This document shows, one piece after another, positions 1-42,906 of a stretch of 42,906 bases of DNA. Below the pieces are notes generated by a model, which saw nothing but the letters and a program-made list of their open reading frames with translations, was not told the origin of the DNA and made no database searches. The stretch spans positions 1 to 42,906 of the forward strand of contig SGZL01000007.1 of assembly GCA_004213955.1 (NCBI GenBank), written 5' to 3'. The number at the start of each line of letters is the position of its first letter. Within the stretch, counting starts at the first letter, position 1. The position numbers and the translations under genes were made by a program. This stretch comes from Gammaproteobacteria bacterium (lineage in GTDB: Bacteria; Pseudomonadota; Gammaproteobacteria; Magnimaribacterales; AG-339-G14).

Positions 1-172
1 TAATTGATACAGAAACAGGTACATTAATAATCGGCACTGGAGTTTTAAGTGCATTGACTTGGTCAGAATAAAGAACATTACCTCTTACAGTTAATTCTTC
101 TTGTGCAAACAAGCCACTTGAAATAAAAATTCCACCTGCTACAAGCAAGTTAGATAAAAATATTTTTTTTAT
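1..172 (-). CDS. TonB-dependent outer-membrane receptor, N-terminal part (continues beyond window)
   Basis: This is the 5' end of a gene running off the left edge; about 57 codons are visible. The reading frame encodes a classical signal peptide (positive start KK, hydrophobic core, LFAQ cleavage region), then ELTVRGNVLYSDQVNALKTP and a VPVSVSI segment, which resembles the start of the plug domain of TonB-dependent siderophore or metal receptors. The frame is closed two codons upstream by TAA, so the only possible starts are ATA at 172-170, a second ATA, or a TTG at 148 that would remove the basic part of the signal peptide. ATA at 172 lies 6 nt after a GGGGAG ribosome-binding site and begins MKKIFLS, so I choose it despite being non-canonical. 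Two Fur-type boxes overlie its promoter, which suggests an iron-regulated receptor. The substrate cannot be told from this fragment. Confidence 0.72.
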   Translation of the reverse strand, partial: MKKIFLSNLLVAGGIFISSGLFAQEELTVRGNVLYSDQVNALKTPVPIINVPVSVSI

Positions 173-178
173 AAATTA

Positions 179-187
179 CTCCCCTTT
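179..187 (-). promoter_or_regulatory. Ribosome-binding site of the TonB receptor gene
   Basis: On the minus strand this reads AAAGGGGAG, a strong Shine-Dalgarno sequence in a window where such sequences are usually weak. It ends 6 nt before the ATA triplet at 172-170. It decides the start, because no ATG, GTG or TTG lies at a usable distance downstream in the open frame. Confidence 0.65.
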
Positions 188-201
188 AGATAGTTGAGTA
201 A

Positions 202-229
202 ATGATAATGATTCTCATTATTATGACAA
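202..229 (-). promoter_or_regulatory. Predicted sigma-70 promoter of the TonB receptor gene
   Basis: On the minus strand TTGTCA (229-224, 5 of 6 to the -35 consensus) is followed after 16 bp by TATCAT (207-202, 5 of 6 to the -10 consensus). A start near 195 would give a leader of about 23 nt carrying the ribosome-binding site. One Fur-type box covers the spacer and -10 element and a second sits just upstream of the -35, a geometry suited to repression. Confidence 0.55.
204..222. promoter_or_regulatory. Fur box, proximal
   Basis: GATAATGATTCTCATTATT matches the 19-bp Fur consensus (GATAATGATAATCATTATC) at 16 of 19 positions. It overlaps the predicted -10 element and spacer of the receptor gene transcribed leftward. 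Binding of iron-loaded Fur here would be expected to block transcription. Confidence 0.75.
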
Positions 230-231
230 TT

Positions 232-250
232 GATAATGAGAATGATTATT
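232..250. promoter_or_regulatory. Fur box, distal
   Basis: GATAATGAGAATGATTATT matches the Fur consensus at 16 of 19 positions. It lies 28 bp (start to start) from the proximal box, just upstream of the predicted -35 element. The two boxes are near-perfect inverted copies of one another: 201-221 and 233-253 can pair at 20 of 21 positions counting one G-T. Bases 251-336 beyond it are AT-rich and hold nothing else I can identify. Confidence 0.72.
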
Positions 251-336
251 ATTTTTATATATAGAAATAACTACAAGTTATAAAGGTACAAGTAAAAAAA
301 AGGTACTTTTTTAGAAAGTTATTAAATTTTTTGATT

Positions 337-413
<77 letters not shown>

Positions 414-415
414 TA

Positions 416-2215
416 TTATTCGTCTAAGAATCCTTTTAAATGGCCTGATCTTGACGGATGTCTCAATTTTCTGAGTGCTTTCGCTTCAATTTGTCTGATT
501 CTCTCTCTTGTGACATCAAATTGTTTGCCAACCTCTTCTAGAGTGTGATCAGTGTTCATGCCAATGCCAAAACGCATTCTTAATACTTTTGCTTCTCGAG
601 CGGTGAGACTGCCTAAAACTCCACCTGTTGCTTCGATTAAATTCGATTCAGTTGCAGAGTCTATAGGTGAATCTAATAATGGATCCTCAATAAAATCTCC
701 AAGAGTTGTATCGTCCTCATCTCCAATTGGAGTTTCAGTTGAGATAGGCTCTTTCGCTATTTTTAAAACTTTTCTAACTTTGTCTTCGGGCATGTCCATT
801 TTTTCACTCAACTCTTCAGGAGTAGGCTCTCTACCATTTTCCTGAAGCATCTGACGAGAAATTCTGTTCAACTTATTAATAGTTTCAATCATATGCACTG
901 GAATACGAATTGTTCTGGCTTGATCAGCAATGGATCTTGTAATTGCTTGCCTAATCCACCAAGTGGCGTAAGTAGAAAACTTGTAACCTCTTCTATATTC
1001 AAACTTATCTACTGCCTTCATAAGGCCAATATTACCTTCTTGTATTAGGTCTAAAAATTGCAATCCTCTATTAGTGTATTTTTTAGCGATCGAAATAACT
1101 AATCTCAAGTTCGCTTCAATCATATCTTTTTTTGCCCGTCTAATTTTTGTCTCGCCTTTTGTCATCTGAGAGGCTAATAATTTAATTTCTGCGACAGACA
1201 AACCAATTTCTGCTTCGATACCACTTATTCTATTTTGCAGAGTTTTAATATCATCTTTGTGTTCATTCAACTCACCAACATAGTTTTTCTTACTCTTAAA
1301 CACAGGGTCTAAAAATTTTAAATTTGTCTCGTTTTCTCTAAATATATCTAAAAATTCCTTTCTGGGCATTTTGCTTTTTTGAACGCACAAATCATAAATT
1401 TCTTTCTCAATCCCCCTTATTCTTCTGGCCAATAGTCTTGGCCTAAGAGAAATCACTTCAAATCTTTTAGGTGACAATTTTAGAAACTTGAATATATTTC
1501 CTAATTTTTCAAGTTCTTTTGTTGCTTCCTGACTTTCTCTTCCCTTCTGGTCTATTACTTTTTCTGTTTTATTGAATTGTCTTTTCAAAGACGCAAGGCG
1601 CTTTTCTAATTCTTGCATGTCTATTCCAGCGCCGTCATCATCTTCATCCGAATCTTCATCAAGATCCGCATCAGCTCCAGCTTGTGGGCCTGGTACAACT
1701 TCTTCTTCCTCATCCATAAAACCTACGATAATGTCTGAAATTCGTTTGTCTTCTTTTCTAATCAAAGCATACTCAAGTAAAAATTCTTCGATAATTCCAG
1801 GGAATTTAGCGCAAGAATTAAGTAAATCCCTTGCGCCCTCTTCGATGCTCTTAGCAATTACAATTTCACCTTCTCGTGTAAGCAGATCTACAGAGCCCAT
1901 TTCTCTCATGTAAAGCCTAACCGGATCAGTAGTTCTTCCAACTTCTGATTCTATAGCTCCCATTTCATTTTCAGTGGGCTCTGGAGCAACAGGTTGATTA
2001 ATAGCTTCCATTGCGTCGGACCCTTCTTCAGGAGCGTTTTCTAGAACTTGAAGACCTAAGTCGTTTATGGTTTGAATTACTTCGTCTAATTGATCAGGAT
2101 CAGAAACATCTTCAGGGAGGTAATCATTAATGTCTGCAAAAGTTATAAAGCCTTGTTCTCTGCCTTTTTCTATTAGCTCTCGCAGCCCATTATTTTCTAT
2201 ATCTTCATCGTACAT
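416..2215 (-). CDS. rpoD: RNA polymerase primary sigma factor RpoD (sigma-70)
   Basis: The 599-residue housekeeping sigma factor directs RNA polymerase to most promoters. Region 1.1 is at residues 1-75. Region 1.2 ([21 protein letters not shown]) starts near 96. A non-conserved insert follows, with a strongly acidic stretch around 170-200. Region 2 carries the [20 protein letters not shown] and [11 protein letters not shown] core and -10 recognition motifs, region 3 follows, and region 4.2 ends in [20 protein letters not shown]. The start ATG (2215) has AAGGA about 10 nt upstream. It follows dnaG by 67 bp with its own likely -10 TATAAT, and a tRNA follows its stop by 2 bp. The length and ending ([10 protein letters not shown]) are normal for gammaproteobacteria. 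Confidence 0.98.
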
Positions 2216-2244
2216 ATATGGTAATCCTTTGAAAAAAGTAAGGA

Positions 2245-2250
2245 ATTATA
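2245..2250 (-). promoter_or_regulatory. Candidate -10 element for an rpoD promoter
   Basis: A perfect TATAAT on the minus strand lies in the 67-bp gap between dnaG and rpoD. A start near 2238 would leave a leader of about 23 nt containing AAGGA. There is no good -35 hexamer; the upstream DNA is a T-run. It would allow rpoD (and the tRNA) to be expressed independently of the upstream operon. Confidence 0.45.
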
Positions 2251-2282
2251 TCTCAAAACTAAAAAAAATTTACTAAATTTAT

Positions 2283-4040
2283 CTATATCTCTTTTAAAAT
2301 TTGTATTTCTGCTTCATCTAAATTATCAAAATTTTCCAAAAGGGTTTTTTTGAAATCAATCTTTTCTTTTTCATTCATTGATCCAGCTAAATATTTAGAC
2401 TTTTGCTTATCTTGGAAGTTTGTTTTGTCATTTCTTTTTAAAAAATTTATTGCTTGAATAATGTATTCTTCAGCAGCGTCTGGAGAAATTAAATTTTTAT
2501 CTTCTGTTAAGTTGATTAAAAAAGTTTTTTGCTCTTCAAATGCGTGGAGTATCATGGGAAAAGTAGGTTTGTCTTTACCTCTAAGAAAATTTATAAATTT
2601 TGATAAAAAGCCATCATCGGGTTTCATTAAAAAATTTAACGCCTCTAGATGAGACAATTCAGGACTTTCAATAAGTGTTTTAATTATACTTTTTGTAACT
2701 TTATCGAATTCATAATCAGATTCTTTTTCTTCTGAAACTTTGATTTTCTTTCTTTGGGGGGTGACTTTAATTTCTTCTTCAAGTTTGATATCTACTTTCT
2801 TAGAAAATTCTTGAATTAAAATATTTTTATAATTACTTCCGGGCATAGATGAAATTAAACTCATAAATTCCTTTGATGCAGCTGCTTTGTTCTCAATAGA
2901 ATCATCGTATTTATTTAAAACTAACTCAAAAAGATAATCCGAAAGAACTTTTGAAGATTCTATTCTTTTTTCAAATTCTTCTTTTCCTTCTTTCTCTAAT
3001 AGGCTGGAAGGATCTTCGTTGTCAGGAAGAAATAGAAATTTAAGAATTTTTCCATCCCTGACGACAGGCAGAGAAATTTTCATAGCAGATTCAGCAGCTT
3101 TCAATCCAGCTTCATCTCCATCAAAACAAAAAACTACTTCATCAACATGACTGAATAATTTTTCTAAATGATTTTTGCTAGTTGCAATTCCAAGTGTTGC
3201 AACCGCATATTTAATACTTTTTGAAAAAAGAGATAAAACGTCGGTATAACCTTCAACAACAATTACTTTTTTTAAACTTCTATTATTTTTTAAAACTTCA
3301 TGCAATCCATATAATTCTTTACCCTTTTTAAATACTTCATTCTCTGGAGAATTAAGATATTTAGGCATCTCTTCTTCAATTACTCTTCCCCCAAATCCAA
3401 TCACATGGCCTTTTTTTGATTTAATGGGAAAAATTATTCTATTTCTAAATCCATCGTATATTTTATTTTTTTCACTCTTTTTAAAAAGGCCTACTTCATC
3501 ATTGATAAATTCTTTTTTATTTATGCTTGTAAAATGATCATGTAAATTTGCCCAACCTTCTGGGGCAAAGCCAATGTCGAATTCGCTAATAACTTCAGCG
3601 CTGATCCCTCTATTTAAAAGATAATCATTTACTAACTTTCCCTTACGATTCTTAGAAATCTGACTTACAAAATAATCTTTAGCAGCAATGTTTGCATCTA
3701 TGATTTTTTTATATTTTTCGAAAGATTCGCCATGTATCTTCTTAGGAAGCTCAAGACCAGCATTTGCTGCCAGAGTTTCAACAGCATCTAAGAAATCTTT
3801 AGATTGGTAATTCATTAGAAACCCAATAGCATTCCCAGAAGCTCGACATCTAAAACAGTAATAAAATTGCTTTTGAGAACTCACACTGAAAGATGGATTA
3901 TTTCCATCTTCACAAAATGGACACAAAGACCAATGATCTTTTCCTTTTTTTTGCAAAGGTATATATGAGTCTATTAGAGAAACAACATCTGTTTCATCTA
4001 GAACTCTTTGAATAAAACTATCAGGTAAAAAACCAGCCAT
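2283..4040 (-). CDS. dnaG: DNA primase DnaG
   Basis: This 585-residue primase makes the RNA primers for replication and binds DnaB helicase through its C-terminus. The N-terminal zinc ribbon has C40, C43, C62 and C65. The second ligand is Cys (CPFC) where most DnaG proteins have His (CPFH), giving a CCCC site. The catalytic core and TOPRIM domain follow, with VVEGYTDVLSLF (about 261-272) and FCFDGDEAGLKAAE (about 303-316). The C-terminal DnaB-interacting region is lysine- and glutamate-rich and poorly conserved. The ATG directly abuts the ruvX stop codon. rpsU, its usual upstream neighbour, is about 26 kb away in this window. Confidence 0.97.
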   Translation of the reverse strand: MAGFLPDSFIQRVLDETDVVSLIDSYIPLQKKGKDHWSLCPFCEDGNNPSFSVSSQKQFYYCFRCRASGNAIGFLMNYQSKDFLDAVETLAANAGLELPKKIHGESFEKYKKIIDANIAAKDYFVSQISKNRKGKLVNDYLLNRGISAEVISEFDIGFAPEGWANLHDHFTSINKKEFINDEVGLFKKSEKNKIYDGFRNRIIFPIKSKKGHVIGFGGRVIEEEMPKYLNSPENEVFKKGKELYGLHEVLKNNRSLKKVIVVEGYTDVLSLFSKSIKYAVATLGIATSKNHLEKLFSHVDEVVFCFDGDEAGLKAAESAMKISLPVVRDGKILKFLFLPDNEDPSSLLEKEGKEEFEKRIESSKVLSDYLFELVLNKYDDSIENKAAASKEFMSLISSMPGSNYKNILIQEFSKKVDIKLEEEIKVTPQRKKIKVSEEKESDYEFDKVTKSIIKTLIESPELSHLEALNFLMKPDDGFLSKFINFLRGKDKPTFPMILHAFEEQKTFLINLTEDKNLISPDAAEEYIIQAINFLKRNDKTNFQDKQKSKYLAGSMNEKEKIDFKKTLLENFDNLDEAEIQILKEI

Positions 4041-4451
4041 TTATAATTGTTCCCTCATAAATGATTCTAATATTAGTTTAGCAGCATAGCCATGAGATTC
4101 ATTTAAAGAACTAATGTTATTGTTTCTTTGTTCAATTTTGTATTCCGCAGAAGTAAAATTTTCATCTTGAAAAAAGATATCTACTTCTTCTATTTGAGAT
4201 GCAATTTTTTTTGAGAACTTTTCTATTTGTCTACACATTTTGTTTTTAGAGCCATCAGAATTAAAGGGCATCCCAAAAACAATTTTGTTAACCTCCCACT
4301 CTTCGCAAATATCTATGATTTTTTGTGACAGCTGCGCTTTTTCTTTATAAGAAAAGGAAAAAAAATTCACAGAAGCTTTGGTTAAAGAGTTTCCTAAAGC
4401 AAACCCAACGTTTTTGGTTCCAAAATCTACTCCCAAAAGTTTAACAGTCAT
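4041..4451 (-). CDS. ruvX: Putative pre-16S rRNA nuclease RuvX/YqgF
   Basis: This 136-residue RNase H-fold protein belongs to the family that trims the 5' end of 16S rRNA precursor. The first acidic motif GVDFGTK is present with D9, then KIVFGMPFNSDGS and FFQDENFTSAE. The C-terminal motif reads SHGYAAKLILESF, where family members normally have an Asp two residues before the AA or SA pair; here that position is His120, with Glu118 nearby. I start it at the ATG at 4451, which overlaps the TGA of the upstream tonB-like gene as ATGA, rather than at the longer frame from 4475. In Pseudomonas it follows gshB-tonB-yqgE; yqgE is absent here. Confidence 0.9.
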   Translation of the reverse strand: MTVKLLGVDFGTKNVGFALGNSLTKASVNFFSFSYKEKAQLSQKIIDICEEWEVNKIVFGMPFNSDGSKNKMCRQIEKFSKKIASQIEEVDIFFQDENFTSAEYKIEQRNNNISSLNESHGYAAKLILESFMREQL

Positions 4452-5002
4452 ATCTTTGGAGCTCCAAAATTCCAATCTCTAACGATTGTTATTTCATTAA
4501 AATCTTTCATAGATTCATTAAAGGGAGTGAACGGTGAAGCCATTTTAAGTATTTCTATAGCCACATTGTCCAGAATTTCTTCTCCAGAAGATCTTATAAG
4601 TTTATAGTTGATAAGCTCTCCATCAGAATTCAATGTAGCCGAAAGTCTTAAAGAAGTTGAATTGGGCTGTTTTAAATATTTTTTAAAAGCAGAGTTACCT
4701 ATGCTTTCTATTTGTCTTTGCCATGCACTTACATACAAATTTGCAGCCGTATCAATTTCTTTTTCCGTAATAAGTTTTTTTGAATATTCTAAATCGTTTT
4801 CTGAAGATTCTAATCCAAAATTTTTATTAGCTGTTTCTAAATTAATTTGTGCATCAAATTCTTTAAACTTAGAAAAATTTAAATTTATGCTCACAAAATT
4901 GGTATCAATATTATTTAAGTTAGAAATGAAACTTAGCCCGGTTAAAAAAAAGAAATGAAGGCTAAATGAAATAAGAAGAAAAGCATAAATTTTTAATTTC
5001 AT
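4448..5002 (-). CDS. TonB-family energy-transducer-like protein
   Basis: This 184-residue protein has a short cytoplasmic start (MKLK), one membrane segment at about 5-27, then a periplasmic part. Residues about 85-184 fit the TonB C-terminal domain: YVSAWQRQIESIGN, ATLNSDGELINYKLIRSSG, LDNVAIEILKMASPFTPF. TonB proteins couple the proton gradient to outer-membrane receptors through ExbB/ExbD. The Pro/Lys-rich linker that normally spans the periplasm is missing; the intervening 50 residues are ordinary. No exbB or exbD is adjacent. It lies between gshB (shared TAATG) and ruvX (ATGA), as tonB3-type genes do in Pseudomonas. Whether it drives receptor transport or has another role is open. Confidence 0.72.
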   Translation of the reverse strand: MKLKIYAFLLISFSLHFFFLTGLSFISNLNNIDTNFVSINLNFSKFKEFDAQINLETANKNFGLESSENDLEYSKKLITEKEIDTAANLYVSAWQRQIESIGNSAFKKYLKQPNSTSLRLSATLNSDGELINYKLIRSSGEEILDNVAIEILKMASPFTPFNESMKDFNEITIVRDWNFGAPKI

Positions 5003-5937
5003 TAAAATATGTCACTCAACTGATCAATTAAAACTTTAGCCAGGTTTTCTTCCGTTTGATCCAACAGTTCTCTAAAACATGTCGGGCAGGTGATATTGAT
5101 TTCGGTCAAGAAGCCTCCAACAATATCTAATCCGGCGATATATATACCCTCCTTAAGAAGATCGTCTTTAACAAGATTTGCTATTTCAATATCTCTTGTA
5201 TTGAGTGGTTCAGTCTTGGCTGTTCCTCCTATAGCTAAATTTCCTCTGAAATCTCCCTCAGGGGGTATTCTCAAAACAACTGAATTTGGCAAATTTCCAT
5301 TAACTAATAGAATTCTTCGATCTCCAGAATATACGTTATCAATAAACTTTTGCATCATTACCATTTCAGAACTTTTTTCAGTAACTTGTTTTAAAACTTC
5401 AGAACTATTTTCAAGTGTAACTATTTTTATTCCATCTCCACCCATTAAGCCTAAAGGCTTTAATACTATTTTTTTATGTGCGTTTACAAACTCTTCCATC
5501 AAGTTTACGTTGGACGTAACAATGGTGTCGGTAATTAAATCCGGATAATTTAAAATAGATAATTTTTCGTTAAATGTTCTTAAACTTGAAGGCTTATTTA
5601 TAACTTTTAAACCTTTATTTTCTGCAGCTTCTAAAACGTAAGTATTATTCACAAAATTCATATCAAAAGGCGGGTCTTGTCTCATCAAAATCAAATCTAA
5701 AGAATTTAGCTTAATTTTTTGAATTGCTTGCAAATCAAACCATTTATTTTCATTCATATAGACATTAACTTTTTGGCATACTGCCATTGGTGTCTGATTT
5801 GAAAAAAATAAATTGTCCTTGTTAATGTAAAAAAGTTCTTTGCCTTGATTTTGTAATTCATGCATCAATAGCAAAGTTGAATCTTTTTTAAAATTAATCT
5901 CAGAAATTGGATTCATTACTATTCCAATTTTATTCAT
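5002..5937 (-). CDS. gshB: Glutathione synthetase
   Basis: This 311-residue ATP-grasp ligase joins glycine to gamma-glutamylcysteine, the last step of glutathione synthesis in the cytoplasm. The N-terminal domain starts KIGIVMNPISEINFKKDST. DLILMRQDPPFDMNF (about 81-95) and the NKPSSLRTFNEKL region match the family. The ATP-grasp shows VLKPLGLMGGDGI (about 157-169), RRILLVNGN, PPEGDFRGNLAIGG (about 225-238) and the metal-ligand motif AGLDIVGGFLTEINIT (about 268-283). The length is normal. It abuts rsmE upstream and shares TAATG with the tonB-like gene. gshA is not in this window. Confidence 0.96.
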   Translation of the reverse strand: MNKIGIVMNPISEINFKKDSTLLLMHELQNQGKELFYINKDNLFFSNQTPMAVCQKVNVYMNENKWFDLQAIQKIKLNSLDLILMRQDPPFDMNFVNNTYVLEAAENKGLKVINKPSSLRTFNEKLSILNYPDLITDTIVTSNVNLMEEFVNAHKKIVLKPLGLMGGDGIKIVTLENSSEVLKQVTEKSSEMVMMQKFIDNVYSGDRRILLVNGNLPNSVVLRIPPEGDFRGNLAIGGTAKTEPLNTRDIEIANLVKDDLLKEGIYIAGLDIVGGFLTEINITCPTCFRELLDQTEENLAKVLIDQLSDIF

Positions 5938-6642
5938 TCAATTTGCCCCGTTTATAACCTTCAACATTGATAATACTACTATTGGCATCGATTCTGTTTT
6001 AATTATTAAATCACCGCAATTAACACCGACAAAATTCTTTTGCTTTAAAAAACTTTCCTCGTCACTGGAAAACCCTCCTTCAGGGCCGATGACCAAATCA
6101 ATTGCAGAAAATTCTTTTATATTTCCAATAAAAAGTTTTGCTTTGGGATCTAAAAAATATTTAGATTTATTATTTGAATTCTCTACCCAGTTTTCTAATT
6201 TCATTTGAGAGATTTTTGGTATCCAATTTAATCCAGACTGTTCACAAGAACTTGAAGATATTGAATTCCACCTAATAACTTTTTCTTCTTTTAAATTACG
6301 TAGTTTGGTTCTGCTAGTCATCAGAGAAGTTAAAGACGTAACTCCCATCTGAGAGGAATCTTTAACAACTTTATCGAAATTTCTTATGTTCGAAACTCCT
6401 AAGTTAATTTCTGGAGAAATTTCTTTTTCTTGAGTTATTTTTTCGTGAATTTTTAATGTTAATGTGTCACGTCCAAGATTTTCTACAACTCCGACTGTAA
6501 CTTTTCCTTTGCCATTGAAGATTTCAACCTTCTTTCCTATATTTAGTTTTAAAACTTTTAAGTGATTAAATGCTTTTGCAGTTAAATCTACTTTAGAATT
6601 TTCTTTAAAGTCATCAGGATAATATATCCTTGGTATTCTCAT
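5938..6642 (-). CDS. rsmE: 16S rRNA m3U1498 methyltransferase RsmE
   Basis: This 234-residue SPOUT-class methyltransferase modifies U1498 of 16S rRNA in the assembled 30S subunit. The start MRIPRIYYPDDF is typical, an N-terminal PUA-like domain covers about 1-70, and the SPOUT knot includes DLVIGPEGGFSSDEESF (about 182-198) and a C-terminal VNCGDLIIKTESMP. In most homologues this last motif is LGxRILRxETA, so the knot is somewhat divergent. It is the first gene of the leftward rsmE-gshB-tonB-ruvX-dnaG-rpoD run. Only 37 bp separate it from the divergent phosphatase gene. Confidence 0.93.
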   Translation of the reverse strand: MRIPRIYYPDDFKENSKVDLTAKAFNHLKVLKLNIGKKVEIFNGKGKVTVGVVENLGRDTLTLKIHEKITQEKEISPEINLGVSNIRNFDKVVKDSSQMGVTSLTSLMTSRTKLRNLKEEKVIRWNSISSSSCEQSGLNWIPKISQMKLENWVENSNNKSKYFLDPKAKLFIGNIKEFSAIDLVIGPEGGFSSDEESFLKQKNFVGVNCGDLIIKTESMPIVVLSMLKVINGAN

Positions 6643-6679
6643 TCAGTTATTATTCATAATCTCGACAAAAAATTAAACT

Positions 6680-7237
6680 ATGACAAAAATTATATTAGTC
6701 AGACATGGAGAAGCGTCTGCTTCTTGGGAAGAATCTTCGGACCCTGGGTTAAGCAATTTGGGAATCAATCAAGCTGAAGAATGTTCTAGCATTTTGCTTA
6801 AGCTTGAAGATATTGATAATTTTGATTTGAAAAGCAGCCCTTTAAAGAGAGCTATAGAAACTGCAGAAAAACTAAAAATAAAGCTCAATAAGAATCTATT
6901 GATTGACCCTGCATTTGCCGAAATTCCATCACCTGGAGTCTCTTTGCAAAACAGACAACAATGGTTAAAGGAGATTTTTAATCAAAAGGTAGACGAGCTT
7001 GAGAAACCTCAAAAAAATTGGCATAAAAAAATAATTTCTGAAATTAAAAAAATTGAAAAACCAACAATAATTTTTTCCCATTTTATGGTGATAAATACTA
7101 TAGTAGCTCATATAGAAAAAAATCCATCTATGGTCTGTTTTTACCCAGATAATTGTTCAATAACTGAATTAAATAAAAAAGAAAATGAAATCGAGTTATT
7201 GAGTTTAGGAAACCAACTATCCTCAACTATTAACTAA
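6680..7237 (+). CDS. Histidine phosphatase superfamily protein (phosphoglycerate mutase-like/SixA-like)
   Basis: This 185-residue protein has the catalytic LVRHGEA motif at residues 6-12, where H9 would be the phospho-accepting histidine. A second arginine motif SSPLKRAIETAEKL lies at about 55-68 and the second catalytic histidine is in IFSHFMVINT. It is shorter than glycolytic phosphoglycerate mutase and resembles small SixA-like or broad-specificity phosphatases. The substrate cannot be predicted. It precedes fis by 2 bp and probably shares its promoter in the 37-bp divergent gap. Confidence 0.85.
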   Translation: MTKIILVRHGEASASWEESSDPGLSNLGINQAEECSSILLKLEDIDNFDLKSSPLKRAIETAEKLKIKLNKNLLIDPAFAEIPSPGVSLQNRQQWLKEIFNQKVDELEKPQKNWHKKIISEIKKIEKPTIIFSHFMVINTIVAHIEKNPSMVCFYPDNCSITELNKKENEIELLSLGNQLSSTIN

Positions 7238-7239
7238 AA

Positions 7240-7485
7240 ATGGCGGCAAACGAAGAAAAAAAAACTCTTAAATATCAAGTAGGTCTGTCGATGAGGAGAT
7301 ATTTCAAAAATTTAGATGGAAACAAGGCAAAAGATATTTTTGAAATGGTTATGAAAGAAGTTGAAAAACCTCTGTTAGAGGAAGTAATGATTCACTGCAA
7401 TTGGAATCAATCTGAAGCCAGCAAAATGTTAGGTATAAACAGAGGAACTCTTAGAACAAAATTAAAAGTCCACAAACTTATTTAA
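7240..7485 (+). CDS. fis: Fis-family DNA-binding protein
   Basis: This 81-residue nucleoid protein has the Fis C-terminal helix-turn-helix: NWNQSEASKMLGINRGTLRT at residues 50-69. The dimer-forming helices are at about 15-47, including EKPLLEEVM. E. coli Fis has 98 residues; this one lacks about the first 17, the part that forms the mobile beta-hairpin arms contacting Hin/Gin recombinases. DNA bending and transcription roles should be kept. Placement just before purH (1 bp gap) matches the fis-purH-purD order of pseudomonads. Confidence 0.92.
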   Translation: MAANEEKKTLKYQVGLSMRRYFKNLDGNKAKDIFEMVMKEVEKPLLEEVMIHCNWNQSEASKMLGINRGTLRTKLKVHKLI

Positions 7486-7486
7486 A

Positions 7487-9046
7487 ATGTCAAAAAACTC
7501 TTCCATAAAAATACGAAGAGCTCTGCTAAGTGTCTCGGATAAAAGTGGCATTATAGATTTAGCCAAATCTTTACAAAAAGAAAATGTGGAAATTATTTCT
7601 ACTGGAGGAACTTTACAATATTTAAAAGAAAATAATATTGACGTCATAGATATTTCATCTTTTACAGGGTCTCCAGAAATGATGGGTGGTAGAGTTAAAA
7701 CTTTGCATCCTAAAGTTCACGCCGGAATTCTTTCGAGGAGAATAAAAGACAAAGATGAAATAGAAAAAAATTCTATAGAAGAAATTGATCTAGTAGTGGT
7801 CAACCTATACCCTTTCGAAAAAACAATTTCAGACCAAAGCTCTTTTGAGGATGCAATTGAAAACATAGATATAGGCGGTCCAACTATGACCAGAGCTGCA
7901 GCAAAAAACTTTTATCATGTAGCAGTAATTTCTTCTCCAAAAGACTATAAAGATTTCAAAGAAGAGTTTGAAAAAAATCAGGAAATCTCTTACGAAACTA
8001 GACTAATGCTTTCCAAAAAAGCTTTCAGCTTAATTGCAAATTATGATCTTGCTATATCGGATTATTTTGAGACACTTGGTCATAACGATTTACCCACTTC
8101 TATATTTGGAAAATTTAATAAAATTGATGAATTAAGATATGGAGAAAATCCTCATCAAAAAGCGGCTTTCTATTTAGATATTAATAAAGAGTCATCTGGA
8201 ATTTCGTCTACTATTCAATTACAAGGAAAAGAGCTTTCTTACAACAATATTGCAGATACAGACGCTGCTATAGAATGTGTCTCTAATTTTTCTGAGCCTG
8301 CTTGTGTGATTGTGAAACATGCAAACCCTTGTGGAGTAGCTTCATCTGGAGATATTTTAGAAGCTTATAAAAAAGCATTTGCTTGCGATCCAACCTCAGC
8401 ATTTGGAGGAATCATTGCTTTCAATAAAGAGTTGGACGAAGAAACATCTAATTTTTTGAAAGACAACCAATTTGTTGAGGTAGTTGCAGCGCCAAATTTT
8501 TCAAATGGCGCATTAAAGTCTTTTCAAGATAAAAAAAATGTCCGACTGTTAGAGATAAAAAATTTAAATAAAAGCGATTCAGGTATGAAATTTCATTCAG
8601 TAAATTCAGGTCTTCTTATACAGAGCATTGATACAGGGGAAATTGATGTAAATGACTTAAAAACTGTTTCAAAAAGGATTCCAAATGAAAATGAATTAAA
8701 TAATTCTTTTTTTGCTTGGAAAGTTTGCAAGTATGTGAAATCAAACGCAATTGTTTATACCTCTAATAACCAGACTTTAGGAATTGGTGCAGGTCAAATG
8801 AGTAGAATAGACAGTGCAGAAATTGCAGTGAGAAAAGCAAAGAAAGCAGGATTTAACCTAAAAGACTCTTGCATGGCTTCAGATGCTTTTTTTCCCTTCA
8901 GAGACAGTATTGATGAAGCTGCAAAAAATGGAATTTCATGTGTCATTCAGCCAGGTGGATCTATTAGAGATGAAGAAGTAATTTCAGCTGCAAACGAAGC
9001 AAACATGATAATGATTTTTACTGGAATGAGACATTTTAGACACTAG
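7487..9046 (+). CDS. purH: Bifunctional AICAR formyltransferase/IMP cyclohydrolase PurH
   Basis: This 519-residue enzyme catalyses the last two steps of IMP synthesis. The N-terminal MGS-like cyclohydrolase domain (about 1-195) shows LLSVSDKSGI, STGGTLQYL and GRVKTLHPKVHAGIL. The formyltransferase domain follows with LRYGENPHQKAAFY, the catalytic KHANPCGVA (about 265-273) and DPTSAFGGIIAFN. The C-terminus ends GMRHFRH as in homologues. Its TAG stop is directly followed by the purD ATG, so the two are co-transcribed. Confidence 0.98.
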   Translation: MSKNSSIKIRRALLSVSDKSGIIDLAKSLQKENVEIISTGGTLQYLKENNIDVIDISSFTGSPEMMGGRVKTLHPKVHAGILSRRIKDKDEIEKNSIEEIDLVVVNLYPFEKTISDQSSFEDAIENIDIGGPTMTRAAAKNFYHVAVISSPKDYKDFKEEFEKNQEISYETRLMLSKKAFSLIANYDLAISDYFETLGHNDLPTSIFGKFNKIDELRYGENPHQKAAFYLDINKESSGISSTIQLQGKELSYNNIADTDAAIECVSNFSEPACVIVKHANPCGVASSGDILEAYKKAFACDPTSAFGGIIAFNKELDEETSNFLKDNQFVEVVAAPNFSNGALKSFQDKKNVRLLEIKNLNKSDSGMKFHSVNSGLLIQSIDTGEIDVNDLKTVSKRIPNENELNNSFFAWKVCKYVKSNAIVYTSNNQTLGIGAGQMSRIDSAEIAVRKAKKAGFNLKDSCMASDAFFPFRDSIDEAAKNGISCVIQPGGSIRDEEVISAANEANMIMIFTGMRHFRH

Positions 9047-10312
9047 ATGAAAGTTCTAGTGATTGGTTCTGGCGGAAGAGAACATGCGCTTGCATGGAAA
9101 TTATCTCAAAGTAAATCATGTACAAAAATATATGTTGCCCCAGGAAATGCTGGAACAGCTGAAGAACCTAAAACAGAAAACGTTGATTTAAAAGCAGAAG
9201 ATATAGAGGGATTGCTATCATTTGCAAAGAGTCAGGAAATAGACCTCACAATAGTTGGACCTGAAGCGCCATTAGTATTGGGCTTAATAGATCTCTTTGA
9301 AGAAAATAATTTACTCTGTTTGGGACCTAATAAACTTGCCGCACAAATGGAAGGTTCAAAAATCTTTATGAAAGACATATTAGAAAAAGGCAATATTCCA
9401 ACCGCTGCCTACAAAGTCTTTTCAGATCACGAGCTTGCAAAAAAATTTCTAGAAAATTGTGAAATACCTATAGTACTCAAAGCCGATGGGCTTGCAGGAG
9501 GAAAAGGAGTAATTGTAGCTTTTTCCAGAGAAGAAGCTTTTGAAGCTTTAAATTCTTTAATGGTAGAAAAAAAATTGGGCAACGCAGGAAATAATTTAGT
9601 TATCGAAGAGTTTTTAAAAGGTGAGGAAGCAAGTTTTATTGTGCTATGTGATGGAAAAAATATTATACCTTTGGCTAGCTCTCAAGATCATAAGCAGAGA
9701 GATGACAATGACAAAGGACCTAATACAGGGGGAATGGGTGCCTTTTCACCTACTCCTTTAATAACTGAGGAACTTAATAAAAAAATCCTTGATGAAATAA
9801 TCAAACCAACTTTAGATGAATTAAACAGAAGAAACATAGAATACAAAGGTTTCTTGTATGCTGGTTTAATGATCGATAAAGAAGTAATTAAAGTTTTAGA
9901 ATATAACTGCAGATTTGGAGACCCTGAAACGCAACCAATATTGATGAGAATGAAAAGTGATTTTCTAGATCTCTGTTTTAAGGCAGCTAAAGCAGAATTA
10001 AATAATCTATCTATTGAGTGGCACGAAAAAGTTGCATTAGGAGTTGTTATGGCCTCAAAAGGCTACCCTGAAAAATATGAAACAGGATTTCCAATATCAG
10101 GGATTTTTGAAGAAACTTCTTCTGCAAAAGTATTTCACTGTGGAACGAAAAAAGAGTCAAATCAAATTTGTTCTGACGGTGGAAGAGTTTTATGTGTAAC
10201 AGGGTTAGGTAGTGACTTAAATGATGCCTATGATGAAGCTTATAAAGCTACATCAAAGATAAATTGGGATGGAGCTTTTTATAGAAAAGACATTGGGAAA
10301 AGAAAAAAATGA
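9047..10312 (+). CDS. purD: Phosphoribosylamine-glycine ligase PurD
   Basis: This 421-residue ATP-grasp enzyme makes glycinamide ribonucleotide, step 2 of purine synthesis. It begins MKVLVIGSGGREHALAWKL, the standard GARS N-domain. VLKADGLAGGKGVIVA (about 143-158) is the ATP-grasp glycine loop, followed by QDHKQRDDNDKGPNTGGMGA (about 211-230) and EYNCRFGDPETQ (about 284-295). The length is normal. It ends 5 bp from the end of trpC, which runs the opposite way, with no hairpin terminator between them. Confidence 0.98.
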   Translation: MKVLVIGSGGREHALAWKLSQSKSCTKIYVAPGNAGTAEEPKTENVDLKAEDIEGLLSFAKSQEIDLTIVGPEAPLVLGLIDLFEENNLLCLGPNKLAAQMEGSKIFMKDILEKGNIPTAAYKVFSDHELAKKFLENCEIPIVLKADGLAGGKGVIVAFSREEAFEALNSLMVEKKLGNAGNNLVIEEFLKGEEASFIVLCDGKNIIPLASSQDHKQRDDNDKGPNTGGMGAFSPTPLITEELNKKILDEIIKPTLDELNRRNIEYKGFLYAGLMIDKEVIKVLEYNCRFGDPETQPILMRMKSDFLDLCFKAAKAELNNLSIEWHEKVALGVVMASKGYPEKYETGFPISGIFEETSSAKVFHCGTKKESNQICSDGGRVLCVTGLGSDLNDAYDEAYKATSKINWDGAFYRKDIGKRKK

Positions 10313-10317
10313 TTCTT

Positions 10318-11100
10318 TTAAGTAAGTATTTTTTTTAAAGCGTCTCCTGGGCTTGGCTCTCGCATCAAACTCTCTCCAATTAGAAAACTGTGTATGCCGT
10401 GCTCTTTTGAAGAACTAATGTCTTCTTTTGAACTTATTCCACTTTCTGAGATCACAGTTATATCTTTCGGTATCTTTCTGGATAACTTTATAGATAAATT
10501 TTTGTCCACCTCAAAAGTTGTTAAGTCTCTATTATTAATTCCGATTAAGGATGGATTTATTGATAAAGCCCCTGATAATTCGGCTTCTGAATGAACTTCT
10601 ATCAAAGTATCTAAATTTAATTCTTTAGCCAACTGTGAAAAATCCTTGAGTTGCACCATATCTAATGCAGCTACTATTAAAAGAATACAGTCCCCTCCAT
10701 TAGCCTTTGTTTCGTATATTTGGTAAGGATCGATCATAAAATCTTTCCTTAAAATTGGCAGTCCACATGAATTTCTTACATTATCTAGATATTCGAGTTT
10801 TCCTTGAAAAAAAGGCTCATCTGTCAAAATGCTCAAACATGTTGCTCCATTAGTTTCATACTCTTCAGCTATTTTATTGGGGTCAAAATCCTCTCTTATA
10901 AGTCCTTTGCTTGGCGATGCCTTTTTTATCTCAGCTATTATTGCGGTCTCCTCTTTTAAAACTTTTTCTGAGATTGCATTTACAAAAGCTCGTTTATCAT
11001 ATTTCTCAAAATCCTCTTCTAAAGAAGAAATCTGTCTATAAGAAATCGACTTTTTTACTGTTTCTTTAGTAGTTTCTATTATTTTATTAAGTTGATTCAT
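10318..11100 (-). CDS. trpC: Indole-3-glycerol-phosphate synthase TrpC
   Basis: This 260-residue (beta/alpha)8 barrel enzyme closes the indole ring in tryptophan synthesis. AEIKKASPSKGLI (about 56-68) carries the catalytic lysine, LRKDFMIDPYQIYE (about 117-130) carries the second, and IGINNRDLTTFEVD and SESGISSKED follow. It is a monofunctional TrpC without a fused TrpF. The frame can open at TTG (11103), but I take the ATG at 11100, which overlaps the end of trpD by 14 bp. It is the last gene of the nine-gene leftward run. trpF, trpB and trpA are not in this window. Confidence 0.97.
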   Translation of the reverse strand: MNQLNKIIETTKETVKKSISYRQISSLEEDFEKYDKRAFVNAISEKVLKEETAIIAEIKKASPSKGLIREDFDPNKIAEEYETNGATCLSILTDEPFFQGKLEYLDNVRNSCGLPILRKDFMIDPYQIYETKANGGDCILLIVAALDMVQLKDFSQLAKELNLDTLIEVHSEAELSGALSINPSLIGINNRDLTTFEVDKNLSIKLSRKIPKDITVISESGISSKEDISSSKEHGIHSFLIGESLMREPSPGDALKKILT

Positions 11101-12115
11101 CAAATTTATTTGAAAAAAATATTAATTCTTTTAGTTTTTTTTGTACTTTTCCTGATTCTAGAACATTAATAGCAATTTCAAAGGCTTGAGAATAGTCATC
11201 AGTCTGTCCAGAAACATAAATTACCGCTGCGGAATTTAAAGCAGTTATATTCTTACCTGAGATAAAGTCATTTTGAAAAGTTTTTTCTATAAGCTTTAAG
11301 CTTTCACTAGGTGAATTTATTTGCAGATCCTCCAAGTTATTTTGATGAACATCAAAAGCTTTTGGGTCAATTTCATATTCCTTGATGTTGCCATCATTTA
11401 ATTCTGCAACTAAAGTTTTATCGACTGAACTTATCTCATCAAGCCCATCCTTGGAATGAAAAACCATAGCTTTATGAGCGCCAAGATTTTTTAAAGTCTC
11501 AGCGACAGGAAGAATCCACTTAGAATCATAAACTCCTAAACTTTGTCTTTTAGCATTTGCCGGATTTGTAAGCGGGCCAAGTAAATTAAATATTGTTTTA
11601 TTTGCAATTCTTTTCCTGGCAGGCATGACATATTTCATTCCGGGATGAAAGTTTTGAGCAAATATAAATCCAATACCTATTTCCTCTATACATTTTGCCA
11701 CCTGATCTGGTTTAAGAGACAAATTTAAGTTAGCCGCTTCAAGGAGGTCAGCGCTTCCACTTTTTCCGGTAGCTGTTCTGTTACCATGTTTGGCTACTTT
11801 TACCTCAGCTGCTGCAGCAACGAATGCTGCAGAAGTAGATACATTCATCATGCTTTTACCCAACCCCCCTGTACCACAACAATCAACTAAATGACCTTGG
11901 GTTTTGACCTTAACTTTTATACTTGAATTACGCATAGCTAATACTGCGCCAGTTAATTCATCAGAGGTTTCACCCTTTTCAGAAAGATTAATAAGAAAAT
12001 GTTCTATTTCTTGATCGGGTACTTTTCCTAAAAAGATGTCTTGGATGACTGTTGCTGTTTCCTCTTGAGATAAATTACTTGAAGAAACTTTTTTAATTAG
12101 TTCTAAAGAATTCAT
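11087..12115 (-). CDS. trpD: Anthranilate phosphoribosyltransferase TrpD
   Basis: This 342-residue enzyme transfers phosphoribose from PRPP to anthranilate. The PRPP-binding loop VDCCGTGGLGKSMMNVST is near residues 77-94, followed by KHGNRTATGKSGSADLLEA (about 108-126) and RKRIANKTIFNLLGPLTNPA. It is the stand-alone form, not fused to TrpG. The ATG overlaps the trpG stop as ATGA, and its end overlaps the start of trpC, so the trp genes are translationally coupled. Confidence 0.97.
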   Translation of the reverse strand: MNSLELIKKVSSSNLSQEETATVIQDIFLGKVPDQEIEHFLINLSEKGETSDELTGAVLAMRNSSIKVKVKTQGHLVDCCGTGGLGKSMMNVSTSAAFVAAAAEVKVAKHGNRTATGKSGSADLLEAANLNLSLKPDQVAKCIEEIGIGFIFAQNFHPGMKYVMPARKRIANKTIFNLLGPLTNPANAKRQSLGVYDSKWILPVAETLKNLGAHKAMVFHSKDGLDEISSVDKTLVAELNDGNIKEYEIDPKAFDVHQNNLEDLQINSPSESLKLIEKTFQNDFISGKNITALNSAAVIYVSGQTDDYSQAFEIAINVLESGKVQKKLKELIFFSNKFDEST

Positions 12116-12678
12116 TTTTGATCAAGAAAATTTAATAGAATTTTTTTTCCATTTTCAGTTTTGATTGATTCTGGGTGAAATTGTACTCCTGAGATGTTTA
12201 ATTCTCTGTGTTGAATACCCATGATGACTCCATCTTCTGATATGGCGTTTACCATGATTTCATTTGGTAAAGAATTGGGATCTATAGTCAAAGAATGATA
12301 ACGGGTCACTGAAAAATTGTTTTCTATTTCTGAAAAAAGAAAATTTGAATCATGATTGATTTTTGAAAGCTTTCCATGCATTGGTTTAGGAGCTTTGATG
12401 ATTTTACCTCCAAAAGCTTCACCTATGGCTTGATGCCCTAAACAAACTCCAAGGATTGGAAGATCTTGTTTGAAAGCCTTTATGAAATCTAAAGAAATCC
12501 CGGCCTGTTTAGGAGCGCATGGTCCTGGAGAAATCACTAAATATTCAGGGTTTAGTTTTCTTGCTTTATCGATAGAGATTTCATCGTTCCGATATACTTT
12601 TACCTCTTGGTCTAATTCGCCGAAATACTGAACAAGGTTGTAAGTGAAAGAATCATAGTTATCTATCATTAATAACAT
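12112..12678 (-). CDS. trpG: Anthranilate synthase glutamine amidotransferase subunit TrpG
   Basis: This 188-residue class I amidotransferase supplies ammonia to TrpE. DNYDSFTYNLVQYFGE is at the start, the oxyanion motif VISPGPCAPKQAG lies at about 48-60, the nucleophile Cys79 is in GVCLGHQAIGEAFGG, and the catalytic His168 and Glu170 are in the HPES motif. In some bacteria a single such protein also serves folate synthesis as PabA; no pabB is visible here, so dual use is only a possibility. It is joined tightly to trpE (TAATG) and trpD (ATGA). Confidence 0.96.
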   Translation of the reverse strand: MLLMIDNYDSFTYNLVQYFGELDQEVKVYRNDEISIDKARKLNPEYLVISPGPCAPKQAGISLDFIKAFKQDLPILGVCLGHQAIGEAFGGKIIKAPKPMHGKLSKINHDSNFLFSEIENNFSVTRYHSLTIDPNSLPNEIMVNAISEDGVIMGIQHRELNISGVQFHPESIKTENGKKILLNFLDQK

Positions 12679-14024
12679 TAATCCATCTCCTCTATGGCAT
12701 TAAAAATAGATTGAGCTTTGTTTAAAGACTCCTGATACTCAGATTCTGGATCAGAATCATGAACTATTCCACCTCCAGCTCTTACTTTTATGATGTCGTC
12801 TTGAATAACGGCAGTTCTAATAGCAATTGCCGTATCCATGTTTCCTGTCCATGATAAATAACCTATAGCACCACCATAAATACCTCTACGATCAGGCTCT
12901 AACTCATCAATTATCTCCATAGCTCTTACTTTTGGAGCTCCAGATAAAGTTCCTGCTGGAAGAGTAGCTTTTAGAACGTCTATTGCAGATTGATTCTCTT
13001 TTAAATCTCCAATTACATTGGAAACTAGATGCATCACATGGGAATATTTTTCAATAATCATTTGATCAGTAGTCTCAACACTTCCGGTTTTAGCAATTCT
13101 ACCTACATCATTTCTACCTAAATCAATTAACATAAGATGCTCAGCAATTTCTTTTTCATCATTCTTTAATTGTTCTGAGAGAACTTTATCCTCTTCATCA
13201 GTTTTTCCTCTTTTAACTGTTCCAGCAATTGGTCTCACAGTAACTTGATTATTTTGCAGTCTTACAAGAATTTCAGGTGAAGCTCCAACGATATGTAAAT
13301 CATCAATCTTTAAAAAATACATATAAGGAGAAGGATTTAATTTTCTTAATGCTTTATACAAAGATATGGGAGAACCAGTAAAAGAACTAGAAAACTCTTG
13401 GCCGTAAACTACTTGCATTACATCACCTTCAAGAATGTAGTCTTTAATTATTTCGACGTTTTTTAAATAATCTTCTTTAGTAACTGATGAAACAAATTTT
13501 ATGTTATTTTTTTTTGGCTGTTCTTTTTCAACATAAGGAGACTGAATCTTCTCAAGTATCTCTTCGATTCTATTAAGGGCATTTTGTTCATTGTTCTCAT
13601 AATCGTTCACAATAATAAATAAACTCTTTTCATAATTGTCATAAACAATAATTTCATTAGAGATCATTAAAGAAATCTCGTCGTAATCTAATTTTGGCTT
13701 CTTAGAAACTCTTAATCTATTTTCTATGAGTCTGATGGTGTCGTAGCTAAAAAAACCAACCAATCCTCCTGAGAAATCTGGAAGGCCATCAATCTTTTCT
13801 GTTTGATGAGACTCCATGAAGGCATCAATTTCGTCTAAAGGATTATTCCCTAGATTTATCTTATTCTTGGTTGGAAGGCCAATAATAGAATACTTGGCCC
13901 ATTTCTCCCCTCCTTCTACACTTTCAAAAAAATAAGAATTATTTTCATCAAGAAATTTTAAATATATCTCTAATGGAGAAAGACCTTCTCCAGATATATT
14001 TTTAAAAAAAGCTTTTCTTTTCAT
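12678..14024 (-). CDS. trpE: Anthranilate synthase component I TrpE
   Basis: This 448-residue chorismate-utilising enzyme makes anthranilate. FFESVEGGEKWAKYSIIG (about 32-49) corresponds to the tryptophan feedback-binding region. The C-terminal chorismate domain holds LNPSPYMYFL, RPIAGTVKRGKTDEED (about 253-268), LIDLGRNDVGRIA, and LPAGTLSGAPKVRAMEII. It is somewhat short; about 15-40 residues seen at the start of many homologues are missing, but the first conserved block is intact and no better start exists. Only 13 bp separate it from the DUF192 gene, leaving no space for a trp leader peptide or attenuator. Confidence 0.96.
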   Translation of the reverse strand: MKRKAFFKNISGEGLSPLEIYLKFLDENNSYFFESVEGGEKWAKYSIIGLPTKNKINLGNNPLDEIDAFMESHQTEKIDGLPDFSGGLVGFFSYDTIRLIENRLRVSKKPKLDYDEISLMISNEIIVYDNYEKSLFIIVNDYENNEQNALNRIEEILEKIQSPYVEKEQPKKNNIKFVSSVTKEDYLKNVEIIKDYILEGDVMQVVYGQEFSSSFTGSPISLYKALRKLNPSPYMYFLKIDDLHIVGASPEILVRLQNNQVTVRPIAGTVKRGKTDEEDKVLSEQLKNDEKEIAEHLMLIDLGRNDVGRIAKTGSVETTDQMIIEKYSHVMHLVSNVIGDLKENQSAIDVLKATLPAGTLSGAPKVRAMEIIDELEPDRRGIYGGAIGYLSWTGNMDTAIAIRTAVIQDDIIKVRAGGGIVHDSDPESEYQESLNKAQSIFNAIEEMD

Positions 14025-14037
14025 TTTTTAAGATTAC

Positions 14038-14448
14038 TTATTCATAGAGTAAAGCATATTTTTTTGCTAACTCACCCTTATTAGCCTCCACGACAATTTT
14101 TGCTTCATGACAAATTTTTTTCTTAGAAAAAGGCTTTCCTTCTTCAAGAATGAGATTCTGCTTTCCATCAATAAAAAGAATATCAATCGAAATACTAGTA
14201 TTTTTCATCCACATACATCGATATTTTGAATCATTCCATAAAAAATGAAGTTCATGGTTTGGTTCTAAACTTTTTTGAAACATCAGACCTTTTTTTCTTT
14301 CATTTTCATTTGTCAAAAACTTGACGCAGCTTTTTGAGTTATTTTCAAAAGAAAATCCATCAAAACATTTAATGCTATCGCTTTCGTTAGCAAAAACTAT
14401 ATTGAAACTAAGGTTAAGAAAAATTATTCCTAAAGTTTTTAATAGCAT
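14038..14448 (-). CDS. DUF192 family exported protein
   Basis: This 136-residue protein has a signal-like start ([20 protein letters not shown]) and a DUF192 domain: [34 protein letters not shown] and a final [14 protein letters not shown]. The molecular function of the family is not established. The frame is open back to 14502, but I choose the internal ATG at 14448, since that gives a clean signal peptide and reduces the overlap with rpe to 35 bp. In pseudomonads gph sits in this place between rpe and trpE. Being sandwiched there, it should be co-transcribed with the trp genes. Confidence 0.78.
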
Positions 14449-15082
14449 CGGAATAGTTTTTAACATTAAAGATTGCAGATCCAGCAACAAAAGTATCGGC
14501 ACCAGCCTCAGAAATTTCAGAAATGTTATCTGAGTTCACTCCACCATCAATTTCTAATCGTGTATCAATACTTTTATCATCTATTAATGTTCTAAGATTT
14601 TTTATCTTGTCTAATACCTCAGGTATAAATTTTTGACCACCAAATCCAGGAAATACACTCATAAGCAGCACCATATACAGGCTTTCTAGATAAGGATTAA
14701 TAACATCGAGTGAAATGTCTGGATTTAAAACTAAGCCTGGTTTGCACCCCAAATCTTCAATTAATGATAAGGATTTTTCAGGATCTTTCGAAGCTTCTGG
14801 ATGAAAAGTTATTGATGAAGCACCCGAATCAGCAAACATCTTTATCAAATCATCAACTGGCTGCACCATTAAATGCACATCAATGGGACAAGAAATACCG
14901 TTATCTCTCAATGATTTACAAACCATTGGCCCCACAGTCAGATTGGGAACAAAATGATTATCCATAACATCAAAATGAATCCAGTCTGCGCCCGCATCCA
15001 GCACATCATTAACTTCTTCGCCTAGTCTTGAAAAATCTGCAGATAAAATAGACGGTGCAATTATGTTTGATTGTTTTGGCAT
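14414..15082 (-). CDS. rpe: Ribulose-phosphate 3-epimerase
   Basis: This 222-residue TIM-barrel epimerase interconverts ribulose-5-phosphate and xylulose-5-phosphate. Family motifs are [17 protein letters not shown] (about 7-23), [19 protein letters not shown] (about 35-53), [25 protein letters not shown] (about 138-155) and the [10 protein letters not shown] metal/phosphate region. [10 protein letters not shown] replaces the usual MSVNPGFGGQ, so the Asn of that motif is Phe. It precedes DUF192 and trpE, echoing the rpe-gph-trpE order of pseudomonads. Only 12 bp lie between it and the nucleotidyltransferase gene upstream. Confidence 0.96.
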
Positions 15083-15094
15083 GAAGAAATTTTA

Positions 15095-15760
15095 CTATTC
15101 AGTGATTGCGACGTCTAATTGTTCAATGTCAATGACATTATTTATATTTTTTACCAGACCATGAAAAACTTCCCCGGTAAGTTGTTTTTGTTCAACATGG
15201 GGCTCTAGAATATCTTTCCATAACTCTTTAACAGTCGGCTCCTCATTGGGAATAATAGAAGGATCAATCAATGAGATGCCTGAATAAGTGAATTCATTAT
15301 TTTTTGTACTTGCGCTTATATTAGAATTAACCAAATTAAAATCTCCATCAAGTTTAGTATGGTCTTTTATTAACACCAAGTGGGCTTTGCTTTTTAAGTC
15401 TTTTGTTACCAGCCTGCTAAAAGGATAATTTGTCCATAAATCGCCACTTACTAAAATGAAAGGTGAATCGTCCAGGAAACTTTTTCCTTGGATTAAAGCG
15501 CCGCCAGTGCCCAGTAAATTCTGTTCCTTAGAATATTGAATATTCAAATCCAAACTTTTTCCATCTCCAAAGTAATTTATTATTTCGTCTCCCAAATAGT
15601 GTAAGTTAATCAAAACGTCTTTTATTCCTGCACTTTTAAGTTTTAGTAAATTCCATTCAAGCAAGGGTTTGCCCTTAATTGAGACCAATGGTTTAGGAGT
15701 ATCGTTAGTCAATGGCTTCAACCTCTGTCCTTTACCTGCAGCTAAAATAAAAGCTTTCAC
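15095..15760 (-). CDS. murU: Nucleotidyltransferase, probably N-acetylmuramate-1-phosphate uridylyltransferase MurU
   Basis: This 221-residue protein is a sugar-nucleotide pyrophosphorylase-like enzyme: ILAAGKGQRLKPLTNDTPKPL (about 5-25) is the nucleotide-binding signature, LLGTGGALIQG is the substrate loop (about 83-93), and VSGDLW carries the metal-binding Asp. Its partner gene immediately upstream is an amgK-like kinase (ATGA overlap). The same pair, next to lptD-surA-pdxA-rsmA, is the MurNAc recycling module AmgK-MurU of Pseudomonas, which feeds UDP-MurNAc synthesis and bypasses fosfomycin-sensitive MurA. The assignment rests mainly on this context. Confidence 0.82.
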   Translation of the reverse strand: MKAFILAAGKGQRLKPLTNDTPKPLVSIKGKPLLEWNLLKLKSAGIKDVLINLHYLGDEIINYFGDGKSLDLNIQYSKEQNLLGTGGALIQGKSFLDDSPFILVSGDLWTNYPFSRLVTKDLKSKAHLVLIKDHTKLDGDFNLVNSNISASTKNNEFTYSGISLIDPSIIPNEEPTVKELWKDILEPHVEQKQLTGEVFHGLVKNINNVIDIEQLDVAITE

Positions 15761-16773
15761 GAAAAAATTCTTTCCATTTTCTTATTAAGAGGACCTTGTA
15801 AAGAGCTTATAGCTAAAGATAAGTTCTCTAATTCTGTATATCTTGACGAGGTCTCAACTAGATAATTTATTAATCTAGGAAAATCTTTTATACGTTCTTC
15901 TCTGTTTAGCTGCTGATAAACTTGAGACAACTTTCCTAGAATTCTTATTTGCCTTTGAATGCTTGCAAAATCTATAAATTTGACTAGTGATTCAAAACTA
16001 AGTTCTAAGTCAAACTTTTTTTTTACTTTTGAAATATAACTTTTGTACCAACTATGAATTCTTTCTTCAGACCACTCATAGTAAAGATCTTTAAATAAAG
16101 ATGCTAAATCTAAACCAATAGGTCCAATTAAAGCATCTTGAAAATCTAAAATTCCTGCTCTTTTAGAGCTGGTAAAAATTAAATTCCTACATTCGTAATC
16201 ATAATGACAAACTACTTTGGGTTGAGTTTCGAGCTGATTACATACAGCATCGTAATTTTTTTTTATTTTATTAAGAAGTTTATCATCTGACATATCAAGG
16301 AAATTTTTATAAAAATTTTTTTCAAATAAGTTCCAATTCATATCAAAAACTTTTTTATTTAGAGGTGTAAAAAAATTATCATCTTTATAGGATGATTGAA
16401 TTTTAATTAACTCATCTATTGCCTGTTCATAGTATAAATCTGGAGAATTATCTAAATTGAACTGATAAAGGGTATCTCCAAAATCTTCAACAAGAATTAG
16501 GCCAAGGTTTTCATCGTAAGCAAAAATCTCTGGAACATTAACTTTATTTTTTTTAAAAAATTTTCCCTTTGATACAAACAAATAAACACTTTCGTCGATA
16601 CCTGGTGGTACGATCATTAAAATTAAAGAATTTTTTTTTGACTTAACCCTAAAAAATTCTCTTTGGCTAGATTCAATTCTCAGCTGTGAGATAGATGTTA
16701 TATTTCCAAATCCATTATCTTCAAAAGACTTTAAAAGCCAATTATTTTGAGGAACAGATATCTCCAAATTCAA
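15757..16773 (-). CDS. amgK: Aminoglycoside phosphotransferase-fold sugar kinase, probably MurNAc/GlcNAc anomeric kinase AmgK
   Basis: This 338-residue kinase of the APH/choline kinase fold has the catalytic loop CHYDYECRNLIF (about 188-199) and the metal-binding ILDFQDALIGPIGLDLASL (about 207-225), which matches AmgK-type proteins (CHRDYHSRN and DFQDA). The N-terminal lobe contains QREFFRVKSKK. AmgK phosphorylates C1 of MurNAc for recycling through MurU, the next gene. Upstream in place of lptD's immediate divergent partner is an SDR gene, 9 bp away. Confidence 0.82.
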   Translation of the reverse strand: MNLEISVPQNNWLLKSFEDNGFGNITSISQLRIESSQREFFRVKSKKNSLILMIVPPGIDESVYLFVSKGKFFKKNKVNVPEIFAYDENLGLILVEDFGDTLYQFNLDNSPDLYYEQAIDELIKIQSSYKDDNFFTPLNKKVFDMNWNLFEKNFYKNFLDMSDDKLLNKIKKNYDAVCNQLETQPKVVCHYDYECRNLIFTSSKRAGILDFQDALIGPIGLDLASLFKDLYYEWSEERIHSWYKSYISKVKKKFDLELSFESLVKFIDFASIQRQIRILGKLSQVYQQLNREERIKDFPRLINYLVETSSRYTELENLSLAISSLQGPLNKKMERIFS

Positions 16774-16782
16774 AAAATCATC

Positions 16783-17643
16783 CTAACTGTTTTTTGCTTC
16801 TTCAGGTGGTGGAATATCTTCAGGGACAAAAAAGTCTGGAGCTAGTTGGTCAAACGGTACTGATGCATATTTAGAAAAGTCTTTAACTCCGTTATCTGCC
16901 AACAAATTATCATCAATGCAAAAGTTTCCAGAAAATTCTTTAGAATTTTTAGTAAGAATAACATGTGCTGCATCTGCCATAATTTCTGGGGTTCTAGAGA
17001 TTTGAGACATTTCATCTCCTCCTAAAACATTTTTTACAGCTGCAGTAGCTATTGCGGTTCTTGGCCATAATGCATTCACTGCTACACCCTGTTCTTTGAA
17101 TTCTTCTGCCATTCCTAAAACACATAAACTCATTCCAAATTTAGCGATAGTGTATGCGACATGATTAGAAAACCAATGAGGCTTCATATCCAACGGAGGA
17201 GAAAGATTCAGTATGTGAGGATTTTCCGCTTTTAATAAAAAAGGTAGGCATTTCTTTGAAGTTAGAAAGGTCCCTCTAGCATTGATTTGATTCATCAAAT
17301 CATATCTTTTCATATCTGTCTGCAACGTTCCTGTAAGTTGTATGGCACTAGCATTATTTATACAAATATCTATGCCGCCAAAATGATCTGCTCCAGAAGA
17401 AACAGCATTATCTACCTGATCTTCTGATCTAATGTCGCAAATAACAGGAAAAGCTTTTCCTCCGACACTTTCTATTTCATCGGCAGCTGTATAAATCGTA
17501 CCTGGTAATTTTGGATGAGGTTCAGCAGTCTTTGCTGCAAGAATAATATTTGCTCCATCAGCAGCTGCCCTTTTCGCAATTGCCAATCCTATTCCTCTGC
17601 TAGCACCTGAAATAAATAAAGTTTTATTTGTTAATTTTGTCAT
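16783..17643 (-). CDS. HSDL2-like short-chain dehydrogenase/reductase
   Basis: This 286-residue Rossmann-fold oxidoreductase has the cofactor motif SGASRGIGLAIAK (about 11-23), INNASAI (about 96-102), a catalytic Ser in LNLSPPLDMKP and the YTIAK catalytic Tyr-Lys pair. Long stretches (AAKTAEPHPKLPGTIYTAA, VAVNALWPRTAI, then a DNLLADNGVKDFSKY-type tail) closely resemble eukaryotic hydroxysteroid dehydrogenase-like protein 2, minus its SCP2 domain. Similar bacterial genes are usually linked to fatty-acid or steroid metabolism, but the substrate is unknown. It interrupts the usual lptD/amgK junction and is the first gene of the run that ends in trpC. Confidence 0.86.
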   Translation of the reverse strand: MTKLTNKTLFISGASRGIGLAIAKRAAADGANIILAAKTAEPHPKLPGTIYTAADEIESVGGKAFPVICDIRSEDQVDNAVSSGADHFGGIDICINNASAIQLTGTLQTDMKRYDLMNQINARGTFLTSKKCLPFLLKAENPHILNLSPPLDMKPHWFSNHVAYTIAKFGMSLCVLGMAEEFKEQGVAVNALWPRTAIATAAVKNVLGGDEMSQISRTPEIMADAAHVILTKNSKEFSGNFCIDDNLLADNGVKDFSKYASVPFDQLAPDFFVPEDIPPPEEAKNS

Positions 17644-17660
17644 TTAATCTCCTATTAAAA

Positions 17661-17689
17661 TTGTATTTTAACCTTCAATAGCATCTAAT
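17661..17689 (+). promoter_or_regulatory. Candidate promoter for the lptD operon
   Basis: TTGTAT (17661-17666), a 17-bp spacer and TCTAAT (17684-17689, 5 of 6 to the -10 consensus) lie in the 69-bp gap between the divergent SDR and lptD genes. A start near 17696 would give a leader of about 17 nt. No good ribosome-binding site precedes the lptD ATG. Confidence 0.4.
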
Positions 17690-17712
17690 ATCATTACAAA
17701 CGTAATTTAATT

Positions 17713-19785
17713 ATGTTTAATTTTTCCAAAAAAATATTTTTATTATCTAGATATTGTTTCCTCTTCTTATTAGTTATTGTAGGAAGTTTTAGTTTTGGGC
17801 AAAAAATAAATTACTCAGCAGGGAAAATATCATCTAATTTAAACGAAAATTTAGTTTTAGAAGATTCTGTTTCCCTTCAAATAGATAACTTATCGATATC
17901 AACTGAAAAATTTGTATTAAATCAAGAAAATCAAAGCGGATATTCTGAATCTTTGTCATTTTTGGTTGAAGAAAAAAATTTCTGGGGTGAAGCTGCAAGA
18001 TTAAATTTTTCTAACGAAAATATTACTTTTAAAGATGTTAGTTTTTCTCTTTGCCCTTGTTTTGAAAAAATTTGGTGGATTGAGGCGTCGGAAATTTCTT
18101 TTAGTGAGGACTCTGAGTCGGTAAATTTTAAAAACGCAAAATTAATAATTCAAGACAAGACAATCGGCGCGTGGCCAAAAGGTTCATTTCCAGCTTCATC
18201 AGATAGAAGAAGCGGTTTTTTACTTCCTGAAATTAACATATCTAATAAGTCTGGAATCGATGCATCCATACCTTATTATTTCAACTTAAAGAAAAATTTA
18301 GATGCCACATTAGAACCAAGATACATTTCAAAAAGAGGTTTTGGAATTTCTAAAGAATTGCGTTATCTAACTAACACCTTTGACGGAGTAATTAATAGCT
18401 CTATTTTAACTAATGATAAAGAATATGAAGACAATTACAGCAATAATTCTTTTCGCTGGTCTTTTAATTTAATTCACTCTCAAGCATTTGAAGAAAATTC
18501 TTTTTTTGAAATTAAATATGCAAATGTTAGTGACACATTTTTTTTGAATGATTTTGGAGGAGATTTTAATGGAACTACAAAGACTCTCTATTCGCCTCAG
18601 CAACTAATTTTTTCTAATTATTCGGATAATCATAAAGCTGTACTAAAGATTAATGCATTCAAAATAATAGACCCTTTAGGAGAAAACCAGTTTCAGGAAC
18701 TGCCAAAACTTGAGTTTTCTTGGTTTGGGAACAACAAATTATATAACTATGGAATAGATTCTCTTTTCTCTTTCTATAGAAAGGGAGGAGCTTTCAATAA
18801 TACCAGCAAGGAAAAACTTGAGGATTATCATATATCTCCTTATTTAAATTTTTCCACAAACAGAAATTCTATTCTGGCCGAAGTATCAGCAAAAATTAAT
18901 CTAAGTAAATTTAATTTAGAAGCTTCATCCTTTGAAAGGATTCAACCAGAATTAAGATTAAAGTTTTCTAAAAATTTTGTTAAAAAAGATTCTTCTAAGA
19001 TTGATTTTTTAAAACCCTATCTCATATTTTTATTATCGCCACAAAAAAATCAAGATGGTATTCCACTATTAAATTCTGGAATCTCTATGCGTCAAAATAG
19101 TTTTTTAATTAACAATTTGAATGGCAAAAATTTCTTAGCAGAAAAAAAAGATCTTATTTTGGGTTGGTTGAGTGAAACTTATAACTCGAAGCGAAAGTTA
19201 ATGAAGTTTAATTTTTCAAAAAAAATCAGTGGTGCAAATGAAATTAAAATATTAGACAAAACATTTATTCTTCCGGAACCATATAATTTAGACTTTAGTT
19301 ATCTTCCTGATAAAAAATCAACTTTTAATTTGAACCTAAAGATAAATGATGTGAAAGAATTTAATATTTTAAATTTTAATTTTGAAAAGAGCTTTTCTGT
19401 TTCTTTTTTTAAATTAAATTATTTTTGGGCGGAAGATATAAATTCATATCTTTTGAATGATTCTAGTAAAAAAAAGCTAAATCAATTAGATGCTGAATTT
19501 AGATTTAATGGAAATTATAAATATAATTTCAGTTCAAAGATTATTTATGACATTGAAAATTCTAATCTGACTAATTTTGTTCTAGGTTTAGAATACGAAA
19601 ATCCTGGCCTAAAATTTGGTATGGCTTTAATCCATTCAAAAGAACTTGATTGGGTAAAAGTTATAAATGAAAGTATTTATGATGACTATAATCAAGAAAG
19701 TTTTAGAATTTACTTTGAATTAAAGGGTCTGGGTTCATTAGGACGACCTATAGATAATTACATAAAAAGAAGAACTTTGAACTAA
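17713..19785 (+). CDS. lptD: LPS-assembly outer-membrane protein LptD
   Basis: This 690-residue protein inserts lipopolysaccharide into the outer leaflet together with LptE. It has a signal peptide (1-29), a short periplasmic OstA-type domain (about 33-160), and a beta-barrel of aromatic-alternating strands to the end. The hallmark SDRRSGFLLPEI lies near 160-171. C114 and C116 (LCPC) fall where E. coli Cys173 lies. No other cysteine occurs in the mature protein: the C-terminal CC pair of E. coli LptD is replaced by a YENPGLKFG segment, so the usual N-to-C disulfides cannot form. It is followed 1-10 bp later by surA, the chaperone for LptD folding. Confidence 0.95.
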   Translation: MFNFSKKIFLLSRYCFLFLLVIVGSFSFGQKINYSAGKISSNLNENLVLEDSVSLQIDNLSISTEKFVLNQENQSGYSESLSFLVEEKNFWGEAARLNFSNENITFKDVSFSLCPCFEKIWWIEASEISFSEDSESVNFKNAKLIIQDKTIGAWPKGSFPASSDRRSGFLLPEINISNKSGIDASIPYYFNLKKNLDATLEPRYISKRGFGISKELRYLTNTFDGVINSSILTNDKEYEDNYSNNSFRWSFNLIHSQAFEENSFFEIKYANVSDTFFLNDFGGDFNGTTKTLYSPQQLIFSNYSDNHKAVLKINAFKIIDPLGENQFQELPKLEFSWFGNNKLYNYGIDSLFSFYRKGGAFNNTSKEKLEDYHISPYLNFSTNRNSILAEVSAKINLSKFNLEASSFERIQPELRLKFSKNFVKKDSSKIDFLKPYLIFLLSPQKNQDGIPLLNSGISMRQNSFLINNLNGKNFLAEKKDLILGWLSETYNSKRKLMKFNFSKKISGANEIKILDKTFILPEPYNLDFSYLPDKKSTFNLNLKINDVKEFNILNFNFEKSFSVSFFKLNYFWAEDINSYLLNDSSKKKLNQLDAEFRFNGNYKYNFSSKIIYDIENSNLTNFVLGLEYENPGLKFGMALIHSKELDWVKVINESIYDDYNQESFRIYFELKGLGSLGRPIDNYIKRRTLN

Positions 19786-19795
19786 AATGATTGCC

Positions 19796-21037
19796 ATGAA
19801 ATTTATAAAACTATTAGTTATTTTAATTTTTACAACTCCTATATTTTCAGAAAAAATTAATCTTGATCAAATTATTGCAATCGCAGGAGATGGAATAATT
19901 ATGGAATCTCAATTCCTTGAGGCTAAAGAAACTTACCTCAAGAATTTTAAAGAAGCTAATGTCGATAGACCTCTACCCCCTGAAAAATTTCTTGATGAAC
20001 AGATCTTAGAAAATTTAATAATTCAAGAACTACAAATTCAAAAAGCATTTAAAGCTGGAGTAAGAATTAGCGATCAAGAATTAAACGAATCAATGTCCTT
20101 GCTTGCAGCGAATAATAAGTTAAGTTTGGTAGATTTTAAAAAAGAAATCGAATCGCAAGGTGAATCTTACGAGAAGCTTAGAGAAGAAGTAAAAAAGGAA
20201 ATGATAATTGCTAGAGTCCAAAGGGGAATGGTTGGTCCTAAAGTATTTATTTCAGATCAAGAGTTAAATAATTTTATTAACTCTGCAGATGGGCAGAATT
20301 TACTAGTGATCGAATATAAATTCGATCAAATCTTGTTGAAAAATAAAGACGATGCAGATGAAATTTTAGTTCGTCTGAAAGATGGTGAAAATTTTGATAC
20401 TTTAAAAAATAATAAAGACGAGTCTAAGCGAGTTGAAGAAGTATTATCTTGGAAAAGGATTTCGAATATTCCTTCTTTGTTCACAAGCGTTATCAATGAA
20501 ATGCAATTGGGGGAATTTAGAGGGCCAATTAAAAGCGGAGCTGGTTTTCATATTATTTACTTGAAAGATAAAAGAGGAGAAACAGTGAAAATTGAAGATC
20601 AAGTTCTATCAAGGCATATTCTGGTTCAAACCTCTGAAGTAAGAAGCGACAGTCAAGCGGAAAAACTAATAAGAGAAATTAAAGAAAAGTTAAATCAAGG
20701 CGAGTCTTTCGAGATTCTTGCAAGATTATACTCAGATGACCCTGGTTCCAAATTAGACGGAGGTTCTCTTGGTTGGTCCTCTACTGATAATTATGCACCT
20801 GCATTTAAAAAAGCCCTCGACAATTCTGAGATGAATAATATTACTGAACCATTTAAAAGCGCTTTTGGATGGCACATTGCTGAAGTTTTAGATAAAAGAA
20901 AGGAAGATGTATCAATAAACCTACAAAGAAATAAAGCTTACAGAATTCTTTTTGAAAGAAAATTCCAAGAACAACTGGAAAGCACTCTGCAAGAGATGCG
21001 ATCAGATTCTTTCGTAGAAATCAAAAAAAGATCATGA
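19796..21037 (+). CDS. surA: Periplasmic chaperone/peptidyl-prolyl isomerase SurA
   Basis: SurA escorts outer-membrane proteins, LptD among them, through the periplasm. The 413-residue product starts with a signal peptide (MKFIKLLVILIFTTPIFS), then the N-domain (IIAIAGDGIIMESQFLEAK). A first parvulin-like domain (about 165-260) is weakly conserved. A well-conserved second parvulin domain (about 265-375) shows SRHILVQTSE, LYSDDPGSKLDGGSLGW and FGWHIAEVLD. An ATG at 19787 would add three residues before the signal; neither start has a clear ribosome-binding site, and I prefer the one giving the typical MKxxK start. The TGA overlaps the pdxA ATG. Confidence 0.95.
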   Translation: MKFIKLLVILIFTTPIFSEKINLDQIIAIAGDGIIMESQFLEAKETYLKNFKEANVDRPLPPEKFLDEQILENLIIQELQIQKAFKAGVRISDQELNESMSLLAANNKLSLVDFKKEIESQGESYEKLREEVKKEMIIARVQRGMVGPKVFISDQELNNFINSADGQNLLVIEYKFDQILLKNKDDADEILVRLKDGENFDTLKNNKDESKRVEEVLSWKRISNIPSLFTSVINEMQLGEFRGPIKSGAGFHIIYLKDKRGETVKIEDQVLSRHILVQTSEVRSDSQAEKLIREIKEKLNQGESFEILARLYSDDPGSKLDGGSLGWSSTDNYAPAFKKALDNSEMNNITEPFKSAFGWHIAEVLDKRKEDVSINLQRNKAYRILFERKFQEQLESTLQEMRSDSFVEIKKRS

Positions 21038-21990
21038 GTCTAATAGCTATAAGTCCTGGAGATCCTGCCGGGATTGGTCCAGAAGTTTGCTTGAAAGCTT
21101 TAAGTAAAAACAAAAAAAATTATAAAAAATTTGTACTTGTTGGAGATATAGAGCATTTTGAGACTTTAAATAAAAAACTCGAACTAAATTTAAAATTCAA
21201 AATTAATGCTAAGGCTTCTGGAATAATAAATGTTCGACATGTTCCTTTAGCAACAAAAGTGGTTCTAGGTAAACCGAATACAAAAAATGCTAAATACATT
21301 TTAGACGTATTATTTGAAGCTTCTTTGGGAGCACTTGAAAAGAGATATTCCGCGATTATCACAGGTCCAATTAATAAAGCCTTGATAAACGAATACGGTT
21401 TTGATTTTTCAGGTCATACTGAATTTCTTGCTGATATTTCAAATAAAAAAAATGTTGTCATGCTTTTAGCAAACAAGTTTTTAAAAGTAGCTTTAGCGAC
21501 TACTCACCTTCCGCTTAAAGAAGTTAGCAAAAATATCACAACTGAAAAACTAGAAAATATTCTTAAAATTCTTATTAACGAACTAAAACAGAAATGGAAA
21601 TTAAAGAATCCTAAAATATGTGTTTTAGGCTTAAATCCTCATGCTGGAGAAAATGGTTTTTTGGGATCTGAAGAAATCGAAGTAATTAAGCCCGTGATAG
21701 ACAAACTAAAAAAAAATAAACTTAATGTAGATGGACCAGAACCCGCTGATACAGCATTTGTACCTGAAAAGTTAGACAAATATGATGCCTACCTATCAAT
21801 GTTTCATGATCAAGGACTGCCGGTTTTAAAAACTTTAGGATTTGGAAATTCAGTAAATATTACTCTTGGTCTGCCTTTTATTAGGGTGTCTGTTGATCAC
21901 GGTACTGCTTACGATATAGCCAAAAAATTCTCTGCCAACGATGCCAGTGCATTAGAGGCGATTAGAACTTCTCTAGAGATGACAGAGTGA
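21034..21990 (+). CDS. pdxA: 4-hydroxythreonine-4-phosphate dehydrogenase PdxA
   Basis: This 318-residue enzyme oxidises 4-phosphohydroxy-threonine in the DXP-dependent pyridoxal 5'-phosphate pathway. ISPGDPAGIGPEV (about 5-17) is the family start. TGPINKALINEYGFDFSGHTEF (about 110-131) contains one metal-binding His, and FHDQGLPVLK and VDHGTAYDIA contain the others. The length is normal. It overlaps surA (ATGA) and rsmA (GTGA), matching the conserved lptD-surA-pdxA-rsmA order. Confidence 0.97.
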   Translation: MSLIAISPGDPAGIGPEVCLKALSKNKKNYKKFVLVGDIEHFETLNKKLELNLKFKINAKASGIINVRHVPLATKVVLGKPNTKNAKYILDVLFEASLGALEKRYSAIITGPINKALINEYGFDFSGHTEFLADISNKKNVVMLLANKFLKVALATTHLPLKEVSKNITTEKLENILKILINELKQKWKLKNPKICVLGLNPHAGENGFLGSEEIEVIKPVIDKLKKNKLNVDGPEPADTAFVPEKLDKYDAYLSMFHDQGLPVLKTLGFGNSVNITLGLPFIRVSVDHGTAYDIAKKFSANDASALEAIRTSLEMTE

Positions 21991-22781
21991 AAAATCTTAA
22001 TAAAATTAATCCAAAAAAAAGATTTGGACAAAATTTTTTAGAAGATCAAATATTACTTGATGAACTAGCCAACTTAATTGAAATAAAAAATCATGACAGA
22101 TTTATAGAAATTGGTCCTGGAACTGGAAACCTTACCCAATTGATTTTAGATAAGTCAGATTCTTGTGTCTCTGTGGAAATAGATAAAAATTTAATCCCTT
22201 TACTAGAGGAGAAATTTATTAAAAAAAATAACTTTAAACTTATCAATCAAAGCATATTAAGTTTTGATTTAAGTAAGATTACTAAAAAGAAAAAAAGTAT
22301 CCGTCTAGCCGGCAATCTTCCTTACAATCTTTCAAGTCCAATACTTGAGTGGTGTATCAAAAATTCTGAATCAATAATTGATATGCATTTTATGTTGCAA
22401 AAAGAATTTGCGGAAAGATGTGTTGGAAATGAGACTTCTAAATCATACGGAAAACTTAGTGTTATTTGCGACTATTTATTTGAAGTGCAAATTTTAAAGG
22501 ATGTAGATAAATCTTTCTTTAATCCGTCTCCTAAGGTTGATAGCTCTTTTGTAAAATTCAAGCCTAAAAAAGAATTTTTAGATCAAAATGAATTTGCAAA
22601 TCTAAAAAAAATATTAAATCACTTATTTAGTGCAAAAAGAAAAAAAATAAGAAAAACTCTCACTAAAATTTTTAATGAAAGTGAAATCAATAAAATAGAT
22701 TTGGATTTAAATCTTCGACCTGATCAAATGAATACCCAAAACTTTGTCGATTTATCTAGAGTCTATAAAAATCATGGCTAA
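21987..22781 (+). CDS. rsmA: 16S rRNA dimethyladenosine transferase RsmA (KsgA)
   Basis: This 264-residue SAM-dependent enzyme dimethylates A1518 and A1519 in the 3' helix of 16S rRNA. KKRFGQNFLED (10-20) and the SAM motif IEIGPGTGNLT (40-50) are clear, and the catalytic NLPYN is at 110-114. It starts at GTG, overlapping the pdxA stop as GTGA. The apaG gene that follows it in many gammaproteobacteria is absent; apaH begins 8 bp before its stop. Confidence 0.97.
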   Translation: MKNLNKINPKKRFGQNFLEDQILLDELANLIEIKNHDRFIEIGPGTGNLTQLILDKSDSCVSVEIDKNLIPLLEEKFIKKNNFKLINQSILSFDLSKITKKKKSIRLAGNLPYNLSSPILEWCIKNSESIIDMHFMLQKEFAERCVGNETSKSYGKLSVICDYLFEVQILKDVDKSFFNPSPKVDSSFVKFKPKKEFLDQNEFANLKKILNHLFSAKRKKIRKTLTKIFNESEINKIDLDLNLRPDQMNTQNFVDLSRVYKNHG

Positions 22782-23604
22782 TTACGCTGTTGGAGATATC
22801 CAGGGATGTTATGAAGAATTTGAGAAAGGATTAAAAAAAATAAAATTTAATCAAAAGAAGGATTATCTATGGTTAACGGGAGATTTGATAAATAGAGGGC
22901 CTGATTCTTTGAAGACTCTAGAAAAAATTTATGAACTTCGCTCTAGAGTGCATATAGTTCTGGGTAATCATGATCTTCATTTTTTAGCTAGATATTACTC
23001 TGGTCGAAAAAAACAGAAGAGTGATACTTTGAAAGAAGTTTTAAAAGATTCAGATTGTAAAAAATATGCTGAATTTCTAATTAAACAACCCTTTTTCTTT
23101 TCCAAAAAAATTAAACTAAGTAATGGGTCAAAGAAGAAAATAATTATGGTGCATGCAGGTCTTCCTCATGATTTAAGTTACAAAGATTGTCTTAGGCTAA
23201 ACAAGCTTAGTCAGAAATTTATCCAAAAAGACCCAAAAAAAAATCTCAAAAAAATCTTTTTTCATCATAGAAAAACTAATTTTAAAATTACTTCATTACA
23301 AGATAAACTTTCTTTCTTTATCAATGCTTTAACTAGAATTAGAATTTGCGATGATAATGGCAAGATTTTATTTTCTTTTAAAAAGGGTTTAAAAGATCTT
23401 CCATATAATTATTTACCTTGGTTTAAACTTAAAATAAACGCTATTCAAGAAAAAGATTATTTAATATTTGGTCATTGGGCTGCATTAAATGGAAAAACAA
23501 GAAAAAAAAATATTATGGGGTTAGATACTGGTTGTGTCTGGGGTAATAAACTAACTTTTATAAGGCTTGAAGACAAAAAAAAATATTGGATAAAAAGTAG
23601 TTAA
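22774..23604 (+). CDS. apaH: Symmetrical bis(5'-nucleosyl)-tetraphosphatase ApaH
   Basis: This 276-residue metallophosphoesterase splits Ap4A into two ADP and also acts as an RNA decapping enzyme in E. coli. The metal motifs are GDIQGCYEEF (5-14), LTGDLINRGPDS (about 35-46) and VLGNHDLHFLA (about 64-74), with VHAGLPHD and a late FGHWAAL histidine. I start it at the ATG at 22774 (MANYAVGDIQG) rather than 22744, since the first motif must lie at the N-terminus. It overlaps rsmA by 8 bp and directly abuts cca. Confidence 0.95.
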   Translation: MANYAVGDIQGCYEEFEKGLKKIKFNQKKDYLWLTGDLINRGPDSLKTLEKIYELRSRVHIVLGNHDLHFLARYYSGRKKQKSDTLKEVLKDSDCKKYAEFLIKQPFFFSKKIKLSNGSKKKIIMVHAGLPHDLSYKDCLRLNKLSQKFIQKDPKKNLKKIFFHHRKTNFKITSLQDKLSFFINALTRIRICDDNGKILFSFKKGLKDLPYNYLPWFKLKINAIQEKDYLIFGHWAALNGKTRKKNIMGLDTGCVWGNKLTFIRLEDKKKYWIKSS

Positions 23605-24672
23605 ATGAAAATTTTTTTAGTTGGCGGCGCAGTAAGAGATGAAATCTTAAATATTCAATCCATCGAAAAAGACTGGGTTGTCATTGGAGCTTCGGAAAAA
23701 GAGATGCTTCAGAAAGGTTTTATTTCTGTTGGAAAAAGTTTTCCCGTTTTTTTACATCCAGATACGAAAGAAGAATATGCTCTTGCAAGAAAAGAATTAA
23801 AAACTGGACTAGGGCATAAAGACTTCGAATTTGATGTAAACAAAGAAATAACACTTAAAGAAGATTTGCTGAGAAGAGATTTAACAATTAATGCAATTGC
23901 GAAATCAGAAACTGGAGAATTAATAGATCCTTATGGAGGGGTGAAGGATATTGAAAATAAGATTTTAAGGCATATATCTGATGCCTTTAAAGAGGATCCA
24001 TTAAGAGTTTTTAGGGTAGCAAGGTTTTATACCTACTTGAGTAAATTTGAGTTTGAAGTTCATGAAGAAACAATATCCTTTATGAAAGAAATTTGTAAAT
24101 CAGGAGAGCTCGATAATCTGTCTTTCGAAAGAATTTGGATGGAAACGCAAAAGATTTTATCAATGCTAAATTCACATCTTTATTTTGAGATTTTGGGAGA
24201 AACAAAAGCTTTGTATCCGTTCACAAATGAACTTGAGAAATTCAAAGAAAATATAACTGTTTTAAAAAATTTAAAGAATAATTCTCTTTCAGCTGAAGAA
24301 AAATGGGCTCTTTTAACTTTTGATATAAAATTGAATGAAAGAGTTAAAGTACCCAACAATTTTAAAAAATACTCTAATTATTTTTCAAAATTTGTTAAAA
24401 CTTTGAGTGGTGATATTTCTCCAAATCTTATTTTAGAAGCTTTAATGAAAATAGATGCTTTTAGAGATAAAGATCGTGCAAATAAAATCTATGATCTTTA
24501 TAAATTGACAACGGGTAATCAGGAAATTTTAAATAATTTAAACTTTTTGTACTTATTAGATAAGCTTACAAAAGTTAAACCTGAAAAAACCAATGACAAA
24601 AATTCTAAAATTATCAAAGAAGAAATTTATGAAAAAAGAATTTTTTTAATCAAAGAGTTTATTAATGGATAA
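23605..24672 (+). CDS. cca: CCA-adding tRNA nucleotidyltransferase
   Basis: This 355-residue enzyme builds or repairs the 3'-CCA of tRNAs. The signature GGAVRDEIL (7-15) begins the nucleotidyltransferase domain; EYALARKELK and LLRRDLTINAIAKS (about 87-100) plus EDPLRVFRVARF (about 131-142) are class II motifs. At 355 residues it is shorter than E. coli Cca (412), and I see no HD phosphohydrolase motif in its C-terminal half, so repair phosphatase/phosphodiesterase activities are probably missing. It overlaps the following SDR gene by 8 bp. The tRNA in this window already encodes CCA, so repair would be its main job on that one. Confidence 0.95.
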   Translation: MKIFLVGGAVRDEILNIQSIEKDWVVIGASEKEMLQKGFISVGKSFPVFLHPDTKEEYALARKELKTGLGHKDFEFDVNKEITLKEDLLRRDLTINAIAKSETGELIDPYGGVKDIENKILRHISDAFKEDPLRVFRVARFYTYLSKFEFEVHEETISFMKEICKSGELDNLSFERIWMETQKILSMLNSHLYFEILGETKALYPFTNELEKFKENITVLKNLKNNSLSAEEKWALLTFDIKLNERVKVPNNFKKYSNYFSKFVKTLSGDISPNLILEALMKIDAFRDKDRANKIYDLYKLTTGNQEILNNLNFLYLLDKLTKVKPEKTNDKNSKIIKEEIYEKRIFLIKEFING

Positions 24673-25384
24673 AGTAGTATTAGTTACAGGTGGCGCAAAA
24701 AGAATAGGTAAATCTATTTGTAAAAAATTCCATGAAAAAGGGTTTTCTATAATTTGTCATTACAATTCTTCTGATGAAGAAGCTGCGGATTTAAAAAAAG
24801 AATTAAACTCTGTGCGAAATAACTCTTTAGAAACGGTTAAATTTGATCTAAATGACTTTAAAAATTACAGCTCATTTTGCGATAGCATTTTAGATAAGTA
24901 TGGAAGATTAGATGTACTAATTAATAATGCCTCTTCTTTTTATTCAACTCCAATCGTTAAAGATAACCTGAATGATTGGGATGATCTTATCAATTCGAAT
25001 GTCAAAGGTCCCTTGGCAATAGTTAAATATTTTGCAAGTTATCTTAAACAAAGTTCTGGCGCGGTTATAAATTTATCTGATGCAATGATTATTCGAGGGA
25101 TGAAGGACTATTCAATTTATTCAGTTGCAAAAGGCGGATTAGAAACCCTTACAAAGTCCCTTGCAAAAGAATTAGCTCCAGATATAAGAGTAAATGCCGT
25201 TGCTCCTGGAGCAATATTATTACCATCTGACGGATCTTCTAACGAAGAAACTCTGATCGCTAACATACCACTCGGCAGAATTGGTAAAGAGGAAGATATT
25301 TCATCGGCTGTTTTTTATCTTAGTCAAAATAAATATATTACCGGACAAATTCTAAGAGTTGATGGTGGGAGATCTCTAAATTAA
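24665..25384 (+). CDS. folM: Pteridine reductase-type SDR (FolM-like)
   Basis: This 239-residue short-chain reductase has TGGAKRIGKSI (8-18) in place of the usual TGxxxGIG. The Lys-Arg in that loop is typical of PTR1/FolM pteridine reductases that reduce dihydrofolate or dihydromonapterin. NNASSFYST (about 86-94), catalytic Ser in INLSDAM, and YSVAKGGLE follow, with VAPGAILLP. Its neighbours three to five genes on are folK and folB, in support of a folate/pterin role. Substrate preference cannot be read from the sequence. It overlaps cca by 8 bp. Confidence 0.82.
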   Translation: MDKVVLVTGGAKRIGKSICKKFHEKGFSIICHYNSSDEEAADLKKELNSVRNNSLETVKFDLNDFKNYSSFCDSILDKYGRLDVLINNASSFYSTPIVKDNLNDWDDLINSNVKGPLAIVKYFASYLKQSSGAVINLSDAMIIRGMKDYSIYSVAKGGLETLTKSLAKELAPDIRVNAVAPGAILLPSDGSSNEETLIANIPLGRIGKEEDISSAVFYLSQNKYITGQILRVDGGRSLN

Positions 25385-25401
25385 GATAATTAAAAAAAAT
25401 C

Positions 25402-26451
25402 ATGATTAAAAAGGTTGAAGGTGAGATGAATGGAACAAAGGATGTGTCAAAAAAACATTTCATCGATTCATCTATACTTTCCAAGTACCTTGAAAAAAAT
25501 ATTCCTAACTTCTCTGGTTCACTAAAAATAGAGGAATTTATAGGAGGTCAATCCAACCCTACTTATCTTTTAAAAACAGAAAATTCGTCATATGTTCTAA
25601 GAAGAAAGCCGCCGGGAGTTTTACTTAAAACTGCGCATGCGGTAAATAGAGAATTTGAAGTTATTTCTGCTCTTAACAAGACAAATGTTCCTGTCCCAAA
25701 AGCTTACATTCATTGTGAAGACGAAGACTTAATTGGAACAGAATTTTTTGTAATGGAATATATTGAAGGCACAGTTATTTGGGAGTCGCATATACCGCAT
25801 GGTTCTGAAACAGACAGATTTGAGATTTATGCATCGATGAATGAAACCATAGCAAACCTTCATTCTGTTGATCCTTACAAAATAGGATTAGAAAATTTTG
25901 GAAAACCAGGTAACTATGTCGCGCGCCAAGTTTCTAGATGGACAAAACAATACAGAAATTCGGAAACAGAAGAAATATCTTCAATGAATAATTTAATCAA
26001 TTGGTTGCCAGAAAATCTTCCTTCAGAAAAACCTACTAGATTAGTTCATGGAGACTTCAGTTTAACTAATGTAATTGTGAATACAGAAAATAATAAAATT
26101 GCATCTATCCTTGACTGGGAACTTTCGACTCTCGGAGATCCTGTTGCAGATTTTAGCTATCACTGCTTGCAATATTTTATTAATCCTATTTTATCTGACC
26201 CTCAAAAATGTAAAGAACTTAATATTCCAAATTTAAATGAGTACGTAGAAATGTACATAGAAAATTCTGAATTTGAAATAAGTGAAAGTGAATGGAACAC
26301 TTATATGGCTTTTAGTATGTTTAAGTTAGCTGCTATATTACAAGGTATAACAGGTAGAGTCAGAGACGGGACTGCTGCGGGTAAAGACGCAGATAAGTTA
26401 TTTCCGCAAACTTTGATGCTTGCCGACTTGGGCTGGACATTTGTGAAATAA
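25402..26451 (+). CDS. ACAD10/11-type phosphotransferase family protein (APH fold)
   Basis: This 349-residue kinase-fold protein has an N-lobe with IGGQSNPTYLL and YVLRRKPPG (about 63-71), the catalytic loop LVHGDFSLTNVIV (about 214-226) and the metal site SILDWELSTLGDPVADFSYH (about 235-254). These features match the phosphotransferase domain found fused to acyl-CoA dehydrogenases in ACAD10/11, and free-standing in many bacteria. In ACAD11-type systems it phosphorylates 4-hydroxyacyl-CoA; whether this one does is inference. Translation may begin at the second ATG (25426), which has AAGGTGAG just before it. It lies 17 bp after folM-like and before the MFS gene. Confidence 0.85.
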   Translation: MIKKVEGEMNGTKDVSKKHFIDSSILSKYLEKNIPNFSGSLKIEEFIGGQSNPTYLLKTENSSYVLRRKPPGVLLKTAHAVNREFEVISALNKTNVPVPKAYIHCEDEDLIGTEFFVMEYIEGTVIWESHIPHGSETDRFEIYASMNETIANLHSVDPYKIGLENFGKPGNYVARQVSRWTKQYRNSETEEISSMNNLINWLPENLPSEKPTRLVHGDFSLTNVIVNTENNKIASILDWELSTLGDPVADFSYHCLQYFINPILSDPQKCKELNIPNLNEYVEMYIENSEFEISESEWNTYMAFSMFKLAAILQGITGRVRDGTAAGKDADKLFPQTLMLADLGWTFVK

Positions 26452-26573
26452 AAAACCTGGGGGGGTTACAGTGATACATAAAATTTTTTCAATTTTAAAA
26501 ATAAAAGACTCACTTATTCTTGCTAAAAAAAACGGCGTCCTAAATTAAGCATTAAATATTTGGAAATTTAAAT

Positions 26574-28142
26574 ATGGGTAAGAATCAAGTAGGAGGATTC
26601 AATGCAAAAGTAGCACTTTGCCTTTTGGTTGTAGTCTACATATTTAATTTCATTGATAGGCAAATTTTAACCATTCTCGCAGAGGATATTAAAGCTGACT
26701 TAGGCATCTCTGACAGTGATATTGGTTTTCTTTTTGGAACAGCTTTTGGCGTCTTTTACTCTGTAGTAGGAATTCCAATGGGAAAACTTGCTGATACATG
26801 GAATAGGAAGAACCTTATTAGTATTGGATTAGCATTTTGGAGTTTAATGACATTTCTTTCAGGTTTGGCAAAATCTTTTTTTGCTTTATCAATTTATAGA
26901 TTTGGAGTGGGAATAGGTGAATCTACTGCCTCCCCTGCTGCTTACTCTTTATTATCAGATTATTTTTCACCCAAAGTAAGGGCTACAGTTTTAGCTATTT
27001 ATTCCAGTGGACTTTACATTGGTGCAGGGATAGGCCTTTTTCTAGGAGGGTCAATTCTAGATACATGGAACGCTTGGTATCCAGATATCACTCAAGCTCC
27101 TTTTGGTCTTAAAGGCTGGCAAGTTGCATTTATGGCTGTAGGTTTTCCAGGAATTGTTTTAGCAGTTGTTACGTATGCATTTATAAAAGAACCTGTTAGA
27201 GGTCTTAGTGAGGGGATTGAAACTAAGCCAAGTAATTCTCCTTTTTTAGATACTTTTAAAGAGTTCTTAGGTCTCACACCTTTGTCGCTTATAGGGACAA
27301 GAAATTTTCTTAATAAGATGTTATTTAATTTTATTATGGGTTTTCTTCTCTTCTTAAGTTGCTTTTACTTATATAAATTTACTGAAGACTTTCTTCAATG
27401 GACTGCTTGGGGGATTGGAGCTTATTTAGTTTTTTCTTGGATCCAAACTCTTAAAACTAGAGACATAGTTGCATTTGAAATAATGTTTAAAAATAAAGCT
27501 TTAGTATTTTCATTAATTTCGGTTCCTTTTCTTCCTTTTGTAAGTTACGGCTACACAGCATTTCAACCAGCTTTTTATATTAGAAATCATGGCATGGAGG
27601 CATCTGAGATCGGTTTGCTTATTGGAATTCTAACAATCGTGGGCTCCTTTTTAGGGGTTGTTGGCGGGGGTTATTTAGGAGATAAATTAAGAGTCAAATA
27701 TGTAAATGCTAAGCTCTATTTAATTATTGCGGCTTGTTTTTTGACTGCAATAACTTGTTTAGGATTTATTTATACTTCGAATACAAACCTATCGCTTTTT
27801 TGGAATTTTTTATATCACTTAGTCAGTGCTTCTTATCTAGGATGTGCTGCTTCAACTGTTACAGATTTAGTTTTACCTAGAATGAGAGGAATGGCTGCTG
27901 CTTTTTTTATTTTAACTTTAAGCATGATTGGACTAGCCTTAGGACCCTACACTGTAGGTCAATTGAGTGACGTATTTTTTGCTCAAGGCATGGCAAGTGG
28001 AGATGGTTTAAGACTTTCAATGGCCCTTGTTCTGGTTGTTTTAATAATTCCAGTTATTTTTATTTCTATTGCCTGTTTTAATCTAAAACAAGAAGAAGAT
28101 AATTTGCTAAATAAAGCGAGAAGTCTAGGTGAAGATATTTAA
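26574..28142 (+). CDS. MFS transporter, Spinster-like family
   Basis: This 522-residue membrane protein belongs to the major facilitator superfamily. The N-terminal half begins VVYIFNFIDRQILTILAEDIK, a pattern common to Spinster-like and hexuronate-type carriers, followed by the loop 2-3 motif GKLADTWNRKN (about 75-85) and GVGIGESTASPAAYSLLSDYF (about 112-132). Two extra membrane segments appear to be inserted mid-protein around 240-300, so about 14 helices are likely. The substrate is unknown. It is preceded by a 122-bp gap with a run of seven G and ends convergently with folK, overlapping it by 4 bp. Confidence 0.88.
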   Translation: MGKNQVGGFNAKVALCLLVVVYIFNFIDRQILTILAEDIKADLGISDSDIGFLFGTAFGVFYSVVGIPMGKLADTWNRKNLISIGLAFWSLMTFLSGLAKSFFALSIYRFGVGIGESTASPAAYSLLSDYFSPKVRATVLAIYSSGLYIGAGIGLFLGGSILDTWNAWYPDITQAPFGLKGWQVAFMAVGFPGIVLAVVTYAFIKEPVRGLSEGIETKPSNSPFLDTFKEFLGLTPLSLIGTRNFLNKMLFNFIMGFLLFLSCFYLYKFTEDFLQWTAWGIGAYLVFSWIQTLKTRDIVAFEIMFKNKALVFSLISVPFLPFVSYGYTAFQPAFYIRNHGMEASEIGLLIGILTIVGSFLGVVGGGYLGDKLRVKYVNAKLYLIIAACFLTAITCLGFIYTSNTNLSLFWNFLYHLVSASYLGCAASTVTDLVLPRMRGMAAAFFILTLSMIGLALGPYTVGQLSDVFFAQGMASGDGLRLSMALVLVVLIIPVIFISIACFNLKQEEDNLLNKARSLGEDI

Positions 28143-28615
28143 CTTAATTTAGTCACTTCAGATTCAAAATTTTTAATTTCTAATAGATTTACAAATGACA
28201 GTCCTAATTTTGGATGAATGTTATTAGGTAAGACTTCCGCTAAAGGAACTAAAACAAATGAATATTTTTCAATATCTTTATGTGGAACCTCTTTTCCGTT
28301 GTTTTCTATTATTTCGTTTCCGTAAGTTAAAAGATCAAGATCAATCAATCGATCTGAAAATTTCTTTTTTTCTTTTTTTCTTCCCATGAATGATTCTATT
28401 TCTTTTAATGTAGTTATTACTTTGTCAAATTTAAGATTTGTTGAACAAATAGTGACTTGATTTAAAAAATCATTGCCTTGAAATCCAGCAGATTTACTAG
28501 AATAAATATTCGAAGAATCTATGAAATTAAATTTTTCTCGAATTAGCTCATTTGCTTTAATGAGATTGTTTTTAGGATTAATATTGCTTCCTAAACTTAT
28601 TGATATTTCTATCAT
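28139..28615 (-). CDS. folK: 2-amino-4-hydroxy-6-hydroxymethyldihydropteridine pyrophosphokinase FolK
   Basis: This 158-residue HPPK transfers pyrophosphate from ATP to hydroxymethyl-dihydropterin in folate synthesis. ISLGSNINPKNNL (about 5-17), FLNQV, ESFMGRKKEKKKFSDRLIDLDLLTYG (around 71-96; catalytic Arg and Asp pair) and VPHKDIEKYSFVLVPLAEV (around 107-125) are the family signatures. I use the ATG at 28615, overlapping the folB TGA as ATGA, instead of the ATG at 28624. It is the last gene of tsaD-folB-folK. Confidence 0.95.
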   Translation of the reverse strand: MIEISISLGSNINPKNNLIKANELIREKFNFIDSSNIYSSKSAGFQGNDFLNQVTICSTNLKFDKVITTLKEIESFMGRKKEKKKFSDRLIDLDLLTYGNEIIENNGKEVPHKDIEKYSFVLVPLAEVLPNNIHPKLGLSFVNLLEIKNFESEVTKLS

Positions 28616-28965
28616 TTTTGACATCTAAAAATTTCCACCCCAACTGACTTTGAGCCTCTTAATGCTCCTGGTTTTTCAACGCACAATCTTAATTCAGCTA
28701 TTTTTTTATCTTTAAGAACCAATTTAGCTATTTCTTCCGCCATTTTTTCAACTAAAAAGAAAGAGGAAGATGAAACCAACTTTACTACTGACTTACCTAT
28801 TTTTTTATAATCCAGTGCGTCATCGATTTTATCTGTTTTACCGGCCATGGATATATCAAAACTCATTTCCATGCTTATTCTAACTTTCTGCTTTACTTCA
28901 CGTTCCCAGCCAAAAATTCCAATTATTGTTTCTACTTCTAAATCTTTAATAAATACTTTATCCAT
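28612..28965 (-). CDS. folB: Dihydroneopterin aldolase FolB
   Basis: This 117-residue aldolase converts dihydroneopterin to hydroxymethyl-dihydropterin, the substrate of FolK encoded next. MDKVFIKDLEVETIIGIFGWEREVKQKV is the typical start with the catalytic-site Glu. DDALDYKKIGKSVV and the late EKPGALRGSKSVGVEI (around 98-113) carry the active-site lysine region. It overlaps tsaD by 8 bp. The plsY gene that separates tsaD and folB divergently in Pseudomonas is absent. Confidence 0.95.
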   Translation of the reverse strand: MDKVFIKDLEVETIIGIFGWEREVKQKVRISMEMSFDISMAGKTDKIDDALDYKKIGKSVVKLVSSSSFFLVEKMAEEIAKLVLKDKKIAELRLCVEKPGALRGSKSVGVEIFRCQK

Positions 28966-29980
28966 TTGCTATCTCCTCCAAACTCCATCTTGGGTTTACA
29001 AAAATCCTGTTGTCTTCTTTGGAAAGGTTAAATTTTTCAAAACCCGTGAAAGCAATCATTGCTCCATTATCGGTGCAATGAGAGAAATCCGGATAGATTG
29101 AAGAATATCCTATTCCCAATTCTTCTGAGAATCTTCTTCTCAACTCTTTATTTGCCGCTACACCTCCTGAGAGAACAACTTGATTGAGATGAAAATCTTT
29201 CAAAGCTTTTTTCGTCTTATGAAGTAAACAGTCAATTGCAGCATTTTGAAATTCATAACAGACATTTGAGATTAATTCTTCAGAAAGTTTTTCTTTTTTC
29301 TTCAATGAATTAACCTTATATAAAACAGCTGTTTTCAATCCGCTAAAACTAAAATTGTAATCATCAGAATTAATTATTGGTCTCGGAAAATTGTAATCCA
29401 TACATTTGCCTTGAATTGACCTTTTCTCTATCTCTGGCCCCCCTGGATATTTTAACCCCAACATTTTTGCAGTTTTATCAAAAGCTTCTCCAACAGCATC
29501 ATCTATTGTTTGTCCTAAAATTTTATACGAACCTGATTTATCAACTTTCGCCAAGATGGTGTGACCTCCTGAAACCAATAAAGTAAGGAAGGGATATGAC
29601 AAATTCGGAGCATCATATTTTGCCATTAGTAAATGAGCTTCCATATGATGGACAGCAATAACAGGTTTATTTAATGCAAAACCAAGAGACTTGGCAAAAG
29701 AAGCCCCCACCATTAGCGGCCCTCTTAAGCCAGGACCTTTGGTATAAGCAATAGCATCAATTGCTTTCAAAGAAAGTCCTGAATCCTTAAAGCCTTTTTT
29801 AAGTAATGGTAAAAATTTATTCACATGATCTCTAGCAGCTAATTCTGGAACAACGCCGCCATATAAGGAATGTTTATTAGCTTGGCTGTAAAGACATTCA
29901 AATATAATCTTATTTTGTTTGCCGTCATACAAAGCAATTCCAGTCTCATCACAAGAAGTTTCAATCCCTAGTACAAGCAT
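28958..29980 (-). CDS. tsaD: tRNA N6-adenosine threonylcarbamoyltransferase TsaD
   Basis: This 340-residue ASKHA-fold enzyme transfers the threonylcarbamoyl group to A37 of ANN-decoding tRNAs, with TsaB and TsaE. It starts MLVLGIETSCDETGIALYD. The metal-binding motif is AVHHMEAHLL (about 108-117), ATP-binding residues follow in LLVSGGHTIL and GEAFDKTAKMLGLKYPGGPEIE, and the late HCTDNGAMIAF contains a metal ligand. The length is normal. It is divergent from rpsU across 84 bp, the classical tsaD/rpsU junction. Confidence 0.98.
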   Translation of the reverse strand: MLVLGIETSCDETGIALYDGKQNKIIFECLYSQANKHSLYGGVVPELAARDHVNKFLPLLKKGFKDSGLSLKAIDAIAYTKGPGLRGPLMVGASFAKSLGFALNKPVIAVHHMEAHLLMAKYDAPNLSYPFLTLLVSGGHTILAKVDKSGSYKILGQTIDDAVGEAFDKTAKMLGLKYPGGPEIEKRSIQGKCMDYNFPRPIINSDDYNFSFSGLKTAVLYKVNSLKKKEKLSEELISNVCYEFQNAAIDCLLHKTKKALKDFHLNQVVLSGGVAANKELRRRFSEELGIGYSSIYPDFSHCTDNGAMIAFTGFEKFNLSKEDNRIFVNPRWSLEEIANG

Positions 29981-30019
29981 TTTTCAATCATAACAGATCA
30001 AAAACAGCATCCAAATATT

Positions 30020-30048
30020 TTGCATTATTACTATTAGATAGATAGAAT
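30020..30048 (+). promoter_or_regulatory. Candidate promoter for rpsU-yqeY
   Basis: TTGCAT (30020-30025), a 17-bp spacer and TAGAAT (30043-30048, 5 of 6 to the -10 consensus) lie in the 84-bp tsaD/rpsU divergent gap. A transcription start near 30055 would leave a very short leader of about 10 nt containing AGAAAG before the rpsU ATG. Confidence 0.42.
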
Positions 30049-30064
30049 TGCGAACCAGAAAGTT

Positions 30065-30283
30065 ATGCCAATAATAAAATTAAAAGATACAGAATCCTTC
30101 GATGCCGGACTCAGGCGATTTAAAAGGTCTTGTGATAAAGCCGGTGTAATTGCGGAAGTAAGAAAAAGGGAATTTTACGAGAAACCTACATCTGTCAGAA
30201 AAAGAAAAGCTGCTGCAGCTGTTAAAAGAGCTTCCAAAAGAAGGAAAATGGGCACTATGCCCCCTCTAAGAGCACGTTTCTAA
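30065..30283 (+). CDS. rpsU: 30S ribosomal protein bS21
   Basis: This 72-residue basic protein of the small subunit platform assists initiation near the anti-Shine-Dalgarno helix. The sequence [27 protein letters not shown] and the [20 protein letters not shown] region are typical, ending PPLRARF. In most gammaproteobacteria rpsU heads the rpsU-dnaG-rpoD operon; here only yqeY follows, and dnaG-rpoD are about 26 kb away on the other strand. Confidence 0.98.
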
Positions 30284-30288
30284 AGTTC

Positions 30289-30738
30289 ATGTCCGAAGCA
30301 TTGTTATCTTCTATTCAAGAAGAAGTAAAAGTTTCACTTAAGTCGGGTGAGAAACTTAAAGCCTCTACACTCAGATTAATAGTTTCGGCTATAAAGCTAG
30401 AAGAAAAAAATAAATCTGAAACTTTGACAGATGACGAATCTTTAGAAATTCTAGTAAAAATGATAAAACAAAGAAAAGATTCGATTTCTCAATTTGAAAC
30501 TGCAAATCGAATGGAACTTGCACAAAAAGAAAAAGAAGAAATTGAAATAATCCAAAATTATCTACCCAAACAATTATCTGAAGACGAGCTTTCAGTTTTG
30601 ATTACAGAAATTATTAAAGAAATTAACGCAGAATCAATAAAAGATATGGGAAAAGTAATGGGGTTATTAAAGCCAAAAATTACTGGTAAAGCTGATGCAG
30701 GAATCGCAAGCGGCTTGGTTAAAAAACTCTTATCTTAA
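30289..30738 (+). CDS. yqeY: GatB/YqeY domain protein
   Basis: This 149-residue protein fits the YqeY family: LRLIVSAIKLEEKNK, LVKMIKQRKDSISQFETANR, EEIEIIQNYLPKQLSEDEL and a final GKADAGIASGLVKKLLS. YqeY resembles the tail of GatB, the tRNA amidotransferase subunit, but its own role is not settled. It sits 5 bp after rpsU as in Pseudomonas (rpsU-yqeY-dnaG). Its 3' end overlaps the end of ribE by 9 bp on the opposite strand. Confidence 0.93.
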   Translation: MSEALLSSIQEEVKVSLKSGEKLKASTLRLIVSAIKLEEKNKSETLTDDESLEILVKMIKQRKDSISQFETANRMELAQKEKEEIEIIQNYLPKQLSEDELSVLITEIIKEINAESIKDMGKVMGLLKPKITGKADAGIASGLVKKLLS

Positions 30739-31323
30739 TTTTTTCAAAGTTTCTACTATTGTTACCGTCTGTTGATCTGCTTCAATATTTAGAATTGTCC
30801 CCTCTTGGATAAACTTCAGATTAGTATTTTGAAGAGTTTCTGGAATTATTGAAGTCAAAAAAGATTTACTATTCACTTTAACAACAGTAAGACTTATTCC
30901 GTTTATTGCGACATAACCTTTTTTTAAAATGTAATTAGAGATAGATGAAGGAAGTTGAACTTTTAAAAGATTTTCTTTTCCTTTTTCAAAACTTAAAACT
31001 TTTGCTCTAGTATGGATATGTCCAGAAACTAAATGTCCTCCTATTTCTTCTCCAAGCTTCAAAGATCTCTCTAAATTAACAGGAGCTTTTGAATCCAAGT
31101 TATTTAAATTAGTTAATTTTAATGATTCATGGATCACATCAAAATCTATCTGCCCCGGTATAAATTTTTTTACAGTTAAGCAAACTCCATTAACGGCAAT
31201 GCTATCCCCCTTTTTAAGACCCTTAGTGAATTTTTTTGAGACTTTTATAGACAAACTTAAACCGTAAGGCTTTGTTTTTTTTAAAACTGATTTTGAATAT
31301 TCTTGAACTATGCCACTAAACAT
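30730..31323 (-). CDS. ribE: Riboflavin synthase alpha subunit
   Basis: This 197-residue enzyme dismutates two lumazines to riboflavin. It has two lumazine-binding repeats: MFSGIVQEYSKSV with AVNGVCLTV (about 44-52), and IGGHLVSGHIHTRAKV (about 91-106) with AINGISLTVVKV (about 138-149). The tail IEADQQTVTIVETL resembles E. coli RibC/RibE. It is 1 bp from pyrE, an unusual pairing; the other rib genes are not in this window. Confidence 0.95.
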   Translation of the reverse strand: MFSGIVQEYSKSVLKKTKPYGLSLSIKVSKKFTKGLKKGDSIAVNGVCLTVKKFIPGQIDFDVIHESLKLTNLNNLDSKAPVNLERSLKLGEEIGGHLVSGHIHTRAKVLSFEKGKENLLKVQLPSSISNYILKKGYVAINGISLTVVKVNSKSFLTSIIPETLQNTNLKFIQEGTILNIEADQQTVTIVETLKKLR

Positions 31324-31324
31324 C

Positions 31325-31879
31325 TTATAAGCTCAAATCTGAAAACTTAGCAATCGAAAAAATTTTAACCCCTTCTTGATTTAATAATGATTTGTATAGT
31401 TTTCCTTCTTCATTTTTTTCCTCACGATCAAAGGCAACTACCGCAGCAACTAACTTAGCATTGTTTTTTTCTAGAAAATCTACCGTTCCTTTTATAGCAG
31501 TTCCAGCGGTTAAGACATCATCAATTATTAAGACCTGATTTCCTTCCAAATTACCAATTAAGCTCCCTCTTTCTCCGTGAAGTTTTACTTCTTTTCTATC
31601 AAAGGCCAAATTTATTTGCCTCCCTGTCCTATTGAAATATTCTAAGCCAACTGCTGTAGACAGAGGTATTCCTTTATAAGCCGGACCAAATATACAATTA
31701 AATTCTAAATTATTTTCTAGAATTAATTCTACATAATGCTTAGATAAAGTAGATAAAGAATTGTTATCAAAAAACTTAGAAATATCAAAAAAATACTTAC
31801 TTTTTATGCCAGATTTAAGGGTGAAATCCCCAAATCTTAAAGCGTTGAGTTCTTCAGCTTTTTCTAAAAAAGATTGCAT
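31325..31879 (-). CDS. pyrE: Orotate phosphoribosyltransferase
   Basis: This 184-residue enzyme joins orotate and PRPP to make OMP in pyrimidine synthesis. ALRFGDFTLKSGIKSKYFFD (about 14-33), FGPAYKGIPLS (about 64-74), AFDRKEVKLHGERG (about 92-105; flexible loop) and the PRPP motif VLIIDDVLTAGTA (about 115-127) are all present. It is about 30 residues shorter than E. coli PyrE (213), with the loss at the C-terminus beyond the catalytic parts. It diverges from gmk across only 27 bp. Confidence 0.96.
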   Translation of the reverse strand: MQSFLEKAEELNALRFGDFTLKSGIKSKYFFDISKFFDNNSLSTLSKHYVELILENNLEFNCIFGPAYKGIPLSTAVGLEYFNRTGRQINLAFDRKEVKLHGERGSLIGNLEGNQVLIIDDVLTAGTAIKGTVDFLEKNNAKLVAAVVAFDREEKNEEGKLYKSLLNQEGVKIFSIAKFSDLSL

Positions 31880-31906
31880 ATATTTGGTATTCTAGACACT
31901 TTCTTA

Positions 31907-32530
31907 ATGGATAAAAACTTAAATAATCTTTTCGTAATTTCTAGCCCCTCCGGAGGAGGCAAGTCTAGTCTTATTGAGGCTCTATTGTCTGATCCAAATG
32001 CTAAAAAATTAAGCTTATCAATTTCTTTTACAACAAGAATGAAAAGATCAAACGAAAGAAATGGCAAAAATTACTATTTCATCGACAACAATGAATTTAA
32101 GAAGAAAATTAAGAATAATGATTTTTTAGAATCCGCAGAAGTTTTCAAAAATTTTTATGGGACTGATAAAAAAACAACTGAAGAAATATTAAAAACAAAG
32201 GACCTCTTATTAGAATTAGATTGGCAAGGTGCATTTAATATTAAGAAACAATTTACTTCAGTAAAAAATATTTTTCTCATTCCGCCTTCCTATAATATTC
32301 TTAAAAGCAGACTAAAAAAGCGAGGAACAGAGTCAGAAGACTCAATAATTATGCGCTTATCAGCTGCTAAAGAAGAAATATCTAAATATCCATTTTATGA
32401 TTTCTTAGTTCTTAATGATGACTTTGAAAATGCTTTATCAGATCTAAAAAATATAATTTTAAAAAAAACCTCTAAAAAAGAATTTAAAACTAGAGTCTCA
32501 GAAAATCTTTTAAAAAACCTACTAGATTAA
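31907..32530 (+). CDS. gmk: Guanylate kinase
   Basis: This 207-residue kinase phosphorylates GMP to GDP. The P-loop SSPSGGGKSSL lies at about 11-21. FTTRMKRSNERNGKNYYFID (about 41-60) binds GMP, and LELDWQGAFNIKKQF (about 103-117) is the conserved nucleotide-binding core. I start it at the ATG at 31907; an upstream in-frame ATG at 31874 would overlap pyrE and adds a non-family extension. It heads gmk-rpoZ-spoT-ridA-recG, the usual gammaproteobacterial order. Confidence 0.96.
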   Translation: MDKNLNNLFVISSPSGGGKSSLIEALLSDPNAKKLSLSISFTTRMKRSNERNGKNYYFIDNNEFKKKIKNNDFLESAEVFKNFYGTDKKTTEEILKTKDLLLELDWQGAFNIKKQFTSVKNIFLIPPSYNILKSRLKKRGTESEDSIIMRLSAAKEEISKYPFYDFLVLNDDFENALSDLKNIILKKTSKKEFKTRVSENLLKNLLD

Positions 32531-32562
32531 ACTAATAATTTTGAGTAGAATCCATTTTCCTT

Positions 32563-32820
32563 ATGGCTAGAATTACAGTTGAAGATTGTTTAAAGCAAAT
32601 ACCTAATCGATATGAGATGGTAAAACTTGCTGCAAAAAGAGTTAAACAACTTGCTGTTGATGGTAGAGAGCCTACTGTTGAGCCAGATGATGATAAACCT
32701 ACTGTTATTGCTTTAAGAGAGATTGCAGCAGGAACTGTTACGGTAGATAACATTGATAGCTTCAATTTTGACGCCTTAGAAGAAGAGTTTTCAGAACAAC
32801 TTCAATCTGACAAAGACTAG
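32563..32820 (+). CDS. rpoZ: DNA-directed RNA polymerase omega subunit
   Basis: This 85-residue subunit helps fold beta' and forms part of one ppGpp site on RNA polymerase. [30 protein letters not shown] is the typical start, with the MAR ppGpp-binding N-terminus, followed by [14 protein letters not shown]. It is located between gmk and spoT, tying a ppGpp sensor to the ppGpp enzyme. Confidence 0.97.
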
Positions 32821-32864
32821 TCGCCAAATAGTCTGATCTTAAATAAATTTGCTAAACTTTCTGT

Positions 32865-34994
32865 ATGTCAGCAGAAAGTAAATCAATTTCTAAGTTATCC
32901 TCAAGCTTAAGCGAGTATTTGGACGACAAACAGCTTGAACAAGTCAAGAAGGCATTTTTCTATGCCTCTAATGCTCATTCAGGTCAATATAGATCTAGCG
33001 GAGACCCTTATGTTTCTCATCCAATTGCTGTAGCAAAAATTTTAGCTGATTTTAAAATGGATGGAGATTGTCTTTCCGCCGCTATTCTTCATGATGTTAT
33101 TGAAGATTCTGGTATTCCTAAATCGTATTTAAAAAACGAATTTAATATTGATGTGGCTAATTTAGTAGACGGGGTAAGTAAGCTTGACAAAATATCCCTC
33201 ACCTCAAAACAAGAAGAACAAGCTGAAAACTTTCAGAAGATGCTTTTAGCTATGTCTAAGGACATTCGAGTAATTGTCTTGAAACTAGCAGACAGACTTC
33301 ACAATATGCGAACACTTAGATTCTTAAACAAAGATAAACAAAAAAGAATTGCGACTGAAACTTTAGAAATATACGCACCTATTGCTCATAGATTAGGAAT
33401 GCATCAATTTTATAGAGAATTGGAAGATTTAGCGTTTGAGGTTATTCATCCTTACAAAAATAAAGTTTTAAAAAATGCAATCAAGAAAAATACTAAAGGA
33501 AGAAAGAAAATCTTAAATAAAATAGAAAGTTCAATAAAAGAAAAATTAAATGAATACGAACTGAATAGTCAAGTTACTGGAAGGGTTAAACATCTATATG
33601 GAATATTCAAAAAAATGAAAACCCAGACGAAAAGTTTAGATCAGGTTTTAGATGTATACGCTTTTAAAATTACTACAAATTCTGTTATGGATTGCTATAA
33701 AGCTTTAGGCATTTTACATAATTCATTTAAACCAATAGAAGGTAGATTCAAGGATTACATTGCCATCCCAAAATCTAATTCTTATCAATCGATCCACACA
33801 GGAATTATTACTTTTGATGGCTTGCCTATCGAAGTTCAAATTAGAACAAATGATATGGACGAACTTGCTGAATACGGAATTGCTGCTCATTGGATTTATA
33901 AGACAGGTAATAAAGAAAATCCTGCGCAGGTTAGAGCGAAAAGATGGGTAAACACGCTAATGGAAGTTAAAAATAATGTCGATGACCCTCAAGATTTTAT
34001 TGAAATAGTTAAAACCGGTCTTGTTCCTAATGAAATATACGTTTTCACACCGAAAGGAGACATAATTGAACTCCCTAAAGGATCTACTCCAATAGACTTT
34101 GCCTTTGCCGTTCATTCAGATATTGGTATTCATTGTAGAGGTTGCAGAATTAATAAAAATTTAGCTCCCATTAACGCCCCTCTAGAAAGTGGACAAACAA
34201 TAAGCATCATTACAGATAATATTCCTCAAGCAAATCCTTCTTGGTTAGAATTTGTCAGGACTTCAAGAGCTAGGAGCTCAATAAGAAATAACTTAAAAGA
34301 TTTAAAACTTTCAAAAGCAAGAAAATTGGGTAAAACCATCCTTGAACAAGCATTAGCACGACACGAAATTAAATTAAGAAATATCCCAAAAAATAGAATG
34401 GATAAGCTTCTAACATCCATAAATGTAAAAAGTGTCAGAGAATTATTAGAAGAAATTGGATCAGGAAAAAGATCGAGTTTGGTTGTGGCTCATCAAATAA
34501 TTCAATTTTTAGACTTTGATCAATCTGACCTTATAGAGCTATCTAATATCCAAATTAGCGGCTCTGAAGGATTAGTAATATCTTATGCTACTTGCTGTAG
34601 ACCCATACCTGGAGACAATATCATTGCCCACTTTTCTAATACAAAAGGAATAGTAATTCACACAGAACGATGTAAAAACATCAGATCAATTAGAAAAGAT
34701 CCAGCATTATGTGCTCAAGTAAACTGGGATGAAAAAGTAGAGGGTGATTTTGCAGTAGAGATTAAAGTTTTGTCAGAGGACAAACCAGGACTCTTAGCGG
34801 AAATTTCTACAGTAATTTCAAATTATCGAGCAAATATAGAAAGTTTTAAAACAGATGCGCCAATAGGAAATAGTATTCAAATGCATATTGTAATGAATGT
34901 TACCGATAGAGATCATCTTGCAAGAATTATGAGAAAGCTAAGAAGATTAGGTCCAGTCTTGTCTGTTTTTCGAGTGCAAAATAAGGATTTGTAA
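32865..34994 (+). CDS. spoT: Bifunctional (p)ppGpp synthetase/hydrolase SpoT
   Basis: This 709-residue stringent-response enzyme has an intact HD hydrolase: HPIAVAKIL with H52 and ILHDVIEDS with H76 and D77. The synthetase domain contains RFKDYIAIPKSNSYQSIHT (from residue 294) and VQIRTNDMDELAEYGIAAHW. RxKD is the charge motif of bifunctional or hydrolase-type enzymes (RelA has ExDD). A TGS domain follows (VFTPKGDIIELPKGSTPIDFAF, about 390-450), then CCRPIPGD and a C-terminal ACT domain (about 640-709). No relA is in the window. Upstream is rpoZ (44-bp gap). Confidence 0.97.
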   Translation: MSAESKSISKLSSSLSEYLDDKQLEQVKKAFFYASNAHSGQYRSSGDPYVSHPIAVAKILADFKMDGDCLSAAILHDVIEDSGIPKSYLKNEFNIDVANLVDGVSKLDKISLTSKQEEQAENFQKMLLAMSKDIRVIVLKLADRLHNMRTLRFLNKDKQKRIATETLEIYAPIAHRLGMHQFYRELEDLAFEVIHPYKNKVLKNAIKKNTKGRKKILNKIESSIKEKLNEYELNSQVTGRVKHLYGIFKKMKTQTKSLDQVLDVYAFKITTNSVMDCYKALGILHNSFKPIEGRFKDYIAIPKSNSYQSIHTGIITFDGLPIEVQIRTNDMDELAEYGIAAHWIYKTGNKENPAQVRAKRWVNTLMEVKNNVDDPQDFIEIVKTGLVPNEIYVFTPKGDIIELPKGSTPIDFAFAVHSDIGIHCRGCRINKNLAPINAPLESGQTISIITDNIPQANPSWLEFVRTSRARSSIRNNLKDLKLSKARKLGKTILEQALARHEIKLRNIPKNRMDKLLTSINVKSVRELLEEIGSGKRSSLVVAHQIIQFLDFDQSDLIELSNIQISGSEGLVISYATCCRPIPGDNIIAHFSNTKGIVIHTERCKNIRSIRKDPALCAQVNWDEKVEGDFAVEIKVLSEDKPGLLAEISTVISNYRANIESFKTDAPIGNSIQMHIVMNVTDRDHLARIMRKLRRLGPVLSVFRVQNKDL

Positions 34995-35001
34995 GAATAG
35001 A

Positions 35002-35382
35002 ATGAAAAAAGAAATTAAGACGTCCAATGCACCTGAAGCCATAGGAACTTATTCTCAAGCTATTGCAACAGAAAGTTTGTTATTTATTTCAGGACAAATT
35101 CCTTTAGACCCTAAAACTATGAATCTTGTTGATGGTATTGAAAACCAAATAAGACAAACTTTTTTGAATGTAGAAAATATTTTAAAAGAGGAAAATCTAG
35201 CTTTTGAAAATGTAGTTAAATTGACAATTCTTTTAGATGATCTAGATAATTTCGAACTAGTTAATGAGGTTATGACAGATCTTTTTCAAAAGCCTTATCC
35301 TGCGAGAGCTGCATATGAAGTTTCAAAGTTACCAAAAAATAGTTCAATAGAAATAGAAACTATTGCCGTAAAGATTTTGTGA
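35002..35382 (+). CDS. ridA: RidA family enamine/imine deaminase
   Basis: This 126-residue protein hydrolyses reactive 2-aminoacrylate-type enamines. SNAPEAIGTYSQAI (about 7-20), LFISGQIPLDPKT and the C-terminal block PYPARAAYEVSKLPKNSSIEIETIAV (with the substrate-binding Arg and Glu) are the RidA signatures. It lies 7 bp after spoT and its TGA overlaps the GTG of recG. The same spoT-ridA-recG linkage is widespread in gammaproteobacteria. Confidence 0.95.
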   Translation: MKKEIKTSNAPEAIGTYSQAIATESLLFISGQIPLDPKTMNLVDGIENQIRQTFLNVENILKEENLAFENVVKLTILLDDLDNFELVNEVMTDLFQKPYPARAAYEVSKLPKNSSIEIETIAVKIL

Positions 35383-37469
35383 CCGATTATTTGTTAAATA
35401 AATCCATAGAAAACATCAAAGGTGTCGGTCCTAAAGTAAAAACACAACTTCAAAAATTAGGTATAGAAACTATACAAGATGCCCTCTTTTATCTTCCTAA
35501 GAGTTACGAAAATAGAACTAAATTAACAAAAATAATAGATATAGAACCTGGAAATGCATATCAAATTGAAGGTGAAATTCTAGAGAGTAAAGTCTATTAC
35601 CCTGGTAGACGAGCGTTCTTCGCAAAAATTACTGATGGTACTGGTTTTATTCAAATCCGACTTTTTTTCTTTTCTACTCCTCAAGTAAAAGCTTTTGTCA
35701 AAGGTTTAAAAATTAGGATTTATGGAGTCGTAAGAGATACAGGAGGAAAATTAGAAATATTTCATCCCAGTTATAAAATATTTAACTCTAATCAAAGACC
35801 TCCTTTGGACAACACTCTTACGCCAATTTATTCAATTGGTTCAAGCAAAATTACTCAGTATAGACTTAGAAGTGTAATCAAAAATTGTGTAAAAGAAATG
35901 CCGGTTGAAAATTCTAATGAAAAAAAAATCGATGAAACTTTTTTAAAAAATAATGTATCAAAACTTTCGATAAGAAAATCGCTTGAAACCATTCATAGCC
36001 CATCTATAAAAGACGAAATTTTGAAAATAAAAAACTTCTCTCATCCAGCTCAGAAAAGATTAATAGTTGAAGAATTATTAACCAACCTAATAGGTGTAAA
36101 AATTTCTACTAGCCGAATAGATAAAATGATTAGCCCTAAAGTAGAACCTTCAAATGAAGTTTTTGAGGACTTTAAGGAAAATCTCCCTTTTAAACTAACA
36201 AATTCTCAAAAACTTGTTATTGACGAAATAAATTTAGATCTAAATAAGACCAAACCTATGAGGAGACTTGTTCAAGGAGATGTTGGCTCAGGAAAAACTG
36301 TGGTAGCGGCTGCAGCAATGATATCTGTAGCAAAAAATAATTTTCAAACGGTATTACTTTGTCCGACAGAAGTTTTAGCAGAACAACATTTTAAAAATTT
36401 TTCTTTATGGATGAAAAATGAAACCATAGATATAGCTCTTTTAACTGGAAAAACAAAAAAAAATGAGTGGGAAAAAATTAATAAAGGGTTAGTTTCTGGT
36501 AAAACAAAAATTTTAATTGGTACGCATTCTGTTTTTCAAAAAAGAGTTTCAATTAAAAACCTTGCTTTAGTAGTTGTAGACGAACAGCAAAGATTTGGTG
36601 TTAAGCAAAGATTTGAAATACTTCAAAAAACTGCAGAAGATATGATGCCACATCAGCTTTTCATGACTGCAACTCCAATACCAAGGACTCTAGCAATGAC
36701 TATGTTTGCAGACTTAAGCGTTTCAAAGATTAATGAAATGCCGCCTGGAAGAAATCCTGTATCTACCTCAGTTATGTCCAATAGAAAAAGAGACGAGTTA
36801 ACTAAACGTTTAGAGATTATTTGTGAAAACGGAAATCAGGCGTTTTGGTTATGCACGATGATAGAAGAGTCTGAAAATTTAGATGTTCAAACTGCAGAAT
36901 CATCAAAAAAATGGTTAGAAGAAAATAGTAAGAATCTAAAAGTTGGAATAGTGCATAGCAAATTACCCAAAAATCAAAAAGATAAGGTTATTGAAGAATT
37001 TAGAGACGGAAAGATAGATGTGCTTGTTTGTACAACAGTTATTGAAGTAGGTATGGATGTTCCAAATGCTAGTTTAATGATTATCGAAAATGCTGAAAGA
37101 CTTGGATTATCTCAATTGCATCAACTAAGAGGAAGAGTGGGAAGGGGCCCAAATATGCAAGCACATTGCATACTCCTTTATGAAGGTAATCTTGGTGAAA
37201 CTGCTGAAGCAAGAATGACTGCTATGAAGGAAACTAATGATGGATTTAAGATTTCTGAAATAGATATGAAAATAAGAGGCTCTGGAGAAATTTTAGGGAC
37301 AAAACAATCAGGCGGGATGGAATTAAAAATTGCAGATCTTATTAGAGATGCTCAGTTCCTTGATAAGTCTGAAAAACTTGCAAAAGAACTTGAAGGAAAT
37401 TCAGAGCTAGTTGACCTTCTAATGCAAAGGTGGATTGGCAAAAAAGAAAACTTAATTGCTGCTCAATAA
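35379..37469 (+). CDS. recG: ATP-dependent DNA helicase RecG
   Basis: This 696-residue helicase remodels stalled forks and Holliday junctions. The N-terminal wedge (OB) domain covers roughly 55-150. Walker A is GDVGSGKT (300-307) and motif II is DEQQ (401-404) in VDEQQRFGVKQRFE; many RecG proteins have DEQH here. TATPIPRTLAMT is motif III and VCTTVIEVGMDVPNA and QLHQLRGRVGRG are the late helicase motifs. Translation starts at GTG, overlapping ridA as GTGA. It ends 5 bp from the convergent hppA gene. Confidence 0.97.
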   Translation: MTDYLLNKSIENIKGVGPKVKTQLQKLGIETIQDALFYLPKSYENRTKLTKIIDIEPGNAYQIEGEILESKVYYPGRRAFFAKITDGTGFIQIRLFFFSTPQVKAFVKGLKIRIYGVVRDTGGKLEIFHPSYKIFNSNQRPPLDNTLTPIYSIGSSKITQYRLRSVIKNCVKEMPVENSNEKKIDETFLKNNVSKLSIRKSLETIHSPSIKDEILKIKNFSHPAQKRLIVEELLTNLIGVKISTSRIDKMISPKVEPSNEVFEDFKENLPFKLTNSQKLVIDEINLDLNKTKPMRRLVQGDVGSGKTVVAAAAMISVAKNNFQTVLLCPTEVLAEQHFKNFSLWMKNETIDIALLTGKTKKNEWEKINKGLVSGKTKILIGTHSVFQKRVSIKNLALVVVDEQQRFGVKQRFEILQKTAEDMMPHQLFMTATPIPRTLAMTMFADLSVSKINEMPPGRNPVSTSVMSNRKRDELTKRLEIICENGNQAFWLCTMIEESENLDVQTAESSKKWLEENSKNLKVGIVHSKLPKNQKDKVIEEFRDGKIDVLVCTTVIEVGMDVPNASLMIIENAERLGLSQLHQLRGRVGRGPNMQAHCILLYEGNLGETAEARMTAMKETNDGFKISEIDMKIRGSGEILGTKQSGGMELKIADLIRDAQFLDKSEKLAKELEGNSELVDLLMQRWIGKKENLIAAQ

Positions 37470-37474
37470 TTACC

Positions 37475-39457
37475 TTACAAAAGAGGAGAAATAACCAAAC
37501 TTACTATTGCCATGACGTTGATCAGAATATTCATAGCGGGTCCGGAAGTATCTTTAAACGGATCTCCCACCGTGTCACCAACTACTGCTGCTGAATGAGT
37601 ATCTGTACCCTTCCCGCCTAAGTTACCTTTTTCTATATATTTTTTTGCATTATCCCAAGCTCCTCCAGCGTTTGCCATCATCAAAGCCATAGACACGCAT
37701 CCAATCAATCCTCCGCCGAGCATACCTCCTAAAGATTCAGGACTTAAACCAAAACCAACAACTACTGGAGCACCCACAGCAATTATTCCAGGCAGTAACA
37801 TTCTCTTGAGAGCAGCTGATGTCGCGATATCTACACATCTAGCAGTATCAGGTTCAGCGTTACCTTCTAAAAGGCCAGGAATTTCTCTAAATTGCCTTCT
37901 AATTTCATTAATCATATCGAAAGCTGCATCGCCTACAGCTGTCATCGTTATGGAAGAAATTAAGAATGGAATGGATATACCAATAAACATACCTACTAAC
38001 ACCTGAGGATCTGACAGGACCAATTCAAATTGCTCATTATTATGCGAAACGGTTTCAACAAAAGCTGCGATAATAGCTAGAGCTGCTAAAGCAGCTGCTC
38101 CGATAGCAAATCCTTTTCCAATTGCTGCAGTTGAATTTCCAAGCTCATCTAAAGAGTCAGTAATTTCTCTTGTTTCACTTCCCATTCCTGACATTTCAGC
38201 TATCCCACCGGCATTGTCTGCAACAGGTCCATAAGCGTCAATTGCCATAGTTATTCCCACAGTAGCCAGCATTCCTACGGCAGCAATTCCTACACCGTAA
38301 AGTCCTACCAAGCTAGTTGAAACTAAGATTATAGATGCGAGTATTAATATAGGTAGTACTACCGACTGCATCCCAACAGATAATCCTGTAATCATCACGG
38401 TAGCTGGTCCTGTTTCTCCAGATTTAGCAATTTTTTTAACTGGTGATGAGCCTGTGTAATATTCTGTGATTAGACCAATCAAAACTCCTCCAACCGCTCC
38501 AGAAAGAACAGCCAGCCAAGTAAACAAAGCATTTTCATCTAAAAGTAACTCGATCAAAAAATAAGCAGCTATTACAAATAAAACTGCAGAGCCCATAGTC
38601 CCAGTTCTTAATGCAGTTCCAGGATCAGCTTGAGAAAATACTCTCACAATAAGGATTCCTAAAATCGAAGCGAGTAAACCTAAAGAGGCTAAAGCTAATG
38701 GCAAAGCCATCATTCCAGTATCATCGATAGTCGCTGCAATCGCAATGGAAGCAATCATAGACCCGCAGTATGATTCAAATATATCTGAACCCATACCTGC
38801 TACATCGCCAACGTTATCTCCCACGTTGTCCGCTATAACTCCTGGATTTCTGGGGTCGTCTTCAGGAATACCTGCCTCAATCTTTCCAACTAAATCCGCT
38901 CCAACATCAGCACTTTTAGTAAAAATACCACCTCCAACTCTAGAGAATAAGGCAACGCATGAAGCTCCCATTCCAAAACCTTCGATTGCGCGAGCTGTTT
39001 CGGGATCGCCACCAAAATAAAAATATAAACCTCCAAGCCCAACAAGGCCTAAAGAAGCCACGCAAAGGCCCATAATAGATCCTCCATAAAAGGCTACCGA
39101 TAACGCTGATTGAGCTCCCTCTTTACTGGCAGCTGTAGCTGTTCTGACATTAGCCTTTGTTGCTGCAAACATACCCAACCATCCTGCTAACGAGGAAGAG
39201 AGTGCTCCAGCAGTAACTGCCAAAGCTGTATTAAATCCAAGAAAGATGTACGACAAGACTATTAATACAGAAACGAATAAAGCTAGGTAAGAATATTCTC
39301 TTCTCATAAAAACCATTGCTCCTAAATGAATTTGGTCTCCAATTTTCTTAACCTCATCGGTACCGCCATCGTACTTCATCACAAGCATAAACAAGAGCAG
39401 AGCAACAACTAAGCCAAAGATGCCCAATAAAGGGGGAAGGATAAGATTTAATTCCAT
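37475..39457 (-). CDS. hppA: Membrane-bound ion-translocating pyrophosphatase (K+-dependent type)
   Basis: This 660-residue, roughly 16-helix enzyme couples pyrophosphate hydrolysis to H+ or Na+ export. The catalytic loop [42 protein letters not shown] and the C-terminal [20 protein letters not shown] and [14 protein letters not shown] are all intact. The GNSTAA motif at 440-445 has Ala where K+-independent enzymes have Lys, so the K+-stimulated class is expected; H+ versus Na+ cannot be settled by eye. A strong ribosome-binding site (AGGAG) precedes the ATG. It is a single-gene unit, isolated from other energy genes. Confidence 0.97.
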
Positions 39458-39520
39458 GATTTTCTCCTAAAAGATCAAAATAATTTATCAGAAATCAAAA
39501 TATTTTTCATAACTTTGATT

Positions 39521-40753
39521 TCACCTATCACCATAAAAGATTTCCTGACTCAAGTTATTTTCACTCGAGGAAATCAAGCAAGCGATCATTGAATCGCCAC
39601 AAACATTCACAGATGTTCTTACCATATCAAGCAATCTATCAACTCCTATAATTAGCGCAATACCTTCAACAGGTAATCCAACTTGTTGCAGAACCATCGC
39701 AAGCATTATCAACCCTACACCTGGGACTCCCGCTGTTCCAATCGAAGCAAGTGTTGCTGTGAGTATCACCATTAAAAAATCCGTTGTAGTTAAATCCACT
39801 CCATAAACTTGAGAAATAAATACAGTAGCAACCCCTTGCATTATTGCAGTTCCGTCCATATTAATCGTTGCGCCTAAAGGGATGGTAAAAGAAGCTACTG
39901 ATTGATCGACCCCAAGTTTGTCTTTTGCTGTTTTTAGAGTGAGCGGCATCGTAGCACTGCTAGAAGAAGTGCTGAAAGCAAAAAATATTACTTCTTTTAA
40001 TTTACTGAAAAAAACTATGGGATTTAATTTTGTAAAAGAATAGAGAAAAAAACTATACACAAATATTCCGTGAAATAACAAGACTGCTACTAACAGAAGG
40101 AAATAGCCAGCTAGGTCGTAAATTACAGAAAAGCCTATTTGTGAAAAAATATCCGTCAGTAAGCAAAATATACCTATTGGCGCAAACCATATAATTAATT
40201 CGACAATTCTTAACATCAAATTATTTCCAGAAACAAAAAAATTAATTAAATTTGCAGAAGAAGATAAAGATTTAACTCCCATCCCAACCAATAAAGAGAA
40301 GACAATTATTTGCAGCATTTCTCCATTTGCCATCGACGCTATTGGATTTGTTGGGAAAATATTTATAAATACTTCTTTTAATGAGGGAGGAGAAGGAGCA
40401 AGAAATTCTGCTTCTGATATTAATCCAGCTCCACTGCCTATATTGAATAAATTTGAAAAAAACAAAGCTAGTGAAATAGCTATTGAAGTCGTTGCAAGGT
40501 ATAAAAAAATTGCTTTTATACTTATTGAGCCTAACTTAGATGAATCTGTGATTTGAGCAACTCCAGTTACGAGAGAAAAAAATACTAAGGGAACTACCAT
40601 TAATTTTAGAGATGAAATAAATATTGCTCCTAAAGCACTTAAAATTTCGACCAAAAATAAGATTAAATTGTAGTCAAGAAAAAAGACATTGATTAGGGAG
40701 CCAAATGAGATTCCCAAGAGCATTGATAATAAGATTCTGGTTGTATAAGACAT
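39521..40753 (-). CDS. Dicarboxylate/amino acid:cation symporter (DAACS family)
   Basis: This 410-residue membrane carrier of the GltP/GltT/DctA family takes up glutamate, aspartate or C4-dicarboxylates with Na+ or H+. The LMVVPLVFFSLVTGVAQI segment (about 51-68), the serine-rich hairpin FSTSSSSATMPLTL (about 260-273), PLGATINMDGTAIMQG (about 292-307) and the final VDRLLDMVRTSVNVCGDS are diagnostic. Substrate cannot be distinguished. It shares a TAATG junction with the rubredoxin gene upstream. Confidence 0.94.
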   Translation of the reverse strand: MSYTTRILLSMLLGISFGSLINVFFLDYNLILFLVEILSALGAIFISSLKLMVVPLVFFSLVTGVAQITDSSKLGSISIKAIFLYLATTSIAISLALFFSNLFNIGSGAGLISEAEFLAPSPPSLKEVFINIFPTNPIASMANGEMLQIIVFSLLVGMGVKSLSSSANLINFFVSGNNLMLRIVELIIWFAPIGIFCLLTDIFSQIGFSVIYDLAGYFLLLVAVLLFHGIFVYSFFLYSFTKLNPIVFFSKLKEVIFFAFSTSSSSATMPLTLKTAKDKLGVDQSVASFTIPLGATINMDGTAIMQGVATVFISQVYGVDLTTTDFLMVILTATLASIGTAGVPGVGLIMLAMVLQQVGLPVEGIALIIGVDRLLDMVRTSVNVCGDSMIACLISSSENNLSQEIFYGDR

Positions 40754-40947
40754 TAATAACTTTTTCCAGAGCCTTCTAGTGGAATCATATCAAAATCTTC
40801 CTTGCCAACTCCGCAATCAGGACAAACCCAATCATGGGGCACGTCCTCCCATTTAGTTCCAGGAGGAATACCTTCCTCTGGCAATCCTTCAGCTTCATCG
40901 TAAATCCATCCACAGACTATGCACTCCCATTTTCTAAAATCTTCCAT
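40753..40947 (-). CDS. Rubredoxin
   Basis: This 64-residue mono-iron electron carrier has two CxxCG knuckles: C9/C12 (CIVCGWIYDEAEG) and C42/C45 (CPDCGVGKEDF). Between them is GIPPGTKWEDVPHDW, the canonical middle. Partner proteins in this lineage may be alkane hydroxylase-like or peroxide-reducing enzymes, but none is adjacent; a dicarboxylate symporter follows. In pseudomonads rubredoxin genes likewise lie between recG and ubiA. Confidence 0.96.
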   Translation of the reverse strand: MEDFRKWECIVCGWIYDEAEGLPEEGIPPGTKWEDVPHDWVCPDCGVGKEDFDMIPLEGSGKSY

Positions 40948-40991
40948 AATAAATATCTGTAAGGTTATTAAATTTTGAATAATATATCAGT

Positions 40992-41846
40992 GTGACTGAA
41001 AGATTGAAAAACTATTTTTACTTAATGCGCTTGAATAAGCCCATAGGAACCTTACTTCTTTTATGGCCAACATTAATCGCTCTCATAATAGCTTCCAATG
41101 GTGAAGTCAGCTCAAGTCTTTTCATTATCTTTAGCTTAGGGGCGTTGTTAATGAGATCAGCTGGATGTGTGATCAATGACTTAATTGATAAAGATATCGA
41201 CGCAAAAGTGCAAAGAACAATGGCAAGGCCTATAGCTGCTGGAAAAGTTTCACCAAGGGAGGCTCTTTTAATAATATTTTCATTAATTTGTTTAGCCTTA
41301 ATTCTCTTATCGCAGCTCAACTTGCTTTCTTTTTATATTTCTTTAATTTTTATGTTGTTAATTGTTATTTATCCTTTTTCAAAAAGATTTTTTAGACTTC
41401 CACAATTAATCTTAGGAGTAACTTTTTCTGGAGGCATCCCAATAGCTTTTGCAGCTAGTTCAAATACTATAACTCTTGAATGTTTAATTCTAATGCTAGC
41501 TAATCTTTTTTGGATTTTATCCTACGATACTTCTTATGCAATCTCAGATAAAAAAGACGATAAGCTTTTAGGCATTGGTAGTACTGCTATTTTTTTTGAA
41601 GGATTTGAAAAATCTTCTATCTTTTTGTTCGGTCTAACAAGTTTGTTACTTTTTGGTTATATAGGTTTCTTAAATGCTGTTGGTATTTCATTCCTTGCGC
41701 TATTTTTTGTTACCATAATTTTTTTCTTTTATATTTTTTTTAAAACTGATTTCAGCAGCCCAAATTCTAGTTTTAATTTTTTTGAGAAAAATAGTATTTT
41801 AGGTTTATTAATGTTTTTATCTTTTTTTGTTGATACTTTGATCTAA
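40992..41846 (+). CDS. ubiA: 4-hydroxybenzoate polyprenyltransferase UbiA
   Basis: This 284-residue membrane prenyltransferase attaches the polyprenyl tail in ubiquinone synthesis. The first Asp-rich motif NDLIDKDID is at 62-70 with MARPIAAG just after. The second is YDTSYAISDKKDDKLLGIGST (about 180-200). About eight or nine hydrophobic segments are visible. The start is GTG. No ubiC is adjacent, although ubiC-ubiA is common. It shares a TAATG junction with the last gene. Confidence 0.95.
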   Translation: MTERLKNYFYLMRLNKPIGTLLLLWPTLIALIIASNGEVSSSLFIIFSLGALLMRSAGCVINDLIDKDIDAKVQRTMARPIAAGKVSPREALLIIFSLICLALILLSQLNLLSFYISLIFMLLIVIYPFSKRFFRLPQLILGVTFSGGIPIAFAASSNTITLECLILMLANLFWILSYDTSYAISDKKDDKLLGIGSTAIFFEGFEKSSIFLFGLTSLLLFGYIGFLNAVGISFLALFFVTIIFFFYIFFKTDFSSPNSSFNFFEKNSILGLLMFLSFFVDTLI

Positions 41847-42906
41847 TGAAAATAAGTTTTCACAATTCAATTGAAGAAATTTCAAAAAAGGAGTGGGATT
41901 CACTTTTAAATGATACAAATTATCCCTTTTTAAAACATGAATTTCTTTCGTTGCTGGAAAATACTAGTTGCGTAGGAGCCAAAACTGGCTGGATTCCTCT
42001 ACACATTACAATATCTAGAGAAAATTCCCTCCTCGCAGCCATGCCCCTTTACCTAAAAAGTCATTCTCAAGGTGAATTTGTTTTTGATCATTCCTGGGCT
42101 AATGCTTTTTATCAACATGGCTTAGATTACTATCCAAAATTAGTAAGCTCGATTCCTCATACTCCAGCCTCTGGTCCAAGACTTTTAATAAGAGAAGGAG
42201 AAAACAAAAAAGAATTGTTTGCAATGATTAAAGAAGGAGTAAAAAACATTGCTGCTAAAAATAATATTTCCTCTTGGCATATTTTATTTCCTAAAGAAGA
42301 TGAAGTGGATTTTTATGACAATTCTAATCTTAGTATTAGAAAGAACGCTCAATTTATTTGGTTCAACGAAAATTTTAAAAGTTTTGAAGATTATATAAAT
42401 TCATTTAGAGCAAGACACAGAAAAAATGTTAAAAAAGAAAGAGACAAGATAAAAAAACAAGAATTGATAATAGAAACTTTTTCTGGAGAGGATTTGAATT
42501 ATGATTTATTGAATAAGTTTTATAAATTCTATTTATCAACGAATATCAAAAGAAGCGGCTTTTCTGGATATCTTACGAAACAATTTTTTTTAAACTTCCC
42601 AACTACTCTTTTCAATAACTTAGTTATAGTTTTTGCGAAAAAGAAAAATAATGATGAAATGGTTGGAGGTTCACTTTTCTTTAGAGACGATCAAAATTTA
42701 TATGGTAGATATTGGGGATGTATCGAAGAGTTTGATTGTCTTCACTTTGAATGTTGCTACTACCAGGGAATAGATTATTGTATAAAAAATAAATTACAAA
42801 AGTTTGATCCTGGTGTGCAAGGCGAACATAAAATTAAAAGAGGATTTTCACCTACTGAAACTTATTCTGCCCATTGGATTGCAGACGAACGGTTCAGAGA
42901 AGCTAT
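41846..42906 (+). CDS. FemAB-like/GNAT-fold protein (DUF482 family), cut by window end
   Basis: The frame opens at the ATG overlapping the ubiA stop (TAATG) and stays open to the window edge, about 353 codons. PFLKHEFLSLLENTSCVGAKT, WIPLHITI, MPLYLKSHSQGEFVFDHSWA, TPASGPRLLIR, FRARHRKNVKKERDKI and GRYWGCIEEFDCLHFECCYYQG match the peptidogalycan/FemAB-like DUF482 family of GNAT-fold acyltransferases. These proteins are common in Proteobacteria but their substrates are not known. Family members have about 370-390 residues, so only a few codons are probably missing. Confidence 0.85.
   Translation, partial: MKISFHNSIEEISKKEWDSLLNDTNYPFLKHEFLSLLENTSCVGAKTGWIPLHITISRENSLLAAMPLYLKSHSQGEFVFDHSWANAFYQHGLDYYPKLVSSIPHTPASGPRLLIREGENKKELFAMIKEGVKNIAAKNNISSWHILFPKEDEVDFYDNSNLSIRKNAQFIWFNENFKSFEDYINSFRARHRKNVKKERDKIKKQELIIETFSGEDLNYDLLNKFYKFYLSTNIKRSGFSGYLTKQFFLNFPTTLFNNLVIVFAKKKNNDEMVGGSLFFRDDQNLYGRYWGCIEEFDCLHFECCYYQGIDYCIKNKLQKFDPGVQGEHKIKRGFSPTETYSAHWIADERFREA

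Follow-up and report, generated by a model that had tools for sequence, protein, structure and literature searches.

A TonB-dependent receptor gene of an uncultured SAR86 gammaproteobacterium has ATA where its relatives have ATG, and there is very good reason to regard this as a private ATG-to-ATA change in an intact gene. Either one base was substituted recently in this lineage or cell, or it is an error in the sequence, and a real change would probably weaken initiation. The window analyzed here is a stretch of 42,906 nucleotides comprising all of contig C26, one of 28 contigs in a genome of 1.06 Mb, and the receptor gene lies at its beginning on the minus strand. Comparison with related genomes indicates that ATG is ancestral, that the change is private, that the gene and its Shine-Dalgarno sequence are intact, and that the gene is under purifying selection. 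Use of the AUA codon and a reduced output are what we infer, with weak expression being plausible. If the change is real, it most likely lowers translation of an iron-uptake receptor that is one of eleven with a plug domain.

The start codon and its ancestral state

The minus-strand leader of the receptor gene is CTAAAGGGGAGTAATTTATAAAAAAAATATTTTTATCTAACTTGCTTGTAGCAGGTGG. The ATA codon (170..172) is preceded by a TTT codon (175-173) and an in-frame TAA stop (176..178), which lies two codons 5' of it, and the arrangement TAA-TTT-ATG is also found at two related loci (L037 and L038). A GGGGAG Shine-Dalgarno sequence (179..184) stands before the ATA with a spacer of 6 nt. From the ATA the N-terminal frame reads (I/M)KKIFLSNLLVAGGIFISSGLFAQ, and translation to the end of the window gives (I/M)KKIFLSNLLVAGGIFISSGLFAQEELTVRGNVLYSDQVNALKTPVPIINVPVSVSI. 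Neither ATG nor GTG was found in the signal-peptide frame. The initial annotation had described both the stop followed by ATA in a frame lacking ATG and GTG and the GGGGAG at 184-179 with its spacing to 172-170, and the minus-strand letters agree with it on each.

The distribution of start codons among relatives suggests that the ATA arose in this genome. The group is recognized as SAR86 from its named relatives, which are single-cell genomes, for example AG-892-C21, AG-907-D15, AG-349-F19, and AG-339-G14. Of six further genomes in the genus, five contain the locus, and these five were aligned with the window. All five have ATG in exactly the column of the ATA, followed by an invariant AAA AAA ATA. 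Because of this match, a chance resemblance of the site to a start is excluded, and the proposal that the ATA codon is the true start site is well supported. The third base of the start codon, which the initial annotation had singled out for comparison, is G in the five congeners and A only in the window. Since all five have ATG, the G-to-A change (C to T when read on the plus strand) is private to the window, with ATG as the ancestral and general state. The window has six private changes in the 292-column alignment and the other genomes have two to fourteen each, suggesting that the other private changes near the ATA are ordinary divergence. The same site was not found in viral contigs.

Structure of the gene and its neighborhood

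The receptor gene is split in the assembly. The window carries its 5' part (1..172, minus strand), which comprises the first 57 codons with the signal peptide and the start of the plug, and the rest is on contig C25 of the same genome (L005:4298-6358, minus strand). Positions 1..91 of the window are identical to C25:48267-48357, an exact contig-end overlap of 91 bp inside the receptor gene, and contigs C25 and C26 are adjacent. The joined gene has 714 codons counting the ATA, ends in TGA, and has no internal stop. No frameshift was found in the joined gene, which bears out the view that the change, whether a mutation or a base error, lies in a gene without a later frameshift. A gene caller limited to ATG, GTG, and TTG would put the start in the wrong place or miss it, and the split over two contigs is a further difficulty for annotation.

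The protein has the N-terminal plug (PF07715) and C-terminal barrel (PF00593) domains. Its score against TIGR01783 (TonB-dependent siderophore receptor) is 227 bits, above the curated cutoff of 223.5, and together with the two domains this upholds the initial identification as a TonB receptor. No equivalog model reached its cutoff against the protein. The plug domain is found in 11 places in the genome. TonB transporters of SAR86 have been described (PMC11582366). Like SAR86 TonB-dependent siderophore receptors of the TIGR01783 type, the window receptor has a plug and a barrel, a signal peptide, and a Fur-box-like operator, and its start codon is the only difference. The gene is of an ordinary SAR86 kind, coding for a TonB-dependent (siderophore-type) receptor and preceded by a Fur-box-like operator.

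Upstream of the receptor gene, the Fur-box-like region comes first, followed by a tRNA gene (anticodon CAT) and then by genes for a sigma-70 factor and a dnaG-like primase. The Fur-box-like operator (200..254) is a self-complementary element of 55 bp and of the GATAATGAGAATNATTATC type, and it is kept in all six congeners. The tRNA gene (337-413, minus strand) comes directly after the sigma-70 gene and is 100% identical in five congeners. By eye it looks more like a tRNA-Ile2 of the lysidine type, which reads AUA, than like tRNA-Met.

Selection and start codons across the genome

The receptor gene appears to be under purifying selection and shows no sign of long decay. Compared with its nearest relative, to which it is 94% identical in protein sequence, the window gene has a dN/dS ratio of 0.10, and other pairs have ratios of 0.06 to 0.11. 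Private codon changes number 28 synonymous and 9 non-synonymous in the window gene and 42 and 6 in its sister (p = 0.25). Under such selection the ATA change would be recent, tolerated, or a base error. A start-lost pseudogene was rejected, with 714 codons open and the dN/dS of 0.10.

ATA starts are not a habit of this genome. A filtered survey of 189 reciprocal-best orthologous gene pairs with the nearest species found one pair, that of the receptor gene, in which the N-terminus is conserved and an ATG in one species aligns with a non-canonical codon in the other. A single case in 189 pairs points neither to a genome-wide habit nor to a generally bad assembly, and a canonical start can be found for all ten of the genome's other TonB receptors. 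Among the other ORFs of the window, 42 of 43 share their start codon with the sister species G006 (AG-892-C21), and the exception (22744-23604) is an over-extended longest ORF. Elsewhere in the genome, a conserved frame on contig C12 (G000:C12:27797-28829, EFENPELWKNQEKSQ...) has no upstream canonical start in either genome, and from inspection by eye this is presumably release factor 2 with its programmed frameshift.

Loss of IF3 was also considered as a cause and rejected. The C-terminal domain of IF3 is present and runs off the end of contig C19, while the assembly lacks the N-terminal half. Six congeners have an intact infC, so the gap is one of assembly and is not evidence of loss. In these six genomes (L161-L166) infC starts with ATG two codons after an in-frame stop, in contrast to the AUU start of E. 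coli infC.

Precedents for initiation at ATA

If the ATA is real, the 30S subunit would most likely be placed by the intact and rather strong Shine-Dalgarno sequence, and the initiator tRNA would read AUA as a near-cognate start at an unchanged position. The product would be the same signal peptide and receptor at a lower level, roughly 1 to 30% of that from AUG as judged from other species. Hecht et al. 2017 reportedly covered all 64 start codons and are said to be the source of the figure of up to 1% for ATA. That figure, which applies to ATA starts in E. coli generally, is one cited in PMC12864459. In E. coli O104:H4 a spontaneous ATG>ATA change in rpoS gave up to 5-fold less protein (PMC12864459). 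S. aureus has AUA starts in infC, ccpN, and citZ, the last only in the NCTC 8325 strain lineage, and the non-canonical starts tested in this species gave about 10% of AUG expression, with ccpN reaching 30% in rich medium (PMC13009471).

The closest parallels to the window are citZ and rpoS. S. aureus citZ has a Shine-Dalgarno sequence and is normal apart from its lineage-specific AUA start, although its host is far from an uncultured gammaproteobacterium. The rpoS case also involves a single G-to-A change in the start ATG of an otherwise intact gene, and in a gammaproteobacterium. However, initiation at citZ was seen by ribosome profiling at about 10% of AUG, and the rpoS change arose in laboratory culture with the protein measured, whereas for the window initiation at the AUA is a prediction. 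The AUU of E. coli infC and the AUA of S. aureus infC and ccpN are similar to the window in being near-cognate AUN codons after a strong Shine-Dalgarno sequence, and the GGGGAG with its 6-nt spacer has the strength and spacing of that type. In contrast, the infC and ccpN starts are regulatory and conserved across species, while only one of the six congeners has the ATA, and no conserved non-AUG start was found among the relatives, with ATG in all five. ATA starts confined to one lineage are thus an established type of event, and the comparison gives no support to an ATA start that is regulated and conserved. Taken alone, the ATA change teaches little about initiation.

Origin of the ATA codon

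The somewhat favored explanation is a real ATG-to-ATA change in the cell or lineage, which would lower but not abolish expression and would be recent or mildly deleterious, as ten other TonB receptors exist. The change is a private transition in an intact gene with low dN/dS, the Shine-Dalgarno sequence is kept and is slightly stronger than in the relatives, and the 11 plug-domain places are consistent with a tolerated reduction in output. Lineage-specific ATA starts in other species (PMC13009471, PMC12864459) also argue for it. On the other hand, the window species and G006 otherwise agree in their start codons, showing that such changes are normally removed.

A base error or amplification artefact is somewhat less probable but is a serious competitor. 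The cell would then have ATG, and the A would have come, for example, from a C-to-T change during single-cell amplification or from a consensus error close to the contig end. C-to-T changes are a common class of artefact, and the plus-strand change belongs to it. The ATA is also 170 bases from a contig end where the assembly breaks, and it is unique among the 189 gene pairs while the remainder of the gene is under purifying selection. However, the window is otherwise clean, with ORFs that are open and match the relative from end to end. The neighboring tRNA gene is fully identical to those of the relatives, and the other private changes nearby look like ordinary divergence.

It is very improbable that the AUA start is a deliberate, selected means of low expression like those of S. 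aureus infC or ccpN. The initial annotation had raised deliberate low-level expression, and the ATG of the close relatives counts against it, since known regulatory cases are conserved and no other congener has the ATA. One point in its favor is the strength of the Shine-Dalgarno sequence. With an E. coli-type anti-Shine-Dalgarno sequence, which was assumed and not read from the window genome, the window leader has a computed pairing energy of -8.3 kcal/mol, and the leaders of the congeners have -6.5, -6.0, -6.0, -3.3, and -0.6 kcal/mol. The window is the strongest of the six, but chance alone would give this in one case out of six.

A second point comes from another SAR86 genus, where homologous TonB-receptor leaders have ATA (MED-G160, L054/L169), ACG (L185), or ATT (L189) at the position of the ATG of their relatives. 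The aligned ATG is absent from three of 20 leaders, whereas a single control gene from these genomes gave none in 22, a comparison that was set up after the window ATA was seen and is not significant (p = 0.10). The MED-G160 leader has an in-frame ATG four codons upstream of its ATA, while the ACG and ATT leaders have no nearby canonical alternative. The non-ATG leaders may be base errors. We consider it very doubtful that SAR86 repeatedly weakens the start codons of TonB receptors in order to set receptor levels, with the window ATA as one selected instance. If several SAR86 receptors do use weak starts, they would form a natural system for tuning nutrient uptake at the level of translation in an abundant ocean group.

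There is equally little to recommend a shift of initiation to the in-frame TTG at 148-146 (146..148, minus strand), since it has no Shine-Dalgarno sequence, a start there would remove the basic part of the signal peptide with both of its lysines, and the orthologues start at an ATG 8 codons upstream, although TTG starts are used in the genome (for example at 15757-16773 of the window, with the same codon in G006). The initial annotation was correct about the first two defects of this TTG, but it is not the sole canonical alternative as had been stated. A second in-frame TTG is present at 110..112 (minus strand), and a start there would remove nearly the whole signal peptide.

Initiation signals in the sister species

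The sister species G006 (L008/L036) has kept the ATG, and its Shine-Dalgarno sequence is almost gone, with the -0.6 kcal/mol at the low end of the range given above. Both sister species thus have weakened initiation signals, each by a different route. Low expression of the receptor gene might be favored in the window species and in G006, which would make the ATA less accidental.

Follow-up and report, generated by a model that had tools for sequence, protein, structure and literature searches.

LptD, the LPS-assembly outer membrane protein, is activated in Escherichia coli through disulfides among four cysteines (C31, C173, C724 and C725). According to PMC10567701, the protein requires at least one bond that joins non-consecutive cysteines, a working translocon needs an interdomain bond, and an early form whose bond lies within the N-terminal part is defective. 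The stretch of DNA analyzed here (the window; 42,906 nucleotides, contig SGZL01000007.1) encodes an LptD whose barrel has no cysteine with which to form a disulfide to the N-terminal domain. It raises the question of how the two domains of such a protein are held in register, and what the cysteines that it retains are for. Among the literature matches listed, judged by title and the start of the abstract, there was no paper on LptD in such a cysteine state, and a query joining SAR86 with LptD gave none.

Identity and cysteine inventory of the window's LptD

The 690-residue open reading frame product matches PF04453 with an E-value of 6.2e-17 and 62.4 bits, above the curated cut-off of 22.4; against the NCBIfam LptD model it scores 171.6 bits, less than that model's own cut-off of 683. 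A phmmer comparison with solved LptD chains gave matches, the best being 5iv9 (E 4.4e-33). The structure model, built from 28 sequences (mean pLDDT 74, pTM 0.65), superimposes through residues 22-687 on E. coli LptD (9kn3_A; Z 22.4, 630 residues, rmsd 4.9), in keeping with an N-terminal periplasmic domain that leads into a large outer-membrane barrel. The frame encodes a true LptD, and it is the only PF04453 match in its own genome (1.06 Mb in 28 contigs, 93% completeness). A scan of 84,980 genomes for relatives of the family's LptD recovered 33 loci, the nearest 83% identical; as these closest relatives belong to SAR86, we assign the window to that group too. The features of the locus are collected in Table 1. 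The last gene listed is called apaH-like after the usual gene order. Near lptD, positions 15095-16773 hold a nucleotidyltransferase and a phosphotransferase gene by Pfam, which we take to resemble a MurU/AmgK pair.

Table 1. Coordinates of lptD, its cysteine-related sites and the genes that follow it in the window.
Feature	Position	Strand	Basis
lptD, LPS-assembly outer membrane protein, 690 aa, without barrel cysteines	17713..19785	+	PF04453; PDB relatives; model vs E. coli LptD 9kn3_A
Probable signal peptide, about residues 1-29, contains C15	17713..17799	+	Helix 16-25, pLDDT <50 over residues 1-30; presumed cleavage site
CPC loop with the IWW after it (residues 113-122), joining strands 104-112 and 121-130	18049..18078	+	Alignments, model
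C114-P115-C116; C114 equals E. coli C173, C116 family-specific	18052..18060	+	170-sequence alignment, E. coli numbering
P631-G632 in place of the CC pair (E. coli C724-C725), at the turn joining strands 618-629 and 633-645	19603..19608	+	Alignment, model
surA, periplasmic chaperone, next gene after lptD	19787..21037	+	PF09312 and PPIase domains
pdxA	21034..21990	+	PF04166
rsmA (ksgA)	21987..22781	+	Named from translation and gene order
apaH-like metallophosphoesterase	22744..23604	+	PF00149

The full-length protein has three cysteines, C15, C114 and C116, and no others. MAFFT places C15 opposite E. coli C31; of 29 family members just one has cysteine in this column, and C15 probably sits in the signal peptide. 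The mature chain carries two cysteines, C114 and C116, with no equivalent of C31 near its start in this family, where the columns of residues 27-110 are free of cysteine in all 29 members. In E. coli numbering C173 corresponds to C114, C724 to P631 and C725 to G632, and the former CC site reads YENPGLKFG. Both sequence and alignment thus bear out the original prediction, which listed C114 and C116 as the only mature cysteines, with none in the barrel and this same sequence at the CC site. Its statement that the protein is unable to form interdomain disulfides is a consequence of the sequence and is true of all family genomes that were readable. On one point of wording, the loop motif is CxC (CPC) and not CxxC.

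Distribution of the cysteine state

We compared 170 LptD sequences, comprising 29 from the window's family (f1), 25 and 33 from the SAR86 families f2 and f3, 60 from other Gammaproteobacteria and 23 lower-scoring sequences of the same class. The 60 class genomes (56 families) were picked among the top-scoring matches and are biased to typical LptD, and the 23 lower-scoring genomes were added as an offset. At several loci the longest frame was not LptD and the LptD frame was picked with the profile; PF04453 gave no match in four class genomes (G155, G427, G479 and G502). Cysteine occupies the C114 column in 170/170 sequences, and the C116 column in 29/29 f1 sequences and 0/141 others. The two barrel columns show the reverse, with cysteines in 141/141 sequences outside f1 and in none of the 29 within it, so the alignment that had been proposed across the clade does show loss of the pair from the C-terminal turn. 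Among the 141, the pair is an adjacent CC in 139 and CxC in two (L247 and L320). In f1 the turn has G632 in 29/29 sequences, and position 631 varies (P, D, E, K or N). Left out of the 170 were L013, L017 and L026 (broken or cut family genes, read separately), G011 (also read separately) and seven cut genes or second pieces; of these seven, L317, L322 and L332 have CC, L325 has CxC, and L326, L328 and L331 stop before the turn.

A search of 40 family genomes gave an LptD match in 35, as a single match in 33 and as two pieces of one gene in G016 and G020; the five genomes without a match are 60-90% complete. CPC is present in 32/32 family genomes with the loop region (31 frames and G011), and the barrel pair is missing in 35/35 with the C-terminal region. 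These 35 are the 32 CPC genomes (G016 through its second piece), G020, and the fragments L151 and L153, assigned by contig position to G031 and G015, respectively. An alignment-free check agrees, with no cysteine after the loop in 31/31 family frames, one of which is cut short. In the family alignment A2, C-P-C is invariant in 28/28 sequences at identities to the window protein as low as 30%.

Close relatives with the CC pair, a sequencing error or a second four-cysteine lptD, each named beforehand as a finding that would tell against the prediction, were not found among these mostly incomplete genomes. The CPC and barrel counts rule out a sequencing error or an odd strain as the cause, and the own genome, with its one PF04453 match, offers no second copy.

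Three further observations were made in these searches. The f1 lptD at L013 (genome G016) is split across two frames, owing either to faulty assembly or to a genuine frameshift. The barrel cysteines of L320 and L325, from one class family (f95), have CxC spacing (CDC and CNC), as in the CGC variant of Neisseria. Finally, at E <=0.1 PF04453 matched none of 10 genomes of the SAR86 family f4 (G042, G045, G048, G051 and others); LptA-like genes are nevertheless present in 4/4, and LptB-like genes, scoring under the model cut-off, in 3/3. The LptD of f4 may be lost, replaced or too divergent.

Order of cysteine loss and gain

Each of f1, f2 and f3 forms one clade in the LptD tree (support 0.999, 1.0 and 1.0), and f1 and f2 are sisters with support of 0.80. 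All three families belong to the same order and share the C173 equivalent. In contrast to f1, f2 and f3 keep the CC pair; a single cysteine occurs in the N-terminal stretch (columns of residues 27-110) of 33/33 f3 members and is absent from 25/25 f2 and 29/29 f1 members. The simplest order is that the C31 equivalent was lost before the split of f1 and f2, with the barrel pair then lost and C116 gained on the f1 branch. From the family-wide column counts, therefore, loss of the interdomain bonds and gain of the CPC loop both fall on one branch.

Stepwise loss with C31 first, which agrees with the tree, is also what drift would produce if the link were dispensable in streamlined genomes and the CPC left functionless, and the assemblies are small, at 0.8-1.3 Mb. 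Against this, CPC has been held in every family genome with the loop, at identities down to 30%, while position 631 drifted, and we regard drift as very unlikely.

Predicted structure and family-specific residues

The model places CPC in the loop between two strands of the N-terminal domain (Table 1). Thirteen positions carry a residue that is fixed or nearly fixed in f1 and uncommon in the other sequences, and seven of them (116, 120, 122, 632, 647, 659 and 665) are found at one or other end of the lost bond. Compared with 79 nearly invariant f1 positions this clustering has p 0.008, in what is a weak test since the regions were picked after looking; with C116 and G632 left out, 5/11 are clustered with p 0.044, under the same qualification. 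The clustered residues offer a hint, no more, of new docking contacts.

Candidate partners and the Dsb system

The own genome encodes DsbB (CPMC) and DsbC (CGFC), and is among the 133/151 genomes of the order with DsbB and the 124/151 with DsbC_N. PF01323 (DSBA) is matched in 151/151 order genomes and four times in the own genome, where the best match is a 203-residue protein with one cysteine and no CxxC; DsbC also matches PF01323. Of the checks suggested at the outset, on dsbA, dsbC and lptE, DsbC was present and an lptE candidate was located by its position in the order leuS-ORF-holA, and a true DsbA was not pinned down by the PF01323 search of the own genome (four matches, two of them read). 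Loss of the Dsb system as the cause of the missing disulfides is unsupported, with DsbB and DsbC retained. The earlier suggestion that disulfide exchange is absent fits LptD itself, but the genome still encodes these two Dsb proteins. The DsbC of this lineage (L334 4182-4889; L337 4585-5292) begins with a lipobox-like ISCS or ASCS, and from this sequence it may be a lipoprotein.

PF04390 found LptE in 9/151 genomes and in none of the window's family. The LptE candidates considered here were picked by the leuS-ORF-holA order and a lipobox, and no family model backs them; 10 f1 loci yielded six candidates, the leuS motif not being found in L199, L205, L206 and L207. In 6/6 the lipobox cysteine is the sole cysteine. 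A single membrane-anchored ORF of 183-238 residues occupies the interval between kdsD and lptB in 15/16 f1 loci; it is called LptC-like by position, as Pfam gives nothing and TIGR04409 (LptC) gives E 0.034. Twelve of these 15 ORFs have no cysteine; in the other three a single cysteine lies close to the start, within the membrane segment. Because of these cysteine counts, a disulfide between LptD and the LptE or LptC-like candidates appears unlikely. The kdsD-ORF-lptB arrangement of f1 (L225 2207-2761 and equivalents) has just this one LptC-like ORF, and the f3 and f4 loci examined have a short LptA-like one there. No separate LptA was found with PF03968 in 17/17 f1 genomes, the single match (1/17) falling within LptD itself.

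These counts bear on the idea that C114 or C116 bonds another envelope protein in place of the barrel link. The idea would account for the retention of C114 in every aligned LptD, including f1, which is without its E. coli partner. However, no conserved free cysteine occurs in the LptE and LptC-like candidates, the only partners screened, and we consider such a bond highly doubtful.

A proposed local bond in the CPC loop

We favor the reading, at a probability of roughly 0.55, that f1 LptD lost its domain-linking disulfides on the branch to one SAR86 family, that C114 and C116 bond to each other locally, and that the two domains dock non-covalently. A local bond is suggested because C114 is kept, P115 is invariant and C116 is new. 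In an oxidizing periplasm this bond would be made by the general Dsb oxidation system, with the consequence that there would be no disulfide exchange into the barrel. The polypeptide hinge, together with non-covalent packing, would keep the N-terminal domain and barrel in register; residues specific to the family at either end of the lost bond may contribute to this packing (I120 and W122 on one side; G632, W647, Y659 and R665 on the other). The f1 translocon would thus work in a state like the early intermediate of E. coli, bonded inside its N-terminal domain but with no disulfide to the barrel. Because E. coli needs an interdomain bond and its N-terminally bonded form is defective (PMC10567701), docking in f1 would have to differ from that in E. 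coli.

The thiols could instead bind a metal ion or remain reduced, and two invariant cysteines two residues apart with an invariant glutamate nearby (E124) might suit a metal site. Yet A2 contains a single invariant histidine, H255, located in the barrel part, there is no third cysteine, and a periplasm with DsbB and DsbC favors oxidation; we give this little credence. The original prediction had left the role of the LCPC motif between local metal binding and a local bond; of the two, a CxC bond is the better supported, on inferential grounds, and metal binding finds little support.

Comparison with other LptD proteins and CPC systems

The window's LptD shares with E. coli LptD its family, its fold over model residues 22-687 and the C173 equivalent. 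It differs in having no mature C31 equivalent, no barrel cysteines and an additional cysteine, C116, so that an interdomain bond is impossible. Two related departures have been published. Neisseria LptD, with a CGC turn (PMC8983717), also deviates from the adjacent CC pair, with a CxC spacing that L247 and L320 share; unlike in f1, its N-terminal domain is still bonded to the barrel. The LptD of Campylobacter jejuni has two cysteines (PMC7089426) and, like f1, fewer than E. coli.

A parallel was found in a sample of 13 alphaproteobacterial lptD genes from a plasmid collection, chosen by hand from 43 and 44 matching records of all kinds. The Bradyrhizobium gene (L350) is a fragment without the N-terminal loop, and the frame of one Sinorhizobium meliloti gene (L346) ends before the C-terminal turn. 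The loop has CxxC in 11/12 and a more widely spaced pair in Sphingomonas (L347). A cysteine is kept in the turn in 9/12, and is absent from Sinorhizobium L339 and L344 and Shinella L345. The annotated S. meliloti LptD (L339, from base 979) has exactly two cysteines, both within CxxC. These Rhizobiaceae proteins resemble f1 in having a cysteine pair in the C173 loop and no barrel cysteine, and differ in that the pair is CxxC rather than CPC and the loop is longer. Judged from their sequences, Sinorhizobium and Shinella have reached the end state of f1 separately.

This parallel also bears on whether the CPC is redox-active, cycling between bonded and free forms to sense or drive a step of LptD assembly, as in Mia40. 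PMC11452306 indicates that a CPC pair can be both bonded and redox-active, and the tripeptide C114-P115-C116 is identical to the active site of Mia40-type oxidoreductases; P115 is as invariant as both cysteines, and DsbB and DsbC are encoded. The helix-coil-helix core and structural disulfides that the same paper describes for Mia40 have no counterpart in the window's LptD, which has no other mature cysteines and a mostly beta model. Furthermore, LptD has no partner cysteine left, none is conserved in the LptE and LptC-like candidates examined, and the Rhizobiaceae use CxxC, so that a plain local bond covers both lineages. We therefore judge a redox-active CPC unlikely.

More broadly, and more tentatively than the local bond in f1, LptD may be activatable without a covalent link between its domains; on this proposal, which we hold to be possible but on balance doubtful, SAR86 f1 and separately the Rhizobiaceae moved the disulfide into the N-terminal loop as a local lock or redox switch, with register coming from new non-covalent contacts. 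If this were true, the gating of LPS export by disulfide exchange, as in E. coli, would be one solution among several. The existence of a natural lineage that has no barrel cysteines but has kept and remodelled its C173 loop suggests that, in a suitable background, LptD can do without the tie, and f1 offers a set of residues for testing non-covalent docking as a replacement for it.

The L346 copy of lptD, on plasmid p_3 of S. meliloti RCAM1115, is in two pieces by tblastn; the plasmid is typed as conjugative, and the copy lies upstream of an IS256-type transposase gene.
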